From positions 6,120,462-6,184,461 of the forward strand of contig KB906767.1 in the NCBI GenBank assembly GCA_000381625.1: a stretch of DNA of 64,000 bases. Reading direction: 5' to 3'. Under the pieces are notes generated by a model, which ran no database searches, was not told the DNA's origin, and saw only the letters and a program-made list of their open reading frames with translations. The stretch is from Bryobacterales bacterium KBS 96 (GTDB lineage: Bacteria; Acidobacteriota; Terriglobia; Bryobacterales; Bryobacteraceae). This document shows positions 1-64,000 of this stretch, one piece after another. Each line of letters starts with the position of its first letter. Positions within the stretch are counted from its first letter, which is position 1. A program made the translations under genes and the position numbers.

Positions 1-162
1 AGCATACCGAGAGGCTTCACGGCTGCCTTTGCGATTGCAGTTTGTCTACACACAGAGCCGCCTTGCGCCAGCAAGCGTTTTTCGGACAACCGCATAACCG
101 TGCACCGGCGTGCAGCCGCTCCGATTGGAGTTTGCCTACGCACGGAGCATCTATTTCTCGTG
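1..162. repeat. Intergenic region with imperfect direct repeats
   Basis: No gene is visible in these bases. A 28-nt stretch at 31-58 recurs imperfectly at 121-148 (23 of 28 positions match, offset 90). Between them, 58-78 reads GCCGCCTTGCGCCAGCAAGCG, which recurs with one change at 45111-45131. This looks like a fragment of a dispersed intergenic repeat family. Its function is not visible. Confidence 0.6.
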
Positions 163-1494
163 TTACTTGCTGTTCTGTTTCGCCTTCGCCGCTTGGGGCT
201 TAATACCCGCGAATGCCTTTAACGCATCGTCGACACTCTTGCCCGTCAGTTCGTAAAGCGAAGGCTCGCCTTCGCGCTTTGCGATGTAATTTGCGCCTGA
301 CTTAGTGAACGAGGCCTTCTCGACGCGTTTTCCATCGTTTGATGTGACGGTTATATCGATTGCGGGATTGGCAAATCCGGTGGTTGGGAATGACGTCGCC
401 GAGAGATCGCGCAATTGATCGATGACCGCCTGCACGGACGAGGCATCCATTGTCTTGCCGTTCGATTTCCAATCCTGTCCGCTCTTTGTATAAGTGGTTT
501 CGCTAGACCCGTTGCGAAACTCCAGCTTCGTCGGATCGCTGAAGCCGAAATCGAAGATTTTGTGGTTCCGGAAATCGGCGAGAGTCTTGTCGACGCTCGA
601 TCCCAGATCCGACGATACCTTGTACATGCCGGCCACAACCGAACTCTTGGCGTAGTAATCGTCTTTGTTCTTCCGAACATCGAGCGATTGCGGGCCGCCG
701 GCATCCGTGACCTTTACTGTAGCCACGGGCTGTCCGGCCGCGAATAGGGCTGCGTCTTTCTTTTCGTCGGCCGCCGCGCCGGTGAGGTCCATGCGTGCGT
801 CGCCCAGCTTGCGAACCAGTTCTTCCACCTGGAAGCTGTCGGCGCGGTAGGGGCCGGGTTTTACTATTTGCCAGTCGCCCTGATTGTTCTTGCCAAAGGT
901 CAAATCGCCCTTCTTTGTAGTTAGCTCGATGCTGGTAAGTTTTTCGGAATTGAACGTCAGCAGGCGTTTGTCGCGAAGGTCGTTGACGGATTTGTCGAAC
1001 GAGCTCTTGACAGAGGAGGAGACGGCGTAAATCTTGGGATCGGAATCGGCCTTTGCGTAAACGAGAGATCCTGCGGGCGCGTCGTCCCCGAATTTGACAG
1101 TGTCCTTTTTACCATTCTTCAAATTCAGCGTGACCGTCAAGCTGGGATTATTCAGGCCATACTGTGAGCCCGCGGAGCCGTTCTCCGCAACCACACTGTC
1201 GGCGTTCAGGGGCGCGAGCGCCGACGTTAAGCCGGACACAGCATCCTGGTCCGCGGAAACGGTCGCAGGCGCGATAATCTGCCATTTCCCGTTTGTGCGT
1301 TTGAGGTCGATGCCGGTCCCGTCATTTTTCTTGATATCGATCTGCTGAAGCTGGTCGGCGGGGATGTTGACCAATTTCACGGTGTTGGAGGCGGTGGTGG
1401 AACTCGCTGATTGAGGATGTTTCTTTGCCCACCACACGCCGGCGCTGAGGGCAGCGAGAAGAACCGCTGCCGCCACTAAGCTTCGTGGTTTCAT
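163..1494 (-). CDS. DUF4340-type membrane-anchored protein of a Gld-like ABC exporter operon
   Basis: 443 aa. One N-terminal membrane segment (about residues 7-23) is followed by a large soluble part that should lie outside the cytoplasmic membrane. Two similar blocks (about 60-190 and 200-330) contain the alternating short strands and ITAPx-like turns typical of DUF4340. It is the last gene of a four-gene minus-strand operon, 3 nt after the GldG-like gene. That placement (ATPase, ABC-2 permease, GldG-like, DUF4340) recurs in many phyla, so a role as an accessory subunit of the exporter is inferred from context. The substrate is unknown. Confidence in the family is good; function is open. Confidence 0.8.
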   Translation of the reverse strand: MKPRSLVAAAVLLAALSAGVWWAKKHPQSASSTTASNTVKLVNIPADQLQQIDIKKNDGTGIDLKRTNGKWQIIAPATVSADQDAVSGLTSALAPLNADSVVAENGSAGSQYGLNNPSLTVTLNLKNGKKDTVKFGDDAPAGSLVYAKADSDPKIYAVSSSVKSSFDKSVNDLRDKRLLTFNSEKLTSIELTTKKGDLTFGKNNQGDWQIVKPGPYRADSFQVEELVRKLGDARMDLTGAAADEKKDAALFAAGQPVATVKVTDAGGPQSLDVRKNKDDYYAKSSVVAGMYKVSSDLGSSVDKTLADFRNHKIFDFGFSDPTKLEFRNGSSETTYTKSGQDWKSNGKTMDASSVQAVIDQLRDLSATSFPTTGFANPAIDITVTSNDGKRVEKASFTKSGANYIAKREGEPSLYELTGKSVDDALKAFAGIKPQAAKAKQNSK

Positions 1495-1497
1495 TCG

Positions 1498-2883
1498 TTA
1501 TCTCCGCTTCAGGAAGATGCTGACTCCTGCCGCAATCATCACGAGAGGCAGGAAAATAAGCGCGAAGTAGAAGAAGATGCGCATCTGCGCGGCCGAGACG
1601 TTGAGACGCCGGTCTTGTGTCTCTTTGGGCCGGATAGAGATGAGATCTTCATCCTGGGCGAGCCAGTTGATCGCATTCATAGCCAGATCTTTATTTGCAT
1701 TGAAGTCGATGAAATTATTGGCGAGGAAGCCGGAGTTTCCAACAACAACGAAACGGCCTTGCGAATTCGACTTGCCGGTGGAATATTCGCCGGATGCAGC
1801 TAGAACGAAAGGCCCTTTCTTGTTCTTTGGATCGCCAAGCGTAACAGATGCCGAGCTCAGGTTCGATGTTGCCTCGGCGCGGTCGCCCGTGGAGAACAGC
1901 TTTTCAGTAGTGCTCTTGCTGTTATTGGCGATGTTCATGGATTGCGCCAGCGGGAATGCCGTGGCGGAGTGCAACTCGCTCACAATCGCTTGCGTGCCGT
2001 AACTGGTGATAAGCGGCACTTCAGGACCGACGCCGAGCAACTGGCCCATGGGATTGACTTCGAGGACCAGGTTGTTGTCGAGCGTGACGCCCCAGCCCGC
2101 AAGCATCTTCTCCAAGGAATCGTTTTTGCTGATCGTTTCGCGGCCCATCTGGAGAGGCGGATCGAGCAGGAACATTCCCCGGCCGCCGTTTTCAACATAT
2201 TTCTGAATAGCAGCCGTCTCAGTCGGCTGATAGTCGTAGCGCGGCCCCGCGACGACCAGAACCGTGCAGTCCTTTGGAACGTCGGGCGACTGCAGCAGAG
2301 AAACAGCCTTGGCGGTGTAGTTCTCCTTCGATAGCGCATCCTTTAGCCGGGACAGCCCGGAGCTTCCGCTTTCATCAAGGCTGTGCTCGCCACTGCCCTG
2401 AACAAAGCACACCTCTTTCGTGCCGCCCTTTATGGCTCGAATGAAAGCGCCGGTGATGCCTTCTTCCGTGAAGTTCCGTGCTTCCTCACGTTTTCCATTT
2501 ACTTCGACGTAGGCGGTTCCGGGAAACTTGACATTGTAGGACCGCGCCACAGTCGGGTTTTTAACATAATCGATGTACTGGATGTGAATCTTCGGGGAGA
2601 GATTCGCGTAACGATCCAGGAGAGCCTTGGCCTGATCGAACTTCGCCGTCTGGTCGATGTAAGTGATAGTCGCGTTAGCCTTCAGATCCTTGACAATCTT
2701 TTGCGTCTGCTCGGAGAGCGTGTAGCGCTTGTTGGCCGTCGCGTCGTAAGTCTTGTTATAGCGATTGGCGAGCCAGTTGATCATCACGAGAACCGCGATG
2801 ATCACGATGACGTACAGGGCCGCGGTGGCGCCATACTTCGCCTCGCGGGCCGTGCCCGCTTCCATCGGTCGTTTCGCTGCCAT
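1498..2883 (-). CDS. GldG-like ABC transporter auxiliary protein
   Basis: 461 aa. An N-terminal membrane segment (about 22-42) leads into a long soluble region with the ABC-transporter auxiliary pattern: a KRYTLS motif near residue 53, then a GGRGMFLLDP strand-turn near 235. A C-terminal membrane helix (about 435-457) ends in KRR. This two-anchor topology is that of GldG proteins, which partner GldF permeases. The stop codon abuts the start of DUF4340 (3 nt), and the start abuts the permease stop (2883/2884), so the genes are co-translated. The presence of GldAFG-like genes does not by itself mean gliding motility. Confidence 0.85.
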   Translation of the reverse strand: MAAKRPMEAGTAREAKYGATAALYVIVIIAVLVMINWLANRYNKTYDATANKRYTLSEQTQKIVKDLKANATITYIDQTAKFDQAKALLDRYANLSPKIHIQYIDYVKNPTVARSYNVKFPGTAYVEVNGKREEARNFTEEGITGAFIRAIKGGTKEVCFVQGSGEHSLDESGSSGLSRLKDALSKENYTAKAVSLLQSPDVPKDCTVLVVAGPRYDYQPTETAAIQKYVENGGRGMFLLDPPLQMGRETISKNDSLEKMLAGWGVTLDNNLVLEVNPMGQLLGVGPEVPLITSYGTQAIVSELHSATAFPLAQSMNIANNSKSTTEKLFSTGDRAEATSNLSSASVTLGDPKNKKGPFVLAASGEYSTGKSNSQGRFVVVGNSGFLANNFIDFNANKDLAMNAINWLAQDEDLISIRPKETQDRRLNVSAAQMRIFFYFALIFLPLVMIAAGVSIFLKRR

Positions 2884-3651
2884 CTACGCCCTCCACCGCA
2901 TCGACTCAAGCGAACGAGCCGTCAAAAATAAACCGAAGAAAATCATGGATAGATAGAAGATGAAGTCTTTGGAATCGAGAACACCACGCGAGAAGCTGTC
3001 GAAATGACTCACGATCGAGATATAGGAGAGCACTTGCGCCACGCCCGAACTGTCAAAGGCAGTCGCCCAACTCAATACAAAGAGAATGAGCGCCAGGGCG
3101 AAGCCGATTGCGGCGGCTACGATTTGATTCTTCGTTAGCGTGGAGATGAACGTACACAGGGCAAGAATGCTCGCGCCTTGCAAAAACAGGCCGACAAAAC
3201 CGAGCGCGACGGGTTTCCAGTCGGGATTGCCGTAGACGAACAAGAACGAGAAATCCGCCAGAATCAGCAGAAGCAGAGCGCCGTACATCAACACGGCGGA
3301 AAGCCACTTGCCGAGAATAATTTCTAGATCGTGGACCGGAGAGGTGACAAGCAGTTCGATGGTGCCCTGCCGCTTCTCTTCCGCAAACAGGCGCATTGCA
3401 AGCAGCGGAAGAAGAAAGAGAGCGATCACGGCAACGTTCGAAAGCACCGGGACAATAATCCGGTCGTTCAAATTCATAGGCATCGATTGCCCCATCATCT
3501 GCGATTGCAGACTGTCTTTAACGAAGAACGCTGACGCGGCGTAGGTGAAATAGCCGCCAAGAAACGCGAAGACGGTCAGCAAAACCCAGGCGATGGGCGA
3601 TACAAAATAGCTGTAAAGTTCGCGGCGGCAGATGGTCCAGACGTTTCTCAT
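2884..3651 (-). CDS. ABC-2 type permease, GldF-like
   Basis: 255 aa with about six hydrophobic helices. The cytoplasmic motif RLFAEEKRQGTIELLVTSP (about 87-105) is the coupling segment typical of ABC-2 permeases. It is the channel-forming subunit for the ATPase encoded just upstream. Its ATG overlaps the ATPase stop by 4 nt (3648-3651). The transported substrate cannot be read from the sequence. Confidence 0.88.
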   Translation of the reverse strand: MRNVWTICRRELYSYFVSPIAWVLLTVFAFLGGYFTYAASAFFVKDSLQSQMMGQSMPMNLNDRIIVPVLSNVAVIALFLLPLLAMRLFAEEKRQGTIELLVTSPVHDLEIILGKWLSAVLMYGALLLLILADFSFLFVYGNPDWKPVALGFVGLFLQGASILALCTFISTLTKNQIVAAAIGFALALILFVLSWATAFDSSGVAQVLSYISIVSHFDSFSRGVLDSKDFIFYLSMIFFGLFLTARSLESMRWRA

Positions 3652-4610
3652 TGCTGGCCTCCATCCGGCATCCCGCCTGTCAGTTGCAAGAAAACTTCTT
3701 CGAGGCTGTAGCTGAGCGATTTCATTTCAAATAAGTTCCAACCGGCATTTACAACTGAACGAGCTACGTCGGCCCGTGCGCTGTGGCCGGGAAGGCTCTC
3801 CACTTCAAACGTAAGTTTATGATCCGTGGCGTGCTTGAACAGGACTTTGCTGACGCCGGATAAGGATTCGAGCCGCTGCTGCACGTCGGATTGTCCGGCA
3901 ATGCCATCGGTTTCGAGCTCGAGCGAAATGGCGTCGGACCCGCGCATCCGGTGCGTCAGATTCTCCACCGAATCGGTCGCTACGATATGGCCTTTGTTGA
4001 TGATGACAATCTTCTGGCAGATCGCCTCGACTTCCGGGAGAATGTGCGTGCTGAGAATAATGGTGTGCTCGCCGGCCAGGTTCTTGATCAGCTCGCGGGT
4101 TTCGTTGATCTGCTTCGGGTCAAGTCCCGAGGTCGGTTCGTCGAGGATCAGGACTTCTGGATTGTGAATGATGGCTTGAGCGAGGCCAACGCGCTGGCGG
4201 TAACCTTTCGACAACTTGGAAATAAGCCTGTTCCGGACGTCGGCGACGGCGCATCGCTCGGAGACCTCATCGACGCGGCGTTTCAGATCCGGCCCGGTCA
4301 TCCCTTTCAGGCGGCCTACAAAGGCGAGATAGGCGCCCACCGACATTTCCGGGTAAACAGGAGGCGCCTCAGGCAGGTATCCAATGCGCTTCTTCACTTC
4401 CATCGGCTTTTTGAACACGTCGTAGCCGGCGACGGTCGCCGTGCCGTCGGAGGGCGGCATGAAGCAGGTCAGCACTCGCATTGTTGTCGTCTTGCCTGCG
4501 CCGTTAGGCCCAAGAAAGCCGACGATCTCGCCCTTATCGACCGAGAACGAGATATTGTCAACGGCAATGTGACGCGCGTATCTCTTCGTAAGACCTTCAA
4601 CTTGAATCAT
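3648..4610 (-). CDS. ABC transporter ATP-binding protein, GldA-like
   Basis: 320 aa from the ATG at 4610 (MIQVEGLTKRY). The open frame continues to 4688, but those 26 residues are low-complexity and precede the normal family start. Walker A GPNGAGKT is at 34-41, the signature LSKGYRQRVGLA near 133 and Walker B VLILDEPTSGLD near 152. It powers the ABC-2 exporter made by the three downstream genes and is first in that operon. An extended C-terminal part of about 100 residues is typical of this exporter class. Confidence 0.92.
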   Translation of the reverse strand: MIQVEGLTKRYARHIAVDNISFSVDKGEIVGFLGPNGAGKTTTMRVLTCFMPPSDGTATVAGYDVFKKPMEVKKRIGYLPEAPPVYPEMSVGAYLAFVGRLKGMTGPDLKRRVDEVSERCAVADVRNRLISKLSKGYRQRVGLAQAIIHNPEVLILDEPTSGLDPKQINETRELIKNLAGEHTIILSTHILPEVEAICQKIVIINKGHIVATDSVENLTHRMRGSDAISLELETDGIAGQSDVQQRLESLSGVSKVLFKHATDHKLTFEVESLPGHSARADVARSVVNAGWNLFEMKSLSYSLEEVFLQLTGGMPDGGQQ

Positions 4611-4773
4611 ATGGATATACGGAACTGCCACGTGCGCTCCGGAAGGTATTGCCGGAAGCGCACGCTTGGACGCACCACGCCCAAACACATAGCGTAGCGG
4701 ACAGCGGAATCCCTGTCCATTTGGACGGACGAAGAAACGGAGTGTTTCGTTGATACGTAATGTGGAGCGAAAT
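4611..4773. other. Intergenic region, exporter operon to fabI
   Basis: 163 nt between same-strand genes. It may carry the promoter of the exporter operon (reading right to left). No confident promoter or terminator could be picked out. Confidence 0.3.
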
Positions 4774-5541
4774 TCAGGCCAATCCCATAATCTGGAAGCC
4801 GGCGTCGACGAAAATCACGTTACCGGTCACGCCGCGGCCGAGGTCTGATGCGAGGAACACGGACGTATCCGCAACTTCTGCCGGGTCGGTATTACGGCGC
4901 AGAGGAGCATGCTCCGCGAAAGCATCCAGCATCTTAGTAAGATCCTTGACCGCGCGCGCCGAGGCTGTCTTGATCGGGCCGGCCGATATCGCGTTGACGC
5001 GAATGTTCTTCGATCCCAACTCGCTTGCCAGGTAGCGCATGCTGGCTTCGAGGGAAGCCTTCGCAACGCCCATCACATTATAGTTTGTGACGACGCGAGT
5101 GGAGCCAAGGTAAGTAAGCGTCTGAATGGAGCCACCATCCGGCATCAACGGTGCGATGGCGCGGGCAACCGCCACGAGAGAATAGGCGCTCACTTCCTGC
5201 GCCAGCAGGAACCCGTCGCGGCTGGTTTCAAGAAACGGGCGGCTGAGGTCCTCTCTGTTGGCGAACGCGATGCTGTGGACGCAAGCGTCGATTCGTCCTG
5301 CATCTATCCTTAGTTGACTCACTAAGGAATCGAGTTCTTCCGGCTTTGTGACGTCGCAGGGAAGAACCTTGAACGCTTTTAGTTCGGCGCTAAGATCTTC
5401 GACAGTCGCTTTCTGGCGCTCGCTCTGGTAGGTCAGGATGAGCTTCGCGCCTTCCCGAACATAGGCGGCCGAAATGGCGTAGGCGATCGACCATCGATTG
5501 GCGATGCCGAGGACGAGTGCGGTTTTGCCGGACAGAAGCAT
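4774..5541 (-). CDS. fabI: Enoyl-[acyl-carrier-protein] reductase
   Basis: 255 aa, the usual FabI length. It catalyses the NAD(P)H-dependent last step of each fatty acid elongation cycle. The FabI-type nucleotide site GIANRWSIAYAI is at 12-23, in place of the classical TGxxxGxG. The Tyr-x6-Lys catalytic pair is Tyr154 and Lys161, with a second conserved Tyr at 144. It lies 31 nt downstream of the patatin-like gene on the same strand. A lipid-metabolism link between the two is plausible but only inferred. Confidence 0.95.
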   Translation of the reverse strand: MLLSGKTALVLGIANRWSIAYAISAAYVREGAKLILTYQSERQKATVEDLSAELKAFKVLPCDVTKPEELDSLVSQLRIDAGRIDACVHSIAFANREDLSRPFLETSRDGFLLAQEVSAYSLVAVARAIAPLMPDGGSIQTLTYLGSTRVVTNYNVMGVAKASLEASMRYLASELGSKNIRVNAISAGPIKTASARAVKDLTKMLDAFAEHAPLRRNTDPAEVADTSVFLASDLGRGVTGNVIFVDAGFQIMGLA

Positions 5542-5572
5542 AAATAGTTAGTGTAACGGGGCCGGTTGCGAA

Positions 5573-7603
5573 TTATCGCTTAGAGTGGGGTTGGAAGTTG
5601 AGGCGTTCTTCGTTCGTATCAAACTCATTCGCTTGCCGTAGGAAGTTCCACACCGTCTTGAAGCCTTCCGGTCCGACGCGTTGCCAGCCGTCGTTAATCG
5701 CGTCCTTCTGAAGATCGCTTAAATGCCACGAGAGCGGTGGATTACCTGCTTCTTTTGTCGCCGTGAATTGGAAGACGACCGATTCAACATCGATTTTGCG
5801 ATCGGCGCAAACCTGTTTGAGCAAATCGAACTCCATATCGTTATGCGCCAACTGCCCGCAGCTTCGGGCATTCAGCATCGTCTCGACCGGAGCGTAAAGT
5901 TGATAGAACCAGCCGCGCGTGTTGTCGGGTCGGCTGGGCCGTCCCGGCGGAAAGCCACGGATTTGTAAAACCAATACACGGCGAATATGCGTTGTCTCAG
6001 CGGCAAGAGCCTCTTTCAGCCATTCGACTAGAGTGGCCATGCCGTAGTTATCGTAGTAACCGCCATCGACCACGTGAAATTGTGGCTGGCCGGGGCCTCC
6101 GAGGTCGGCGCGGGCCGCTGGGGTCACGAATGGAAAGGTTGCGGAAAGGCGCGCCGCGGTTGCAACCGAGAGGTCATGATCTTTGTACAATTCGTAAAAC
6201 TGGGAGCACGCCTCATGTGGCTTCTCGAACTGCGTGGTTCCGATTAACAGGCGCCCGCCGCTCTCTGTAAGCGTTCCATTGAATAGATTGGCTGGGCGGT
6301 CTCCGTTTGCAACCGACGTTCGCCAGTGTGCCAAGCCGGCGCCCGTTTCCGGCAACAACCTGATGAATGCGTTTTCGAGAGCATTCCCGCGATCCTGAAA
6401 CCGGCGCCATAGAAACGGCGTAAGAGTCCTCCACACATCGGGATAGATCAGTCCCCAAGCGATCTCGTTGAGGCACGATGTTTGAGAGCGGCGGACGACC
6501 TCTTCGAGATGAGAGCCCTCGGCGGGCAATCCATCTTTCGAGTAGGCGGCTGTGAAGAACATGGAGCCGACACTGCCGCCGGAAACGGAACTGATGGCCC
6601 GAATGGAATGCGCGAAGATGCTGGGCCTGGCTGGTTCGGCCGCGCGCCAGGCCCGGTCCAACTCGCAGAGAACTTTTATGCTCCACGCCGCCGATTGAAT
6701 GCCGCCCCCGTTGGCGGCGACGAGAACGATCGAATCGAATTTTGAAGACTCCAGCACTTCCGAAGGGCTGGGAACGGGATCTTGGCGGAAATCGGCGAAT
6801 ACGTGATAGTAATGATCCGACTTTGAGATCTGCGCGGTTGCGAAGAGATAAAGAAAGACGACCAATGAAACGGGAACCCTATATAGGTCGAGAAAGAACG
6901 ATATGCCGGTGAGAGTCCAACACGCGAGCGTTGCAAGCAGAAGCACGTAAGCGAGGCTCGGGACATTTGCGAATAGCTTTAGCCGGAAGTAATGTGCGAA
7001 GCCGAGAAAAAAATAAACGGCCAGCGTGAGAAGAAAGCCGGCGATCGCGATTCGCTGCCCCGGCAGTAAATTGCCCTGCGTATCCAGATAGCCGCGCATG
7101 AATCCGATTACGTGCTGTGTCGGCCGATGTGTCGCGAATATTTCCGGGAACGCGACGAAGTATTCGAGCGAAAAACGTCCAGCCATCAGTAGCGCGCCCG
7201 AAATGCAATACCCGGCGGCGATTCCCCAAGCGAGCCGTTGCCAGCGGGTTGTTTGCTGCTTGACGGAGTAGCGCAGCGCGAATAACAACAGCGGAACGGG
7301 AATCAGGCACATCGTCCAGACAAGTGACCACCGCGGTACTTCCGTGAGCGGGCGAAATGCCGGTTGTTGCAGCCCAAAACGAGCGGGACCATAACTGAGC
7401 ACCATCCACCCTGTGATCAGCGCCGTCCAGGACATGACGCAGGTCGCGACGGTGACGGGCACTATTTGGAGACCGGTGAGGTCCAGGAGATTCGCTAATA
7501 ACGAGCGGGCCAGTTTCAATGCAAGCAGTGGGAAAAAAAACAGGAAGAAGGCAGTCATCAGCGGGAAGCGCAGGACAAACAAATGCGGCAACAAGCTTTC
7601 CAT
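5573..7603 (-). CDS. Polytopic membrane protein with C-terminal patatin-like acyl hydrolase domain
   Basis: 676 aa. The first ~260 residues hold about six or seven hydrophobic helices (for example 13-30, 48-70, 95-111, 125-141, 186-203, 217-240, 244-258). The rest is a patatin-like domain. The oxyanion glycine loop GGGI is at 299-302, the nucleophile elbow GGSVG at 342-346 (Ser344) and the catalytic DG pair at Asp513 (VVDGGYYDN). It probably hydrolyses acyl ester lipids at the membrane. Patatins more often stand alone or carry an outer-membrane barrel, so the polytopic N-terminus is notable. The start could be slightly later. It is followed by fabI. Confidence 0.8.
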   Translation of the reverse strand: MESLLPHLFVLRFPLMTAFFLFFFPLLALKLARSLLANLLDLTGLQIVPVTVATCVMSWTALITGWMVLSYGPARFGLQQPAFRPLTEVPRWSLVWTMCLIPVPLLLFALRYSVKQQTTRWQRLAWGIAAGYCISGALLMAGRFSLEYFVAFPEIFATHRPTQHVIGFMRGYLDTQGNLLPGQRIAIAGFLLTLAVYFFLGFAHYFRLKLFANVPSLAYVLLLATLACWTLTGISFFLDLYRVPVSLVVFLYLFATAQISKSDHYYHVFADFRQDPVPSPSEVLESSKFDSIVLVAANGGGIQSAAWSIKVLCELDRAWRAAEPARPSIFAHSIRAISSVSGGSVGSMFFTAAYSKDGLPAEGSHLEEVVRRSQTSCLNEIAWGLIYPDVWRTLTPFLWRRFQDRGNALENAFIRLLPETGAGLAHWRTSVANGDRPANLFNGTLTESGGRLLIGTTQFEKPHEACSQFYELYKDHDLSVATAARLSATFPFVTPAARADLGGPGQPQFHVVDGGYYDNYGMATLVEWLKEALAAETTHIRRVLVLQIRGFPPGRPSRPDNTRGWFYQLYAPVETMLNARSCGQLAHNDMEFDLLKQVCADRKIDVESVVFQFTATKEAGNPPLSWHLSDLQKDAINDGWQRVGPEGFKTVWNFLRQANEFDTNEERLNFQPHSKR

Positions 7604-7684
7604 AGACGGCCGCCAATTCGAGAGCCACTCCTCGTCAAATGAGCCTAAAGCAGATTGTAAATTGAAACGGCGACGGATGGGGCG

Positions 7685-8839
7685 CTAGATGTCCTGTGCG
7701 CGGCCTTTCCACTCGCCGCCGCGCCCTCGCCAATAATTGGCGGCCGAGTGAAGTGTGGCGTACAGATAGAACACAGCCACCAGTGGCAGCGAAACAGCCC
7801 AGAGCGGATTCCGCCGGTAGAACCGCAGCAGGGGAACGTACGCCCCAGCCATCATTCCCAAGGCGAGTGCGCCGCATATCATCGCGGCCGGTATGCCCAA
7901 GCGGAGCAGCGCAACCGGCAAAACGTATGTGAAGAGCAAGCCGAGCGCCGTCGCTAGCAGCAATGCAGTCGCATGCCGAAGTTGGTTGAATGCCGTACGA
8001 GAAATCATGTTCTCGATTTGCCGGAAGCCGCCGTAGCTCCGAATACTGGACGCGTCGCTAGTTAAACCAAGCCCCACGCGCCCGCCCGTTCGCTTTACTC
8101 TACGCGCGAGCGCGCAATCGTCGATAATTTCGCCGCAGATCGCCGCGATGCCGCCGGCTCCCTGCAATGCCGCGGGCCGGATCAGCATGCAACCTCCGGC
8201 GGCTGCGGCCGTTTTCCGTTTCCCGCTTGCGACCCAGGCCGGCGGATAGAGCATAAAGAAGAAAAAGACGAAGGCCGGAATCAATATCCTCTCGGCGAAC
8301 GTCGCGGTCCGCAACTTCACCATTAGCGAAGCCAGATCGAGATTCCGGGACTCGGCCCAACTGATCAACTGCCGCAAATTGCCCGGCATATGTTCGATAT
8401 CGGCATCGGTTAGCAGAAGGAAGTCGGGTTGTCTCTCCAGCGCCAGTTCCACGCCTTGCGATACCGCCCACATCTTTCCGGTCCAGCCATCTGGTAATGG
8501 TTTACTGCATAAGATGGTCAGCGTTGCATCGCGGCCCAGACCGCTAGCCGCCTGCTTCGCGGTCTCTGCCGTGCCGTCGCTACTGGCGTCGTCAACCAAA
8601 ACGATGTGGAGGTTCCCGTCATAATCCTGGCGAAGCAGCGATGTGATGGCGCGTCCGATAACATCCGCTTCGTTTCGTGCAGGGATAACGACGGCCACCG
8701 CTGCCGCTGTCGGCCTATTCACCGGCGCCGGCGGCAGGCTGCGGCGGACGCTCCAAAACAGGCCGCGTCTCAGCAGCAGATACAGCCAGATGACGACCGG
8801 CAGGACGGAAACCGCAACGAGGATCGCTTGATTGGACAC
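7685..8839 (-). CDS. Family 2 glycosyltransferase, HpnB-like
   Basis: 384 aa. An N-terminal anchor (about 5-22) precedes a GT-A domain with AVVIPARNEADVIG at about 50-63, LVDDASSDGT, and LLLTDADIEH, the metal-binding DxD equivalent. Three or four C-terminal helices follow. The order matches the hopene-associated glycosyltransferase HpnB family, a membrane enzyme using nucleotide sugars. No other hopanoid gene lies in the window, so the acceptor is undetermined. The start is 13 nt after the aguA stop, and the gene probably belongs to the same transcript. Confidence 0.82.
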   Translation of the reverse strand: MSNQAILVAVSVLPVVIWLYLLLRRGLFWSVRRSLPPAPVNRPTAAAVAVVIPARNEADVIGRAITSLLRQDYDGNLHIVLVDDASSDGTAETAKQAASGLGRDATLTILCSKPLPDGWTGKMWAVSQGVELALERQPDFLLLTDADIEHMPGNLRQLISWAESRNLDLASLMVKLRTATFAERILIPAFVFFFFMLYPPAWVASGKRKTAAAAGGCMLIRPAALQGAGGIAAICGEIIDDCALARRVKRTGGRVGLGLTSDASSIRSYGGFRQIENMISRTAFNQLRHATALLLATALGLLFTYVLPVALLRLGIPAAMICGALALGMMAGAYVPLLRFYRRNPLWAVSLPLVAVFYLYATLHSAANYWRGRGGEWKGRAQDI

Positions 8840-8852
8840 TACGGCTCGGCGC

Positions 8853-9914
8853 CTAAGCGGGCTGCTGCTGCGTCATGCAATGAAGAGTTCCAAGCCCCAG
8901 AACCAGATCCGTGCAGGCAATTCCCACGACAGTTCGATCGGGAAACAACTCGGCCAATTTGTTAAGAGCGATACGGTCGTTCGGGTCGTTAAAGGTGGGC
9001 ACCAGAACAAGTTGATTCGCGATATAGAAATTCGCGTAGCTTGCCGGCAGGCGTTGTTTATCGAAGTAAACTGGCTGGGGCATGGGCAGCGTTTCAACTC
9101 TCAACGGCTGCCCATCCTGGTCTCGCATCTCCCGCAGCAAGGCAAGATTTTCGCGCAGCGGCTCATAATTGATTTCGTCCGGGTCTTGCTCGGTTGCCAC
9201 GACGATTGTTCGCGAATCTGTGAAACGGGCCAGATCGTCCACATGCCCGTGCGTGTCGTCGCCGGCGATTCCGTTTCGCAGCCAGAGCGTATGGCTCACG
9301 CCAAGATAGTCGTGAAACACCGCTTCGACCTGCCACTGCGAAAGTTCCGGATTGCGTGCCTGCACCGGACTGAGCAGGCACTCTTCCGTGGTGAGTAGCG
9401 AGCCGACCCCATTCACATCGATACTGCCGCCTTCGAGGACGACGCGTTTGCCGTTGATGACCGGAGTCCAAATGGGCCATTCGAATCTCTCCGCAAGTTG
9501 CATGGTGACGGCATCGTCGGCGCGATGATTCCAGTACTTTGCCCATCCGTTAAACCGCCAGTCAAGAACGCCGCGCCGGCCGTCCGCATTCGTGATGAAG
9601 ATGGGGCAATAATCGCGAGTCCAGCTACGGTCTGTTTGAATCACTAAAAAGTCGACCGCGCTTAGATCGGCGCCGGACTTCTTAAGCACACTGCGAATTT
9701 TGCGCTCCGATGCGGCGTCTTGAACCAGGATGCGAACTCGTTCGAAACGCGAGAGATGCCGCACGATCTCGCCATAGATCCAGGCAATGGGCGCGAATTT
9801 GCCTGGCCAGTCCGTGGTTTCATGCGGCCACGCGATCCAGGTTGCCTCGTGCCGCTCCCATTCGGCGGGCATGCGGAAGCCGAGCGGCGCGGGAGTTTCC
9901 GTCATTTGCTGCAT
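8853..9914 (-). CDS. aguA: Agmatine deiminase
   Basis: 353 aa, the usual length. It converts agmatine to N-carbamoylputrescine and ammonia in the cytoplasm. Seen in the sequence are WERHEATWIAWPH near the start, WTRDYCPIF, the DDTHGHVDD segment with the catalytic His, and the C-terminal nucleophile Cys in LGTLHCMTQQQP. The more usual GGGNIHC form reads GLGTLHC here, so this is a divergent branch, but the Cys and TQQ are kept. It lies 6 nt after aguB on the same strand. With speA at 14122 it completes a route to putrescine. An alternative start is Met4. Confidence 0.92.
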   Translation of the reverse strand: MQQMTETPAPLGFRMPAEWERHEATWIAWPHETTDWPGKFAPIAWIYGEIVRHLSRFERVRILVQDAASERKIRSVLKKSGADLSAVDFLVIQTDRSWTRDYCPIFITNADGRRGVLDWRFNGWAKYWNHRADDAVTMQLAERFEWPIWTPVINGKRVVLEGGSIDVNGVGSLLTTEECLLSPVQARNPELSQWQVEAVFHDYLGVSHTLWLRNGIAGDDTHGHVDDLARFTDSRTIVVATEQDPDEINYEPLRENLALLREMRDQDGQPLRVETLPMPQPVYFDKQRLPASYANFYIANQLVLVPTFNDPNDRIALNKLAELFPDRTVVGIACTDLVLGLGTLHCMTQQQPA

Positions 9915-9920
9915 CGGAGT

Positions 9921-10841
9921 TTAGCGGAGCCAGCGTTCGGTGATTGGAGCATACGCGTCGATGCGGCGGTCGCGGAAGAAAGGCCAGTTGCGGCGAACTT
10001 CGTCCATGCGCTTCGGATCGCATTCGGCAACCAGAACTTCTTCTTTGTCCGCCGATGCCTGTGCGATCACCTGGCCGAATGGATCCGCCACAAACGAGTT
10101 ACCCCAAAATTCAATCCCGCTGTCGGACGGTCCTTCGAAGCCGGTGCGGTTGACGGCCGCGACATAGACGCCGTTGGCGATTGCGTGAGCGCGTTGGATG
10201 GTGCGCCAGGCGTCGAGTTGTGCATTACCGAACTGCGACTTTTCCGAAGGGTGCCAGCCGATAGCCGTCGGATAGAACAGAACGCTTGCTCCCTGCATGC
10301 TCGTAAGCCGCGCGCCTTCCGGATACCACTGGTCCCAGCAGACCAGGACACCGATGCGCGCGTGCTTCGTCTCAAAATTCTTAAACCCCAAATCGCCCGG
10401 CGTAAAGTAGAACTTCTCGTAATACAGAGGGTCGTCCGGAATATGCATCTTTCGATAAAGGCCGAGAGTCGCGCCGTCGGAATCGAGGACAACGGCAGTA
10501 TTGTGATAAAGGCCTTCGGCGCGCTTCTCAAAAAGTGAGGCGACAATCGAGACCTGCAACTCTCGGGCAACCGTGCTTAACGCATCGGTCGAAGGGCCGG
10601 GTATTGTTTCGGCCAGGTTAAAAAGCTCGGCGTTCTCTTCGCGGCAAAAATACTGTGACTTGAACAATTCCTGAAGACATACGATCTCCGCGCCTTGGTC
10701 GACCGCCTCGCGAATGCCGCGAATTGCCTTTTGGAGATTTTCGTCCAGACTTGTCGTGCATGTCATTTGCACCATGCCGATCTTAAAGGCTTCATCGCGA
10801 TGCGCGCCTGGCGCCGGTCCCCGGTTTGCCGGTTGTTGCAT
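9921..10841 (-). CDS. aguB: N-carbamoylputrescine amidase
   Basis: 306 aa of the nitrilase superfamily. It hydrolyses N-carbamoylputrescine to putrescine, CO2 and ammonia. The Glu-Lys-Cys triad is Glu58 (CLQELF), Lys131 (YRKMHIPDDP) and Cys168 (VCWDQWYPEGAR). The HIPDDP and FYFTPGD stretches are characteristic of AguB rather than of general nitrilases. It is the first gene of a minus-strand run aguB, aguA, glycosyltransferase, patatin, fabI. The N-terminal ~18 residues are extra, so a later start is possible. Confidence 0.93.
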   Translation of the reverse strand: MQQPANRGPAPGAHRDEAFKIGMVQMTCTTSLDENLQKAIRGIREAVDQGAEIVCLQELFKSQYFCREENAELFNLAETIPGPSTDALSTVARELQVSIVASLFEKRAEGLYHNTAVVLDSDGATLGLYRKMHIPDDPLYYEKFYFTPGDLGFKNFETKHARIGVLVCWDQWYPEGARLTSMQGASVLFYPTAIGWHPSEKSQFGNAQLDAWRTIQRAHAIANGVYVAAVNRTGFEGPSDSGIEFWGNSFVADPFGQVIAQASADKEEVLVAECDPKRMDEVRRNWPFFRDRRIDAYAPITERWLR

Positions 10842-11022
10842 AGTTCTATTGTCCTCAGCCGCCGCTTTAAACGCGATGGAGGCTATTGAAAATCAAGCAG
10901 GCGAGGTCTGCCTCGACCTATACCAGAGGACGGTCTTCGTGTAGGGGACGGGCATGTCCTACCCGCGCGCGAATCTGGAATTCTCGACGGCGAGCGAGAT
11001 CCCGGCCGCGGCGCGAGCGCGT
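10842..11022. other. Intergenic region upstream of aguB
   Basis: 181 nt between the two minus-strand groups. It should hold the aguB promoter. I see no clear -35/-10 pair. A G+C-rich stretch at 10975-11020 resembles repeat debris. Confidence 0.3.
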
Positions 11023-11670
11023 TTACTGAGGCTTGGCTGGAGGTTGGGTCGCCTTGAAGTAGTCCAGGCGTAGTTGATGGGCGATCTTTTCGGCTACATC
11101 TTCGCTTGCCCCGCGGAACTTCGCGCCATGGCTTTCCTGAGTAGTCGCCCACAGCACGTCGCCATCGCGATTGCACAAACGCACTGTCGCGTACGCCTCG
11201 TGTTTGCGCTCGCGAATGTGGTGAGACTCAGTTTCCCCGACTGATAGCCCCGTGTATGCTCCGGCAGAGCGCGAACGGCTGGAACTGCTGCCGCTGTACG
11301 CTCCTCCGTTTGTATGAGCATTGAGGCCTTCCTGTGAATCGAACGCGTCGGTGTAGTCCTTGTCGTTCGCGGCTCCTCGTAAAACGGCATCCGCGCGGTC
11401 CGGGTTATCGGTCAGCACGAAAAGGTGCGTCTTTTGCAAGCTGCCGATCAGTAACTGCCGAATGGCTTCCGCCGTGTCGTTTCCGGCGAGCGGTTCTACA
11501 TAAACGCGCGTAATTCCGGCAATTCCGGTCACTAGCGACGCATTCGGGGCAAGAGGAGTGGGAGTCACCTTGCCGACCTCCTGAGCGCCCGCCGTATCGG
11601 GCTTTTTGCCCGGCTCGGTTGCCGGCGCGAGCCCAGCGAATAAGGCGAGCAGCAGCAGCGAACGTCTCAT
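11023..11670 (-). CDS. Exported hypothetical protein
   Basis: 215 aa with a signal peptide (MRRSLLLLALFAGLAPA, cleavage near 17). The first mature block, VYVEPLAGNDTAEAIRQLL, and the later segments ADAVLRGAAND, ATVRLCNRDGDVLW and EDVAEKIAHQL give the strand-helix pattern of small periplasmic lipoprotein-like domains that gather at the membrane. I cannot name a family with confidence. A Ser-rich linker (GGAYSGSSSSRSRSAG, about 133-148) sits in the middle. The start overlaps the upstream gene's stop by 4 nt, so the two are co-translated. Confidence 0.65.
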   Translation of the reverse strand: MRRSLLLLALFAGLAPATEPGKKPDTAGAQEVGKVTPTPLAPNASLVTGIAGITRVYVEPLAGNDTAEAIRQLLIGSLQKTHLFVLTDNPDRADAVLRGAANDKDYTDAFDSQEGLNAHTNGGAYSGSSSSRSRSAGAYTGLSVGETESHHIRERKHEAYATVRLCNRDGDVLWATTQESHGAKFRGASEDVAEKIAHQLRLDYFKATQPPAKPQ

Positions 11671-12125
11671 CCCTTGCCCGCCTGCCTTGCCTCTTCATCC
11701 TGATATTGAACCTGCTGGCCGGTTCTCGCTTCCAGCGAAACGAGCGTAGCGCGAATATCGTTTTTGTCGATGCGGAAAATTAATGCCTCCTGATGCCCGT
11801 CGTTATCCTGGAAGCCAATCGTCAGAAAATGCTCTCGCCTCTTCGCCAGCAGGAAAAGAGGGGAAATTACGACCGCGGGCAGGTAGCGGCGATCCACTTT
11901 TTGGCCGTATTCGAGCAGGTTAATGCGTTCGTAAGGAATCCGAACCTTTGTGTGCTTTGCAAGAAATACGAAATAGGTCTCGTCGACGGTCCGGATATAG
12001 CCGTTTGTATGGATCGGGATATCGGGCCGCGTTCCTCCCACGTAGTCGGCTCTCTCGCCTTTCTGGCCGGCGGAAAGCGGAATCGTCGCGGCAAGGAGCA
12101 GAAGGAGTACCGGCCGAGTGCGCAT
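11667..12125 (-). CDS. Exported hypothetical protein
   Basis: 152 aa with a signal peptide (MRTRPVLLLLLAATIPLSAG). The mature part reads as a short beta-rich domain (GYIRTVDETYFVFL, VRIPYERINLLEYGQKVDRR) followed by FLTIGFQDNDGHQEALIFRID. This resembles PH-like or SH3-like folds found in many acidobacterial exported proteins, but no family can be named. It is co-translated with the next gene through an ATGA overlap and divergent from the endonuclease-fold gene at 12338. Confidence 0.6.
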   Translation of the reverse strand: MRTRPVLLLLLAATIPLSAGQKGERADYVGGTRPDIPIHTNGYIRTVDETYFVFLAKHTKVRIPYERINLLEYGQKVDRRYLPAVVISPLFLLAKRREHFLTIGFQDNDGHQEALIFRIDKNDIRATLVSLEARTGQQVQYQDEEARQAGKG

Positions 12126-12337
12126 CCGTTATAACTTGTGTGTGGAAGTAGAACATTTTCTCACCGCAAGCGGTGTTTTCTTATCGATCTCACGGGCCGC
12201 TCGACGGCTGGCCCGTAAACCTAAAGAAAACAATCGCAGTGGCGCCTCGTTACACAACGGATCGGCCCGTTCCGTACAATCGGCCATACGCTCCAATCCG
12301 GTACGGTTTTGGGCGGAGAACTAGTTAAAACGACGGA
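12126..12337. promoter_or_regulatory. Divergent intergenic region with small inverted repeat
   Basis: 212 nt between divergent genes, so it should hold both promoters. An inverted repeat ACGGGCC (12192-12198) and GGCCCGT (12210-12216) with an 11-nt loop lies in the middle. Its role, as operator or hairpin, cannot be told. Exact promoter boxes are not assigned. Confidence 0.35.
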
Positions 12338-13942
12338 ATGAATCGACCATCGCAGCGGATCGTGACACTGGGATGCGCACTCTGTCTTGCCATTTCCGTC
12401 GTACGAACCAAGGCCGCGAATGAAGCGCCGTCAACTCCGGCGGACCGCCTGATCCGATCAGAGTATCCCGCGACGCTGACGTTTAGCGAATTGGTTGCAC
12501 TTTCGTCGCAGAATCCGGCGCCGTCCGATCTCGAAAGTCATCTCTCGAAAGTTCTGACGGAACCGTTCGTCAGCAACGAAGCGACTCTCCTGGGTATGAA
12601 ACCCGTGCGGCCTCGATCGTCCGGCCTCGGGACCGTTCTTCGCGCGGTTGAATGGAATATCAACCATGGACTGAATGCAAGCGAGATCGAGTTGGCGCTC
12701 TCAGGCTCAAAAAAATTCGAGGAGGAGGCGCGCACACATGGTTTGGCGAATGGAAACATGGCGGCCCGAGTGCGCGATCAGCTGGAAGCGCTCAATACCG
12801 CGGACGTCGTCATCCTAAACGAAGTGGATTTGGGCATGGATCGGACGCATTACCGCGACATCACCCGCGATCTTGCGGAAACTCTGCATATGAACTATGC
12901 GTTCGGTGTCGAGTTCGTGGAACTGAACCGGCTCTATCTCGGTGTCAAGAAGTTGGATTCCGTCGCCGCCGGGCTAGAGCATAATCCATCCGAAGTGTTT
13001 GGCGTCGATCCGAAACAATACCGCGGACTTAACGGTAATGCCGTGTTAAGCCGTTATCCAATCCGTAGCGCCCGAATCGTGAGGCTGCCTCAGTGCTACG
13101 ACTGGTACGGTGGCGAGATAGGACAAATATCCGACCTTGAACGCGCAAAGCGTTGGTCCGCCGAGCGGATATTCGAAGAGCGCGTGCACAGGCAAGTGAG
13201 GCGCGGAGGGCGTAACGCGTTGATCGTCGATCTCGCTGTTCCCGAGTCGCCGACTGGCGTGCTTACGGTCGTTACTCCTCATCTGGAGAACTATTGTCTT
13301 CCTAGTTGCCGGCAGCAGCAGATCCGTTTCTTGTTTAATCAGATCGCCGGCTGTCGAAATCCGGTAGTGCTCGGCGGCGATCTGAATACGACAGGAGAGG
13401 ACGGAACGCCGACTTCCATCAGGCATGAGGTCCTTAAACGCATACTCGATTACAAGTTCTGGGCGCGACGGGCGATGCTCTGGTTCGTTCCCGTTCCTTT
13501 CTACAGTGTGATCGACTATCCCATCAATTATGTAAAGAACTATCACGATCCGACGGCGCTGAATATGCGTCTTATCGCGCCGAATTCTTCCAAGCCCTTG
13601 TTCAGGGAGACTCATGCGTTTCGATTTGACGACGGAGGTTCGTTCGACTTCAAGGGCATCCCCAGAAGATCGTTCCATCGCAAAGGACGAACGCTGGCGA
13701 ACAGTAACGAGCGTGCGTGGAAAGGATTTGCCGTTACATTCTCCTTCCGGCGGACAATTCCCCTATTTGGCAAATTCAAGCTGGACTGGTTCTTTGTGAA
13801 GCCGCCTCCGGGCGATCCAGCGGGCGCCGGACCTGTCCCGTTCAGCCCTTATCGAGGAAGGACGATGCAGGAAGTGAATACCGCGCTCGGAGAGCGCATT
13901 TCCGATCATTGTCCGATTAGCGTGGATCTGCCCCTCAGGTGA
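12338..13942 (+). CDS. Exported endonuclease/exonuclease/phosphatase-fold protein
   Basis: 534 aa with a signal peptide (about 1-25, ending near VRTKAA). EEP-fold motifs appear in order: VEWNINHGLN (metal Asn), VVILNEVDLGMDRTHYRD (metal Glu), VVLGGDLNTTGED (Asp/Asn pair) and SDHCPIS (catalytic His) near the C-terminus. It should be a metal-dependent phosphoesterase acting outside the cytoplasm. The substrate (nucleic acid, sphingolipid or phosphoinositide) cannot be fixed. It is longer than the bare domain (~250-300 aa) because of an N-terminal stretch of ~100 residues and an insert around 370-440. Confidence 0.82.
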   Translation: MNRPSQRIVTLGCALCLAISVVRTKAANEAPSTPADRLIRSEYPATLTFSELVALSSQNPAPSDLESHLSKVLTEPFVSNEATLLGMKPVRPRSSGLGTVLRAVEWNINHGLNASEIELALSGSKKFEEEARTHGLANGNMAARVRDQLEALNTADVVILNEVDLGMDRTHYRDITRDLAETLHMNYAFGVEFVELNRLYLGVKKLDSVAAGLEHNPSEVFGVDPKQYRGLNGNAVLSRYPIRSARIVRLPQCYDWYGGEIGQISDLERAKRWSAERIFEERVHRQVRRGGRNALIVDLAVPESPTGVLTVVTPHLENYCLPSCRQQQIRFLFNQIAGCRNPVVLGGDLNTTGEDGTPTSIRHEVLKRILDYKFWARRAMLWFVPVPFYSVIDYPINYVKNYHDPTALNMRLIAPNSSKPLFRETHAFRFDDGGSFDFKGIPRRSFHRKGRTLANSNERAWKGFAVTFSFRRTIPLFGKFKLDWFFVKPPPGDPAGAGPVPFSPYRGRTMQEVNTALGERISDHCPISVDLPLR

Positions 13943-14121
13943 CGAGATTAAAGCGGCCTCCGGCGCAAACCGCTCGACCGCCGCTCTCGCGCGGCGGGTT
14001 CTTGGTAGTCAGGCGATTGTCATTGTTCCGGAACTCCCGTCCCATGTTTTAATTGACTGTGTAGGCGGCAATAAGCATCGCGTCTTAACAGCTTCCTTAG
14101 CAACTTCCCGAGGAGCATGAG
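13943..14121 (+). promoter_or_regulatory. Upstream region and ribosome binding site of speA
   Basis: 179 nt. The Shine-Dalgarno GAGGAG (14110-14115) lies 6 nt before a TTG start at 14122. The ATG at 14117 reads ATG AGT TGA and is closed, so TTG is the start. No riboswitch-like fold was recognised. Confidence 0.6.
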
Positions 14122-16056
14122 TTGAATTTGAAAGTGGCAGAGCTCAGTCAAGTTCGTGAACCGTCCGAACGATGGACAACAACGGATGCGGCGGAACTGT
14201 ATGACGTTGCAGCCTGGGGAAAAGGTTATTTCTCCGTCGGTGAAAACGGCAACCTGATCGTCCATCCGAGCAAAGAACCGGACCGCCGCATTGACCTGAA
14301 GCAACTTGTCGACACATTGGAATGGCGCGGCATCTCCCTGCCGATATTGATTCGCTTCGGCGAGATTTTGAAACACCGGCTGAGCGAATTGCATCAGGCA
14401 TTCGATCTTTCCATCCGTGAGCACGGTTATCAGGGTGGCTACTGCTGTGTATTCCCCATCAAGGTGAACCAGCAGAGGCAGGTCGTCGAAGAGGTGTTCG
14501 AGTTCGGCCGTCCTTACCGGTTCGGGCTGGAAGCCGGCTCGAAACCTGAGTTGCTCGCCGTACTGGCCATCGCCGACAACGAAACGCCGATCATTTGTAA
14601 TGGCTTCAAAGACGACGAGTATATCGAGATGGTGATGCTGGCGAGCAAAATCGGCCGCAACATCACGCCCGTCGTCGAAAAATTCACGGAACTCGAACTG
14701 ATCGCCAAGCACGCCGAGCGGGTCGGCGTCCGGCCGCGAATCGGGCTACGCGTGAAACTGGCAAGCCGAGGGTCGGGACGCTGGAAATCGTCCGGCGGTT
14801 ATCGCTCGAAATTCGGCCTGACCGTAACCGAGGCCCTGAAGGCCGTAGAGTACCTGAAAGAGCGCGGCATGGAAGATTGTCTGCAGCTTCTTCATTTTCA
14901 CCTCGGCAGCCAGATCACCAACATTCGCCAGATCAAGGGCGCGGTCATTGAAGGCGCGCGCGTCTACACGGACCTCAAGCGGATGGGGACGGGGCTAAGG
15001 TTCATGGATGTCGGCGGCGGGTTGGGCGTCGACTACGACGGCTCCCAGACCGATTTCGAATCGAGCGTTAATTACACGCTCGAAGAATACGCTCGCGACG
15101 TCGTCTATCACATCCAAAGCATTTGCGATGAAGCCGAGGTTCCGCATCCCACCATCATTACGGAGAGCGGCCGTGCGGTGGCGGCTTATCACAGCGTGCT
15201 TGTGTTCAACGTGCTGGGGGTGAGCGGCTTTGGCGAGGATGATCTTCCGGATTCGATTCCGGAGGATTCCGAGCAGTGCCTGATCGACCTCTACGAAACG
15301 AACAAGTCGGTCAGCAAAAAGAATCTGCTGGAAACTTATCACGACGCGCAACAAGCGCTCGATTCGGCGCTGAATCTATTCAGCCTTGGATATCTGCCGC
15401 TCGAACAGCGCAGCCTCGCCGAGACCTTCTATTGGGCCATCTGCCGCAAGATTCACAAGCTCGCGAAGGAACTTGACTACTTTCCGGAAGAGTTGGAAGG
15501 TCTGGACGCCATGCTTTCGGATACCTATTTCTGCAATTTTTCGTTATTCCAGAGTATGCCGGATAGCTGGGCGGTGAAGCAGCTTTTTCCGGTCATGCCG
15601 ATTCACCGCCTGAATGAGCCGCCGACACGAAAGGCGGTTCTAGGCGACATATCGTGCGATTCCGACGGTAAAATCGACCAGTTCATCGACCGGCGGGACG
15701 TTAAGAAGACGCTGCCGCTGCACACCTTCAATCACCAGCCGTATATTCTCGGCGCCTTCCTTGTGGGCGCTTACCAGGAGATCCTTGGCGATCTGCACAA
15801 CCTTTTTGGCGATACCAATGCTGTCCACGTCACTCTCGACGAACACGGCGACGTAGTGTTGGAGACGGTCGTGCAAGGCGACACCGTGCGCGAGGTGTTG
15901 AATTATGTGCAGTACAACGTGCAGACGCTGCTAGACGACTTCCGCAAAGATGTTGAGCGCGCTGTCCGGGAACAGCGCGTCGGGTATGAAGAGGCCGGCC
16001 GCCTGCTGAAATTCTACGAAGACGGCCTGCACGGCTATACCTACCTGGAGCAGTAG
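14122..16056 (+). CDS. speA: Biosynthetic arginine decarboxylase
   Basis: 644 aa, the length of the SpeA family (PLP fold III, alanine-racemase-like barrel plus C-terminal beta domain). It converts arginine to agmatine, needing PLP and usually Mg2+. The PLP lysine is Lys114 (CVFPIKVNQQ). GLEAGSKPELLA and the phosphate-site glycines MDVGGGLGVDYDG follow, and the C-terminal catalytic Cys is in GDISCDSDG. The TTG start is well supported by GAGGAG 6 nt upstream. aguA and aguB lie about 3-4 kb away on the other strand, giving the complete agmatine route to putrescine. Confidence 0.96.
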   Translation: MNLKVAELSQVREPSERWTTTDAAELYDVAAWGKGYFSVGENGNLIVHPSKEPDRRIDLKQLVDTLEWRGISLPILIRFGEILKHRLSELHQAFDLSIREHGYQGGYCCVFPIKVNQQRQVVEEVFEFGRPYRFGLEAGSKPELLAVLAIADNETPIICNGFKDDEYIEMVMLASKIGRNITPVVEKFTELELIAKHAERVGVRPRIGLRVKLASRGSGRWKSSGGYRSKFGLTVTEALKAVEYLKERGMEDCLQLLHFHLGSQITNIRQIKGAVIEGARVYTDLKRMGTGLRFMDVGGGLGVDYDGSQTDFESSVNYTLEEYARDVVYHIQSICDEAEVPHPTIITESGRAVAAYHSVLVFNVLGVSGFGEDDLPDSIPEDSEQCLIDLYETNKSVSKKNLLETYHDAQQALDSALNLFSLGYLPLEQRSLAETFYWAICRKIHKLAKELDYFPEELEGLDAMLSDTYFCNFSLFQSMPDSWAVKQLFPVMPIHRLNEPPTRKAVLGDISCDSDGKIDQFIDRRDVKKTLPLHTFNHQPYILGAFLVGAYQEILGDLHNLFGDTNAVHVTLDEHGDVVLETVVQGDTVREVLNYVQYNVQTLLDDFRKDVERAVREQRVGYEEAGRLLKFYEDGLHGYTYLEQ

Positions 16057-16057
16057 A

Positions 16058-16783
16058 TTGTCCGATCCGCTGCGGATCGTTCTGGTCTCTTCGCGCAATC
16101 CGCTGAACATCGGGGCCGCGGCGCGGGCCATGAGCAATTTCGGGTTCACCGATCTCCGCGTCGTGAATCCTTACGATGTGGCTTATCGCGAAGCGCGCTC
16201 CGCCGTGCGGTCGCACTATATCCTTGAGCAGTCACGGCAGTGTTCGACGGTCGTCGAGGCCATTGCCGGATGCACGCTCGTGGTGGGCACAACTGCCGTC
16301 GGCAATCGCGATTTGCACATTCCACTCTACCGGTTGGAAACTGGAGCCGAACTGCTTCGCGAGCACCTGGCTTCGAGCGCAAAAGCAGCTCTGTTGTTCG
16401 GCTCGGAGAAATTCGGGCTCTCGAACGACGAAATGAGCCATTGCCATTGGCTGATGCGGATACCCACAAGGTCGGAGCATGGCTCAATGAATCTGGGGCA
16501 GGCGGTCGCCATCTGTTTGTATGAAATGCGGCGCCAGGCTGCTGCTGTCAATCAGCCTGCATTTGAAAAGCCGCCGGTTGCGTCCTCGGAAGAATTGGAG
16601 CGCCTGACGGCGGTGTTGATGGACCTGCTTGTTGAAAGTGGCTACGCGCAGGAACGCACGCTGGAATCCACTGAATTGAAACTGCGGCGGTTGATTCGCC
16701 GTATAAACGTTGCCTCGAACGATGCGGAAGCGTTGCTGGGCATGTTGCGCCACGTCCTCTGGAAGATGCGTCAGGCACGATGA
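16058..16783 (+). CDS. trmJ: SpoU-family tRNA/rRNA 2'-O-methyltransferase, TrmJ-like
   Basis: 241 aa from a TTG at 16058, one base after the speA stop. The SPOUT knot motifs are present: motif 1 NPLNIGAAARAMSNFGF (about 11-27), motif 2 LLFGSEKFGLSNDE (about 109-122) and motif 3 PTRSEHGSMNLGQAVAI (about 130-148). TrmJ methylates the 2'-OH of the wobble-adjacent residue 32 in tRNA using SAM. The C-terminal ~70 residues form the helical extension of TrmJ. The gene name is by motif and length; other SpoU paralogues are possible. It is tightly coupled to speA, probably by chance of operon packing. Confidence 0.85.
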   Translation: MSDPLRIVLVSSRNPLNIGAAARAMSNFGFTDLRVVNPYDVAYREARSAVRSHYILEQSRQCSTVVEAIAGCTLVVGTTAVGNRDLHIPLYRLETGAELLREHLASSAKAALLFGSEKFGLSNDEMSHCHWLMRIPTRSEHGSMNLGQAVAICLYEMRRQAAAVNQPAFEKPPVASSEELERLTAVLMDLLVESGYAQERTLESTELKLRRLIRRINVASNDAEALLGMLRHVLWKMRQAR

Positions 16784-16969
16784 TCCGGCGCCTCGATTAT
16801 GCAATGCAAATGCTATTCTGATGCCGGTGACGAAAGTACAGACGACGTATCCGCTCTCGCGTAGGTTGACCGATACGGATTCCGCGAGCCTGGCGCGCGT
16901 CATAGTGTTTACGGCATTTTGGCGGCGCGGCTATCCCCCATTGGGTCTTCTTCCGCGAAAATGCCTGAC

Positions 16970-17758
16970 TTACTTGCGATCGGCGGCGGCGGTTCCCGTG
17001 TTGCAACCAAAATCCCATAGGCGGAAATCCGTTTCGCCATCCGTATATTCAATCAGCGCGTATTGTCCTGGATCGAGCGGTTTCTGGGGCCAGATCTTGT
17101 ACAGCCCGGCGGCGAGTTGGCGTTGAAAAGTGGCGATTTGTTTCGGATTTTCAAAGTTTTCGTTCGTGATTGGCGCGATTTCGATATCTTCCACGATCCG
17201 TACGCCGTTCTTTGGTTCGAGCTTGATAATTCCGAATCGCTGCTCCTGCTCCAGCCGCAGATAGAACTCGGGTTCGGTCTCGCCGACACTAAACTTGGCT
17301 TGCTCTCCTTTGAGCTGGACCGTCACCTTGCCAGCCACCAGGGGAATGGGTGTAATCATTTTTAGCGCCTGGCGTCTCTTGCTCTTCACAAACGTCGACT
17401 CCGCGTAGTCCAAGGTCTTGACCTGGCCGTTCTCCAGGAAATAAGCGCCCGCGTTCATTGGGATTTCTTCAACAATGCGCCGCTGCGCGCGCTCGAATTG
17501 CTCTTCTTCGTCTTCGAGTTTCGTTTGCTGTTGAACGTCGGCTGCGGCGCGCTGGCGCTTGGCTTCCGTCTTCTTGAGATCGCAAAGCGCGACCGGAATA
17601 TCTTCCCACTGGTCCCGCTCCGTGCTGTAATAATGCACCCGGTCGCCGTTGATCCTGTATTCGCGGGCCATCTGGTAGTCGCCGTTCTTCAGATACAGTC
17701 TGAAAGAACTTCCGAATGCCAGCGAAACGGCGAGCACGAAGAGAACAAGAACCCGCAC
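16970..17758 (-). CDS. Exported hypothetical protein
   Basis: About 262 aa from a GTG at 17758. The open frame runs to 17818, but the upstream residues break the signal peptide VRVLVLFVLAVSLAFGSS. The mature protein begins with a short beta unit (FRLYLKNGDYQMAREYRINGDRVHYYS), then a charged, Gln/Glu-rich, probably coiled-coil part (about 70-105). Two beta-rich segments follow, ending in QYALIEYTDGE. The first unit is common in exported acidobacterial proteins of unknown role. No enzyme motif is seen. It faces trmJ convergently and is divergent from the aldo/keto reductase. Confidence 0.65.
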   Translation of the reverse strand: MRVLVLFVLAVSLAFGSSFRLYLKNGDYQMAREYRINGDRVHYYSTERDQWEDIPVALCDLKKTEAKRQRAAADVQQQTKLEDEEEQFERAQRRIVEEIPMNAGAYFLENGQVKTLDYAESTFVKSKRRQALKMITPIPLVAGKVTVQLKGEQAKFSVGETEPEFYLRLEQEQRFGIIKLEPKNGVRIVEDIEIAPITNENFENPKQIATFQRQLAAGLYKIWPQKPLDPGQYALIEYTDGETDFRLWDFGCNTGTAAADRK

Positions 17759-17842
17759 GACCGCTATTTTACCCGGCTCCGTACGAGAAGACGTGCGTGG
17801 GCAAACATAGGCGCCCAAAGCCTTCCTCTAACATGGAAATTG

Positions 17843-18811
17843 ATGAAATACCGTAAGCTTGGCAAAACGAATCTGGAACTCAGTGAAATCGGTTACGGCG
17901 CCTGGGGCATCGGCGGTAACCAGTGGCTGGGAAACAACGATGACGAATCGCTAAAGGCGTTACGCCACTCCTTTGACCTTGGCTTAAACTTTATCGATAC
18001 TGCTCTGGCTTACGGCGATGGCCACAGCGAGCGGCTCGTGGGAAAAGCGGTTCGCGATTCCGGAAAAGAAATTTATATCGCTACCAAGATTCCGCCAAAG
18101 GATCAGGTATGGCCCGCGTCGCCAAAAACGCCGATTGACAAGGTCTTTCCGTACAAGTACATCATCCGGTGTACCGACGAGAGCCTTCGCAATCTGAACC
18201 GCGAACAGATCGATCTGCAGCAGTTTCATGTCTGGACTGATGCCTGGACGCAAACCGAGGAATGGAAGCGGGCGATTGAAGATTTAAAGAAGAGCGGCAA
18301 GATTCGGTTCATGGGTATTTCCGTCAGCGAGCACGGACCAGACACCGCCCTTGAAGCGTTAAGGACGAATCTGATTGATGCCGTTCAGGTGATCTACAAC
18401 ATCTTCGATCAAAGTCCCGAAACGAATCTGTTTCCGCTTTGTCAAAAATTGAATATCGGCGTGCTGGCGAGAGTGCCTCTCGACGAAGGCGGTTTAACGG
18501 GTACCATCACGCCCGATACGCAGTTTGAACGAAGCGAGTTCCGCGCACACTACTTCCGGGGGGACCGGAAACAGCAGGTTGTCGAGCACGTAGAAGCTCT
18601 CAGGAAAGATCTCGCAGGCATCCCCGGCACTCTGCCCGAGATTGCTCTGCGCTTCTGCCTTTCGCATCCGGCCGTGACAACCGTCATTCCGGGTATGCGG
18701 CGCGTCAAAACCGTCGATAGCAGTTGCCGCGTATCGGACGAAGGACGGTTGCCCTCAGACGTGCTCGCGATCTTGAAGCGGCACGCATGGGACCGGAATT
18801 TTTACGAATAG
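17843..18811 (+). CDS. Aldo/keto reductase
   Basis: 322 aa from ATG 17843 (MKYRKLGKTNLELSEIGYG). The longer open frame to 17498 is antisense to the neighbouring gene and is rejected. The TIM-barrel NAD(P)H oxidoreductase tetrad is complete: Asp52, Tyr57, Lys82 and His129. The substrate is unknown. Sequence style fits the AKR11/12-like bacterial branch often annotated as general stress or sugar aldehyde reductases. It is a single gene; its promoter must lie in the 84-nt gap shared with the divergent gene at 17758. Confidence 0.9.
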   Translation: MKYRKLGKTNLELSEIGYGAWGIGGNQWLGNNDDESLKALRHSFDLGLNFIDTALAYGDGHSERLVGKAVRDSGKEIYIATKIPPKDQVWPASPKTPIDKVFPYKYIIRCTDESLRNLNREQIDLQQFHVWTDAWTQTEEWKRAIEDLKKSGKIRFMGISVSEHGPDTALEALRTNLIDAVQVIYNIFDQSPETNLFPLCQKLNIGVLARVPLDEGGLTGTITPDTQFERSEFRAHYFRGDRKQQVVEHVEALRKDLAGIPGTLPEIALRFCLSHPAVTTVIPGMRRVKTVDSSCRVSDEGRLPSDVLAILKRHAWDRNFYE

Positions 18812-18878
18812 CTTACCGCCCAACTACAGTGTCCGAGTACTCTCCCGATTCATCCACGGTAGAAAGTTCTTCTCCGCC

Positions 18879-18908
18879 AATTAGGCCGGCCGCTAGGTGA
18901 CCCTAATT
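18879..18908. terminator. Possible bidirectional hairpin between convergent genes
   Basis: AATTAGG (18879-18885) and CCTAATT (18902-18908) form a 7-bp stem with a 16-nt loop between two convergent genes. There is no T-tract, so termination is only suggested. Confidence 0.3.
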
Positions 18909-18928
18909 CACGGCGGCTTCAGAATTGA

Positions 18929-21900
18929 TCAGCGAAAAGTGACGATCTCCATCGCATAGTTCTGCGCGGAACTGGCGGTGAGAGAGGTTTGATACGATCC
19001 CGTGGCCGAGACGATGCGGTCGAGCAAGCAGACCGTGGCTCCATTGGAATCATTAGTTTGACTCTCGATGGTCCAGCCGCTGGCAGGACTGGAACAGAAA
19101 GGATTCGATGCTCCTGTCGCCGCCCAGGAAAAGAGATATTCATTTGCCGCCGTGGTAGTAACCGCGGCGGACGACCATGCGGTTGTCGACGTGAGGGATT
19201 CGTGAAAACCGGATTGATCAAGCGGCGTCGAGGAATTCAGCCCGGCCACCTCCGCCACGGCTACCAATAGATAGGTGCTGCCGCCACTGAAGTTCAACGT
19301 CAATGAGGCGGCGCCGCCGGCAGTGGACTTGGCGTAGTAGAAATTGTTGTAGATGGCGCTGCCGGAGACGTTATGGTAGATCGAAGTTGCCAGACCGCGT
19401 GTGAACGCGTCTCCGGAACCGTCGGTCACGCTGCTGATATCCAGAGGCCAGAAGCTCACTCCCACAATCAAAGTGTGCCCTGCGCCAGTGGCTTGGGGGA
19501 GGGTAAGGGTGACCGTTCCGCCGGCAGTAGGCTGGCGGCTGAAGGTAGCTTTCTGGATCAGAGAAATGGCGGGGAGAGCAGTCAGCGTGAAACCGTTGGA
19601 CAGAGTGCTGGATTGGCTGTCGGGATTGGTGACCGTAACGTTGCGAGAACCCAGGATGGCGGCGGAGCCGATGGCGATGTTGGCGGTGAGTTGAGTGGCC
19701 GAGTTGAACGTGCAGGAGTTCACGGTAATACCCGCTCCAAAGCTGCAGGTGGCGCCGCTTTGGAAGTTGCTGCCGGCGAGGATGACGCTGCTCAAATTCT
19801 GGCCCTGAGCGCCGGAATTGGGATTGACTGAGCTCAGCGTTGGTGGCGGAGGCGGACCAGTCGTGGTCACCGTGAAGCCGTTGGACAGAGTGCTGGATTG
19901 GCTATCGGGATTCGTGACAGTAACATTGCGAGAACCCAGGGTAGCGGCGGAGCCGATGCTGATGCTGGCGGTGAGTTGAGTGGACGAGTTGAAGGCGCAG
20001 GAGTTCACGGTAATACCCGCGCCAAAGCTGCACGTGGCGCCGCTCTGGAAGTTGCTGCCGGCGAGGATGACGCTGCTCAAATTCTGGCCTTGATTGCCGG
20101 AACTGGGATTGATTGATCTCAGCGTGGGGGGCGGAGGCGGCGACGATGACCCGCTCTTGAATGTCACGATCTCCATTGCATAATTCTGCGCGGAACTGGC
20201 GGTGAGGGAGGTCTGATACGATCCCGTGGCCGGGGCGATGCCATCGAGCAAACACACCGTGGCTCCGTTGGAATTGGTTTGAGTCTCGATGGTCCAGCCG
20301 CTGGCAGGACTGGAACAAGAAGGATTCGACGCTCCCGTCGCCGCCCAGGAAAACAGATATTCATTTGCTGCCGTGGTGGTGACTGTGGCGGATGACCACG
20401 CGGCGGTAGCGGTGAGTGAATCGTGAAAGCCGGATTGATCGAGCGGGGTGGAGGAATTCAGCCCGGCTACCTCCGCCACGGCCACCAATAGATAGGTGCT
20501 GCCGCCACTGAAGTTCAAGGTCAATGAGGTGGCCCCGCCGGCAGTGGACTTGGCGTAATAAAAATTGTTATAGATGGCGCTGCCGGAGACGTTATGGAAG
20601 ATCGAAGTTGCCAGACCGCGCGTGAATGTGTCTCCGGAACTGTCGGTCACACTGCTGATATCCAAAGGCCAGAAACTCACTCCCACAATCAAAGTGTGCC
20701 CGGCGCCAGTGGCTTGGGGTAGGGTAAGGGTGACCGTTCCGCCGGAAGTAGGTTGGCGGCTGAAGGTAACTTTCTGAATTAGAGAAATGGCGGGAAGAGC
20801 AGTCACCGTGAAACCGTTGGACAGAGTGCTGGATTGGCTGTCGGGATTCGTGACGGTGACGTTGCGCGAGCCAAGCGTAGCGGTGGAGCCGATGGTGATA
20901 TTGCCGGTGAGTTGAGTGGCCGAGTTGAAGGCGCAGGAGTTCACGGTAATACCCGCCCCAAAGCTGCAAGTCGCGCCGCTTTGGAAATTGCTGCCCGTGA
21001 GGATCACGCCGGTCAAATTCTGGCCCTGAGCGCCGGAAGTGGGATTGACCGAACTCAGTGTGGGCGGCGGAGGCGGACCAGCCATGGTCACTGTGAAGCC
21101 GTTGGACAAAGTGCTGGATTGGCTGTCGGGATTCGTGACCGTAACATTGCGAGAACCCAGAGTAGCGCCGGAGCCGACGCTGATGCTGGCGGTGAGTTGA
21201 GTGGCCGAGTTGACGGCGCAGGAGTTCACGGTAATAGCCGCCCCAAAGCTGCAAGTGGCGCCGCTCTGGAAGTTGCTGCCGGTGAGGATGACGCTGCTCA
21301 AATTCTGGCCCTGAGCGCCCGAACTGGGATTAACAGAACTCAGTGTGGGCGGAGGCGGCGAGGATGACCCGCTCTTGAATGTGACGATCTCCATCGCATA
21401 GTTCTGCGCGGAACTGGCGGTGAGCGAGGTTTGATACGATCCCGCAGCCGAGGCGATGCGGTCGAGCAAGCACACCGCAGCCCCGTTGGAGGAATCATTG
21501 AATTGAGTCTCGATGGTCCAGCCGCTGGCAGGACTGGAACAGAAAGGATTCGAGGCTCCCGTCGCCGCCCAGGAAAACAGATATTCATTTGCCGCCGTGG
21601 TGGTGACTGCAGCGGACGACCATGCGGTGGTGGGCGTGAGTGAATCGTGAAAGCCGGATTGATCGAGCGGGGTGGAGGAATTCAGCCCGGCCACCTCCGC
21701 CACGGCTACCAACAGATACGTGCTGCCGCCACTGAAGTGCAAGGTCAATGAAGTAGTGCCGCCGGCAGTGGACTTGGCGTAATAAAAATTGTTGTAGATA
21801 GCGCTGCCGGAGACGTCATGGTAGATCGAAGTTGCCAGACCGCGTGTGTACGTGTCTCCGGAACCGTCAGTCACGCTGGTGATATCCAGGGGCCAGAAGC

Positions 21901-22580
21901 TCACTCCCACGATCAAAGTGTGCCCTGCGCCAGTGGCTTGGGGAAGGGTAAGGGTGACCGTTCCGCCGGAAGCAGGCTGGCGGCTGAAGGTAACTTTCTG
22001 GATCAGAGAAATGACGGGGGGAGCAATTACCGTGAAGCCATTGGACAGAGTGCTGGATTGGCTGTCGGGATTGGTGACCGTAACGTTGCGAGAACCCAGG
22101 GTAGCGGTGGAGCCGATGGTGATGCTGGCAGTGAGTTGAGTGGCTGAGTTGACGGCGCAGGAGTTCACGGTAATACCCGCCCCAAAGCTGCAAGTGGCGC
22201 CGCTTTGGAAGTTGCTGCCGGCGAGGATGACGCTGCTCAAATTCTGGCCCTGAGCGCCGGAATTGGGATTGATTGAGCTCAGCGTTGGTGGCGGAGGCGG
22301 ACCAGCCGTGGTCACCGTGAAGCCGTTGGACAGAGTGCTGGATTGGCTATCGGGATTCGTGACGGTGACGTTGCGAGAGCCAACGGTGGCGGCGGCGCCG
22401 ATGGTGATGCTGGCGGTGAATTGAGTAGCCGAGTTGAAGGTGCAGGAGTTCACGGTAATACCCGCCCCAAAGCTGCACGTGGCGCCGCTCTGGAAGTTGC
22501 TGCCGGTGAGGATGACGCTGCTCAAATTCTGGCCTTGGTCGCCGGAAGTGGGATTGATGGAGCTCAGTATGGGCGGCGGG
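18929..22580 (-). repeat. Threefold in-gene tandem repeat, unit about 1.2 kb
   Basis: Three near-identical units lie at about 18929-20150, 20151-21365 and 21366-22580. The landmark ACGATCTCCATCGC/TGC recurs at about 18942, 20166 and 21384 (spacing 1215-1225). Each unit codes for two TIG domains and one beta module. Identity is high at the nucleotide level, including synonymous positions, which points to recent duplication or ongoing homogenisation. Confidence 0.85.
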
Positions 22581-24142
22581 TGCAGCGCGCGAAACAAGAA
22601 GTTAGCAGTGATTTGCTGCATCGCTGGAACGATGCCCTGGCTAGGCGGGAAGTCGTCGAGACCGAGACTCCACTCCATCGTACCGGTTGCAAAGACCAGA
22701 GCTCCGCTACCGGCGGTATAGATGGTCATGTCGCCAAAGACTTGCGGATCGTCGCGGGGATACGGGGAGTGGGCGAGGACGGTTGCTCCGGATGGCGGGT
22801 AAAGGGAATCGGTTTCGTATCCTTCCACGTTAGGGAAAATCGTTCCGTTGGTCACACCTGTGCCATCGAATAACCAATGAGACGCATTGGTGACCACGAT
22901 GTCAGACACAGTCGGCGCCGAGAAGAGGTTGTATTGAACGCCTAGGAGTTCCCCTTCGGGCTCTCCTAAGTCCCTCCACCGAGTGGTAACGAGGCTAGGA
23001 TCGGAAACGGGATCCATGGAAGCGAGTTCTTTGTAGCTGACCATGGTCCGGTCGGCAATGCCGGTGGAAGAGGGCTCGAAGCGAACTTGCCAAAATAATA
23101 CGTTGCTCGCAAAAATCCCGAGATGGACCCCGGCGTCGCGGCCTTGGGTCACGTTGTCGCGCATGTTCCGGGACCAATATTCATCGTGTCCGACCACCAA
23201 AAACACCTTATGGGTGAGAACTGTATTTGGATTTTCGTGGGTGTCTATGTCGGTCGCGTAAGTGATATCGTAGCCTTGGCTCTCCAGCCACCGAACCATC
23301 TGCATCTCGTATCCGGGAGCTCCGTTTAGGCTGACGAAATCTCCGGCGCCGAAATTCCGCCAGTAGGGGCGATTGAATGAGACCTTGACGCCCGTCTTGA
23401 CGCCAGTAGAGTCGGTGGTGTAGAGAGAGCTACCTCCCCACTCGTTGTACGCCTGATAAGTTGCGACGCTGGACTGAAACAGGATTGGCGAATTGCGAGC
23501 ATCGTCGCGCACAACGAAAACGATGTAGCTCTCTTTCGCCGGTGAGGACAGCGACAGCTTGACCAGATAGACTCCGCTGACCCAGTCTGTTGGAATTGTT
23601 AGGCTGTAGGAAACACTCCAATTGCATTCCACAATACCCGTGCCGAATGGTTGATATACCGGGGCGGGCGGCATTGGCTGAACAACGCCGGGCAGAGTAA
23701 CCGGGCCCAACATGAGACGGCCGCCCGTCCCGCTGTACCAGCCCATCCGAAAAACCGAGAGTGTGTAGGAGTTTGTATTTATGGTCCGAACGTGAAAATC
23801 GATCGTGCCACCCTGATTCACGCTGGTCAGCGAAGCATAGCCCTGGATTTCGGCATTAGCATAGTCAGCCGGATTTAGGTCATTGCTTGTGAACATGGTC
23901 GCTCGATTCGTGAGCTGCCAGGCGGTAGTTCCAGGTTTTGTATTTTCCACGGCCACAGAATCCGCTGCGTGGAGAGGGGTCGCTGTAATCAAACAAATAC
24001 AAAGACACAACGTTCGAAGTAAATAGCGTAGGTGTGATGTGGGAGCCTCTCGGTTCCATAGTCTCGCGCCCAGCGCAAGGCTTTCGCTGGCTGCGGTACA
24101 GTTCACCGCCGTTCTTCGACGCGATGGATGAGATGGGCCCAT
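18929..24142 (-). CDS. Giant exported protein: N,N-dimethylformamidase-like domain plus repeated IPT/TIG and beta modules
   Basis: 1737 aa. A signal peptide lies at about 39-59 (ends TPLHAADS), so the ATG at 24142 may be too early, but no better start has a clear ribosome site. Residues ~65-515 resemble the large-subunit domain of N,N-dimethylformamidase-like proteins (FRMGWYSGTGGRLM, FASNVLFWQVRFEP, GHDEYWSRNMR). After that come three copies of [TIG-TIG-beta module]: TIG pairs near 523-705, 1021-1210 and 1425-1515, and ~215-residue beta modules near 708-925, 1115-1333 and 1520-1737. Each TIG begins SSxNPxSGxQGQNLSSVIL. The module QKVTFSRQPxSGGTVTL is not one I can name. It ends without a sorting signal. 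Probably an extracellular or surface protein; its catalytic activity is uncertain. Confidence 0.8.
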   Translation of the reverse strand: MGPSHPSRRRTAVNCTAASESLALGARLWNREAPTSHLRYLLRTLCLCICLITATPLHAADSVAVENTKPGTTAWQLTNRATMFTSNDLNPADYANAEIQGYASLTSVNQGGTIDFHVRTINTNSYTLSVFRMGWYSGTGGRLMLGPVTLPGVVQPMPPAPVYQPFGTGIVECNWSVSYSLTIPTDWVSGVYLVKLSLSSPAKESYIVFVVRDDARNSPILFQSSVATYQAYNEWGGSSLYTTDSTGVKTGVKVSFNRPYWRNFGAGDFVSLNGAPGYEMQMVRWLESQGYDITYATDIDTHENPNTVLTHKVFLVVGHDEYWSRNMRDNVTQGRDAGVHLGIFASNVLFWQVRFEPSSTGIADRTMVSYKELASMDPVSDPSLVTTRWRDLGEPEGELLGVQYNLFSAPTVSDIVVTNASHWLFDGTGVTNGTIFPNVEGYETDSLYPPSGATVLAHSPYPRDDPQVFGDMTIYTAGSGALVFATGTMEWSLGLDDFPPSQGIVPAMQQITANFLFRALHPPPILSSINPTSGDQGQNLSSVILTGSNFQSGATCSFGAGITVNSCTFNSATQFTASITIGAAATVGSRNVTVTNPDSQSSTLSNGFTVTTAGPPPPPTLSSINPNSGAQGQNLSSVILAGSNFQSGATCSFGAGITVNSCAVNSATQLTASITIGSTATLGSRNVTVTNPDSQSSTLSNGFTVIAPPVISLIQKVTFSRQPASGGTVTLTLPQATGAGHTLIVGVSFWPLDITSVTDGSGDTYTRGLATSIYHDVSGSAIYNNFYYAKSTAGGTTSLTLHFSGGSTYLLVAVAEVAGLNSSTPLDQSGFHDSLTPTTAWSSAAVTTTAANEYLFSWAATGASNPFCSSPASGWTIETQFNDSSNGAAVCLLDRIASAAGSYQTSLTASSAQNYAMEIVTFKSGSSSPPPPTLSSVNPSSGAQGQNLSSVILTGSNFQSGATCSFGAAITVNSCAVNSATQLTASISVGSGATLGSRNVTVTNPDSQSSTLSNGFTVTMAGPPPPPTLSSVNPTSGAQGQNLTGVILTGSNFQSGATCSFGAGITVNSCAFNSATQLTGNITIGSTATLGSRNVTVTNPDSQSSTLSNGFTVTALPAISLIQKVTFSRQPTSGGTVTLTLPQATGAGHTLIVGVSFWPLDISSVTDSSGDTFTRGLATSIFHNVSGSAIYNNFYYAKSTAGGATSLTLNFSGGSTYLLVAVAEVAGLNSSTPLDQSGFHDSLTATAAWSSATVTTTAANEYLFSWAATGASNPSCSSPASGWTIETQTNSNGATVCLLDGIAPATGSYQTSLTASSAQNYAMEIVTFKSGSSSPPPPPTLRSINPSSGNQGQNLSSVILAGSNFQSGATCSFGAGITVNSCAFNSSTQLTASISIGSAATLGSRNVTVTNPDSQSSTLSNGFTVTTTGPPPPPTLSSVNPNSGAQGQNLSSVILAGSNFQSGATCSFGAGITVNSCTFNSATQLTANIAIGSAAILGSRNVTVTNPDSQSSTLSNGFTLTALPAISLIQKATFSRQPTAGGTVTLTLPQATGAGHTLIVGVSFWPLDISSVTDGSGDAFTRGLATSIYHNVSGSAIYNNFYYAKSTAGGAASLTLNFSGGSTYLLVAVAEVAGLNSSTPLDQSGFHESLTSTTAWSSAAVTTTAANEYLFSWAATGASNPFCSSPASGWTIESQTNDSNGATVCLLDRIVSATGSYQTSLTASSAQNYAMEIVTFR

Positions 24143-24356
24143 GGCCTCCGCGCGAAATTGTCGCCCGGACGCTCACCTGCGCCCGGTATCCTGTGCTGAA
24201 ACGCAAGGCTAACAGCCCGGTGCTTCCTTGACCAGTACTATGCGAATCAGTACCATTTCGCTTTCATTCCCATTCCACGCGACAGAAATGCTACGCACAC
24301 ATTTTCTGTTGGCCACCTACACGAAGGTCTGATATGCTACTCCTGTAGTTTTCCTA
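24143..24356. promoter_or_regulatory. Divergent intergenic region with padR promoter
   Basis: A candidate promoter for padR is TTGGCC (24309-24314), an 18-nt spacer and TATGCT (24333-24338), giving a very short leader before ATG 24357. No strong Shine-Dalgarno precedes that ATG. CTAC-TCCT-GTAG (24337-24348) is a weak dyad next to the -10. The promoter of the giant gene on the other strand was not located. Confidence 0.45.
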
Positions 24357-24728
24357 ATGAAAAATAGACGTGATGAGAAAGCGGACGTTCTCCAGGGAAC
24401 TCTGATTCTCCTGGTTCTGCGAACATTGGACGCGCTCGGACCGCTGCACGGTTACGGTATCGCTCGCCGCATCGAGCAGATCAGCAAAGACGTGCTGCAG
24501 CTCAACCAGGGCACTCTCTATCCGGCGCTCTTGCGAATGGAGCAGGAAGGATGGATTGCCTCCAAGTGGGGAGCGTCCGATAAGAACCGCCGCGCAAGAT
24601 TCTACTCCATTACTTCGGCTGGGCGGAAACGGCTCGCGAAGGAAACCGAGGATTGGAAGCGCATGTCTTCGACGATTGAACGCTTCCTTGGCTTTGATCC
24701 GGAGAGCTTGGCGGAGGAGGGGGGATGA
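24357..24728 (+). CDS. PadR family transcriptional regulator
   Basis: 123 aa. The winged helix-turn-helix of the PadR family is clear: VLQGTLILLVLRTLDALGPLHGYGIARRIEQ, then QLNQGTLYPALLRMEQEGWI and YSITSAGRKRLAKE. Such short PadR proteins are dimeric repressors. Its stop overlaps the ATG of the ADOP-type permease gene by 4 nt, so it very likely controls that operon. A similar padR-ADOP pair sits in opposite orientation at 30373-27365. Confidence 0.93.
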   Translation: MKNRRDEKADVLQGTLILLVLRTLDALGPLHGYGIARRIEQISKDVLQLNQGTLYPALLRMEQEGWIASKWGASDKNRRARFYSITSAGRKRLAKETEDWKRMSSTIERFLGFDPESLAEEGG

Positions 24729-27358
24729 GCTGGATTAGCGTCGCTTCGGCTCGGGTGCGTGGCCTCTTCAAACACAAGCTGTTAGAGCGCGAACTGGACG
24801 ACGAAGTTCGCTTTCACCTGCAAATGCAGATCGATGACAACCTCAACGCCGGCATGAACGCCACGGAGGCGCGCTATGCGGCGCTGCGCAGCTTTGGCGC
24901 CGTCGAGTCGATGAAAGAAAATTACCGTGAACGCAGAGCCTTCGTTCTGATCGAGACGACGGCGCAGGACTTACGGTATGCGGCGCGGACTCTGCGAAAG
25001 AGTCCTGGATTCACGATAACCGCGATAGCAGTGCTGGCGCTGGCGGTTGGCGCCAATACTGCAATGTTCAGCGTCCTCAATACCGTTCTACTCCGGCCCC
25101 TTCCCTATCGGTCGCCGGAACAGTTGGCGATGTTGTGGACCGAGGATGCGACGCAGAACCTTCGCGAGGGCAGATCGGCGCTTTGGGATGTCGAACAATG
25201 GCGGAATCAAAGTCGGAGCTTCGCGGATATGGCCACCTTCGATGCCGTGAATACCACACTGACCGGATCTGACGGCGTAGAGGAGATTGTGGGCGCGAGC
25301 ATCTCTCCCAACCTGCTTCCGCTCCTCGGTGTCCGGCCCGTCCTGGGGCGCAGTTTTTCGATCGAAGAAGCCGAGCAACAGCAACGGTTGGTCCTGATCA
25401 GTTATCGCTTCTGGCAAGCGCGATTCGGAGGCTCGCACGATGCGCTCAGCGCGACCCTTGTGCTCAATGGCCTGCCTTATCAGATCGTCGGCATCCTCCC
25501 TGCTGATTTCCAAATCGCGCGGCTTGACGCAGACGTGTGGGAGCCGCACAGGAGCCGCCAGACCGTGCGCGGAGCAGAAACGTGGTTCGTCGTTGGACGA
25601 CTTCGACCGACGGTGACGTTCGACCAGGCCCGGGCGGAGATGAGCGCAGTCGCCCGCCGCGTTAACGATCAATTGCCGGCAGCCGAAAGGAACCGGGACA
25701 TCACCGTCGTCCCATTGAGTCTTTACATGGTCGGACCCCAATCGCGACTGGCATTGTGGATACTCAGCGGCGCCGTATTTTGCTTGCTCCTCATCGCTGC
25801 CGCCAACGTCACAAGCCTTTCATTAGCGCGCAGCGTCGCCCGCGCGCGAGAGATGGCCGTTCGCGCTGCGCTTGGAGCAAGTGCTGGACGGATCGTGCGA
25901 CAGTTGCTCACCGAAGGCGTGCTACTCGCGGCGGTCTCGGGACTGATTGGCACACTGCTCGCCGTAGTAGCTATTCGACTCATCCGCGCCTTTGGACCTG
26001 GCAACTTGCCCCGTCTGAATGAAATAAGCCTCGATCTCCGCGTCCTCGGTTGGGCCTTGACCATCTCCATACTCGCGGGAATTCTGGTAGGACTGTTGCC
26101 CGCGATTGCGGCGTTGCGCCGCGACCTGCGTCCCTCCGGCGAGGAGGGTGGCAGAAATGTCTCGGGCGGAGCGGTCACCCGTCGAATCCGCCGCGCGCTC
26201 GTGGTGGCGGATTTTGCGCTCGCGATCGTCCTGCTCGCAGGCGCCGGCTTGCTCGTCCGAAGCTGGTGGTACGTGAACAGTATTGATCCGGGATTCAGAT
26301 CTGAGCGAGTCCTTATGATGGAACTCTCCGCCCCGCCGACCTTCAGCATCCCCGCGCAACGAACCGAACTTTATCACCGCATGCTCGGAACGATCCAGGC
26401 GGTTCCGGGCGTGGAGAACGCCGGCATCATCGGCGATCTATTCATTGCGAACAACAGGGAACAAGTTGTCACGGTCGAACGAGACGACGAAACGGTGTCC
26501 GCGCGGCTGCAGTTTGTGGGAGACGAGGTCAGCGCGGATTTCTTCAAAGCCATCGGGACGCCGCTGCTCCGAGGCCGCTTCTTCTCGATCTGGGATGGGC
26601 GGGATGCTCCGCCGGTCGCGATCATCAACGATGCAATGGCTCGGCGGTCGTGGCCGGGGCACAATCCAGTGGGCAGAAGGTTCAAGTTGGGCCCGCGGGA
26701 TTCCGACCGCCCCTGGTACACAGTTGTGGGTGTCGTGGGCGATATGCGGCGGCAGGGGCTGGAGCGCGAACCGTTCCCGCAAATGTTCGTGTCGCTCGCG
26801 CAGAGTCCTCCTCCGCGCAACGTGGACCTCTTCATACGAACCTCGTCAGACGATCCGATGGCGCTGGCCGGGGCGGTTCGGGCGGCCGTGCGTCGCGTGG
26901 AGAAGAATGCGCCGATCTATGGAGTGGAGCCTTTGGAACAGCAGTTCGGAACCTATCTCGCGCAGCGTCGCTTTCTGACCTCGCTGCTGACCGGTTTCTC
27001 GCTCGTGGCGCTGCTGATGGCCGCTGTCGGGATCTATGGTCTCATCCAGTACTCCATCGCGACGCGTACGCGGGAGATCGGAATCCGCATGGCTGTGGGC
27101 GCTCAAGCCGGGGAGATTTTCCGCATGATCCTCAGTGAGGGACTGAAACTGAGCCTGATCGGATTGATGCTCGGGCTGCTTGAAGCGCTGTGGCTGGGGC
27201 AGGCGGGCTCCAGTCTGCTGTTCGGTGTCACCCCCTCGGATCCATTGACCTTTATTGTGGTGTCGTTATTGCTGATCGCGGTCGCCGTCGCGGCGTGCTG
27301 CTTCCCCGCGCGACGCGCCATGAAAATTGAACCGATCGTCGCGTTGCGGCAAGGGTAA
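24725..27358 (+). CDS. ADOP-type ABC transporter permease (MacB/FtsX-like)
   Basis: 877 aa. The N-terminal ~80 residues are the helical cap seen in acidobacterial duplicated orphan permeases (LERELDDEVRFHLQMQ). A MacB-like unit follows (TM near 95-118, periplasmic domain ~120-330, FtsX helices ~335-460). A second periplasmic part (~500-730) and a terminal FtsX set (~755-875) end in RRAMKIEPIVALRQG. No ATPase gene is adjacent, as is usual for this family. ATG 24725 overlaps padR and has GGAGGAGGGG just upstream. Possible role in efflux or in membrane mechanotransmission; the substrate is unknown. Confidence 0.92.
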   Translation: MSWISVASARVRGLFKHKLLERELDDEVRFHLQMQIDDNLNAGMNATEARYAALRSFGAVESMKENYRERRAFVLIETTAQDLRYAARTLRKSPGFTITAIAVLALAVGANTAMFSVLNTVLLRPLPYRSPEQLAMLWTEDATQNLREGRSALWDVEQWRNQSRSFADMATFDAVNTTLTGSDGVEEIVGASISPNLLPLLGVRPVLGRSFSIEEAEQQQRLVLISYRFWQARFGGSHDALSATLVLNGLPYQIVGILPADFQIARLDADVWEPHRSRQTVRGAETWFVVGRLRPTVTFDQARAEMSAVARRVNDQLPAAERNRDITVVPLSLYMVGPQSRLALWILSGAVFCLLLIAAANVTSLSLARSVARAREMAVRAALGASAGRIVRQLLTEGVLLAAVSGLIGTLLAVVAIRLIRAFGPGNLPRLNEISLDLRVLGWALTISILAGILVGLLPAIAALRRDLRPSGEEGGRNVSGGAVTRRIRRALVVADFALAIVLLAGAGLLVRSWWYVNSIDPGFRSERVLMMELSAPPTFSIPAQRTELYHRMLGTIQAVPGVENAGIIGDLFIANNREQVVTVERDDETVSARLQFVGDEVSADFFKAIGTPLLRGRFFSIWDGRDAPPVAIINDAMARRSWPGHNPVGRRFKLGPRDSDRPWYTVVGVVGDMRRQGLEREPFPQMFVSLAQSPPPRNVDLFIRTSSDDPMALAGAVRAAVRRVEKNAPIYGVEPLEQQFGTYLAQRRFLTSLLTGFSLVALLMAAVGIYGLIQYSIATRTREIGIRMAVGAQAGEIFRMILSEGLKLSLIGLMLGLLEALWLGQAGSSLLFGVTPSDPLTFIVVSLLLIAVAVAACCFPARRAMKIEPIVALRQG

Positions 27359-27364
27359 CGAATC

Positions 27365-30022
27365 CTATTCGTTGCGCAAAGCGATCATGGGCTCGATTCG
27401 CGTAGCTCTGCGCGCCGGAACGCAACTCGCGAACAACGCAGCCAAAGCCAAAATAATCGCCACGCCGCCGAAGGTCACGGGGTCGGTGGGTTGCACGCCA
27501 TACAACATCTTCGCCAGTAAGCGTGAAACGAGCAAAGCTCCCGCAAGGCCCACAACGGCTCCCGCCAGCGCCTGTACAATCGCTTGCCGCATCACCATCC
27601 GCAGGACATCGGTCCGGCTCGCGCCGAGCGCGATACGTATCCCAATTTCGCGCGTGCGCCGCGATACGGAGTAGCTGATTACGCCATAGATCCCGACCGC
27701 CGCCAGCACGAGCGCGATCACAGCAAACACCCCCAGCAGCAGCATCTCGAAGCGCGGCTGCGCGGTTGCGTCGGCCACCACGCGATCCATCGTTTGCACA
27801 TCCGAGATCGGCAGGTTGCGATCGATCGACCACACGGTCTGTTTCACGGCCGGAGCCAGGTCAGCCGGATTGCCGGCGGTGCGCACCACCAACGTGATAT
27901 AGGACATATGCGCTGTCATATAGGCTCCGCCCTCTCCCAAAAAATCATGGTTCTGCAGGGCGGAGAGATACACCTCCGGGTCGGGTTTGGCTGCCCAATC
28001 CGACTGTTTTGCATTGGCGGCGATGCCAACGATGGTCAGCCACATCGGCTTTCCCTCCTCGTCTTCAATCGCGATGCGTTTCCCGATCGGATCTTCCCCT
28101 GGCCAGTATTCCTGGGCGGCCCGTTCGTTTATGACAACCACGCCGGGCTCACGAGCATCGTCTCTGGGGGCGATGGCTCGGCCTCGCCGCAACGGCAGCC
28201 GCATTGTTTGAAAATATTCCGGCATGACGATGCGATAAACGGCATCGGGCGATTCGCCGGGGCGCGGTTTCGGGCGGCCCTCGATTGCGAACGACCGGTC
28301 CCACATATCGCCTCCCAGCGGCAGATGGTTGATCGCACTGGCGGAGGTCACGCCGGGCAGCGTTCGGACCTGCTGGAGGAGCCCGCGATAGAAGACTGCC
28401 CGCCGGTTCGGTTCAGCCTCCTTCGTTCCTTCGACCGATACCACCATCGAGAGCACGTTGTGCGGGTTGAACCCTGGGTCCACGGACTGCAGAGCGGAAA
28501 AGCTGCGAATCATTAATCCGGCTCCAATCAACAGGATGAATGCCAGCGCGAATTCGGAAGCTACCAGGAAACTGCGCAGGCGGTTCCGCCGGGCACTGTC
28601 GCTGTCGCCGCGGCCGCCCTCTTTGAGCGCGTCGCTCAGGTTTCCGTCAGCAGCGTGCATGGCTGGCGCCAGCCCGAATACCACCGCTGTCAGCACGGTA
28701 ATGCCGAGTAGGAACAGGACGACGCGCGTATCGACGCCTACCATCTCGACGCGCGGAATGTATGCCGGGCTGAGCGCAACGAGTGCTTTCGTTCCCGCGA
28801 CTGCGAGCAGCAAGCCGGCTGCCGCGCCGAGGAATGCCAGCAGCAGATTTTCCGTGAGGAACTGCGCGATTACGCGGCCGCGGCCGGCTCCTAACGCGGT
28901 CCGCACCGCGATTTCCTTCTGCCGGTCGGCTGTACGCGCCAGCAGCATATGGGCAACATTGGCGCAGGCAATTAGCAGCACGAACCCCACCGCGCCCAAC
29001 AGCATCAGCAACGGCGTCTGAATCTTGCCAACGACATTTTCCTTCAGCGGAGTGACTGCTACCTCGCGATTCGTGCCCGGATACTGACGTTCCAGGCGCG
29101 CGGTAATCGCTGCAATCTCCGCTCGCGCTTGCGCGAGCGACACGCCCTCTTTTAGGCGCGCGAAAACACGCAAGCTGTTGCCGCCCCGGTCGTGAATGCG
29201 ATTCCCCAATGCCATCGGCGCCCACATCTCCGCCTTCACCGCCCAGAACGGCGCGAACTTAAACGCGGGTGGCATTACGCCCACCACCCTGTATCCTTCA
29301 CCGTTCAGGGTGATTGTCTTTCCTAACACACCAGGATCGCGATTGAACAGTCGCCGCCACAGGCGATAGCTCAATATCACCTCGTGGTCCGAGCCTTCCC
29401 GGTCTTCGCCGGCGACGAACAAGCGGCCCAGCAACGGCTGGATGCCCAGCATCGGCAGCAAGTTCTGCGTCACGTGCAGGGCGCTAAGGTGCTCCGGTGA
29501 ATCGTTTCCGGTGAGATTTGGAGTCCAGTATTCCGCCGCCCCCATCGCTTCAAACGAACGGCTCTGGTCGCGCCAATCGATATAGTTGGCGGCTGCGACC
29601 GGACCGGAACCGTTGTGCAAAACAGTAACCAGGCGGTCGGGATCGTTGTACGCCAGAGGGCGGAGTAATACGGCGTTCACTACGCTGAAGATCGCGGTGT
29701 TTGCCCCGATGCCCAACGCCAATGTGATGACCGCAATAGCCGTGAAGCCCGGCGTTCGCAATAGATTGCGGCACCCGTATCGGACATCTTTAACTCGTTG
29801 CTCAGCCCACACAAAGGAACGCGCCTCGCGATGCAGTTCCTTGGTCTGCTCGACGCCTCCGTAAATGCGACGGGCAGCCCGCCTTGCCTCTTCCGAAGAC
29901 AAGCCGCGGCGCTCAAAGTCGTCTTGCAGCATCGCGAGATGAGAGTCGATCTCGCGGGTCATTTCACGTTCCGCGCTCCCGCTGCGGAATAGGTTCGCGA
30001 GTTTAGCGAAGCTTCGGCGCAT
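27365..30022 (-). CDS. ADOP-type ABC transporter permease (MacB/FtsX-like)
   Basis: 885 aa with the same layout as the gene it faces (stop codons 6 nt apart). An N-terminal cap ([24 protein letters not shown]), MacB-like core with TM near 92-115, FtsX helices ~345-465, second periplasmic part and last FtsX set end in [15 protein letters not shown]. It differs clearly from the 24725 permease along its length, so this is an old paralogue, not a recent local copy. It lies 3 nt after its own padR. No ATPase is nearby. Confidence 0.92.
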
Positions 30023-30025
30023 GCA

Positions 30026-30373
30026 TCACGCTCCTTCGGAAAGCAGCTTATCGACCAGCCCGGACATTCTCCGCCAGCGCAGCGTTTCCTCCGCCAAGGC
30101 CTTTTCTCCGGCCTTAGTGATGGCGTAGAACTTCGCCTCGCGATTGCTTTCCGTTCGGCCCCATTTCCCTTTAATCCTGCCCTGCTGTTCCAGCCGCACT
30201 AGAGCCGGGTACAACGTGCCCTGGTTGAGATGCAATAGATCTTCGGAAACTTGCTCCAGGCGGGTCGCAATCGCGTAAGCGTGTTGCGCTCCCATCGTCT
30301 GGAGCGTTCGCAAAATGATTAAATCGAGCGTGCCCTGCAGGACGGCAATGCGGTCCGCACCTTCACTTGACAT
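30026..30373 (-). CDS. PadR family transcriptional regulator
   Basis: 115 aa with the PadR winged helix (VLQGTLDLIILRTLQTMGAQHAYAIATRLEQVSEDLLHLNQGTLYPALVRLEQQG). It precedes the ADOP permease by 3 nt. Its own promoter shows a consensus TTGACA box framed by inverted ACTTGA motifs, one overlapping the start codon, which suggests autoregulation. The 30373 start is ATG (MSSEGADR). Confidence 0.93.
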   Translation of the reverse strand: MSSEGADRIAVLQGTLDLIILRTLQTMGAQHAYAIATRLEQVSEDLLHLNQGTLYPALVRLEQQGRIKGKWGRTESNREAKFYAITKAGEKALAEETLRWRRMSGLVDKLLSEGA

Positions 30374-30425
30374 TCAAGTAAACCTCTCGGCCAAGTATGC
30401 GATAGCTTTACTAGGCTGTCAAGTG
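30364..30425 (-). promoter_or_regulatory. padR promoter with inverted ACTTGA operator motifs
   Basis: Reading the minus strand, TTGACA (30422-30417), a 17-nt spacer and CATACT (30399-30394) make a good sigma-70 promoter. CACTTGACA covers the -35 box (minus strand 30425-30417), and its exact inverse TGTCAAGTG overlaps the ATG (minus strand 30372-30364). The latter is also half of the dyad ACTTGA-ATG-TCAAGT (30379-30365). Likely PadR sites, inferred from position and symmetry. Confidence 0.6.
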
Positions 30426-30458
30426 AGCTGAATAATTTCGATGATGCAGGTGCGAAAA

Positions 30459-30538
30459 CTGAGCCGGGAGCGTAAGCGACCCAACAGCGAAGCTCAAATT
30501 GTCGAAGCGAACCGTGGCCGCTTCCGCTCCCGGCTCAG
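30459..30538. repeat. Long inverted repeat (dispersed-repeat type hairpin)
   Basis: The 20-nt arm at 30459-30478 (CTGAGCCGGGAGCG...) is matched by its inverse at 30519-30538 with one mismatch and a 40-nt loop. It lies in the gap between padR and the SDR gene. It may act as a terminator for the lipoprotein-GGR-hemL-SDR operon, but it lacks a T-tract and looks like a REP/MITE-like element. Confidence 0.7.
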
Positions 30539-30623
30539 TTTCGGCAGTTTCTATTGCCCGTTTTGTTCTTTGAGATAAGTGGCTTCGGCGCCCGACCGGC
30601 GCCGAGTACCTCGCCAGGACTTT

Positions 30624-31340
30624 TTACCGCTGGCTTAACCCGCCGTCGACCGCTATAATCTGCCCGGTAATGAACTTTGGCGCCGTCAAGAAGTAATGCA
30701 CGGCTTCCGCAACTTCCTCCGCGGCCCCCGCTCGCTTCATCGGGGTGGCATCGATCATCTTCTGCACCATGGGCGTCACGTCGTTGAACGCAATCACGCC
30801 GGGAGCCACGGAATTGACCGTAATCTCCGGCGCCAAGGCTTTTGAAAGCGCTTTCGTCAGCATGATGACCCCCGCTTTTGACGCGCAGTAGTGGACGTTC
30901 TCCGCCCACGGGCGAATACCGCCGAGCGAACTGATGTTGACGATCCGGCCCGCTCCCATTTCCTTCATCATCTTTGCGCCTTCCTGGCAGCAGAAGAACG
31001 TGCCTTTCAAATTCACACTGTGAATGAAATCCCAATCGGCTTCGGTGATATCCAGCGGATCGAATTGGGTGAACCGTGCGGCGTTGTTCACCAGGCAATC
31101 GAGCAGGCCGAACTCTTCCCGAATCTGCCGAAACATCTGCCGGATTTCGTCCACTTTCGAAAGGTTGGCTCGAAACAGCGGAGCGCCGCCGCAGAGTGCG
31201 GACACTTCGCGCGCATTTTGCTCCGACTCGCCGTAGTGAATAGCGACGGCGAATCCGCGTTTTGATAATTCGATCGCGATAGCGCGGCCAATGCGTTTTG
31301 CGGCGCCCGTGACGAGAACCCGTAATTTTCGGTCAGGCAT
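30624..31340 (-). CDS. Short-chain dehydrogenase/reductase
   Basis: 238 aa from ATG 31340 (MPDRKLRVLVTGAAKRIGRAI). The open frame extends to 31604 but is antisense over hemL and is rejected. Classical SDR motifs are TGAAKRIG (11-18), NNAA (85-88), Asn110, Ser137/Ser138 and Tyr151-x3-Lys155. The RIG turn recalls the pteridine reductase/FolM branch, though general ketoacyl-reductase-like SDRs share it. It is the last gene of the minus-strand operon, 23 nt after hemL. The substrate is not known. Confidence 0.88.
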   Translation of the reverse strand: MPDRKLRVLVTGAAKRIGRAIAIELSKRGFAVAIHYGESEQNAREVSALCGGAPLFRANLSKVDEIRQMFRQIREEFGLLDCLVNNAARFTQFDPLDITEADWDFIHSVNLKGTFFCCQEGAKMMKEMGAGRIVNISSLGGIRPWAENVHYCASKAGVIMLTKALSKALAPEITVNSVAPGVIAFNDVTPMVQKMIDATPMKRAGAAEEVAEAVHYFLTAPKFITGQIIAVDGGLSQR

Positions 31341-31363
31341 GGATGAATATGTCAGTGCCGGCG

Positions 31364-32629
31364 TTATTGACTCTCGAAGAATTCGCGGATGGTCGACATT
31401 GTCTTCGCAATGTCGCGATCCGTATGCGCGGCCGACAGAAAGCCCGCCTCGAACTGCGAAGGAGGGAAATAAACGCCGTGATCCAGAAGAAAATGAAAGA
31501 ATCTGCCGAATCGCGCGGTATCCGACCGCTTGGCCGATTCGAAATCCGTAACCGGCCCGGGCTGGAAAAAGAACGTGAACATCGAGCCTACTCGGTTCAC
31601 ACAAACGCCTTCGGGCACATACGAAGTGAGTTGTGCCGCACGCTCTTCGAGAGCGTCGTAAACCTCTGGGTGCTGCTCAAGATAATGCAGCATGGCTATA
31701 CCGGCGGTCACCGCCAGCGGATTTCCCGAAAGCGTCCCTGCCTGATAGATAGGTCCCACGGGCGCAACCTTTTTCATGATGTCAGCTCGGCCTCCGTAGG
31801 CCGCAAGAGGAAGTCCGCCGCCGATGATTTTGCCCATCGTCGTCAGATCGGGCGTAATGCCGTAGAGTTGTTGCGCGCCGCCGTAGCTCAATCGAAAGCC
31901 CGTCATCACTTCATCGAAGATCAGCAAGGAGCCGTGACGCTCCGTTATCCGCCGCAAGCCCTCGAGGAAACCGGGCTGCGGCGGAACGCAGCCCATGTTG
32001 CCGGAAACAGGCTCGGTGATGACAGCCGCGATTTTGTCGCCACGCTCGCTGAATACCTGCTCGACTCGATCCAGGTCGTTGTAGGGCAGGGCAATGGTTG
32101 TATCGGCAAATTCCTTCGGTACCCCGGCGGTGTCCGGAATGCCGAGCGTCGCCACGCCGGAGCCGGCTTTCACCAGCAGCGAATCGACGTGACCGTGATA
32201 GCAACCTTCGAACTTAACCGTCAGCGTCCGTCCGGTGAACCCGCGCGCGACGCGTAGCGCGCTCATGGTGGCTTCGGTGCCGGAATTCACAAGGCGCACC
32301 ATTTCCACGGAAGGCACGGCGTCCACGATTAGTTCGGCGAGTTCGACTTCGCGTCCGGTCGGCGCTCCGAAGCTTGTTCCGACATCCAGCACGGCTGTCA
32401 GAGCCTCGATTACATCGGGAGGCCGGTGGCCTAGAATGAGCGGACCCCACGAGCAGATGTAATCGATATACTCGTTGCCATCCACGTCATAAATGCTGGA
32501 GCCTTGGCCGCGCGCAATGAACCGAGGTACGCCGCCCACGCCCCGAAATGCCCGCACGGGAGAGTTCACGCCGCCCGGAATGGATTCCTGCGCGCGAGTA
32601 AACAGAATCTCCGACTGCGTTTGTGTCAT
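31364..32629 (-). CDS. hemL: Glutamate-1-semialdehyde 2,1-aminomutase
   Basis: 421 aa from ATG 32629 ([10 protein letters not shown]). The frame's upstream extension to 32770 lies in the neighbouring gene and is rejected. It is a PLP enzyme that makes 5-aminolevulinate from glutamate-1-semialdehyde in the C5 heme pathway. PLP is bound by Lys267 ([12 protein letters not shown]), with Asp239 in the FDEV motif. NSPVRAF and SSGxEA-like NSGTEA are also present. It overlaps the reductase gene upstream by 4 nt (ATGA). No hemA is seen here. Confidence 0.96.
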
Positions 32630-33801
32630 ACGCGATGGCCGAGAACCAGCTTGCGGATGAAGAAGCTCATTACAATTTCGTGGAGTGTCCCATTTACGTT
32701 TCGCAGAAGGGTATTCTTCAACTCCAGATACGGCTGCGTCCCCGCGAAGAGATCCTGCATGATGTCGCAAAATTTGGGGCTGCGCCGCATCAATTGAATC
32801 ATTTTGGTCGGAACCGCCGTGAAGAAGAAAGTGCCGCCGAACATCTTCTTCGCGAGGCCCGCGCCGTAGGTGAGGTCGAGTCCGAAATCCTTTGAGATCA
32901 ATTGCCGGTAATGTTCGGCGCGTCTGGATGGTTCCTCATCGGCAATTACCGTCTGGCTCGCCAGGTCGCCCGATCGGAAAGCGTAATAGAGGCCCTCGCC
33001 TGTTATCGGATCCACTAATCCGCCGGCATCGCCGACCGCCAGCCAGCCGTCACCCGCCAAGCGGTTATTCCGCCATCCCCGCAAATCGAGTGATGGCAGC
33101 ATGTGACCATAGAAGGTTGCGTTCTCACGTGAGATGCCCCGCTCATCCATGTAGCGTTCCAGGCGCGCACGGAGGCACTGAGCCGACTCTCCCTTCCCGC
33201 AGATCCCAACCGACAGATGGTTGCAGCGCGGAAAAACCCAGATGTAGCCTTCCAGGTTGGACAGAAATTGAATGTCGATGTGTGTTTGCTGATCCGGAAC
33301 GTAGTAGCCCAGCGCATACATCGTGTCTTGTGGCGTGTAGCGCGTTCCCACATCGCGTAGTGGGTTGCGTGCGCCGGTGGCGACGACGCAGAAATCGGCA
33401 TTCAATGTGCCCGAACGGGTTCGGATGTGCCAGCCGTCGCTGGTGCGGTCCAGTCCGAGTACGCGGGTTTTCTCGATCTCCGCCCCGGCCGCTTCCGCGC
33501 GCTTCAGCAGCATTTTGTTCAGTTCGAATCGCGAATAAATTAGCAGCGGTTGGCGCAGGGCCATCTGGACGGACCCGGCCCTTGGCGCCGCCAGGTGTGT
33601 GTCCGTCACGATCTTCTTGGGCGTCTCGTTTTCAAGCAGATAAGGATATTGAGTATAGGCTTTGTAGGTAACGCCGCCTCCGCATGGTTTCTCCCATGCA
33701 AGCTTTTCGTCGAGAACGATCGTTCTCAGCCCTGCGCGAGCGAGACGTTCCGCCGTCGTGGACCCGGCCGGTCCGCCCCCCAGTATTGCGACCGTTTTCA
33801 T
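32626..33801 (-). CDS. Geranylgeranyl reductase family FAD-dependent oxidoreductase
   Basis: 391 aa. An N-terminal FAD-binding Rossmann site [17 protein letters not shown] is at 8-24. The [10 protein letters not shown] motif (about 40-49) is typical of the geranylgeranyl/digeranylgeranyl reductase family. The second FAD motif [18 protein letters not shown] is near 280. It reduces isoprenoid chains, either free quinone side chains or chlorophyll-like tails. In an operon with hemL, a tetrapyrrole or quinone link is possible but not proven. It overlaps both neighbours by 4 nt. Confidence 0.9.
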
Positions 33802-34250
33802 TGTGCCTGACCTTGCGGACTGCCGCCCGGCGGCGGTGTGGCCGGCATATTATCGACCGGTGGATGTCCTGGCGGGAGGCCGTTTGCAGGAGGATGTCCT
33901 GGAGGCAGATTATTGGGCTCCGCGGGCGTTCCGCCGAATCCGTGGCCCTGCGAATCCGACCGTCCGATCACAACCCAGTGGCCTTCTTTGGGTGCTAGCG
34001 TGTAGATCATCACCATCCCGCCTTGAATGGAAGTATCGCCTTTCGGACGAAATGAAACGGTTGCTTTTGCCTGGTCGTTCTGAAAAGTCACTTTCGTCAA
34101 ATCGATGTCAAGTGACTTGAGGTCGAGCCCCGTGCGCTTCGACAGATAATCCATCAAATCCGCGCGAACTTTATCCTGGTTTTCAAGGTTGCTCCGGCAG
34201 CCCGTCACGACGCAAAAGGCTACAATTGGCAGGATGGCGAGGCGAGGCAC
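33798..34250 (-). CDS. Small lipoprotein with Pro-rich C-terminal repeats
   Basis: 150 aa. A short signal sequence ends in a lipobox (VVTGC, Cys18), so it should be a lipid-anchored protein. The mature domain (~20-105) ends in KEGHWVVIGRS. The tail carries repeated PPGHPP units (LPPGHPPANG, LPPGHPPVDN). The start codon is GTG 34250 with GGGAGG directly abutting it, which is closer than usual. It is co-translated with the oxidoreductase gene (4-nt overlap). The function is not recognised. Confidence 0.6.
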   Translation of the reverse strand: MPRLAILPIVAFCVVTGCRSNLENQDKVRADLMDYLSKRTGLDLKSLDIDLTKVTFQNDQAKATVSFRPKGDTSIQGGMVMIYTLAPKEGHWVVIGRSDSQGHGFGGTPAEPNNLPPGHPPANGLPPGHPPVDNMPATPPPGGSPQGQAQ

Positions 34251-34327
34251 CTCCCGATTATAACCAGCGGTCTAACAACAATTTTCCGGTTTACGCGTCC
34301 ATAGTCAGTAGCGCACAAGAGGTAAAT

Positions 34328-35572
34328 GTGGGTTGGCCGTTACACGTCCTGATGAAGGGTATGGGAATTCAAGCTCTGGTGTGCACGGCTGCGATTGCGC
34401 TGGCGCCCGCCATGGCGAGCGCCGTTACCATCCCCGCGGGAACGACCATTCAAATCCGGCTGACCTCCGCTGTCTCGAGCCAGAAGCCGTCCGGCCAGCC
34501 GTTCACTGCGGTTATTACGGTTCCTCTCTTTATGAATGGAGCGGCGATCATCGCCCCTGGGGCCGAACTTTCGGGCAAGACATCCGATGTGAAGGCGGTG
34601 AGCAAACCGGATGAGGCTGCTACACTCAGACTCGTTTTTGCCACGATCAAGCCCAAAGGTGGCCAGCGGCAATCGATTGCGGCCGAAGTTAGCTCCGTCG
34701 ATAATGCGCGGGAGTCGGTGGGGGCGGACGGGTTAATTACCGGCATTGTAGCGTCCCAGACTTGGTATGGCCGCCTTAACCAGGGCATCGGCAAAATGTC
34801 CAGCAATCATCCCGGTCTCGCGGATCTTCTGGGCAGCGTGCGCGATTCGATGCTGAAAGAAGTGGATGCCTCCATCACCTATGCGCCGGGCGTCGATCTA
34901 GAGGCGAAACTCACCAAGGCGCTCGATTGGAAGCAGCCGGCCATAAACTATTCCGTCGCACCGATTGAACCTGCGGCGGAACTTGCCACCCTGGTCGGCG
35001 CGGAACCAAACCGCACGACGGCGGCCAGCCCGCCGTCGCCTTCCGACCTGACGAATTTCATGTTCATCGGTAGTGCTGCGCAATTGGAAGCGGCATTCAA
35101 GGCGGCGAGTTGGTCTGCGGCGGCGGAACGAAACGACACTTCAACCATGGAGACGGCTCGCGCCATCATCGAGGATCGCGGTTACAAAGAAGCGCCGGTT
35201 TCGTTGCTGACGCTCGACGGCAAGGCCCCCGATTACGTCTTCCAGAAGCAGAACGACACGTTCGCGATGCGCCACCACATTCGCATTTGGCGGCGTCCGC
35301 AGACGTTCAATGGGGCAATCGTGTGGATGGGAGCGGGCACGCACGATATTGGCATCGACTTCTCCGAGCAGAGCCGCTCGTTTACGCACAAAATCGATTC
35401 GAATATAGACCGGGAGCGCTCGAAGGTTGTGAACGATCTGTTGTTCGCTCAGGCGGTAAAAGCTCTCGCTCTGGTGGACCGTCCAAACATTCCGCAGAAC
35501 GTCACCAACGCGACGGGCGACAAGCTGATCACCGACGGCAAGATCGCCGTGCTGGAATTGAGGAGTCTTTGA
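34328..35572 (+). CDS. Exported protein with LssY_C-like C-terminal domain
   Basis: 414 aa if started at the GTG at 34328, which has AAGAGG 5 nt upstream. Later starts are ATG 34352 and 34361. A signal peptide ends near APAMASA. The next ~100 residues (TIPAGTTIQIRLTSAVSS, then a hydrophobic AIIAPGAEL strand) look like a beta domain. The C-terminal ~190 residues (FMFIGSAAQLEAAFKAASW, PDYVFQKQND, RHHIRIW, DIGIDF) match the LssY C-terminal domain style. No catalytic motif is seen. It is convergent with the BON gene, 21 nt apart. Confidence 0.7.
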   Translation: MGWPLHVLMKGMGIQALVCTAAIALAPAMASAVTIPAGTTIQIRLTSAVSSQKPSGQPFTAVITVPLFMNGAAIIAPGAELSGKTSDVKAVSKPDEAATLRLVFATIKPKGGQRQSIAAEVSSVDNARESVGADGLITGIVASQTWYGRLNQGIGKMSSNHPGLADLLGSVRDSMLKEVDASITYAPGVDLEAKLTKALDWKQPAINYSVAPIEPAAELATLVGAEPNRTTAASPPSPSDLTNFMFIGSAAQLEAAFKAASWSAAAERNDTSTMETARAIIEDRGYKEAPVSLLTLDGKAPDYVFQKQNDTFAMRHHIRIWRRPQTFNGAIVWMGAGTHDIGIDFSEQSRSFTHKIDSNIDRERSKVVNDLLFAQAVKALALVDRPNIPQNVTNATGDKLITDGKIAVLELRSL

Positions 35573-35593
35573 GTAGAGTAGCGAAACTCTCGC

Positions 35594-35893
35594 CTATTGC
35601 GGCGGTCCGACCGTAATCTCGTTATCGACCGACTTTACGCCTTTTACTTTCTTGGCTAGCTTCTCTGCTTTTTTCTTGCCCTTGTCCGTGTCGACGCGGC
35701 CGTGAATGGTCACGACGCCATCTTTCACGGCGACGTCCAGCGCCCCACCCTTGACGTCGGGATCGTTGGCGAGCCGCATTCTTACCTGATCGTAGATACG
35801 GTTGTCGGCAGCGGCCGGCGATTTATCCGCGGCAATCAGGCCCAAGGTCGACATAACCGCCAATACCAGGGCATAACGAAGAAAGCGTTTCAT
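35594..35893 (-). CDS. Exported BON-domain protein
   Basis: 99 aa with a signal peptide (MKRFLRYALVLAVMSTLGLIAA). The mature part is one BON domain (IYDQVRMRLANDPDVKGGALDVAVKDGVVTIHGRV), a small alpha/beta fold that binds membranes or partner proteins in the periplasm. It is the last gene after era, 7 nt downstream, and probably co-transcribed by chance packing. Confidence 0.9.
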   Translation of the reverse strand: MKRFLRYALVLAVMSTLGLIAADKSPAAADNRIYDQVRMRLANDPDVKGGALDVAVKDGVVTIHGRVDTDKGKKKAEKLAKKVKGVKSVDNEITVGPPQ

Positions 35894-35900
35894 TTCGAAT

Positions 35901-36812
35901 CTACTCTGAGCCTACCATTGCGCGCCAATCGATCGCATTTAGAAACTCGGGGTCTTCGCGCCAGTTTCGATTCACCTTCACAAAGAGCGAGAGAAATACT
36001 TTGGCGCCGGTCATCTGTTCGAGTTCCTGACGCGCCTCTGTCCCAATGCGCTTGAGCAGTTCGCCTTTACGGCCAATCAGAATCGCCTTCTGGCCGGGAC
36101 GTTCGACGTGAATTGTCGCCGATATTTTCGTTAAGCGCGGCAGTTCTTCCCACCTCTCCACCAATACGGCGACGGCGTGCGGAACTTCTTCGCGGGCCGC
36201 TCGCAGAATTTTCTCGCGAATGATTTCTCCAGCCAAAAAGCGCATCGGCTGGTCCGTCATGTAATCCTCGGCGAACAGCCGCTGGCCTTCCGGCAGATAA
36301 TTGACAATCGTTCGCAGGAGATCGTCGACGCCGGAGCCTTTCGCCGCCGATATCGGAACCACTTCCACGAACGGATGCAAACTCAGATATCGTTCGGTAA
36401 GAGGGAGCAGCAAACGCTTGTCGTCGAGCCTGTCAATCTTGTTCAGGACCAGCACTGCATTTTTCGCATTCCTCAGCACCGCGGCGGCGTGCTCGTCTTT
36501 TTCGCTGACGGACTTTGTCGCATCGGTGACGAACAGCACAACGTCGCGGCCTTCAAGAGCGCCGCGGACGGTGGCCATCATGCGTTTATTGAAGAGGTTG
36601 TCCGATTTGTGAATGCCGGGCGTATCCATGAACACGATCTGCGCTTCGGGAAGCGTTACTACGCCTTGAATCGATGTGCGGGTGGTCTGCGCCTGCCGCG
36701 CCGTAATGGCGACTTTCTCGCCCACCAGCGCATTCAGCAGCGTTGATTTGCCCGCGTTTGGCCGGCCCAGGATCGAGACAAATCCGGTACGGTATCGCTC
36801 AATGCCGCTCAT
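35901..36812 (-). CDS. era: GTPase Era
   Basis: 303 aa, the normal length. The G domain has G1 GRPNAGKS (16-23), DTPG near 63 and NKID near 124, plus a C-terminal KH domain with the VERPGQKAILIGRKGELLKRIG loop. Era binds the 3' end of 16S rRNA and helps assemble the 30S subunit. Its ATG overlaps the corC stop by 4 nt, so the cluster phoH-ybeY-corC-era is tightly coupled. Confidence 0.97.
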   Translation of the reverse strand: MSGIERYRTGFVSILGRPNAGKSTLLNALVGEKVAITARQAQTTRTSIQGVVTLPEAQIVFMDTPGIHKSDNLFNKRMMATVRGALEGRDVVLFVTDATKSVSEKDEHAAAVLRNAKNAVLVLNKIDRLDDKRLLLPLTERYLSLHPFVEVVPISAAKGSGVDDLLRTIVNYLPEGQRLFAEDYMTDQPMRFLAGEIIREKILRAAREEVPHAVAVLVERWEELPRLTKISATIHVERPGQKAILIGRKGELLKRIGTEARQELEQMTGAKVFLSLFVKVNRNWREDPEFLNAIDWRAMVGSE

Positions 36813-38071
36813 ACCGACGCTGCCTCCGCATTGCGCGAAACACGCACCTGCTCCACCCGGAGTTCATTGCCCGCAAGCACATCGATCTGAATACCGTCGC
36901 GCTTCACCGATTCGCCTACTTTCGGCACGTGTCCCAACCATTCCGCCACCAAGCCGCCCACCGTCGTCGACTCGGTGTCCTCTTCCGGCTTGAAGTGCAG
37001 CAATTCTTCCAGCCGGTCCAGGTCAAGGCTGCCAGGCGCAACAAACGAGTCCTCCGATTCCTGCCGCACGTCGCGCCCGGGCTCGTGCTCATCCCGGATC
37101 TCGCCCAAAATCTCCTCAACCAGGTCCTCCAGCGTGGCGAGGCCCGCCGTATTGCCGTATTCGTCGATCACGATCGCCATGTGAGTGCTGTCCCGTTGTA
37201 TCTCTCGAAGAAGATCGTTCACCGGTTTGGTTTCCGGCACCAGCCGGATAGGCCGGATCAATTCGCGTACGGTCTTCTCTTTCCTCTGTTCCGGATCGAG
37301 CTCAAACATGTCACGTACGTGGACGAATCCAATAATACGATCGATATTGCCTTCGTAAGCCGGAATTCGGGAGTACTGCTCGTGAAGCACAAGTTGCCGC
37401 AGATCGTCCAGCGGTCTGTCCGCCGCGATCGCAATAATATTGGGGCGCGGCGTCATCACTTCTCGAACTGTCTTATCCCCGAAAGCGACTACCTGCTGGA
37501 TCAGGTGGCGATCGCCTTCCTCCAGAATCCCCTCTTCCGCGCCGGCGGTAATCAAGGCTTCAATGTGTTCCGACGGATCGGCTGGCGTCTGTGAATCCTC
37601 CGCAGGCTGGCCCAGGTCGAGCAAATTCTGAAAGAAGCCGAGCGGGGCTGATAGAGGCGAAATCGACGCGCCCACCAGCTTTGCGAACGGAACCACTCTT
37701 GTCATCCATTCACTGCTGAGGCGGCGATAGAGAAACTGCGGAATCGCGTAAGTGGAAACCAGCATGACGCCCAGGGAGAGCCCAAGTGATTCGAGCACAA
37801 CTTGCCAGTACGGCACGCTGGTACGATTGATCGCGCAATAGACAAATACGCCGACAAATGGCAGCGAGACGTGCTTGAGTAACGAAAACCGGAGAGCGCC
37901 CTTCTCCGTGTCGTATCCAAGCTTGTCCTGCAAGTTTTCGCGAAAATACGATAGGGCCTTGGTTTCTCGTTTGATGAGCCGCAGCGATTCCAGATAGAGA
38001 AGTTGCAGATACGACCCGAAGACGAGCAGCACGCCCAAGGCAAGCACCGCCACCCAGCACAACCATGTCAT
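36809..38071 (-). CDS. CorC/hemolysin family membrane protein (DUF21, CBS pair, CorC_HlyC)
   Basis: 420 aa from ATG 38071 (MTWLCWVAVLALG). The frame extends to 38122, but that part is inside ybeY. An N-terminal DUF21 region with about four helices (~1-160) is followed by two CBS motifs (VREVMTPRPNI; DDLLREIQRDSTHMAIVIDEYGN) and a C-terminal transporter-associated domain (GSLDLDRLEELL, TVGGLVAEWLGHVPKVGES). Likely involved in Mg2+ or Co2+ transport or membrane repair, by family. Start overlaps the ybeY stop by 1 nt (TGATG). Confidence 0.92.
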   Translation of the reverse strand: MTWLCWVAVLALGVLLVFGSYLQLLYLESLRLIKRETKALSYFRENLQDKLGYDTEKGALRFSLLKHVSLPFVGVFVYCAINRTSVPYWQVVLESLGLSLGVMLVSTYAIPQFLYRRLSSEWMTRVVPFAKLVGASISPLSAPLGFFQNLLDLGQPAEDSQTPADPSEHIEALITAGAEEGILEEGDRHLIQQVVAFGDKTVREVMTPRPNIIAIAADRPLDDLRQLVLHEQYSRIPAYEGNIDRIIGFVHVRDMFELDPEQRKEKTVRELIRPIRLVPETKPVNDLLREIQRDSTHMAIVIDEYGNTAGLATLEDLVEEILGEIRDEHEPGRDVRQESEDSFVAPGSLDLDRLEELLHFKPEEDTESTTVGGLVAEWLGHVPKVGESVKRDGIQIDVLAGNELRVEQVRVSRNAEAASV

Positions 38072-38532
38072 CAGCGCGCCCTCGCGATCAGCGTAACGGG
38101 CAGCCCGAACTCCTTGCGCCACTTCTTTTCCGCTCGGGCCATCTCGCCGCTGTCTCGTTCGTGATCCATGCCGGTAAGGTGCAGTACTCCATGGAGCATC
38201 AACACTCGGATCTCATCGAGCACGGAGTGTTCCAACTGCCGGGCCTGTTCGTCGGCTCGTTCAATGGATATCGCAAGCTCGCCCGCTTCGCCGTTTGAAT
38301 CGCCTGCTGGAAATGAAAGAACATCGGTCGGGTAATCGTGTTCCAGGAATTCGCGATTCAGTTGCCGCAGCTTCCTGTCGTTGGTGAGCAGACAGCAAAA
38401 GCTCCGGCCGTTCAGAACGCGCTCGGTCAGATCGGAGGCGAACCTTTGCAACTCGCGCCTCTGCCCGGCGCTGAGCCGCAGCCGCGAAGGAAGCGCCTGA
38501 AATAGGAAACTACTACTGCCGTCGGAAGACAT
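38071..38532 (-). CDS. ybeY: Endoribonuclease YbeY
   Basis: 153 aa. The zinc motif HGVLHLTGMDH gives His114, His118 and His124, the hallmark of YbeY. The substrate-facing YPTDVLSFP segment (67-75) is also present. It matures the 3' end of 16S rRNA and takes part in ribosome quality control. It lies 9 nt after phoH, the usual partner order. Confidence 0.95.
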   Translation of the reverse strand: MSSDGSSSFLFQALPSRLRLSAGQRRELQRFASDLTERVLNGRSFCCLLTNDRKLRQLNREFLEHDYPTDVLSFPAGDSNGEAGELAISIERADEQARQLEHSVLDEIRVLMLHGVLHLTGMDHERDSGEMARAEKKWRKEFGLPVTLIARAR

Positions 38533-38541
38533 GGTTACGTG

Positions 38542-39603
38542 CTATGCGATCGACGGCATTTCCGGAATTTCTACGTTAGCGCCGGGGAGCGGTTCGGACG
38601 CAGGTTCCGGTGGCGCATCGGGGGTAAGCTTCAGAGCAAGCTGGCGCCCTGTCCCCATGAGTTCGTTGTAACGGTCGTATGCCCTCACGATCCGCTGCAC
38701 TAGCGTGTGCCGCACTACATCGCGTTCATCGAAATTGACGAAGGCAATGCCTTCCACTCCACCGAGGATCTCCACGGCATCCATCAATCCGCTGCGCTTA
38801 CCCGCCGGTAAATCGACCTGCGTCCGATCGCCGGTCACCACCATCTTGGAGTTAAAGCCCTGCCGTGTCAGAGCCATCTTCATTTGCTCCGCCGTCGTGT
38901 TCTGAGCTTCGTCGAGAATAATGAAACAATCGTTCAGCGTCCGTCCGCGCATAAACGCTAGCGGGGCGATCTCGATCGTATTCCGTTCAATCAGTTTCTC
39001 CACCTTCTCGGCATCCATCATGTCGAACAGAGCGTCGAATAGGGGCCGGAGATACGGGTCGATCTTCTCCTGCAGCGTTCCCGGAAGAAACCCAAGGCGC
39101 TCGCCTGCTTCCACCGCGGGTCGCGTCAACACAATGCGGCTCACGCGCTTGTTCAAGAAGGCCGAAACAGCCATGGCGACAGCCAGGTAGGTCTTGCCGG
39201 TGCCGGCTGGACCGATGCCGAACGTGAGATCGTGATGCTCAATGGCATCTACGTATCGCCGCTGGTTGACGGTCTTTGGGGCCAGCACCTTCTTGCCGAA
39301 CGAGCGCGATTTCCCGCTTTCAACGAGCCGCCGCAGCGAAGCGCTCGGGTCCGCCGTAACTACCCGCATGTAGCTATTTAGATCGCCGTTATTAAATACA
39401 TGGCCTTCTTGGACAAGATCCATGTAATCTTCGAGAATGTCCTCGGCTCTCCTGACCTGAGGCTCCTCGCCCTCGAGTTCGAGCGAGTCGCCATCAAGGA
39501 GGCGAGTTTTTAGGTTCAAACCCGATTCCAGTAGACGGATGTTTTCGTCACGCGTCCCAAACAAGGACTCAATTCCGCGTGTGATCTGAACGCAAGTTTT
39601 CAT
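38542..39603 (-). CDS. phoH: PhoH family ATPase
   Basis: 353 aa. An N-terminal domain of about 100 residues (RRAEDILEDYMDLVQEGH) is followed by a helicase-like ATPase core with Walker A GPAGTGKT (131-138) and ILDEAQNTT, the Walker B. FNSKMVVTGDRTQVDLP near 255 is diagnostic. The role is RNA-related and paired with YbeY across bacteria. It leads the phoH-ybeY-corC-era-BON run. Confidence 0.96.
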   Translation of the reverse strand: MKTCVQITRGIESLFGTRDENIRLLESGLNLKTRLLDGDSLELEGEEPQVRRAEDILEDYMDLVQEGHVFNNGDLNSYMRVVTADPSASLRRLVESGKSRSFGKKVLAPKTVNQRRYVDAIEHHDLTFGIGPAGTGKTYLAVAMAVSAFLNKRVSRIVLTRPAVEAGERLGFLPGTLQEKIDPYLRPLFDALFDMMDAEKVEKLIERNTIEIAPLAFMRGRTLNDCFIILDEAQNTTAEQMKMALTRQGFNSKMVVTGDRTQVDLPAGKRSGLMDAVEILGGVEGIAFVNFDERDVVRHTLVQRIVRAYDRYNELMGTGRQLALKLTPDAPPEPASEPLPGANVEIPEMPSIA

Positions 39604-39823
39604 CTATAGATTTGTTGACGCTCTCGAAGGTGCCAGGAATCGATAACCGCACAAAGGTAGGAGCGGGGCAGGGGGTGCGCCGCCATGACTCACACGATTC
39701 CGCAGGCGCGGAAGAGCGACGTGCATCTACTTGTAATTATACCAAGTTTCGCCTGACCGTGCGGCAGGTGGTCGCAGTCTGCTGTCGGGGTAAGGCGTGC
39801 TTCGCCCGCGGGTTTCGGGCCGC
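39604..39823. other. Intergenic region upstream of phoH
   Basis: 220 nt. It should hold the phoH promoter; no clear box pair is assigned. The region near the response regulator stop (39775-39823) is G+C-rich without a visible hairpin plus T-tract. Confidence 0.3.
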
Positions 39824-40255
39824 CTAATCGCTCGGAATACAGGCCACACTCATCCAGAACGTCAAGGCGGAGCGGATCGTGCCGATGAACGAATCGAGAT
39901 CGACTGGCTTACGCAGATAGCAGTTCGCGTGCAATTCGTAGGCCTCGCGGATATCGCGCTCCGCGTCGGAGCTGGTCAGAACCGCTACTGGGATGCTGCG
40001 GAGCGACTCGTCGCCTTTGATATGCCGGAGAACGTCTTTCGACGTGCCTCTGGGAAGGTTTAGATCCAAAAAAATCAGGCTGGGGCGCCGCCCGTCTTCA
40101 TAAGGAGGCTCCTGCCTCAGATACTTCAGTGCCTGCTCTCCATCCATTGCAATCTGCAAAGCGACATTCAGTTGCGTGTCCCGCAACGCTTCTTTCATGA
40201 GCCGGATATCGCCGGGATTATCTTCGATTACAAGTATTAATCGCTGATGCAGCAC
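39824..40255 (-). CDS. Stand-alone receiver-domain response regulator
   Basis: 143 aa from GTG 40255, with GAGG 6 nt upstream (the frame extends to 40330). One receiver domain only: acidic pair Glu11-Asp12, phospho-acceptor Asp64 (FLDLNLP), Thr94/Ser95 (VLTSSD) and Lys116 (LRKPVD). The DNPGDIRLM start places it with Rcp1-type regulators that talk to phytochrome or hybrid kinases. No kinase gene is adjacent, and no output domain is present. The partner is therefore elsewhere. Confidence 0.92.
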   Translation of the reverse strand: MLHQRLILVIEDNPGDIRLMKEALRDTQLNVALQIAMDGEQALKYLRQEPPYEDGRRPSLIFLDLNLPRGTSKDVLRHIKGDESLRSIPVAVLTSSDAERDIREAYELHANCYLRKPVDLDSFIGTIRSALTFWMSVACIPSD

Positions 40256-40476
40256 AAGCAACCTCAAGCAACAAGCAAAACGTACAATAGCAGATTCCCG
40301 CCGTAGAACTTGGAAACAGGCGGGCGCCAATCGTGAAACCGCGCAGGCCAGCCCTAGTTTTTGAATACCGGCTAGGCCTCTGACCGTGATACTCGGTTCT
40401 TCCGCTTGCTCACACGTGCGGTTCCGTCCCGCTACTGAGCCGCGAACGGAACCCAGCGTTCTTGATGGTCAGAGTA
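40256..40476. other. Intergenic region with inverted repeat
   Basis: 221 nt. GGTTCCGT (40420-40427) and ACGGAACC (40446-40453) form an 8-bp stem with an 18-nt loop, 24 nt from the vapC stop. It may be the end of the vapBC transcript, but no T-run follows. Confidence 0.35.
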
Positions 40477-40857
40477 TCAAGCGACCGGAATGCCGGTATG
40501 GACGAAGTCATCCCCTTTAAACAGCAATGGCAGGCCCAGGTGCGCCGCAGTTGCATAAGCGATGCAGTCCGCAAAATTCAACGCGGCTTTGTGATTGCCG
40601 CGCCCGAACGTTCGGTAGGCCTTTCGCGCCCGTTCGGCCCTGTTCCAATCGACCGGCACAATCTCCGGCGAAAGATAGTAAACCATCTGATCGAACGCAT
40701 CGCCCCGGCCGCGAGAATCGGCAACAATACTCGCCTCAAGCAGCGTGGCCGCGGATAGATAAACGCGCTCGGCTTTCACCAGAACATCGCGGAAGCGCTC
40801 GGCATCGCCTTCTCCCAGGAGCACGGCGATCAACGCGGAGCTATCGACTACGATCAC
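40477..40857 (-). CDS. vapC: PIN-domain toxin, VapC family
   Basis: 126 aa PIN-domain ribonuclease. The acidic metal site is Asp5 (VVDSSAL), Glu41, Asp97 (NFADCIAY) and Asp116 (KGDDF). The length and FADCIAYATA block are typical of VapC. Its ATG overlaps the vapB stop by 4 nt. Activity in RNA cleavage is known for the family, and the target RNA is not predictable. The set of residues is complete, so the toxin looks functional. Confidence 0.93.
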   Translation of the reverse strand: MIVVDSSALIAVLLGEGDAERFRDVLVKAERVYLSAATLLEASIVADSRGRGDAFDQMVYYLSPEIVPVDWNRAERARKAYRTFGRGNHKAALNFADCIAYATAAHLGLPLLFKGDDFVHTGIPVA

Positions 40858-41108
40858 GGCTCCATGCCGTGGAACAATTCAGCCCGTTCCTCTTCGGTGT
40901 AGGACTTCAGATGCATGTTCCGGGAATCTCGGATCACCTGGTCGAGAAACTTTGGGAGATTTTGTCGCCGCTCGCGCCGTTCCCTCTCCGCGGCCGCCTC
41001 CCGCAGCAACCGCCGGAACAGCTCCGTTTTGCTTATGCCATCCGAATTTGAAAGCTGCGCGGCTAATCGGCAGACCTCCTCATCTGCGATGTGCATCGAC
41101 ATATACAT
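40854..41108 (-). CDS. vapB: VapB-type antitoxin (Rv0623-like)
   Basis: 84 aa from ATG 41108, or a few residues less from ATG 41102 or 41096. An upstream frame to 41159 is rejected because it crosses the operator. The N-terminal part MHIADEEVCRLAAQLSNSDGISKTELFRRLLREAA looks like a DNA-binding ribbon-helix-helix-like unit of the Rv0623/PSK family. A charged helix and toxin-neutralising tail follow. It is translationally coupled to vapC. There is no clear Shine-Dalgarno, and a palindrome abuts the start, so a leaderless transcript is possible. Confidence 0.85.
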   Translation of the reverse strand: MYMSMHIADEEVCRLAAQLSNSDGISKTELFRRLLREAAAERERRERRQNLPKFLDQVIRDSRNMHLKSYTEEERAELFHGMEP

Positions 41109-41110
41109 AA

Positions 41111-41129
41111 TTGTACATTGAATGTACAA
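41111..41129. promoter_or_regulatory. Palindromic operator of vapBC
   Basis: TTGTACATTGAATGTACAA is a perfect palindrome of two 9-bp arms around one central base. It ends 2 nt before the vapB ATG at 41108 (reading right to left). Autoregulation by VapBC binding just upstream of its genes is standard for the family; the site is inferred from symmetry and position. Confidence 0.75.
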
Positions 41130-41175
41130 GATACGCGCAGACATGGACACAACGGTCAACCAGCGCTGATGACAG

Positions 41176-41252
41176 TGGTAGGGGCGGCAGGACTCGAACC
41201 TGCGACCCTTTGCTTAGAAGGCAAATGCTCTATCCACCTGAGCTACGCCCCC
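41176..41252 (-). tRNA. tRNA-Arg (anticodon UCU)
   Basis: On the minus strand a full cloverleaf reads acceptor GGGGGCG/CGCCCCT (first pair G-U), D arm GCTC..GAGC, anticodon stem TTTGC/GCAAA with loop CTTCTAA (anticodon TCT), T arm GCAGG TTCGAGT CCTGC, discriminator A at 41179, and encoded CCA at 41178-41176. It lies about 78 nt after the pyruvate carboxylase stop and 68 nt before vapB. Confidence 0.95.
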
Positions 41253-41330
41253 ACGTCGAAGACAGCACTCGCGACGGCTTAAAATGCCGCTTGCAAGTTC
41301 AGTCTCTTTATTTTAGTGGAACGCGCACTT

Positions 41331-44300
41331 TTATTCGATGGTGAGCAGCAGATCGCGCGCCTCGACAGTTTCATGCGCCGCGACATACGCTTTTTTGACC
41401 ACGCCGCTCACCGGAGCGTAAACCGTCGACTGCATCTTCATTGCCTCCATCACCAGCAATCTTTCACCTTTCTCCACGCGCTGTCCGGATTTGACGTGCA
41501 GGATGGTGACCGCTCCTGGGATGGGAGCGCCGACTTCGCCCGGCTTGCCGGGGTCCGCTTTCACGCGGGCGCTGGCTGCCGCCTTTAGCGATTTGTCCCG
41601 AATCTCGACCTCTCGGGGCTGTCCGTTCAATTCGAAAAATACGGTTCGGAAACCGTCCGGGTGCGGATCGCCGACGGTGAGCAGCCGTATGAAGAGCGTT
41701 TTGCCCGGTTCCAGTTCGACTGTAATTTCCTCGCCTTTCTCCATGCCGAAGAAAAATTGCGGCGTTGGCAGCACTTCGACATCTCCCCAGGCCTGACGGG
41801 CTTTTGCGAACTTCGTGAACACGGTCGGGTACATCAGGTAGCTCATCAAGTCGGTCCGGCTTTCCGAGCCCGTCTGTTCCCCCACCGTCTTGGCCGCCTT
41901 TTCGAGATCGGCGGGCGCCAGCCGCTCGCCCGGACGGCCCTTATTCGGCTTCTTGCCACGCAGGACGACGCGCTGGATCTTTTCGGGCCAGCCGCCTTCC
42001 GGCTCCCCTAGCGAGCCCATGAACATATCGACCACCGAGTTCGGAAGCGTCAGGTGATGATCTTCCGGCAAGTTCTCGAGATCCTTCACGGTCATGTCGT
42101 GGCTCACGAGAAAAATCGCGAGATCGCCGACCACTTTGCTCGACGGCGTCACCTTCACAATGTCGCCGAACGCCAGGTTGACGTCGGCGTACGTCCGCGC
42201 GATCTCGTGCCATCTTGCTCCTAACCCGAGCGCCTCGGCCTGCTCCTTCAGATTGGTGTACTGCCCGCCTGGCATTTCGTGAATGTAGACTTCCGACATC
42301 CCGGATTTCGGGGCGTTGTCAAACGGAGCATAATAGCCGCGAACCGTTTCCCAGTAATCGGCGCAATCGCTAAGCGCTTCGAAATCGAGACACGTGTCTC
42401 GATCGGTGTGCGCGAGCGCCGCGGCAATCGAGTTCAAATTCGGCTGGCTTGTCGCGCCGCTCATCGACGACATCGCCCCATCGGCGGCATCCACTCCCGC
42501 TTCACTCGCTTTCAGGATGGTAGCGGCGTTGATTCCGCTGGTGTCGTGCGTATGCAGATGAATGGGGAGGCCGATTTCGTCCTTGAGCGCCTTCACCAGC
42601 TTGTACGCCGCATACGGTTTCAGCAGGCCCGCCATATCTTTGATGCCCAGAATATGCGTGCCCATCTTCTCGAGTTCTTTGGCGATTCGGACGTAATACT
42701 GCAGCGAGTACTTGTCCCGCTTCGGATCGAGCAGATCGCCCGTGTAGCAAACGGAAGCTTCACAGAACCGTCCCGTTTCGAGCACGGTTTCGACCGCTAC
42801 CTGCATGTTGGGCAGCCAGTTCAGCGAATCGAAAATCCGGAAAATGTCGATGCCCTGCGCGGCTGCTTCTCTTACGAATTCGCGCACCACATTGTCCGGA
42901 TACGCTGTATAGCCGACAGCATTTGAGGCTCGCAGCAGCATCTGAAAGCAGATATTCGGAATGTGCGTCCGAAGCTGCTGCAAGCGCCGCCACGGATCTT
43001 CGTGCAGGAAGCGCATGGAGGCGTCGAACGTGGCGCCGCCCCACATTTCCAGACTGTAAAGCTGGGGCAGCTTTTTCGACACGTATTCGGCAATCCGCAG
43101 CATGTCGTATGTGCGGAGGCGGGTCGCCATCAACGATTGATGTGCGTCGCGGAACGTTGTATCCGTGAGCAGCAGCGCAGTCTGCTTCAGCGTCCAATCA
43201 GCAAAGCCTCTCGGTCCAAGCCGGTCGAGTAACTGGCGGGTTCCATTCGGCGCCGGAGTGGCTGGCGACTGCGGGATGCGCGGCTCACGGATGATTGCGG
43301 GGCGGCGCTTCTTTGCCACCTCCGGATTTCCATTCACAATTACGTCCGCCAGATAGGTGAGCAATTTAGTGGCGCGGTCGCGCCGGGCCGTGAATTGAAA
43401 CAGCTCCGGCGTTTCGTCAAGAAAATTCGTAGTTGTTTCACCGGCCTGAAACACCGGATGATTCACGACGTTTTCCAGGAACGGAATGTTCGTCTTTACG
43501 CCGCGGATGCGGAATTCACGAAGAGCGCGATCCATCCGCTCGCACGCCTGAGGGAAATTTTGCCCCCACGCCGTCACCTTGACGAGGAGCGAATCGTAAA
43601 ACGGTGAGATGACCGCTCCGCCATACGCCGAAGCGCCATCGAGGCGGATGCCGAAGCCCGCGGGCGAACGGTACGTGTGAATCCGGCCGTAATCCGGGAC
43701 GAAATTGTTGGCCGGGTCTTCAGTGGTGACGCGGCACTGCAGAGCGGTGCCGTGCAGCGGGATCTCGGATTGCGCCGGTAGCGCGATCTCCGGTCCATGC
43801 AGGCTCAGCCCCTGGGCGACCTGGATTTGCGTGCGCACAATGTCGATGCCGGTCACCACCTCGGTGACCGTGTGCTCCACCTGAACCCGCGGGTTCACTT
43901 CGATAAAGAACCACTCGAACGTGTCGGCGTCCACAAGGAACTCGACTGTGCCCGCGTTGTAGTAGTTTGCCGCGCGCGCGAGGGCCACGGCCGCATCCGC
44001 GAGTTCCTGCCGGACCCGATTCGGCAATCCGACCCCGGGCGCCACTTCAACTACTTTTTGGTGGCGGCGCTGCACGGAACAATCGCGTTCATAAAGGTGG
44101 AGAACGTTGCCATGCCGGTCGCCGACGATCTGAATCTCGACGTGTTTTGCACGGCGTATGTAGCGCTCGATGAAGACCGACGGATTTCCGAATGCAGCAC
44201 CCGCCTCCTGCGCCGCTTCTTGCACCTTCGCCGCCAAATCGCCTGGATTGATGACTACGCGCATACCACGGCCGCCGCCCCCGAAAGCCGCTTTCACGAT

Positions 44301-44768
44301 CAACGGGAACCCGATCTCCTCGCCCAGCGCCGCGAGATCGGCCCTGGCGGGATCGACGCCGTCTTCCGTACCGGGCACTACTCGGATGCCCGCCTTTTGT
44401 GCGAGCTTGCGGGCAGCGGTTTTATCACCCAGCATGTCCAGCAGTTCGGCGCTGGGCCCGACAAATGTAATGCCGGCCTGCTCGCAGGCCCGGGGAAGAT
44501 CCGGGTTTTCAGCGAGAAAACCATAGCCTGGATGAATGGCGTCCACGCCTTTTTCCGATGCAAGCTCGATGATGGAGCCGATATCCAGATACGCCTGAAC
44601 CGGCCCCTTTCCCTGGCCAACAAGGTATGCCTCGTCTGCCTTGAAACGATGTAGGCTCAGGCGGTCCTCTTGGGAATAAACAGCGACCGTGCGGAGGTGT
44701 AACTCGTTTGCGGCTCGCAGGATACGGATGGCGATTTCGCCACGGTTGAGTGCAAGCAGTTTTCTCAT
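41331..44768 (-). CDS. pyc: Pyruvate carboxylase
   Basis: 1145 aa, a full-length three-domain enzyme. It converts pyruvate, bicarbonate and ATP to oxaloacetate, the main anaplerotic step. The biotin carboxylase domain is at 1-450, with the ATP-grasp loop FGGGGRGMRVV and VQVEHTVTE. The carboxyltransferase domain is at ~530-830 with FRDAHQSLMATRLRT. The C-terminal biotinyl domain carries VMEAMKM with Lys1111 as the biotin site. It is monocistronic by spacing, with no neighbouring partner genes. The upstream gap to 44808 is 39 nt before the divergent repeats begin. Confidence 0.96.
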   Translation of the reverse strand: MRKLLALNRGEIAIRILRAANELHLRTVAVYSQEDRLSLHRFKADEAYLVGQGKGPVQAYLDIGSIIELASEKGVDAIHPGYGFLAENPDLPRACEQAGITFVGPSAELLDMLGDKTAARKLAQKAGIRVVPGTEDGVDPARADLAALGEEIGFPLIVKAAFGGGGRGMRVVINPGDLAAKVQEAAQEAGAAFGNPSVFIERYIRRAKHVEIQIVGDRHGNVLHLYERDCSVQRRHQKVVEVAPGVGLPNRVRQELADAAVALARAANYYNAGTVEFLVDADTFEWFFIEVNPRVQVEHTVTEVVTGIDIVRTQIQVAQGLSLHGPEIALPAQSEIPLHGTALQCRVTTEDPANNFVPDYGRIHTYRSPAGFGIRLDGASAYGGAVISPFYDSLLVKVTAWGQNFPQACERMDRALREFRIRGVKTNIPFLENVVNHPVFQAGETTTNFLDETPELFQFTARRDRATKLLTYLADVIVNGNPEVAKKRRPAIIREPRIPQSPATPAPNGTRQLLDRLGPRGFADWTLKQTALLLTDTTFRDAHQSLMATRLRTYDMLRIAEYVSKKLPQLYSLEMWGGATFDASMRFLHEDPWRRLQQLRTHIPNICFQMLLRASNAVGYTAYPDNVVREFVREAAAQGIDIFRIFDSLNWLPNMQVAVETVLETGRFCEASVCYTGDLLDPKRDKYSLQYYVRIAKELEKMGTHILGIKDMAGLLKPYAAYKLVKALKDEIGLPIHLHTHDTSGINAATILKASEAGVDAADGAMSSMSGATSQPNLNSIAAALAHTDRDTCLDFEALSDCADYWETVRGYYAPFDNAPKSGMSEVYIHEMPGGQYTNLKEQAEALGLGARWHEIARTYADVNLAFGDIVKVTPSSKVVGDLAIFLVSHDMTVKDLENLPEDHHLTLPNSVVDMFMGSLGEPEGGWPEKIQRVVLRGKKPNKGRPGERLAPADLEKAAKTVGEQTGSESRTDLMSYLMYPTVFTKFAKARQAWGDVEVLPTPQFFFGMEKGEEITVELEPGKTLFIRLLTVGDPHPDGFRTVFFELNGQPREVEIRDKSLKAAASARVKADPGKPGEVGAPIPGAVTILHVKSGQRVEKGERLLVMEAMKMQSTVYAPVSGVVKKAYVAAHETVEARDLLLTIE

Positions 44769-45227
44769 GGAACGTCTGACAGGTGGGAACTAAACCGCAA
44801 GCGTAACATGGAACATCGCCGGCTCCTGCGCCGTATAACGCTTGAGAGGACAGGGGAAACAGTCAAAATGGGGAATAATGGAATGCCTATGGGTAAGCGG
44901 ACCACCGGCATCTGGTGGGGCAGGTCCCCGATCTGCGGCGGCCGCGTAGGCCATCCCACGAAAATTGATAAAGGCGCCCCCTCTCCAGCACCGAACCGCG
45001 ATCGTGAGGGAGTACCCATGGCCCGGCGAGCCGCGGAAATTGATGAAGAGGCCGTTCGCCCCGCGCACTCACGTGCGGCGGCTCTGCTTTTGGGTAACAT
45101 CGACACGGAGCCGCCTTGCGTCAGCAAGCGGGTTTTCCAGAAGCCGCGTAACGCCCGGTCACCTGCACTGAACCGCAACCGTGACGGAGCGGACTTTTTA
45201 CCGGCCGCATTCAGCCGCGCGAAGCGA
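44769..45227. repeat. Intergenic region with dispersed G+C-rich repeats
   Basis: 459 nt. An open frame from 44808 into the next gene is judged spurious. Repeated phrases occur within it: AAATTGATAAAG and AAATTGATGAAG at about 44958 and 45038, and GAACCGCGATCGTGAGGGAG and GAACCGCAACCGTGACGGAG at about 44995 and 45171. GCCGCCTTGCGTCAGCAAGCG (45111-45131) matches 58-78 of the window with one change. Confidence 0.65.
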
Positions 45228-46148
45228 GTGGCGGCGGTGGCGCTTCTTGGGCCCGTATTGCTGCTCACGAGTTGTATCGGACTGGGTGATTTTGATCGTG
45301 TCAGCGAGGATTTCCACTATTCGCATGATCTTCAGCCGGGCGGCCAACTTGACCTCGAAACCGACAACGGCGCCATCGATATTACCGGTTGGGATCAGAA
45401 CCGCATTGATATTTCCGGCCAGAAATACGCGCCTTCCAAAGCGGAGTTGCAGCAGGTAAAAGTTGTCATTCAGGTCGAGGGTGATAACGTGAAGATCCGC
45501 ACCGATCACCCGCGCGGCAGTTCATGGCACGGCGGCTATGGAGCCCGTTATCAGATTCGCGTGCCCCGCCGGATCGCGCTCGGTTTGGTCCAGAGCACGA
45601 ACGGCGCTATTACGTTCGAAGATCTAATTGGTCCTGGCCATGTCCAGACCACAAACGGAAGCGTCTCGTTGACCCGCATCGAAGGAGATTACGACGCGCA
45701 CACGACGAATGGATCGGTTCACGTTCAGGACAGTAGCGGCAACGTTCGCCTGCACTCCACAAATGGCGCAATTAGAGGCAATCTGAAAAAAGGCTCTGTG
45801 ATTGCGGAAACTACAAACGGCGGCGTGGATTTCACGGTGGATTCACCATCGCCCTCGCAGGCTTTCCGGCTGCACTCAACCAATGGCGGAATCACGCTTC
45901 GCTTAACCAGCTTCTCGGACAATGCCATCAAGGCGGAAACCACAAATGGTGGCATCACGCTGCGCATCCCAGGCGACACTAACGCCATGCTGAGCGCCAA
46001 CAACTCGAATTCGAGCATCACGACCGATTTAACTCTCTCCGGATCGGTTAATGAGTCGAAGCATCACGTTTCGGGTCAGCTCGGGAGCGGCGGACCACTC
46101 ATCGAGTTGCACACCTCAACCGGCGGCATACATATCGAGAAGAATTAG
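45228..46148 (+). CDS. Lipoprotein with DUF4097-like beta-helical repeats
   Basis: About 306 aa from GTG 45228. The lipobox LLLTSC (Cys16) fixes the mature start. The open frame runs up to 44808, but that part is repeat DNA. ATG 45018 has GAGGGAG before it but would give an improbably long n-region. The mature part has short strand repeats with TTNGSV, STNGAI and TTNGGIT turns, the pattern of DUF4097 (adhesin-like, beta-helix). Probably outer-membrane-associated; the function is not known. The true start is uncertain. Confidence 0.6.
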   Translation: MAAVALLGPVLLLTSCIGLGDFDRVSEDFHYSHDLQPGGQLDLETDNGAIDITGWDQNRIDISGQKYAPSKAELQQVKVVIQVEGDNVKIRTDHPRGSSWHGGYGARYQIRVPRRIALGLVQSTNGAITFEDLIGPGHVQTTNGSVSLTRIEGDYDAHTTNGSVHVQDSSGNVRLHSTNGAIRGNLKKGSVIAETTNGGVDFTVDSPSPSQAFRLHSTNGGITLRLTSFSDNAIKAETTNGGITLRIPGDTNAMLSANNSNSSITTDLTLSGSVNESKHHVSGQLGSGGPLIELHTSTGGIHIEKN

Positions 46149-46237
46149 GAGTCTCGAGAAGAATTAGGAGTCGTTTCTACTGCACCCGCGCAGCGGCGGT
46201 TCCGAGCAGTTCGGTTGCTTCCAGTTCCGGCCGTGCC

Positions 46238-47203
46238 TCACCATCGGCGCTTCCATTCTCGCCACCAACTTGTGTCCCCAAGTTGTAATGCGTCCCAAGC
46301 GGCATCCATCGACTTCCGGTCGCCCGCAAGAATGTTCCGTCGGCTCACGTCAGACGGCAGGTTCACTAGCGTTACAAACCGGTTGAGCACTTCCACCCGT
46401 TGTTCCCCATGCGTTCGGCCGAGCAAATGCCAGAGAGTCAAGCCATCTCTTGGCCGAGCGCCGGATAGCACAGTCTTTAATGCGTCATCGCTCCCAGTGG
46501 CGTCGAATTGGTCGAGGGCGGCCGTCATCGTTGCGGGAGCATTCAAAAAGTATGGAGTGCCGGGACCGCTACCCTGCCTAGTTATGCATGCCGCGCCAGC
46601 GGGAATAAACGATTCAACATCGTGCCATTGGAACGCTACCCAACCGGTTTCGACGGTCAATAATCCGGCGCCATTCTTCGCCACCCGCAATGTATATTGG
46701 CAGCCCAGATCAACGGCATGGGCCGAGGGCGTATCAACGATAAAGCTGGTCGGGGGAGCCCAGATCAGCGCACGAATCGTTCCGTGATCGAGCGCCAGTC
46801 GGTGTTCATCGTCGCGTGCCGAGAGCACGCGAAGCCGGGAATTAGGATCTATATGGACTTCGCCGATAAATTCGGATTCCATAACTCCATGCGTGGCTTT
46901 TGCGGTCTCGATCACTTGGCCCGCGCGGACCACTTTCTCTTTACCGCCGGCTAACGATAGCCGCCAGGAAGTCACCGAGTTCTTCGTGCGCACTTCGTGT
47001 AGGAAAACCGTTGCGGCAATTCCGATCAACAGAATTGCCGCGGCGGCGGTCCATAAAAGCTTTCGTTGAGCCCATGGCGGAATGTTGCTAGCCGTCGTAG
47101 GTTGCCATGATCCCTGCCACCTCAATTGGCCGAGCACTCCCTCGAGATGCATGATTTCCTTGTCCTGCTCGCCGCTTCGATCCCACAGATAGTCTTCGTT
47201 CAT
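46238..47203 (-). CDS. FecR-domain protein (anti-sigma-like)
   Basis: 321 aa. The N-terminal cytoplasmic part (MNEDYLWDRSGEQDKEIMHLEGVLGQLRW) is followed by a membrane segment (~50-70). A FecR-type periplasmic domain carries FIGEVHIDPNSRLRVLSARDDEHRLALDHGTIRALI and FIVDTPSAHAVDLGCQYTL. It overlaps the ECF sigma gene by 4 nt, giving a sigma/anti-sigma pair. No TonB receptor is adjacent, so the signal is probably not siderophore uptake as in FecIR. Confidence 0.85.
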   Translation of the reverse strand: MNEDYLWDRSGEQDKEIMHLEGVLGQLRWQGSWQPTTASNIPPWAQRKLLWTAAAAILLIGIAATVFLHEVRTKNSVTSWRLSLAGGKEKVVRAGQVIETAKATHGVMESEFIGEVHIDPNSRLRVLSARDDEHRLALDHGTIRALIWAPPTSFIVDTPSAHAVDLGCQYTLRVAKNGAGLLTVETGWVAFQWHDVESFIPAGAACITRQGSGPGTPYFLNAPATMTAALDQFDATGSDDALKTVLSGARPRDGLTLWHLLGRTHGEQRVEVLNRFVTLVNLPSDVSRRNILAGDRKSMDAAWDALQLGDTSWWREWKRRW

Positions 47204-47730
47204 ACTTTTGCCTGCTCACCCAAACAAGCGCGCAACAGCTTCATACCCCGGCACAAATTAACCCGCACTGAGTCGGCCGTTAATCCCGTGCGTGCCGCAA
47301 TCTCAGGCCCGGTCATACCCTCCACCAATCTCAGAATTAGCGTTTCGCGGTAGCTTTCTGGTAAGCGCTTGACGACGTCCAATATCGCGAACGGCTCCAG
47401 GGCGGGTGGCGTCCTCCCAGCAAGCAGGCGTCCGGGATTCAGCATGGCCTTTCTCGTCCTCCGATGATCCGCGGCCGCTCGGCGCGCAATCGAGATCAAC
47501 CATCCACAGAAAGCCGCCGGTTCGCGCAAGTTGTGTAGTTGCTCCAACGCCTTCACGAACACGTCCTGCATCACGTCTTCGGCATCGTGATAATGGACAT
47601 GAGCGAGAATTATCCCGTGGATAAGGCGCCCGTATCGTTCGTAGAGCGTGCCGAAAGCCACGCGGTCGCCGCCCTGCGCGGCACGAACCAGCGTGGCTTC
47701 TTGTAGTCGGGTTTCGGCCTCTATCAGCAC
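47200..47730 (-). CDS. ECF RNA polymerase sigma factor
   Basis: 176 aa. Sigma region 2 carries YHDAEDVMQDVFVKALEQL, and region 4 carries LRLVEGMTGPEIAARTGLTADSVRVNLCRGMKLLR, so both core and -35 contacts are present. It is followed by the FecR-type gene it should control. The signal is unknown. ATG 47730 is taken as the start. Confidence 0.93.
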   Translation of the reverse strand: MLIEAETRLQEATLVRAAQGGDRVAFGTLYERYGRLIHGIILAHVHYHDAEDVMQDVFVKALEQLHNLREPAAFCGWLISIARRAAADHRRTRKAMLNPGRLLAGRTPPALEPFAILDVVKRLPESYRETLILRLVEGMTGPEIAARTGLTADSVRVNLCRGMKLLRACLGEQAKV

Positions 47731-47751
47731 GATGGTTGATTGGTTTAGCTT

Positions 47752-48234
47752 TCAGTTTATTGAGCTTAGAGGGCGACTGGGTATGCTCGTAAGGACCTCA
47801 GCCACTTCGCGGTCCGTCGGCCGATGCGAGAAATGTTTGATAGCCGCCCAGTGAAAAGAGGTCCTCTCAAACGGAACGACCACTCCGGTTGCATAATCCT
47901 TGTATTCCGGGTTCGTCGCAATCAGCTTGACGGCCCAGGCGCCCTGCTTCGGCCATTCATGTAGGACCGCGAAAGTCCCCGGTGTGGTGAGTCGAATGAT
48001 TTTTAGCGGGATACTTCTACGTATTCCGTTTTCAGTGCCTTCTGCCGTTGCGGTGATCGCTGTCTTCTCCGGTGATTGGCAAGCGGTTACGCGTGCAACC
48101 AATACCGCATTCTTCTCTTGAGCTTCGGGATTTTCGGCTGGATTCCCAATCTGCAGCGCCAAGGTTCCTGCGACGAGCGAAGAGGCGACGATCGAGGCCG
48201 CACAGATCAGCTTATAAAGTGTCCGCATTTCCAT
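47752..48234 (-). CDS. Exported hypothetical protein
   Basis: 160 aa, signal-peptide-like N-terminus (LYKLICAASIVASSLVAGTLA). The mature part (CQSPEKTAITATAEG..., then PGTFAVLHEWPKQGAWAVKLIATNPEYKDYATGVVV) has an Ig-like strand pattern. It is 21 nt upstream of the ECF gene on the same strand, so it may be in its operon, or be a target. No family is recognised. Confidence 0.6.
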   Translation of the reverse strand: MEMRTLYKLICAASIVASSLVAGTLALQIGNPAENPEAQEKNAVLVARVTACQSPEKTAITATAEGTENGIRRSIPLKIIRLTTPGTFAVLHEWPKQGAWAVKLIATNPEYKDYATGVVVPFERTSFHWAAIKHFSHRPTDREVAEVLTSIPSRPLSSIN

Positions 48235-48502
48235 GTCTCCGTTCCAGAACTTGAAAGTTCTGAGGACAAGACGGGACCTAAGCGAAAAGTGTTAACAAGG
48301 CGCCCAGAAACGTTTTGACAAACTCGCGGACGGAATGCTCTGAGCCAGCAGAATTGAAGCTGCTCCGGCCTCCCTCAAGTGTGACTTGGGACTGGCGTAT
48401 CTGCTGCGCACGTCTTTAGCGTGCTGTAGTGAACTTCAGTTCACCGCCGGACGTTTGGCCTTTAGCGGGGCAGGTCCCTCACTCACTGCCGCTTCGTTGT
48501 GG
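48235..48502. other. Intergenic region with short palindrome
   Basis: 268 nt. GTGAACT-TC-AGTTCAC (48429-48444) is a 7-bp dyad of unknown role. GGGGCAGGTCC at about 48468 also occurs at about 44918, another hint of dispersed repeats. Confidence 0.35.
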
Positions 48503-48820
48503 TTACTTTCCGTATTGCTTCGCGGCCTTGCCGATTGATGGTTCGGCCTTGGCAAGGTCTTCCGGATTCATGATTGGTCGGAAGGAAACTTTTGCGTTGA
48601 AGGCAAGAAACCAAGGCTCACAGATCGCCGGAATCTCCGATGAGTCCTTCATGTCGAACACGATTGAGCCCGACCGCTGGCCATTATCGTCGGCGAAGAA
48701 ATAAGCTGCTTCCGGTTTGAGATCAGCTAGAATTTGTTTGACGGTTGATCCCAGTGTTCCGGCCTTGGCCGCGGCATTTCCGGTTTCCACTGGAATAGAT
48801 ACTCTCAGCAACATTCGCAT
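48503..48820 (-). CDS. Small conserved hypothetical protein
   Basis: 105 aa, MRMLLRVSIPVETGN... A strong ribosome site AGGAGGG lies 6 nt before ATG 48820, so the gene is real. The IPVETG, AAYFFADDNGQRSGSIVFD and EPWFLAFNAKV segments recall small soluble alpha/beta (ferredoxin-like) proteins found in many bacteria, sometimes under DUF3303-like names. No catalytic residues are obvious. Confidence 0.7.
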   Translation of the reverse strand: MRMLLRVSIPVETGNAAAKAGTLGSTVKQILADLKPEAAYFFADDNGQRSGSIVFDMKDSSEIPAICEPWFLAFNAKVSFRPIMNPEDLAKAEPSIGKAAKQYGK

Positions 48821-49465
48821 GGTTTCCCTCCTGACGAAGAAGCCGAATAATTATATACCACCGGCCTGAGTATAGGGGTTCCCACCGGCCCACTTTCCGC
48901 GTGAGCAGTATCGTCGATAAAGTCGACAAGTGGTAATACCTGGGAGGCGCGCGAATCCATAAGCCAGAAACCGCTGGTCTGAGCAGTGCCAAATGGTGTT
49001 TGCGGTAAGTCTTGCTTCATTAGCTGGACGTTGTGTTGGTTCAGCGTGAAATCGAGTGTGGGCGCTCTCCGTTAGTGATGTATGTATAGCGCGAGTCTCG
49101 GCGGGCCCGAAGCGCGGCCGATCGCAACGGTGACCGGCACGAGGAAGCACGGACGGAAACTGCAACTGGCGCCGGATACAGACATCGTTGCGCTCCGTCC
49201 AGGCGGTGGGCTGGCTTGACGTAGAGGTCATGCTCGAAGCGAAGGCCAACTGGCTAGAGAAAAAGACCGATGAATCCAGGGTGCGAGGAGCGTTTCAACT
49301 TTCAACGGGATGATGCGCCGACATCGGGCGGATCAGATGTCCTCAGGGCAGGGTGGCTCGCGGGTCTGGCCCCGTTTCAACTTCCGAGTGGCGCGTGAGA
49401 ACTAAGCCGCTAGCGCGGCGGACGCAGTTGCGTGGTGGTTTGAGGCAGGGATAGCGGTACATTTC
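48821..49465. other. Long non-coding region upstream of decayed recombinase
   Basis: 645 nt without a credible gene; two minus-strand frames here have no recognisable domains. CGTTTCAACTT occurs at 49291 and 49373. This may be the remains of a mobile element's left flank. Nothing else was recognised. Confidence 0.35.
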
Positions 49466-49495
49466 GGTGTCACAGAGAGGAGTTTCTGTGACACC
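49466..49495 (+). promoter_or_regulatory. Hairpin enclosing the recombinase ribosome binding site
   Basis: GGTGTCACAGA (49466-49476) pairs perfectly with TCTGTGACACC (49485-49495). The 8-nt loop GAGGAGTT is the Shine-Dalgarno, and the GTG start at 49488 lies inside the right arm. It could limit translation of read-through transcripts. Confidence 0.65.
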
Positions 49496-50300
49496 ACTAC
49501 GTCAACGGATGCTGGACGAGCTTCAGCGCCGGAACTACACACCAGACACGATTCGCGGCTACATTCACGCCACCAGGGAGTTCGCCGAATACTTCGGCAA
49601 ATCTCCCGAACTGATGGGCGCTGATGAGGTGCGCGAGTTCCAGCTATACATGACCGCGAGAAGAAGCTGACCCTCGGCACCATCGCGCTCCTAATGGCGC
49701 CCTGCGGTTTCTTTACCGAAAGACTTTGCGCCGGCGTGATATCGACATCGACGACCTGCCGCTGGTGAGAGCGCCCAAGAAGTTGCCCGTTGTCCTGAGC
49801 CAAGAAGAGGTCGTTCGGCTTATCGAAGCTGCTCTGAACCTGCGGCACCGCACGATCCTGATGTTGCTCTATGCGACCGGACTGAGGAGAGCCGAAGCCG
49901 TCCACCTGAAGATTGGCGATATCGATCCGGCGCTCATGCTGATCCATGTGCATCAGGGGAAGGGCTCGCGCGGCCGCGATCTGCCTCTCACGCCGAAGCT
50001 GCTCGAGGCTTTGCGCGCCTATTGGCGGTGGTGTAAGAACAAGCCTCGTACGTATCTGTTCCCGAGCCGTGTGGAACCGATTCAGCCAGAGCGCCCCCTC
50101 TCCGATAAGGTTGTGTGGAATGCCTGACATGAAGCAGCGCTACGAGCCGGGCTCACGAAGCGGATCGGACCGCACACCTTGCGGCACAGCTTTGCGACGC
50201 ACATGCTGGAGGCCGGCACGGACCTGCACACGATCCAGCTCTTGCTGGGATATCAGCGTGTCTCAAAGATACAGCGATTTATCTGCATGTATCCCGCTTT
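49488..50300 (+). pseudogene. Decayed tyrosine recombinase/integrase
   Basis: Begins at GTG 49488 (VTPLRQRMLDELQRRNYTPDTIRGYIHATREFAEYFG). Three single-base losses and one stop are needed to rebuild it: near 49655, near 49696, TGA at 50125-50127, and near 50266. The restored C-terminal domain holds ATGLRRAEAVHL (catalytic Arg), [41 protein letters not shown] and TAIYLHVS (catalytic Tyr). The H of the usual LGH is Tyr here. The protein resembles IS91-associated recombinases. It is dead as written. Confidence 0.85.
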
Positions 50301-50615
50301 CTCCTCCGGTTTTTGCCCTCCAGCCGTCATTACTTCGGCAGTCGGAGACACAACCACGCCCGCCGAGTGCCCCCCACCCGTATTGTCCGAATCACAGCGG
50401 CTTTCCAAACCCATAGCTCGTAGTTGCCAAATCGCCGCGCAGCCGCTTCCTTCTTACGACTCGGTCCGAAGCGGCCCGGCTACGACCACTACTCCTGCGT
50501 TCAGCTCTTTCTGCCGGGCCGCTTCCGATAGAGATCTGTCGTAATTCGTTCGGTACAGTAAATTCGACATCCGAAATCACGAATCGACGTAAGCGAAGCG
50601 CCCCTACAGTGCTTA
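50301..50615. other. Gap between recombinase remnant and kinase gene
   Basis: 315 nt. It holds the inverted repeat at 50466-50527 and otherwise no gene that can be supported. Confidence 0.4.
50466..50527. repeat. Inverted repeat hairpin, REP-like
   Basis: CCGAAGCGGCCCGGC (50466-50480) pairs with its inverse at 50513-50527 with one mismatch, and a 32-nt loop. The core GAAGCGGCC is shared with the right arm region of the 30459-30538 element, so both may be one repeat family. Confidence 0.6.
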
Positions 50616-53537
50616 TCAGTGCTGATCCTGAGGGCCGGTCCAACGCCGGAACTTGTCCTGCCAGTTCTCGACGACAATGAAAGGAGGCGGCGCGACCGAA
50701 CCGGTGGTGGGCAGGACAAATCGCTGCCCGTCGGGAGAAACGTCGAATTGAAAGTCGCGCGGGGTATTGAATTGGGAAAGACCCGCAATGCGGAATAGCG
50801 GCTTGGGGTCACCGGATTGAAGTTTGTCTTTGAGCGGCACCGCAAAGATTTGATTATCGAGTCCCAAGTAGAACAACTCGCGTCCGTCCCCACGCCAACG
50901 CACCAGCCACGCGCCGTCCCTGGAAACTTGCCGGCGTTCGCCGACGAGGTGGGCGAGCGGCTTGGGATCGAACATCTGAACGTAAACTTCGGGACGGCCC
51001 GACTCAGTGGAAACAAATGCGAGCTCGAAACCGTCGGGCGAGAATGCGATCCCCCATTGCGCGAATTTGTTCTGCAGGAACGGAATGATCTTGTGCTCCG
51101 CCGTGTCCGCAATGTAAGCTGTTGTCACTTCGTGCGGCGCGCCGTCGTCAAAAGCGATGAATCGGCCATCGCGGGACCAGTCGGTGGGCAATGTAGCGAG
51201 ATTTCGTTGCTTGTCAAACTCGTTGGTGACGCCGTTCGTCGCCACATCCAAAATTCCAAGCCGCGGCCCGCTGCCGACGTTCCGTGATCCCCCAAAGGCG
51301 ACGTGGGCGCCATCGGGAGCCCATACCGGTCTGCGCTGTACATCGGGCGGAAACGTAAGCTGACGAGTTTCCCTTCCGTCGGCATCGAAGATCCAAATTG
51401 CAGCGCCGCCGGTTTCCGGATTCCACACTGTCGCCGCCACGCGCCGCCCGTCACGCGAGATTCGAACGTTGCCCCAATGGGGGGCGGATTTTCCCAAGCT
51501 TGCGACGGCGTTACCGGCGCGATCGTACCATTTCAACTCAGAATTTGGGAAATCGGCCTGGTAGACCAGGACCCCGTTGGCCGAAACCGAAAAGCTGGCT
51601 GAAAGAGTTGGGCCGTAGTAGATGACATTTGGCGCAATCGGAAAGGCTTCGCCCACAACACGAGAACGGTTTGCGTCGAACCCCTGGGCGAGGAGGTTTG
51701 CGCCGCGCATAAAAAGAAGGTATCCGGGCTCGTCTGCATGCCGCGCGGGCGCGTATTGAACCCGGGAACCAGTCTCCATCAGCGAGACCGGCTTGCGCAC
51801 CAAGTAATCCGACTCCATCGCACGATAGCCCTGTACAGCTGGATCAAACGCTACATAGATCAAGCGGTCGCTGCCCGGCACAAATTGAGGCCAGCGCCCG
51901 GGATCGTCAGCTGCCAGCTTCCGCAAGGCACCGTCTTCGGCGCGCAGACTGTAGAGGTCATGTAGTCCGAGATAAAGCAACAGGTCCCCGTTTGCGCGCC
52001 ACGTTCCGACCTGGGCAGCTGCCGCAAGTGCAGCCACGGAACGCTCGGAACCGGTTTCCAGATTCAGCTCCATGAGGGCTCGCTTGGTGGAAAAGAAAAT
52101 GGAGCGGCTATCTGGCGGCCAGAACACTGATACCGCTTCCGCCGTAGCCGGGAGCAGGTGCATCTCTGTTGAGTCAAGCTGGCGGATCCAAACATTCGTT
52201 CCGCTCGCGGTGGTAGCAGTAAAGGCGAGCCGCCGCCCATCGGGCGAAATGGCGAAGGCTTGCCGGGTTATGGGCACGGTAAATAAGGCACCGGGCGGCG
52301 GAGGAACCTCGAACTGCACGACCGGCGGCGGGGCGGACGGAACCGTTCGCCGAAACCAAAGCAATAGCGCGCCAGCCGCAAACAAGCAGCCAGCGACGAC
52401 AAAGGCCGTGAGCGCGACGGTATGCTTTGCGGGCCCGACACGCGCGGGCTTGGCGATGGCCCGTAGGGCGGGCGGAACGTGTTCGCCGCTCTGGCGCCCG
52501 AGTCTGCGCAGATCAATCACCAGCTCCCGAGTGGATTGGTAGCGCGCTGCTGAATCCTTATCGAGTGCCTTCTCCACTACCATTCGCAACGCGAACGGAA
52601 GGTCGGCACTCAGCGGCGAAGCAGTCCCGTGAATAATTGTTTGCAGCGTCTCCAGGTCTGTAGCGCCCTCGAAAGGCCGCCGTCCCGCGATGAGCTCATA
52701 CAAAACAATGCCGAAAGAGAAGATATCGCTGCGTGCATCGACCGGCCGGCCGGAGGCCTGCTCGGGCGACATATAGGGGATGGTTCCAAAGATGATTCCC
52801 CGACCCGTGCTGTTTAGGGTTACGGAACGTATTGCATCGTCCGAGGAAAGCGGTTGCTCCAGCTTGGCCAGACCGAAATCCGATAGTTTGGCGCTCCCCG
52901 TCTTGCTCACCAGCATGTTCTCCGGCTTGATATCCCGGTGCAGAATACCGGCCGCGTGGGCCGCCGCTAACCCATCAGCCACCCCGGTCATCAGCTCGAC
53001 TATTTCGCGCCAGGTGCGTTTCTCCGCGCGCGCCCAATCGCGCAGCGTGCCGCCATCCATGTACTCGGTGACAAGATATTGACGGCCGCGCAGATCACCA
53101 ATATCATGCACGGTCACAATGTGCGGATGATTGAGTGAGGAAGCCATCTGTGCCTCGCGCTGGAAGCGGCGGCGCGCAGCGGGATCGGCCAGATGTTCGA
53201 ACAGGAATTTAATAGCCACTGTCCGGTTAAGCCTGGTATCGACCGCGCGATAAACGACGCCCATACCGCCCTCGCCAACTATCGCTCCGACGCGGTAGGC
53301 GCCAAGCTGCGTGTCCACCCTGATGTCGACCGAAGCTGCCGCGGTATGTGCTACGGCGCTGCGCTCAAGAAAACTGCCGGAGCGCCGGTATGCGGCGAGA
53401 AGAGATTCTACTTCGGAGCGAATAGAGGCAGGCTGCTGGGCGAGGTACGTTGCCTGCTTCTCCTCCGGCAGATCGATAGTGGCCGCTGCGACGCGCTCTA
53501 CTTCGCTCCAGTCCGGACTGTCTGGCCTAGGGTTCAT
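50616..53537 (-). CDS. Membrane Ser/Thr protein kinase with C-terminal PD40 beta-propeller
   Basis: 973 aa from ATG 53537 (MNPRPDSPDWSEVERVAAATIDL). Kinase motifs: GEGGMG 88-93, Lys110, HRD 200-202, DFG 220-222 and the APE-like MSPEQ near 260. A membrane helix lies at about 373-395. The C-terminal ~570 residues hold TolB/PD40-like repeats (SPDGRRLAF, PDSRSIFFS, SRDGRFIAF, FSPDGFELAF), which would lie outside the cytoplasm. Its ATG overlaps the ECF sigma gene by 4 nt. This cytoplasmic kinase/external propeller form is common in Acidobacteriota. Ligand unknown. Confidence 0.93.
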   Translation of the reverse strand: MNPRPDSPDWSEVERVAAATIDLPEEKQATYLAQQPASIRSEVESLLAAYRRSGSFLERSAVAHTAAASVDIRVDTQLGAYRVGAIVGEGGMGVVYRAVDTRLNRTVAIKFLFEHLADPAARRRFQREAQMASSLNHPHIVTVHDIGDLRGRQYLVTEYMDGGTLRDWARAEKRTWREIVELMTGVADGLAAAHAAGILHRDIKPENMLVSKTGSAKLSDFGLAKLEQPLSSDDAIRSVTLNSTGRGIIFGTIPYMSPEQASGRPVDARSDIFSFGIVLYELIAGRRPFEGATDLETLQTIIHGTASPLSADLPFALRMVVEKALDKDSAARYQSTRELVIDLRRLGRQSGEHVPPALRAIAKPARVGPAKHTVALTAFVVAGCLFAAGALLLWFRRTVPSAPPPVVQFEVPPPPGALFTVPITRQAFAISPDGRRLAFTATTASGTNVWIRQLDSTEMHLLPATAEAVSVFWPPDSRSIFFSTKRALMELNLETGSERSVAALAAAAQVGTWRANGDLLLYLGLHDLYSLRAEDGALRKLAADDPGRWPQFVPGSDRLIYVAFDPAVQGYRAMESDYLVRKPVSLMETGSRVQYAPARHADEPGYLLFMRGANLLAQGFDANRSRVVGEAFPIAPNVIYYGPTLSASFSVSANGVLVYQADFPNSELKWYDRAGNAVASLGKSAPHWGNVRISRDGRRVAATVWNPETGGAAIWIFDADGRETRQLTFPPDVQRRPVWAPDGAHVAFGGSRNVGSGPRLGILDVATNGVTNEFDKQRNLATLPTDWSRDGRFIAFDDGAPHEVTTAYIADTAEHKIIPFLQNKFAQWGIAFSPDGFELAFVSTESGRPEVYVQMFDPKPLAHLVGERRQVSRDGAWLVRWRGDGRELFYLGLDNQIFAVPLKDKLQSGDPKPLFRIAGLSQFNTPRDFQFDVSPDGQRFVLPTTGSVAPPPFIVVENWQDKFRRWTGPQDQH

Positions 53538-54109
53538 GTGCGAGGGCTTCCTTCGAGATACCGAAAGAGCCACGCCTTTGCGATTATCCAATCGCGCCGT
53601 ACCGTGGCTTCGGTCGTTTTCAGGACGACGGCGATTTCCTTGGCCTGCAGCCCGGCGAAAAACCGCATTTCGACCACCCGGCATTTCCGGGCATCGAACG
53701 TAGCAAGCTGCTCGAGCGCACCATCCAACGCCACCAAATCACAGGTTCGCGGGATGGGGATGCTGAGCGCGTCGGCAAGGGGCACGTGAACCGCACCGCG
53801 GCCTCTCTTCCCGGCGGCGCGCCGGCGTGAGTAATCCACCAGGATGCGGCGCATCATGTGGGCGCAAACTGCGAAGAAATGGGCACGGCTCTCCCAGGCC
53901 GGCTCGTCTTGCCCGCACAGGCGCAGGTAGACCTCGTGCACGAGGGCGGTGGTCTGCAGCGTATGGCCGTCGCGCTCGCGTCGCAAATGGTAATGCGCGA
54001 GCTGCCGCAGCTGTTGATAAACGATCGGCACAAGCTGATCCAAAGCCTCGGTATCCCCGCCGTTCCATCTTCGGAGTATGCTGCTGGCCTCGCCGCCCGG
54101 TCCCGCCAT
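53534..54109 (-). CDS. ECF sigma factor, TIGR02999-like
   Basis: 191 aa. The ILRRWNGGDTEALDQLVPIVYQQLRQLAHYHLRRERDGHTLQTTALVHEVYLRL stretch is characteristic of the TIGR02999 sigma family, often next to Ser/Thr kinases. Region 4 is MRFFAGLQAKEIAVVLKTTEATVRRDWIIAKAWLFRYL. It overlaps the kinase gene by 4 nt, so the two are co-translated, and the kinase probably acts on the sigma factor. No anti-sigma gene is seen. Confidence 0.92.
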   Translation of the reverse strand: MAGPGGEASSILRRWNGGDTEALDQLVPIVYQQLRQLAHYHLRRERDGHTLQTTALVHEVYLRLCGQDEPAWESRAHFFAVCAHMMRRILVDYSRRRAAGKRGRGAVHVPLADALSIPIPRTCDLVALDGALEQLATFDARKCRVVEMRFFAGLQAKEIAVVLKTTEATVRRDWIIAKAWLFRYLEGSPRT

Positions 54110-54279
54110 TCCTCCCTAGCGTATCGGAAAAAGTTCTTACCGGGCTATCAATCTGTGCTCTGCTCTGCGCTGTATACAGTGAGGGCGCTTCGGAGCCCCG
54201 ATCGGTGTGCTCTCCTGCCGGTCGCGCACAAGGCCTAAAACCGGCTGTGCGCTGCTAGCGAGAGCAAAAGGAGAAATCT
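54110..54279. promoter_or_regulatory. Divergent promoter region for sigma/kinase and HAF genes
   Basis: 170 nt between divergent genes. AAGGAG (54267-54272) lies 7 nt before the ATG at 54280. No core promoter boxes are called. Confidence 0.35.
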
Positions 54280-55629
54280 ATGAATTGCAGATGGATCGTT
54301 TCGGTGCCGGTGCTCGGCATGCTGTCAGCGGTGTTGACATTTCCTCAGTCAAACGCACTATCACGGAAGTATACGGTGTACGATCTTGGTCCGGCGGGCA
54401 ACCCGTTCAGCAGCGGCAGCTCCGTCAATAATCGCGGTGTGGTAGTCGGCTCCGATACCGTTTCGGATGGCGGCAGTCCCACGTCACACGCCGTCCTTTG
54501 GTACGGCGATTTATTTTTGGATTTGAAACAGATCGCAGACACGCGACAACCGGGACTGCTGGGACCGAACAGCGCGGCTGGGGTCGTCAATGACTCCGGT
54601 CTCGTCCTGCTAGGCGGCGAAACTCTACTCCAAGACCCTAATAATGAAAATTTCTGCGCGTACGGCACCGGCCTTCAGTGTGTCGCAATGCTTTGGAGTA
54701 AAGGCATCCTCAGTCCGCTCCCGAACCCCCTCGGAGGAACGAATAGTGGATGGGGTTGGATGAACAGCAGAGGTGAAGTAGTGGGATATGCGGAGAATAC
54801 AGTTCGGGATCCAGAGTGCCTTGCGGCAGCTCCTAATGGCACGGGGCCGCAAATTCTGGACTACGACGCCGTTATCTGGGGACCAGCGCCCGGCCAGTTC
54901 CGGCGATTACCGCCGCTACCTGGCGACTCTGTCGCGCTAGCGTTTGGTATCAACAACTCGAGTCAAGCGGTCGGCATTTCAGGTAGCTGCGGTAATACAG
55001 TGATTCCCCCGGGTACTGCCGGACCGCACGCCGTGCTTTGGGAACGCGACGGAACGGTTCACGATCTCGGTAGTTTTGGGGGAACATCTAATCCGGCAAT
55101 CCTGGGTGTCGGAAATGGAGCTCTTGCGATCAATGACGAAGGTGTGGTCGTTGGCACTTCGGCCCCTCCTAGCAACACGGTCAACCAACCTTTCCTGTGG
55201 ACCAAAAAGAAAGGGATGCAGCACCTTTCGCTTTTGCCGGGCGACGTTGTTGGGGCGGGCCTGGACATCAACAATCGGGGTGAGGTCGTTGGAGCATCCA
55301 TAAGTCCGGGAGGCCTGGCTTCTGGAACCCCGAGCGCCGTCGTGTGGCAGAACGGCACGGAAGGAGGGGTGACCGATCTGAACGTGTTCTTGTCGCCAAG
55401 TTCGTCCTTCGTCGCGTTGCTGACCGCTTTCGGAATCAACGAGAAAGGACAGATCGTAGGTTTTGGCATGACGAGTAGTGGCGACATTCACGCCTTTCTG
55501 GCCAATCCTTGTGAACACGAGGACGGCGACGAGAGCGCCGCAACTGGTACGCGAGCCGCGCCTGCTAATCTGGCGTTGTCCCAAAGCGTCCGGAGGATGA
55601 TTAGCGGACGGCTCGGCATTGCCAAGTGA
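54280..55629 (+). CDS. Exported HAF-repeat protein
   Basis: 449 aa with a signal peptide (ending near QSNA). Seven or so HAF-type repeats follow: SVNNRGVVVGSD, GVVNDSGLVLLG, WMNSRGEVVGYA, GINNSSQAVGIS, AINDEGVVVGTS, DINNRGEVVGAS and GINEKGQIVGFG, each next to an [AH]xLW strand. The repeat fold resembles a beta-propeller-like array in extracellular proteins. A good ribosome site, AAGGAG, precedes ATG 54280. It is divergent from the kinase/sigma operon, so control by that sigma is possible. Confidence 0.88.
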   Translation: MNCRWIVSVPVLGMLSAVLTFPQSNALSRKYTVYDLGPAGNPFSSGSSVNNRGVVVGSDTVSDGGSPTSHAVLWYGDLFLDLKQIADTRQPGLLGPNSAAGVVNDSGLVLLGGETLLQDPNNENFCAYGTGLQCVAMLWSKGILSPLPNPLGGTNSGWGWMNSRGEVVGYAENTVRDPECLAAAPNGTGPQILDYDAVIWGPAPGQFRRLPPLPGDSVALAFGINNSSQAVGISGSCGNTVIPPGTAGPHAVLWERDGTVHDLGSFGGTSNPAILGVGNGALAINDEGVVVGTSAPPSNTVNQPFLWTKKKGMQHLSLLPGDVVGAGLDINNRGEVVGASISPGGLASGTPSAVVWQNGTEGGVTDLNVFLSPSSSFVALLTAFGINEKGQIVGFGMTSSGDIHAFLANPCEHEDGDESAATGTRAAPANLALSQSVRRMISGRLGIAK

Positions 55630-56010
55630 GTCGATATCAATTCTGGCGCCGCGTGTGCACCTGACTCGTTCTCTGGTTCGCCCGCGGCTGGGTCGCTCGA
55701 TGGTTACATCCCGATCCGCCGCGGCGCGTTTGGGAGTTCGGGTTACGAGCGGACTGGCTTGCAGTTACGCGGCTCAGCGTCTGGATGACTTAGCTTTCGT
55801 CACCTAACCAAAGAAAAATGTGCCGTGAGCCAATCTGATCCCTCCCCCAACGTTCCGCACGCTGCTGTGTTAAATCGGCCAACTCCTGGATGGTCGGCAA
55901 ACAGGAAGTTGGGACGGATTACGACTCGATGTGATGGCTTGGACATGGTTAATTTCCGAGTCGTCGTCGTAAGACTTATCCGTTTCCCAATCGGTTACGA
56001 AAGCCGCCGG
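55630..56010. other. Intergenic region with left copy of an imperfect direct repeat
   Basis: 381 nt, no gene. 55877-55911 (ending CGGCAAACAGGAAGTTG) is the left copy of a repeat whose right copy is 57781-57815. Confidence 0.5.
55877..55911 (+). repeat. Imperfect direct repeat, left copy
   Basis: 35 nt, the last 17 (CGGCAAACAGGAAGTTG) identical to 57799-57815; about 28 of 35 positions match. TGTGTTA upstream of each copy suggests that the similarity extends some 10 nt further. Together the copies bracket the marR-cupin-cupin block. Confidence 0.6.
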
Positions 56011-56466
56011 CTAGCGGATCAGCGAGCTCTGCCAGACGCGGAATAGCAATTGTTTGAGCTGAGCGAAATGCTTGGACCCCAGCTCAGCGCTCCATTCGTG
56101 CTCGATGTCGCGAAGTATGTCGTGTATTTTTGCGTATGCGGCGCGCCCGCGTTTGGTAAAGCGGACGATTCGCATGCGGCCTTCGTCGGGCGCGTCGCAC
56201 CGGACGATATAACCGAGAGCTTCGAGGCTTCGGAGCAGCTGGTTCATGGCCTGTTTGCTCATCCCCGCGCGCTCCGCCAGAGCGCCTGGGCTAACCCCAT
56301 CCGGACCGGGAAACTGCAACACGGCGATATGTGGCAGGCGTAGCTCGTCAAAACCCGCCCTATTGAGCTCTCTAATGATATGGCGATGGATTGCTTGAGC
56401 GGGCACGCGCAGTAGAGCGCCGATGAGCATGTCCTCGGGTTTGATCTGTAAATTCTTTGGCGGCAA
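56011..56466 (-). CDS. MarR family transcriptional regulator
   Basis: 151 aa if started from TTG 56466, or about 139 aa from ATG 56430. The winged helix shows LRLPHIAVLQFPGPDGVSPGALAERAGMSKQAMNQLLRSLEALGYIVRCDAPDEGRMRIVRFTKRG. MarR dimers bind palindromes, and two identical ones lie just upstream. It is divergent from the cupin gene, so it should repress both. The inducer is unknown. Confidence 0.9.
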   Translation of the reverse strand: MPPKNLQIKPEDMLIGALLRVPAQAIHRHIIRELNRAGFDELRLPHIAVLQFPGPDGVSPGALAERAGMSKQAMNQLLRSLEALGYIVRCDAPDEGRMRIVRFTKRGRAAYAKIHDILRDIEHEWSAELGSKHFAQLKQLLFRVWQSSLIR

Positions 56467-56471
56467 GCGGA

Positions 56472-56525
56472 TTGACTTTGTCCGTAAACTGCGTTTACTA
56501 TCCTACAATGGTAAACGTAGTTTAC
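56472..56525 (+). promoter_or_regulatory. Cupin promoter with twin MarR-type operators
   Basis: GTAAAC-TGC-GTTTAC (56484-56498) and GTAAAC-GTA-GTTTAC (56511-56525) have identical 6-bp arms and 3-nt spacers, 27 nt apart. A promoter TTGACT (56472-56477), 18-nt spacer and TACTAT (56496-56501) runs rightward, with site 1 inside it and site 2 just past the start point. This should be MarR repression of both genes. Confidence 0.75.
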
Positions 56526-56541
56526 CGATGAGGGAACCCCC

Positions 56542-57009
56542 ATGACTCAACAAACCATCGACCTCCGTGTGAATCCTTCCGAGGAAAGCATCTGTGTAGG
56601 GCCGCTCACGATACGGTTCCTGCTCACCGGAGACAACTCGACCGGCAGCATCGCGGCCTTTGAAATGACTGTGCCTGGCGCGCAGCGCTTGCCGGCGCCA
56701 GCCCATAGCCACGACCATTACGAGGAGACGATCTACGGTATCAACGGCGCGTTGACCTGGACTGTCAACGGAATACAAGTCGACGTGGGGCCGGGCCAGG
56801 TGCTGTGCATTCCGCGAGGCGCGATCCACCGGTTCGAGAATAACGGAGCCCAGGACGTGAAGGCACTCTGCGTGATCACGCCAGCCGCCATAGGTCCACA
56901 GTATTTTCGGGAGGCTGCCGAGGTGATCTACGCGGCGGCCGGTGGCCCGCCGGACCGAGTCAAGATGGCCGAAATCATGCGCCGCCATGGCCTCACCCCG
57001 GCGCCGTAG
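56542..57009 (+). CDS. Cupin-domain protein
   Basis: 155 aa single cupin barrel. Metal ligands are likely His55, His57 or His59, Glu61/Glu62 (HSHDHYEE) and His96 (PRGAIHRF). The family includes small dioxygenases and isomerases; the reaction is undetermined. ATG 56542 has a weak upstream GAGGG. It is the first gene under the twin operators and is followed by a second, broken cupin gene. Confidence 0.88.
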   Translation: MTQQTIDLRVNPSEESICVGPLTIRFLLTGDNSTGSIAAFEMTVPGAQRLPAPAHSHDHYEETIYGINGALTWTVNGIQVDVGPGQVLCIPRGAIHRFENNGAQDVKALCVITPAAIGPQYFREAAEVIYAAAGGPPDRVKMAEIMRRHGLTPAP

Positions 57010-57060
57010 CAGCCACTGCGAGGCGGAGTAGCTCATTGGCCTGGATTAGGGATGAGGATG

Positions 57061-57528
57061 ATGATGATGAAACCTGTTGTGGTGGCTCCAGGTGAGGGAC
57101 GATTATTGCGGTCGGGTCCGCTGGCACGGGCGTGACGGTCAAGGCGTCGGGCGCAGAGACTGGCGAGCTGTTGCACCGTCTGGGAAGGACGAGTGCCACC
57201 AGGGACGGTGAGCGCGGGACCGCACTATCACCGCGGGCGCGACGAGTTCTTCTACGTTCTCGAAGGTGAGTTGGTGCTGCGCGTCGGCAACGAGAGACAC
57301 GCCGCTCGCGCCGGCGCCTTCGCCTTTATCCCGCGCGAAACGATCCACGGCTTTCACAACGCGAGCAGTGAGAGCGCGACCCTCTTAGTCATGCATCATC
57401 CCGCCGGTGTCGAGCGCTTTCTGGAAGAAATGCAGCAATTGGCGGCGCGGCACGGAGGTAGAGAGGAACGGGCTGCACTTGCTGCTCGCTTCGACATGAT
57501 CCCGGCGCCGGCGTCTACGGAGACCTAG
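57061..57528 (+). pseudogene. Second cupin gene, with two compensating frameshifts
   Basis: Reading starts at one of the ATGs at 57061-57067 (MKPVVVAPGEGRLLRSGP). Its frame is lost by one missing G near 57119 and restored by one extra base near 57172, so the middle should read AGTGVTVKASGAETGELFTVWEGR. Without both corrections a TGA at 57133-57135 closes it. The C-terminal part from GTG 57193 is intact (cupin with HYHRGRDEFFYVLEGE, metal site, and a helical tail). It may be translated alone, or the changes may be sequence errors. Confidence 0.7.
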
Positions 57529-57780
57529 CGTCAGTTAGCGAGGCCTGATTTGATGTGGGCGCGCAGCGTTCCTCGTGTCAGAGGCACGTGAAAGCAAAGA
57601 CGGCAAGTAGATTTCGAATGAAGGCGGCACGTACCCGATGTGTTCGCGCCCGAGGCTCAGAACCACGTTCTCTTCCTGCTGAATTTCTTGGACGCAGCGC
57701 AAGGTGCCAGTCGGGAAATAGCGCCACACGCCATCAATGGCGGAACTCCCGCGTAGTGATTCATTAGAAATGTGTTATTC

Positions 57781-57815
57781 GGCTAACGCCCGAATCGCCG
57801 GCAAACAGGAAGTTG
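57781..57815 (+). repeat. Imperfect direct repeat, right copy
   Basis: 35 nt matching 55877-55911 at about 28 positions, with the last 17 nt identical. Confidence 0.6.
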
Positions 57816-57884
57816 CGAAGACGGGGAATTCACACGCAGGCCGACGGCCGAAACGATGGTTACCCGTCACTCGTTCCCGTCCGA

Positions 57885-57899
57885 CACCTGCATCAGGTG
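57885..57899 (+). promoter_or_regulatory. Palindrome upstream of methyltransferase
   Basis: CACCTG-CAT-CAGGTG, perfect 6-bp arms with a 3-nt centre, about 20 nt before ATG 57920. A candidate operator; no regulator is linked to it. Confidence 0.45.
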
Positions 57900-57919
57900 A
57901 TAGCATTATCGCGGCACTA

Positions 57920-58987
57920 ATGACTTCAGATTTTGACGGAGTGAATCAACGCGTGCTTGATACGAATCCGCAGCTAGATCCCGGTCCCATTCTGCAGACG
58001 GCTTTCGCTTTCTGGTCCTCCAAGGTGCTCCTCACCGCAGTCGAACTCGGCGTATTCACCAAACTCGCCAATCGCCGCACCACCGGCACGGAACTAGGCG
58101 CCGAGCTTGGCCTGCACCCGCGCGCTGTCAGCGATTTCTTTGACGCACTGGTCGCAATGCGCTTCCTCGAACGCGAGGGCGACGGCCCGTCCGCGAAGTA
58201 CTTCAACACGCCCGCGAGCGCGCTTTACCTCGATAGCGGACAGCCCCGGTATGTGGGCGGCATTCTCGTCATGCTCAATGCGCGTCTTTTCAAGTTTTGG
58301 CACGACCTACCCGAGGCCTTGCGCACTGGAAAGCCACAGAATGAGGTCAAGCATGGCCAGAAGGGAATGTTTGAGGAGCTTTACGAAGAGTTGCCAAGAC
58401 TCGAACAATTCCTCGGGGCGATGACTGGTCTCTCGCGGATTAACTTCGAGGCCCTCGCCGCGAAGTACGATTTTTCAAAGTTCAAGACACTTTGCGATAT
58501 CGGCGGCGCGACTGGCCTGCTCTGCATAGAGGTCGCCAAGGCGCATCCGCATCTGCAATGCATCTCGTTCGATCTACCGCCGGTAGAACCGATCGCGCGA
58601 AAACACATCGCGGCCGCCGGGCTGAGCGATCGCGTTGGCACAGCCTCCGGCGATTTCTTTAAGATCCCATTGCCTAAAGCGGACATAATCACCATGGGGA
58701 TGATTCTCCACGACTGGAATTTGGAGAAGAAGATGCACCTCATCCGCGCGGCCTATGATGCCCTTCCAGCAGGCGGCGCGCTGGTCGCCATAGAAGCCCT
58801 GATTGACGACGCGCGCCGTGAAAACGTTTTCGGTTTGCTTATGTCCTTGAACATGCTCATCGAATTCGGCGACGCATTCGACTATTCCGGGGCGGATTTC
58901 CGCAAGTGGTGCGAGGAAGTTGGCTTCAAACGCTTCGACGTGATTCATCTTGCAGGAGCGTCCAGCGCCGCCATTGCGTACAAATAG
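57920..58987 (+). CDS. SAM-dependent O-methyltransferase, acetylserotonin-O-methyltransferase-like
   Basis: 355 aa from ATG 57920 (MTSDFDGVNQRVLDTNPQLD). The N-terminal ~110 residues form the dimerisation winged helix of plant-type and bacterial O-methyltransferases. The SAM site is DIGGATG (193-199) and the acidic loop FDLP (217-220). The catalytic base is His264 (ILHDWN). These enzymes methylate aromatic hydroxyls in secondary metabolites. The substrate cannot be predicted, and no biosynthetic cluster surrounds it. Confidence 0.9.
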   Translation: MTSDFDGVNQRVLDTNPQLDPGPILQTAFAFWSSKVLLTAVELGVFTKLANRRTTGTELGAELGLHPRAVSDFFDALVAMRFLEREGDGPSAKYFNTPASALYLDSGQPRYVGGILVMLNARLFKFWHDLPEALRTGKPQNEVKHGQKGMFEELYEELPRLEQFLGAMTGLSRINFEALAAKYDFSKFKTLCDIGGATGLLCIEVAKAHPHLQCISFDLPPVEPIARKHIAAAGLSDRVGTASGDFFKIPLPKADIITMGMILHDWNLEKKMHLIRAAYDALPAGGALVAIEALIDDARRENVFGLLMSLNMLIEFGDAFDYSGADFRKWCEEVGFKRFDVIHLAGASSAAIAYK

Positions 58988-59446
58988 TCATCCCTGGGGG
59001 AGCAACCCAATGTGCCTTGGTCAACGTAACGTCGCCGCGAACTTGCGGGGCGTCGGTGTCGTCGTGCTATGGAGACCGTTGCATGTTACTCCCAGTGGGT
59101 GAAAGGCGATCGCGTTGGGCATTATTCCTCCTTTGGTGTTACTTACGACTTCATGATCTTGAGGCGATAGCGACCGATAAACCGTAGTTGGATGTTCCGT
59201 ACAGTAGTGGTGCAAAACACCTCTCACAAGCTGGCATGTGGTTTGAGTGTGCGACCTGAAAGTGATGAATCATGCGGAATATGGCCAATAGACGGTGGGT
59301 CGCGGCTCGATATCGGTGTTGGCTCAACCACAGTTCGATGAGGCCCGAAGGGCTCTCATCGACCTTTTCTCTGATAAGCTAAAATCCACATATTTAGCGG
59401 TTGTGTTCTTTTGAGCGTTCGGAGTAAAAGGAAAGGATTACGAATA
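58988..59446. other. Long intergenic region, nothing recognised
   Basis: 459 nt. Only short unsupported frames occur here. Shine-Dalgarno GGAAAGGA (59430-59437) lies 9 nt before GTG 59447. Confidence 0.4.
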
Positions 59447-60196
59447 GTGTCATATCGAAAAGTTTCTAAAATCGCGATTGTAGTTATTGGCGGCTGCCTT
59501 TTCTCCGCCATGGCAAATGCCCAACAAGAGAATACACTTACTGAGCAGGAAAAGACCGGCGGCTGGCGGTTACTGTTCGACGGCAAGGATTTGAACGGCT
59601 GGCACTCCTATCTGCAACATAGCGCCGGTAAAGACTGGTCTGTTCAAGATGGCGCCATCATGTTGAAAAAGAATAACAGCGACCCTTCGAAGGACTACGC
59701 CGATCTGGTGACCGATCAACAGTTCGAAAATTTCGATCTCAAGCTGGAATGGAAGGCAAAGCCTTGTATCGATAGTGGCGTCATGTTTTACGTTCAAGAA
59801 TCGCCGAAATATAAACAAACCTATGACACGGGCCTTGAAATGCAAATCGCGGATTTGGCCTGCACCGTTCCGGATAGCCGGGAGATACTACGCCGCTCCG
59901 GCGATCTTTACGGTCTTATTTCCACGAGGGTCAACACGGTAAAGCCGGCGGGTGAATGGAATCAATTCGAGATCGTCGCAAACCGCGGGCATCTTCGGTT
60001 GATCCAGAACGGGCAGGAAATTTCTACCCAACTGTGGGACGACGCCTGGCGGGCGCTGGTGGCCCATAGTAAGTTCGCTAAGTGGCCGGATTTCGGAACT
60101 TTTCGCGATGGTCATATTTCCCTGCAGGGCACTGAAGATAAGGGCGAATCCCAAATTAAGCTCTATTTCCGTAATATCAAAATCAAAAAACTGTGA
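59447..60196 (+). CDS. Exported DUF1080 (3-keto-disaccharide hydrolase-like) protein
   Basis: 249 aa from GTG 59447, chosen for its ribosome site; a TTG at 59411 is the alternative. A signal peptide (SKIAIVVIGGCLFSAMANA) is followed by the DUF1080 fold: WRLLFDGKDLNGWHSYL, GWKSDL-like ENFDLKLEWKAK, SGVMFYV, GLEMQIAD and GEWNQFEIVANRGHLRLIQNGQE, ending in GHISLQG. The family is a concanavalin-like beta sandwich linked to sugar hydrolysis. Common in Acidobacteriota and Planctomycetota. Confidence 0.9.
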   Translation: MSYRKVSKIAIVVIGGCLFSAMANAQQENTLTEQEKTGGWRLLFDGKDLNGWHSYLQHSAGKDWSVQDGAIMLKKNNSDPSKDYADLVTDQQFENFDLKLEWKAKPCIDSGVMFYVQESPKYKQTYDTGLEMQIADLACTVPDSREILRRSGDLYGLISTRVNTVKPAGEWNQFEIVANRGHLRLIQNGQEISTQLWDDAWRALVAHSKFAKWPDFGTFRDGHISLQGTEDKGESQIKLYFRNIKIKKL

Positions 60197-60428
60197 ATTG
60201 ATTCTGCCTAATGCAGATTCATATCAGATCAATCTGGCAACTCGGGGAGAACTCATTTCACTTGTTATCCGCCGGCGACAATAGACAATTGAGCGAACCC
60301 GTTGCCGCACGTAACGACAGATTGGCAAAGAACTCCGTCCCCCGGTGTCCCAATGGCGAATCGAGTTGGGCAATCTATTGGACCGAAACCTCAGGAAATT
60401 CGCCAAATGAGTGCTCTATTCCACAATC
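60197..60428. other. Gap between convergent genes
   Basis: 232 nt between convergent genes. No gene and no clear terminator were found. Confidence 0.3.
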
Positions 60429-61088
60429 CTAGCGGCCGAGTGCCACAGTTACTTTCCTCGCAGTCTCTCGACGAGCCAGGCCAGAACGGATTAACTCTAT
60501 ATCGGAACGATCGAACGGAAGCGGTTTCCTCGCCATCCCCGCAATATCTCCAGTGGTCCAGTGAGCCTTCATGACGCCTTCTCGCGAATGCCGGTCGATG
60601 CCTTCCAGAATGTGCGTGATTTCGTGTACCAGCACATGCGCCAGAAGCATCGGTAAGCTGCTGCCTGCGCACGGCCCAACAAATTCGCTCGCGCTGCCGC
60701 ACGCCGCGTCCTTTACGCGGTCGTAGAACACCGTGATGTGAACTCCTTCAAACTCCTCTGCATATGCCAGCGCAGCCCGATGAAGGAATTTAGGACCGCC
60801 CGATGTGATGTCGACAACAATCTTCTGCCCGACGGCATCTAGCTTTGGCTTTCTGGTCTGCAACTTGAGGTTCACGCCGGCTTTTGCGAACATCTCGCGC
60901 GCAACGGCCTCGGCCAGGAACAGTGTCGGTATCGGCACTTCGGCGTTACGAAGGATGTGCACCGTGACGGATGATTTGCCGTCCTGCTGGTTCTTACCTG
61001 CGGCGCTCGCTCCTGCCAGAGCCGATCCCGAACCGGCTATCAGCGCGAGCGTGTTTGCTACGAGCGCGATCCGTAAAGAGCTGTTCAT
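60429..61088 (-). CDS. Exported protein with HExxH metal motif
   Basis: 219 aa from ATG 61088, with GGAGGA 7 nt upstream (the frame extends to 61142). A signal peptide (RIALVANTLALIAGSGSALA) precedes a domain with VHILRNAEVPIPTLFLAEAVAREMFAKAGV and AYAEEFEGVHITVFYDRV. HEITHILEGIDRHSREGVMKAHW holds the HEITH zinc motif with a possible third ligand downstream. Likely a metallopeptidase-type fold, but peptidase activity is not shown. Confidence 0.72.
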   Translation of the reverse strand: MNSSLRIALVANTLALIAGSGSALAGASAAGKNQQDGKSSVTVHILRNAEVPIPTLFLAEAVAREMFAKAGVNLKLQTRKPKLDAVGQKIVVDITSGGPKFLHRAALAYAEEFEGVHITVFYDRVKDAACGSASEFVGPCAGSSLPMLLAHVLVHEITHILEGIDRHSREGVMKAHWTTGDIAGMARKPLPFDRSDIELIRSGLARRETARKVTVALGR

Positions 61089-61142
61089 GCCATGTCCTCC
61101 TGTGGTTACGGACAGGCTCGATGAGGTCAGGCCCAATCTCAA

Positions 61143-61327
61143 GGGACTGAAGCTTGCTTGTCACTGCTTTGTGTCTGTCCGCCGAAGTCGTTGCAGGAAC
61201 GTGTGATTCCTCGAACTATGTCCCGGCTGGAGAGGCGTTCAGAACCCACGCTCGAACGGAAGACAGCAATCTGACTTGTCGGAAGGGCACGGAAGGATTA
61301 TGATTCCAGGGTTACTGGTCAGTTAGT
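61143..61327. other. Divergent intergenic region
   Basis: 185 nt between two divergent genes; promoters for both should lie here. No boxes were assigned. Confidence 0.3.
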
Positions 61328-63538
61328 ATGCCGGGTATCGAGCAACAGCAGTCGGCCTTTCGGTTCGGGGTCTTCGAGTTAAATCCCCGGACGGGAGAGC
61401 TCCGAAAGCACGGCGTGAAGGTGAAGCTGCAGGAGCAGCCGCTCCAAATTCTCACTCTTCTGCTCGAACACGCCGGGGAAGTCATCACGCGGGAAGACTT
61501 GCAGAAGCGCCTCTGGCCTGAAAACACGCATGTCGATTTCGATAATGCCATCAACAGCGCCGTACGTAAACTGCGGGAGGCTTTAGGCGATAGCTCGGAG
61601 AATCCGCGTTTTGTGGAAACGCTGGCACGACGAGGATATCGGTTTATCGCGCCCGCATCGCGGGCCCCCATCAATCATTCCCTGCGAGAGGCGCCGTTCG
61701 ATCCGCGGAGCGAAACCGTGGCCCTTCCCGTTAGCCCATCAAGGCCGGCGGCCAGAAAACGCCACCGGTGGTGGATAGCCTGTGCGCTCACCGCCGTGCT
61801 CGTCGGAACAGGGGTAGGTCTTTGGCGCTGGAGAGTTAGGTCGGACCGGGTCAGCTACGGCATGCCTCTCCCGGCTGTGCCTCTCACTGGCAATCGGGGT
61901 TATGAGGGGTTTCCGACCTTCTCGCCGGAAGGCTCTCGCGTTGCGTTTTCCTGGGAACAACCGGGTAAGGCAAGTGCGAACATCTACGTCAAGCTAATTG
62001 GCGAAGGCGATCCGATTCCCTTGACGATGAACTCCGACAACGATTTCGCGCCTGCCTGGTCGCCGGATGCCCGTTGGATCGGCTTTTTACGGGTGCGTGG
62101 GCCCTCGCATGCCGCCATCATGATCATTCCGTCCGTCGGTGGAGGGCAGGAGCGGGAATTGGCTGAGATCTCCTTTGGACTGAACGGCGTTGTCGGCCAC
62201 GGGAGGTCTTATGCGGCGCCTCCACCTTTTCTGGCCTGGTCCCGCGACGGCCGATGGTTGCTCGCTCTGGAGCAGAAAGCTCCTGACGAAGCACTTTCGA
62301 TTGTGCGGGTTTCGCTGAAAACCGGTGAGAAGCGCTCTCTAACTTTTCCCCCGAGGCAGACGAATGGGGATGGAAGCGTGGCCATATCGCCTGATGGGCA
62401 GACGCTGGCGTTCACTCGCACCCTCGGTCTCTTTGAAAGGGATATTTATGTGGTTGCGCTCGCCGGAGACATGTCGCTCCGAGGGGAGCCCAGACGGCTG
62501 ACCTTCGAAAACAAGGAAATCGACGGCCTCGCGTGGACGGCCGATGGGCACGGCCTGGTCTTCTCCTCTAAGCGCGGCGGCCGCCGCGAGTTGTGGCAAA
62601 TAACGGCAATGCCTTCCGGTCAGCCGGTCCGGCTGGTGGCCGCCGGCGATAACCCGCGGGAAGTGGCTATTTCCAGGGAAGGAAATCATCTGGCGTATTC
62701 CCATCAGTGGCAGGATTGGCATATCTGGCGCATGGCCTTGCAAGCTGATAAACGACAGCAAGCGCACACTTTGATTTCCTCGAGCCAGCTCGACGGCTCT
62801 GGCCGGTATTCGCCGGACAGTCAGCGCATCGCGTTTGAATCAAATCGCTCCGGTAATGATGAGATTTGGACGTGTCAGGCAGATGGTTCCCACCTTGTCC
62901 AACTAACGGCATTTCGAGCCTGGGCCGGCAGTCCGCGGTGGTCTCCCGATGGGCAGAAAATCGCCTTCGATGGGAATGCCGCCGGGAATTGGGATATTTA
63001 TGTCATAGGTTCACAGGGCGGCCAGTCGATTCGGTTGACTACCAGTGGAGCAAACGAGGTTCGGCCTAGCTGGTCGCACGATGGCAAATGGATCTACTAC
63101 TCGTCGAAGCGAACGGGGCATCGGCAAATCTGGAAGATTCCAGCGGCGGGTGGCGTTGAAGTCCCGGTCACAAAACATGGTGGCTATGTGGCCTTCGAAT
63201 CCCCGGACGGACGGGATCTTTATTACACCAAGGAGCAGGGTTTATGGAAAATGCCGGTCCGAGGCGGAGTCGAAAGCCGGGTCTTGGCCTCGCTATTTCA
63301 AAATAATTTCGCACTGATGGGGAAGGGCGTCTACTTCCTGGAGAGTTCGGCGTCGTCTAGAACCACTCTGCGTCTCCAATTTTTGGATTTGAAGACAAAG
63401 ACCATCAAGTCCGTAGGGGCGGTTCCTGTTCCAATAGGTAACGAGATGAGTGTTTCGCCCGATGGGCGATGGATGCTGTTCAACAAGAGCGATCGCGGCG
63501 ACGGCAGCGGATTGATGCTTATTGAGAATTTTCACTGA
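61328..63538 (+). CDS. Membrane winged-helix regulator with PD40 beta-propeller sensor
   Basis: 736 aa. An N-terminal OmpR/PhoB-type DNA-binding winged helix (1-110; QILTLLLEHAGEVITREDLQKRLWP and FVETLARRGYRFIAP) is followed by a membrane helix (149-168). The C-terminal ~550 residues hold PD40/TolB-like repeats (FSPEGSRVAFSW, WSPDARWIGFL, WSRDGRWLLAL, ISPDGQTLAFTR, YSPDSQRIAFES, WSPDGQKIAFDG, WSHDGKWIYYSS). CadC-like one-component sensors share this form. It shares the propeller with the Ser/Thr kinase at 50616. Confidence 0.93.
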   Translation: MPGIEQQQSAFRFGVFELNPRTGELRKHGVKVKLQEQPLQILTLLLEHAGEVITREDLQKRLWPENTHVDFDNAINSAVRKLREALGDSSENPRFVETLARRGYRFIAPASRAPINHSLREAPFDPRSETVALPVSPSRPAARKRHRWWIACALTAVLVGTGVGLWRWRVRSDRVSYGMPLPAVPLTGNRGYEGFPTFSPEGSRVAFSWEQPGKASANIYVKLIGEGDPIPLTMNSDNDFAPAWSPDARWIGFLRVRGPSHAAIMIIPSVGGGQERELAEISFGLNGVVGHGRSYAAPPPFLAWSRDGRWLLALEQKAPDEALSIVRVSLKTGEKRSLTFPPRQTNGDGSVAISPDGQTLAFTRTLGLFERDIYVVALAGDMSLRGEPRRLTFENKEIDGLAWTADGHGLVFSSKRGGRRELWQITAMPSGQPVRLVAAGDNPREVAISREGNHLAYSHQWQDWHIWRMALQADKRQQAHTLISSSQLDGSGRYSPDSQRIAFESNRSGNDEIWTCQADGSHLVQLTAFRAWAGSPRWSPDGQKIAFDGNAAGNWDIYVIGSQGGQSIRLTTSGANEVRPSWSHDGKWIYYSSKRTGHRQIWKIPAAGGVEVPVTKHGGYVAFESPDGRDLYYTKEQGLWKMPVRGGVESRVLASLFQNNFALMGKGVYFLESSASSRTTLRLQFLDLKTKTIKSVGAVPVPIGNEMSVSPDGRWMLFNKSDRGDGSGLMLIENFH

Positions 63539-63819
63539 AGAAACCTGGAAAGCGCGCTCGGCCTGTTGATACGTAAACTATGTGGCTTCAACTTGAACAA
63601 GATCTGGCGCAACTGCTCTGTGCCAGAGTTTTCCAGGAATTAACCGCTGATCAAGGATGCTAACCTGCGGGATCTTTCGAATGTTGGAGCAGTCCGCGAT
63701 CGCGTCGTTTACTGCATCACGAAATGTGGCGACACTTAATGGGCCAGGAGAAGACGGTAGACGTTCCTGCCTTTCATATATCTCCGGTCTCCTGTTTCAC
63801 GTCTCCCGTTTCCGCCTGC
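63539..63819. other. Gap between convergent genes
   Basis: 281 nt; no gene. The short plus-strand frame here (63657 on) overlaps the minus-strand cytochrome gene and is not supported. Confidence 0.3.
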
Positions 63820-64000
63820 TTACAAGCTCTTTAAAAACGCAATAAGATCGGCCTTCTCTTGGTCGCTAAATCCGATATGGAAGCGCGTATTGTAGAAGTT
63901 CACAACATCGTTGAGTGTGGCCGCGGAGCCATTGTGAAAGTAAGGCGGCCGCGCCGCCAAAGCGCGCAAAGTGGGGCCTTTGAACTTGCCGATATCGGCG
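63820..64000 (-). CDS. Di-haem cytochrome c peroxidase-like protein, C-terminal part
   Basis: The last 59 codons plus one base, cut by the window's right edge. It reads ADIGKFKGPTLRALAARPPYFHNGSAATLNDVVNFYNTRF and ends in DLIAFLKSL and TAA at 63822-63820. KxPxLR and PPYFHNGS are the C-terminal haem-domain signature of CCP/MauG proteins. The haem motifs (CxxCH) must lie beyond the window. Confidence 0.85.
   Translation of the reverse strand, partial: ADIGKFKGPTLRALAARPPYFHNGSAATLNDVVNFYNTRFHIGFSDQEKADLIAFLKSL

Follow-up and report, generated by a model that had tools for sequence, protein, structure and literature searches.

The window analysed here, a 64,000-nucleotide stretch of the genome of Bryobacterales bacterium KBS 96, holds on its minus strand an open reading frame (ORF) of 1737 residues, the last 1214 of which form a tail of three in-frame units of 398-400 codons each (Table 1). 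Internal repeats are common in bacterial surface proteins. Less ordinary than the repeats themselves is an uncatalogued domain with phage look-alikes, used here as a shuffled cassette. The locus raises the questions of how its three units have come to resemble each other, what this domain is, and what a tail of this kind may do behind an enzyme-like head.

Table 1. Features of the repeat-bearing gene. Positions are those of the window; residues are those of the 1737-aa protein.
Feature	Position	Strand	Residues	Basis or remark
Whole coding region, 1737 aa	18929..24142	minus		ORF list; ATG 24142 start uncertain
Hydrophobic leader	23963..24040	minus	about 35-60	inspection of sequence
DMFA2_C domain (PF20254)	22655..23764	minus	127-496	E 7e-115
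Tyr aligned to Fe ligand Y399	23447..23449	minus	Tyr232	phmmer alignment
Tyr aligned to Fe ligand Y440	23420..23422	minus	Tyr241	phmmer alignment
His-Asp-Glu aligned to H519-P520-E521 (E521 = Fe ligand)	23180..23188	minus	His319-Asp320-Glu321	phmmer alignment
Unit U1	22573-21374	minus	524-923	
Ig-like (TIG-like) domain T1	22301..22573	minus	524-614	Pfam and NCBIfam matches
Ig-like domain T2	22016..22288	minus	619-709	Pfam and NCBIfam matches
Beta module B1	21374..22015	minus	710-923	copy used for structure model
Unit U2	21349-20156	minus	932-1329	
Ig-like domain T3	21077..21349	minus	932-1022	NCBIfam match
Ig-like domain T4	20792..21064	minus	1027-1117	NCBIfam match
Beta module B2	20156..20791	minus	1118-1329	
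Unit U3	20128-18932	minus	1339-1737	
Ig-like domain T5	19856..20128	minus	1339-1429	NCBIfam match
Ig-like domain T6	19571..19843	minus	1434-1524	NCBIfam match
Beta module B3	18932..19570	minus	1525-1737	up to C-terminus

The repeat units, the leader and the head domain

The first-pass annotation had described a threefold in-frame repeat of about 1.2 kb, and a repeat search of the window as well as alignment of the units confirmed that this repeat is real. Each unit comprises two Ig-like domains of about 91 residues each and one beta module of 212-214 residues. The beta part was recovered three times, at spacings of 1221 and 1224, and a 272-nt Ig-like repeat was recovered six times, the other five copies being 88-92% identical to the reference copy. 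At score 50, Tandem Repeats Finder gave one other tandem array in the window, consisting of two exact 19-bp units at 46135-46172.

The Ig-like domains are matched by Pfam PF09099 (Qn_am_d_aIII) and NCBIfam NF058597 (CoaZ_rpt_PGGG), with six stretches each. The NF058597 match totals 223.1 bits against a cut-off of 30, and all six places are individually above this cut-off. The Pfam TIG model is absent from the four Pfam families listed for the protein at E≤1. Six Ig-like repeats are thus present as had been annotated, but the name TIG was used loosely. What sets the protein apart from the NF058597 and PF09099 families is that the domains are paired here between copies of an unnamed beta module.

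At the N-terminus, a hydrophobic leader can be recognised by eye, and similar leaders are present in the orthologue from a second genome of the genus (G001) and in a further relative (L051). Judged by inspection of the sequence, the protein is probably exported, as previously proposed; its start codon is uncertain. A GGAGG-like stretch precedes ATG 24142 (window 24000-24142), but at the corresponding position the G001 orthologue lacks an ATG.

The leader is followed by a DMFA2_C domain that covers positions 1-369 of the 374 profile positions with 384.8 bits (Pfam cut-off 27). In phmmer searches against PDB chains, N-acetyl-(R)-beta-phenylalanine acylase (8huy) was matched with an E-value of 9e-8 and the large subunit of dimethylformamidase (6lvb) with a whole-sequence E-value of 1.4e-4. 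In the published account of the Paracoccus dimethylformamidase, Fe is bound by Y399, Y440 and E521, and two other residues, H519 and N547, are described as essential (PMC7686228). Equivalents of all five are found in the window protein, where N347 aligns with N547 and the others are as listed in Table 1. The positions of a dimethylformamidase-type iron site (two Tyr, Glu and a nearby His) are kept, by weak local alignments. The two stretches behind this mapping have E-values of their own of only 2.8 and 0.22 and overlap in the query, and the mapping therefore rests on the family match and on motif identity. It is plausible, judged from these alignments, that the head is an iron-dependent amide-hydrolase-like enzyme. 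As the putative ligands are kept, it would probably act outside the cytoplasm, on an amide or a related bond. The window protein shares the DMFA2_C domain with dimethylformamidase and 8huy; however, only part of the solved chains was matched, the sequence similarity to 6lvb and 8huy is weak, and the window protein has an extra leader and a repeat tail.

DMFA2_C-like matches were present in 19 of the 41 genomes searched. A paralogue in the same genome (L099:1311-6953, C1 about 2067810-2073452), 1881 aa long and 40% identical, combines the same kind of head with a C-terminal array that is likewise long. In this array Big_7, DUF4082, 3keto-disac_hyd and four BACON_2 stretches replace the Ig-like and beta units of the window protein, which fits the idea of exchangeable tails on one kind of head. 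An ORF of G001 (L102:1-3474) is related to this paralogue. Near both genes lies an ORF with a closely similar N-terminal sequence, which we take to be oxidoreductase-like. The gene order around these two loci looks partly kept in both genomes, unlike that at the window gene.

Divergence and history of the repeat units

For the pairs U1-U2, U1-U3 and U2-U3, respectively, identities were 0.896, 0.917 and 0.899 at the DNA level and 0.894, 0.897 and 0.907 at the protein level, with dN values of 0.050, 0.051 and 0.046 and dS values of 0.325, 0.205 and 0.325. The resulting dN/dS ratios of about 0.14-0.25 would be consistent with purifying selection acting on the protein of the repeat units. At positions with the same residue, Met and Trp being left out, the codon was identical in fractions of 0.795, 0.873 and 0.795 (n=351, 353 and 356). 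The random expectation, from 1000 draws among the gene's own synonymous codons, averages 0.36 and never exceeds 0.453. The observed identity is far above chance, so that homology of the units at the DNA level is certain. The earlier remark that the units agree at synonymous sites was thus borne out, with 80-87% same codons against an expected 36%. Calling them near-identical was too strong: the units are clearly homologous in their DNA, but they are only 90-92% identical and the longest exact runs span just 79 nt (U1-U3), 56 nt (U1-U2) and 42 nt (U2-U3). Nor does a recent tandem duplication, as it had been worded, agree with the synonymous divergence of 0.20-0.33.

A scale for this divergence is provided by G001, whose orthologue lies on the contig of record JAICLJ010000021.1 from a Bryobacteraceae bacterium MAG. 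Between the enzyme domains of the two genes dS is 0.46 and dN 0.053 (461 codons), so that the dS between units amounts to about 0.45-0.7 of the enzyme-domain value for two species of the genus. At E≤1e-5, the 18-kb G001 locus matches the window nowhere but in the gene and in some 170 bp upstream of it, so that orthology rests on the gene itself. In the G001 orthologue the three beta modules are preceded by two, three and two Ig-like domains, respectively, seven in all.

A contig scan for close relatives returned four loci, all from Acidobacteria or subgroups by title, one of which is the G001 contig. In L052, from 'Acidobacteria bacterium isolate gp2', a beta-Ig-Ig-beta arrangement is preceded by about 800 unrelated N-terminal residues, among which an fn3-like stretch (E 4.7e-5) reaches 24.0 bits, just below the cut-off of 25. 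L053, which bears the same isolate name and is broken by runs of N, has the same parts of the cassette behind an N-terminal part of this kind. In L051 a beta module follows straight after the leader, and the array continues as beta-Ig2-beta-Ig3-beta up to the contig end. Because parts of it occur in other contexts in these three loci, the cassette is, by sequence comparison, exchangeable between unrelated proteins. The copy number of the modules varies between species and between genes, as seen for the window gene, G001 and L051-L053.

We compared the copies of four genes (the window gene, G001, L052 and L051) in two maximum-likelihood trees, one built from 11 beta copies and the other from 20 Ig-like copies, the latter taken as fixed 87-residue windows placed by pattern. 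L053 was left out (runs of N, broken frame), and L051_B3 was kept though shortened to 136 codons by the contig end. In both trees the copies clustered by gene in all four genes. Ultrafast bootstrap values for the window gene, G001, L052 and L051 were 63, 98, 99 and 100 in the beta tree and 47, 78, 99 and 94 in the Ig-like tree, so that the own-copy grouping of the window gene itself is weakly supported (63 and 47). The dS between beta copies is 0.27-0.36 within the window gene and 0.22-0.34 within G001; between these two genes it is 0.38-0.54, equal positions not being favoured. Between G001 and L052 it is higher, at 0.78-0.92, and yet in the beta tree the G001 copies join those of L052 (support 70) and not those of the window gene. 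Positional pairing of the units with those of G001 fits 6 of 20 shared variable sites, whereas the five other pairings fit 3-6 sites; positional orthology of the units is consequently not supported. Since the copies group by gene and no signal of positional orthology was detected, these comparisons support, in a weaker sense, that the copies were either homogenised or separately re-amplified after the split from G001.

The alternative is a plain old tandem duplication, that is, one tripling followed by independent drift without homogenisation. The dS of 0.20-0.33 is substantial, as would be expected on this view, and clear conversion tracts were absent in the run tests. Indeed, permutation tests of the longest run gave p-values of 0.029, 0.064 and 0.170 for variable sites and of 0.039, 0.010 and 0.458 for synonymous codons (U1-U2, U1-U3 and U2-U3, respectively), and none of the six (p 0.010-0.458) falls below the Bonferroni limit of 0.0083. 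However, a duplication that preceded the split from G001 predicts positional pairing, of which neither the trees nor the shared sites show any sign; independent triplings in the two lineages, later than the split, would still be compatible with its absence. Altogether, we regard a single old tripling followed by drift as doubtful. As for gene conversion, which the first-pass annotation had named alongside recent duplication, the grouping by gene fits homogenisation or re-amplification, but the tracts themselves are nominal only.

Family searches, predicted fold and distribution of the beta module

The beta module had been suggested to be a new surface domain. The check for a clear database match returned none above cut-off for the window copies in Pfam or NCBIfam and none among the PDB sequences: for copy B1 the Pfam search gave CBM_X2 with 12.6 bits (cut-off 28.9) and the NCBIfam search nothing at E≤1, and profiles built from 17 and 26 sequences of the family had no match in the PDB sequences at E≤10. 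The 17-sequence alignment used 7 of 23 matches from outside the genus. Three candidates that surfaced among its 17 members are not believed, namely CBM_X2 (four members at E≤1, best 0.0025), MliC (three members, best 0.014) and FimG (one member, 0.017). Among the PHROGs, two minor tail families were matched by the 17-member set, phrog_553 by two members (best 5.9e-4) and phrog_2106 by one (0.025); the window copy had no such match at 0.01. The 26-member set gave only the unnamed phrog_6813, for one member, at E≤0.01. The lack of a Pfam or NCBIfam assignment and of a relative among PDB sequences speaks for the suggested novelty, but the family is wider than the first-pass annotation had envisaged and reaches virus contigs.

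Structure prediction, which had been put forward as a check, was of no use with an alignment of ten close sequences (pLDDT 49.6). With the 26-sequence alignment, AlphaFold2 gave a confident, all-beta model of B1 (pLDDT 90.4, pTM 0.90). A Foldseek search with this model returned no match in the PDB at E≤0.001. In BFVD it returned 66 predicted viral proteins at this threshold, the best with an E-value of 1.2e-9. The highest TM-score by query, 0.83 (rmsd 2.9), belongs to the second-ranked match and compares a prediction with a prediction. Among the best 50 of the 66, 32 bear names of phages or tailed viruses, six of these being minor tail proteins, and 18 are unnamed. The models thus suggest a fold common to most of the beta module and to phage minor-tail-like predicted proteins, including those of the Mycobacterium phages Hawkeye and Gaia. 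The likeness is one of predicted fold: identities are only 11-24% among the best 50 of 66, many of the viral proteins are unnamed or uncharacterised, and, unlike in the phage proteins, the module sits here in a cellular protein and in three copies.

A second look with VIA placed an ion-channel domain of the PDB (6v4s_D) on top, with a Z-score of 8.1 over 99 aligned residues, and also listed XepA (Z 7.4) and, at Z 7.2 and with 22% identity over 73 residues, a phage receptor-binding protein (9rpt_C). Most of these matches span only about residues 1-111, so that the model's second half was hardly probed. Z-scores of 7-8 to PDB structures may perhaps reflect a common arrangement, and nothing more. 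With neither Foldseek nor VIA did a solved structure stand out for the beta model; this absence does not show that the fold is new.

More distant members of the beta family were present in 10 of the 101 genomes of a relatives search and, by a profile search scoring up to eight candidates per genome, in at least 10 of 396 genomes of the phylum, the own genome being counted in both cases. In G036, a genome of the same bacterial family, 12 matches are spread over four contigs; one of its loci (L101:1888-11418) stays open for at least 3177 aa and holds several copies of the beta family. In IMG/VR, searches with the two alignments returned 12 and 9 loci on virus contigs, some of them repeated, viral being the label of the collection. 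The domain sequences of L059 and L061 repeat those of L058 and L060, and L086 and L095-L098 had already been recovered earlier. Among the matches listed from the profile search there were none in L062-L066, and the 26-sequence alignment does not include these loci. In L060 a small beta ORF is situated directly upstream of one that matches a major tail protein (4.3e-18), and in L092 an ORF matching a minor tail protein (3.6e-7) is followed by the beta ORF. On a virus contig of 126 kb, L058:2-5893 is open over 1964 aa and includes four divergent beta copies; the contig of L059, which has the same copies, is 363 kb long. The window beta copy itself gave no tblastn match at 0.01 among GenBank phages and plasmids, and for this reason the link to phages consists of fold, intermediate sequences and context.

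The profile search also uncovered a distant fourth beta relative in the own genome (L103:13288-13980, C1 about 5507287-5507979), encoded by a small ORF with a leader. It adjoins a 994-aa ORF that matches phrog_17509 (unknown function, 1.4e-9) and whose repeats are presumably tail-fibre-like. Six of the ten ORFs scanned in this region match PHROGs, including a metallo-phosphoesterase, a DNA-binding protein, a methyltransferase and an RNase H, and the region may be a prophage remnant.

Possible function of the tail

Our preferred reading, to which we assign a probability of roughly 55%, is that the protein is an amidohydrolase-like enzyme which is exported and bears a trivalent binding tail of exchangeable cassettes, the copies of which are kept alike by intragenic recombination. 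The DMFA2_C head, with a putative Fe3+ site of two Tyr and one Glu, would hydrolyse its amide or related bond outside the cytoplasm, and the Ig-like pairs would serve as spacers between the beta modules. Each beta module, belonging to a family shared with phage proteins, would bind a surface or polymer, most likely a glycan, and the presence of three copies would provide avidity. Unequal crossing-over, gene conversion or re-amplification within the gene would keep the copies alike.

The tail might instead be an anchor or elastic spacer at, or away from, the cell envelope, with the copy number setting its length. This view draws on the name of the NCBIfam model matched by the Ig-like part ('choice-of-anchor Z repeating domain') and on the extension of B3 to the very C-terminus, and binding by the tail is itself putative. 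However, the beta family also occurs in virus contigs, for example beside the major-tail-protein ORF of L060, where an envelope anchor makes little sense, and we therefore consider an anchor or spacer unlikely. That the repeat number is an assembly artefact is barely credible: repeats are in general prone to mis-assembly, but the 6.69-Mb genome is assembled in two contigs with the repeat region present once and with just three places matched by one beta copy, all in the tail (E≤0.001), the units differ at 8-10% of sites, and the separate genome G001 likewise encodes three beta modules within a single open frame.

A more far-reaching extension of the binding-tail reading, which we put forward as a tentative and rather speculative idea, is that the beta module serves phage tails as a binding domain and was acquired by Acidobacteria, or the reverse, that it was amplified as part of an Ig-Ig-beta cassette, and that it became attached to various secreted enzymes. 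Phage and bacterium would then grip the same surfaces by means of one uncatalogued domain. If this were true, recombination of cassettes would tune both the valency and the specificity of the enzyme. The locus brings to light an all-beta family of about 200 residues that has no Pfam or NCBIfam model, occurs in Acidobacteriota and in virus contigs, and comes with a confident structure model and 26 diverse aligned sequences. It also presents, as a natural design, an iron-amidohydrolase-like head joined to a repeated, exchangeable tail. Should the module bind glycans, it would give access to the targets recognised by Acidobacteria and by their phages.
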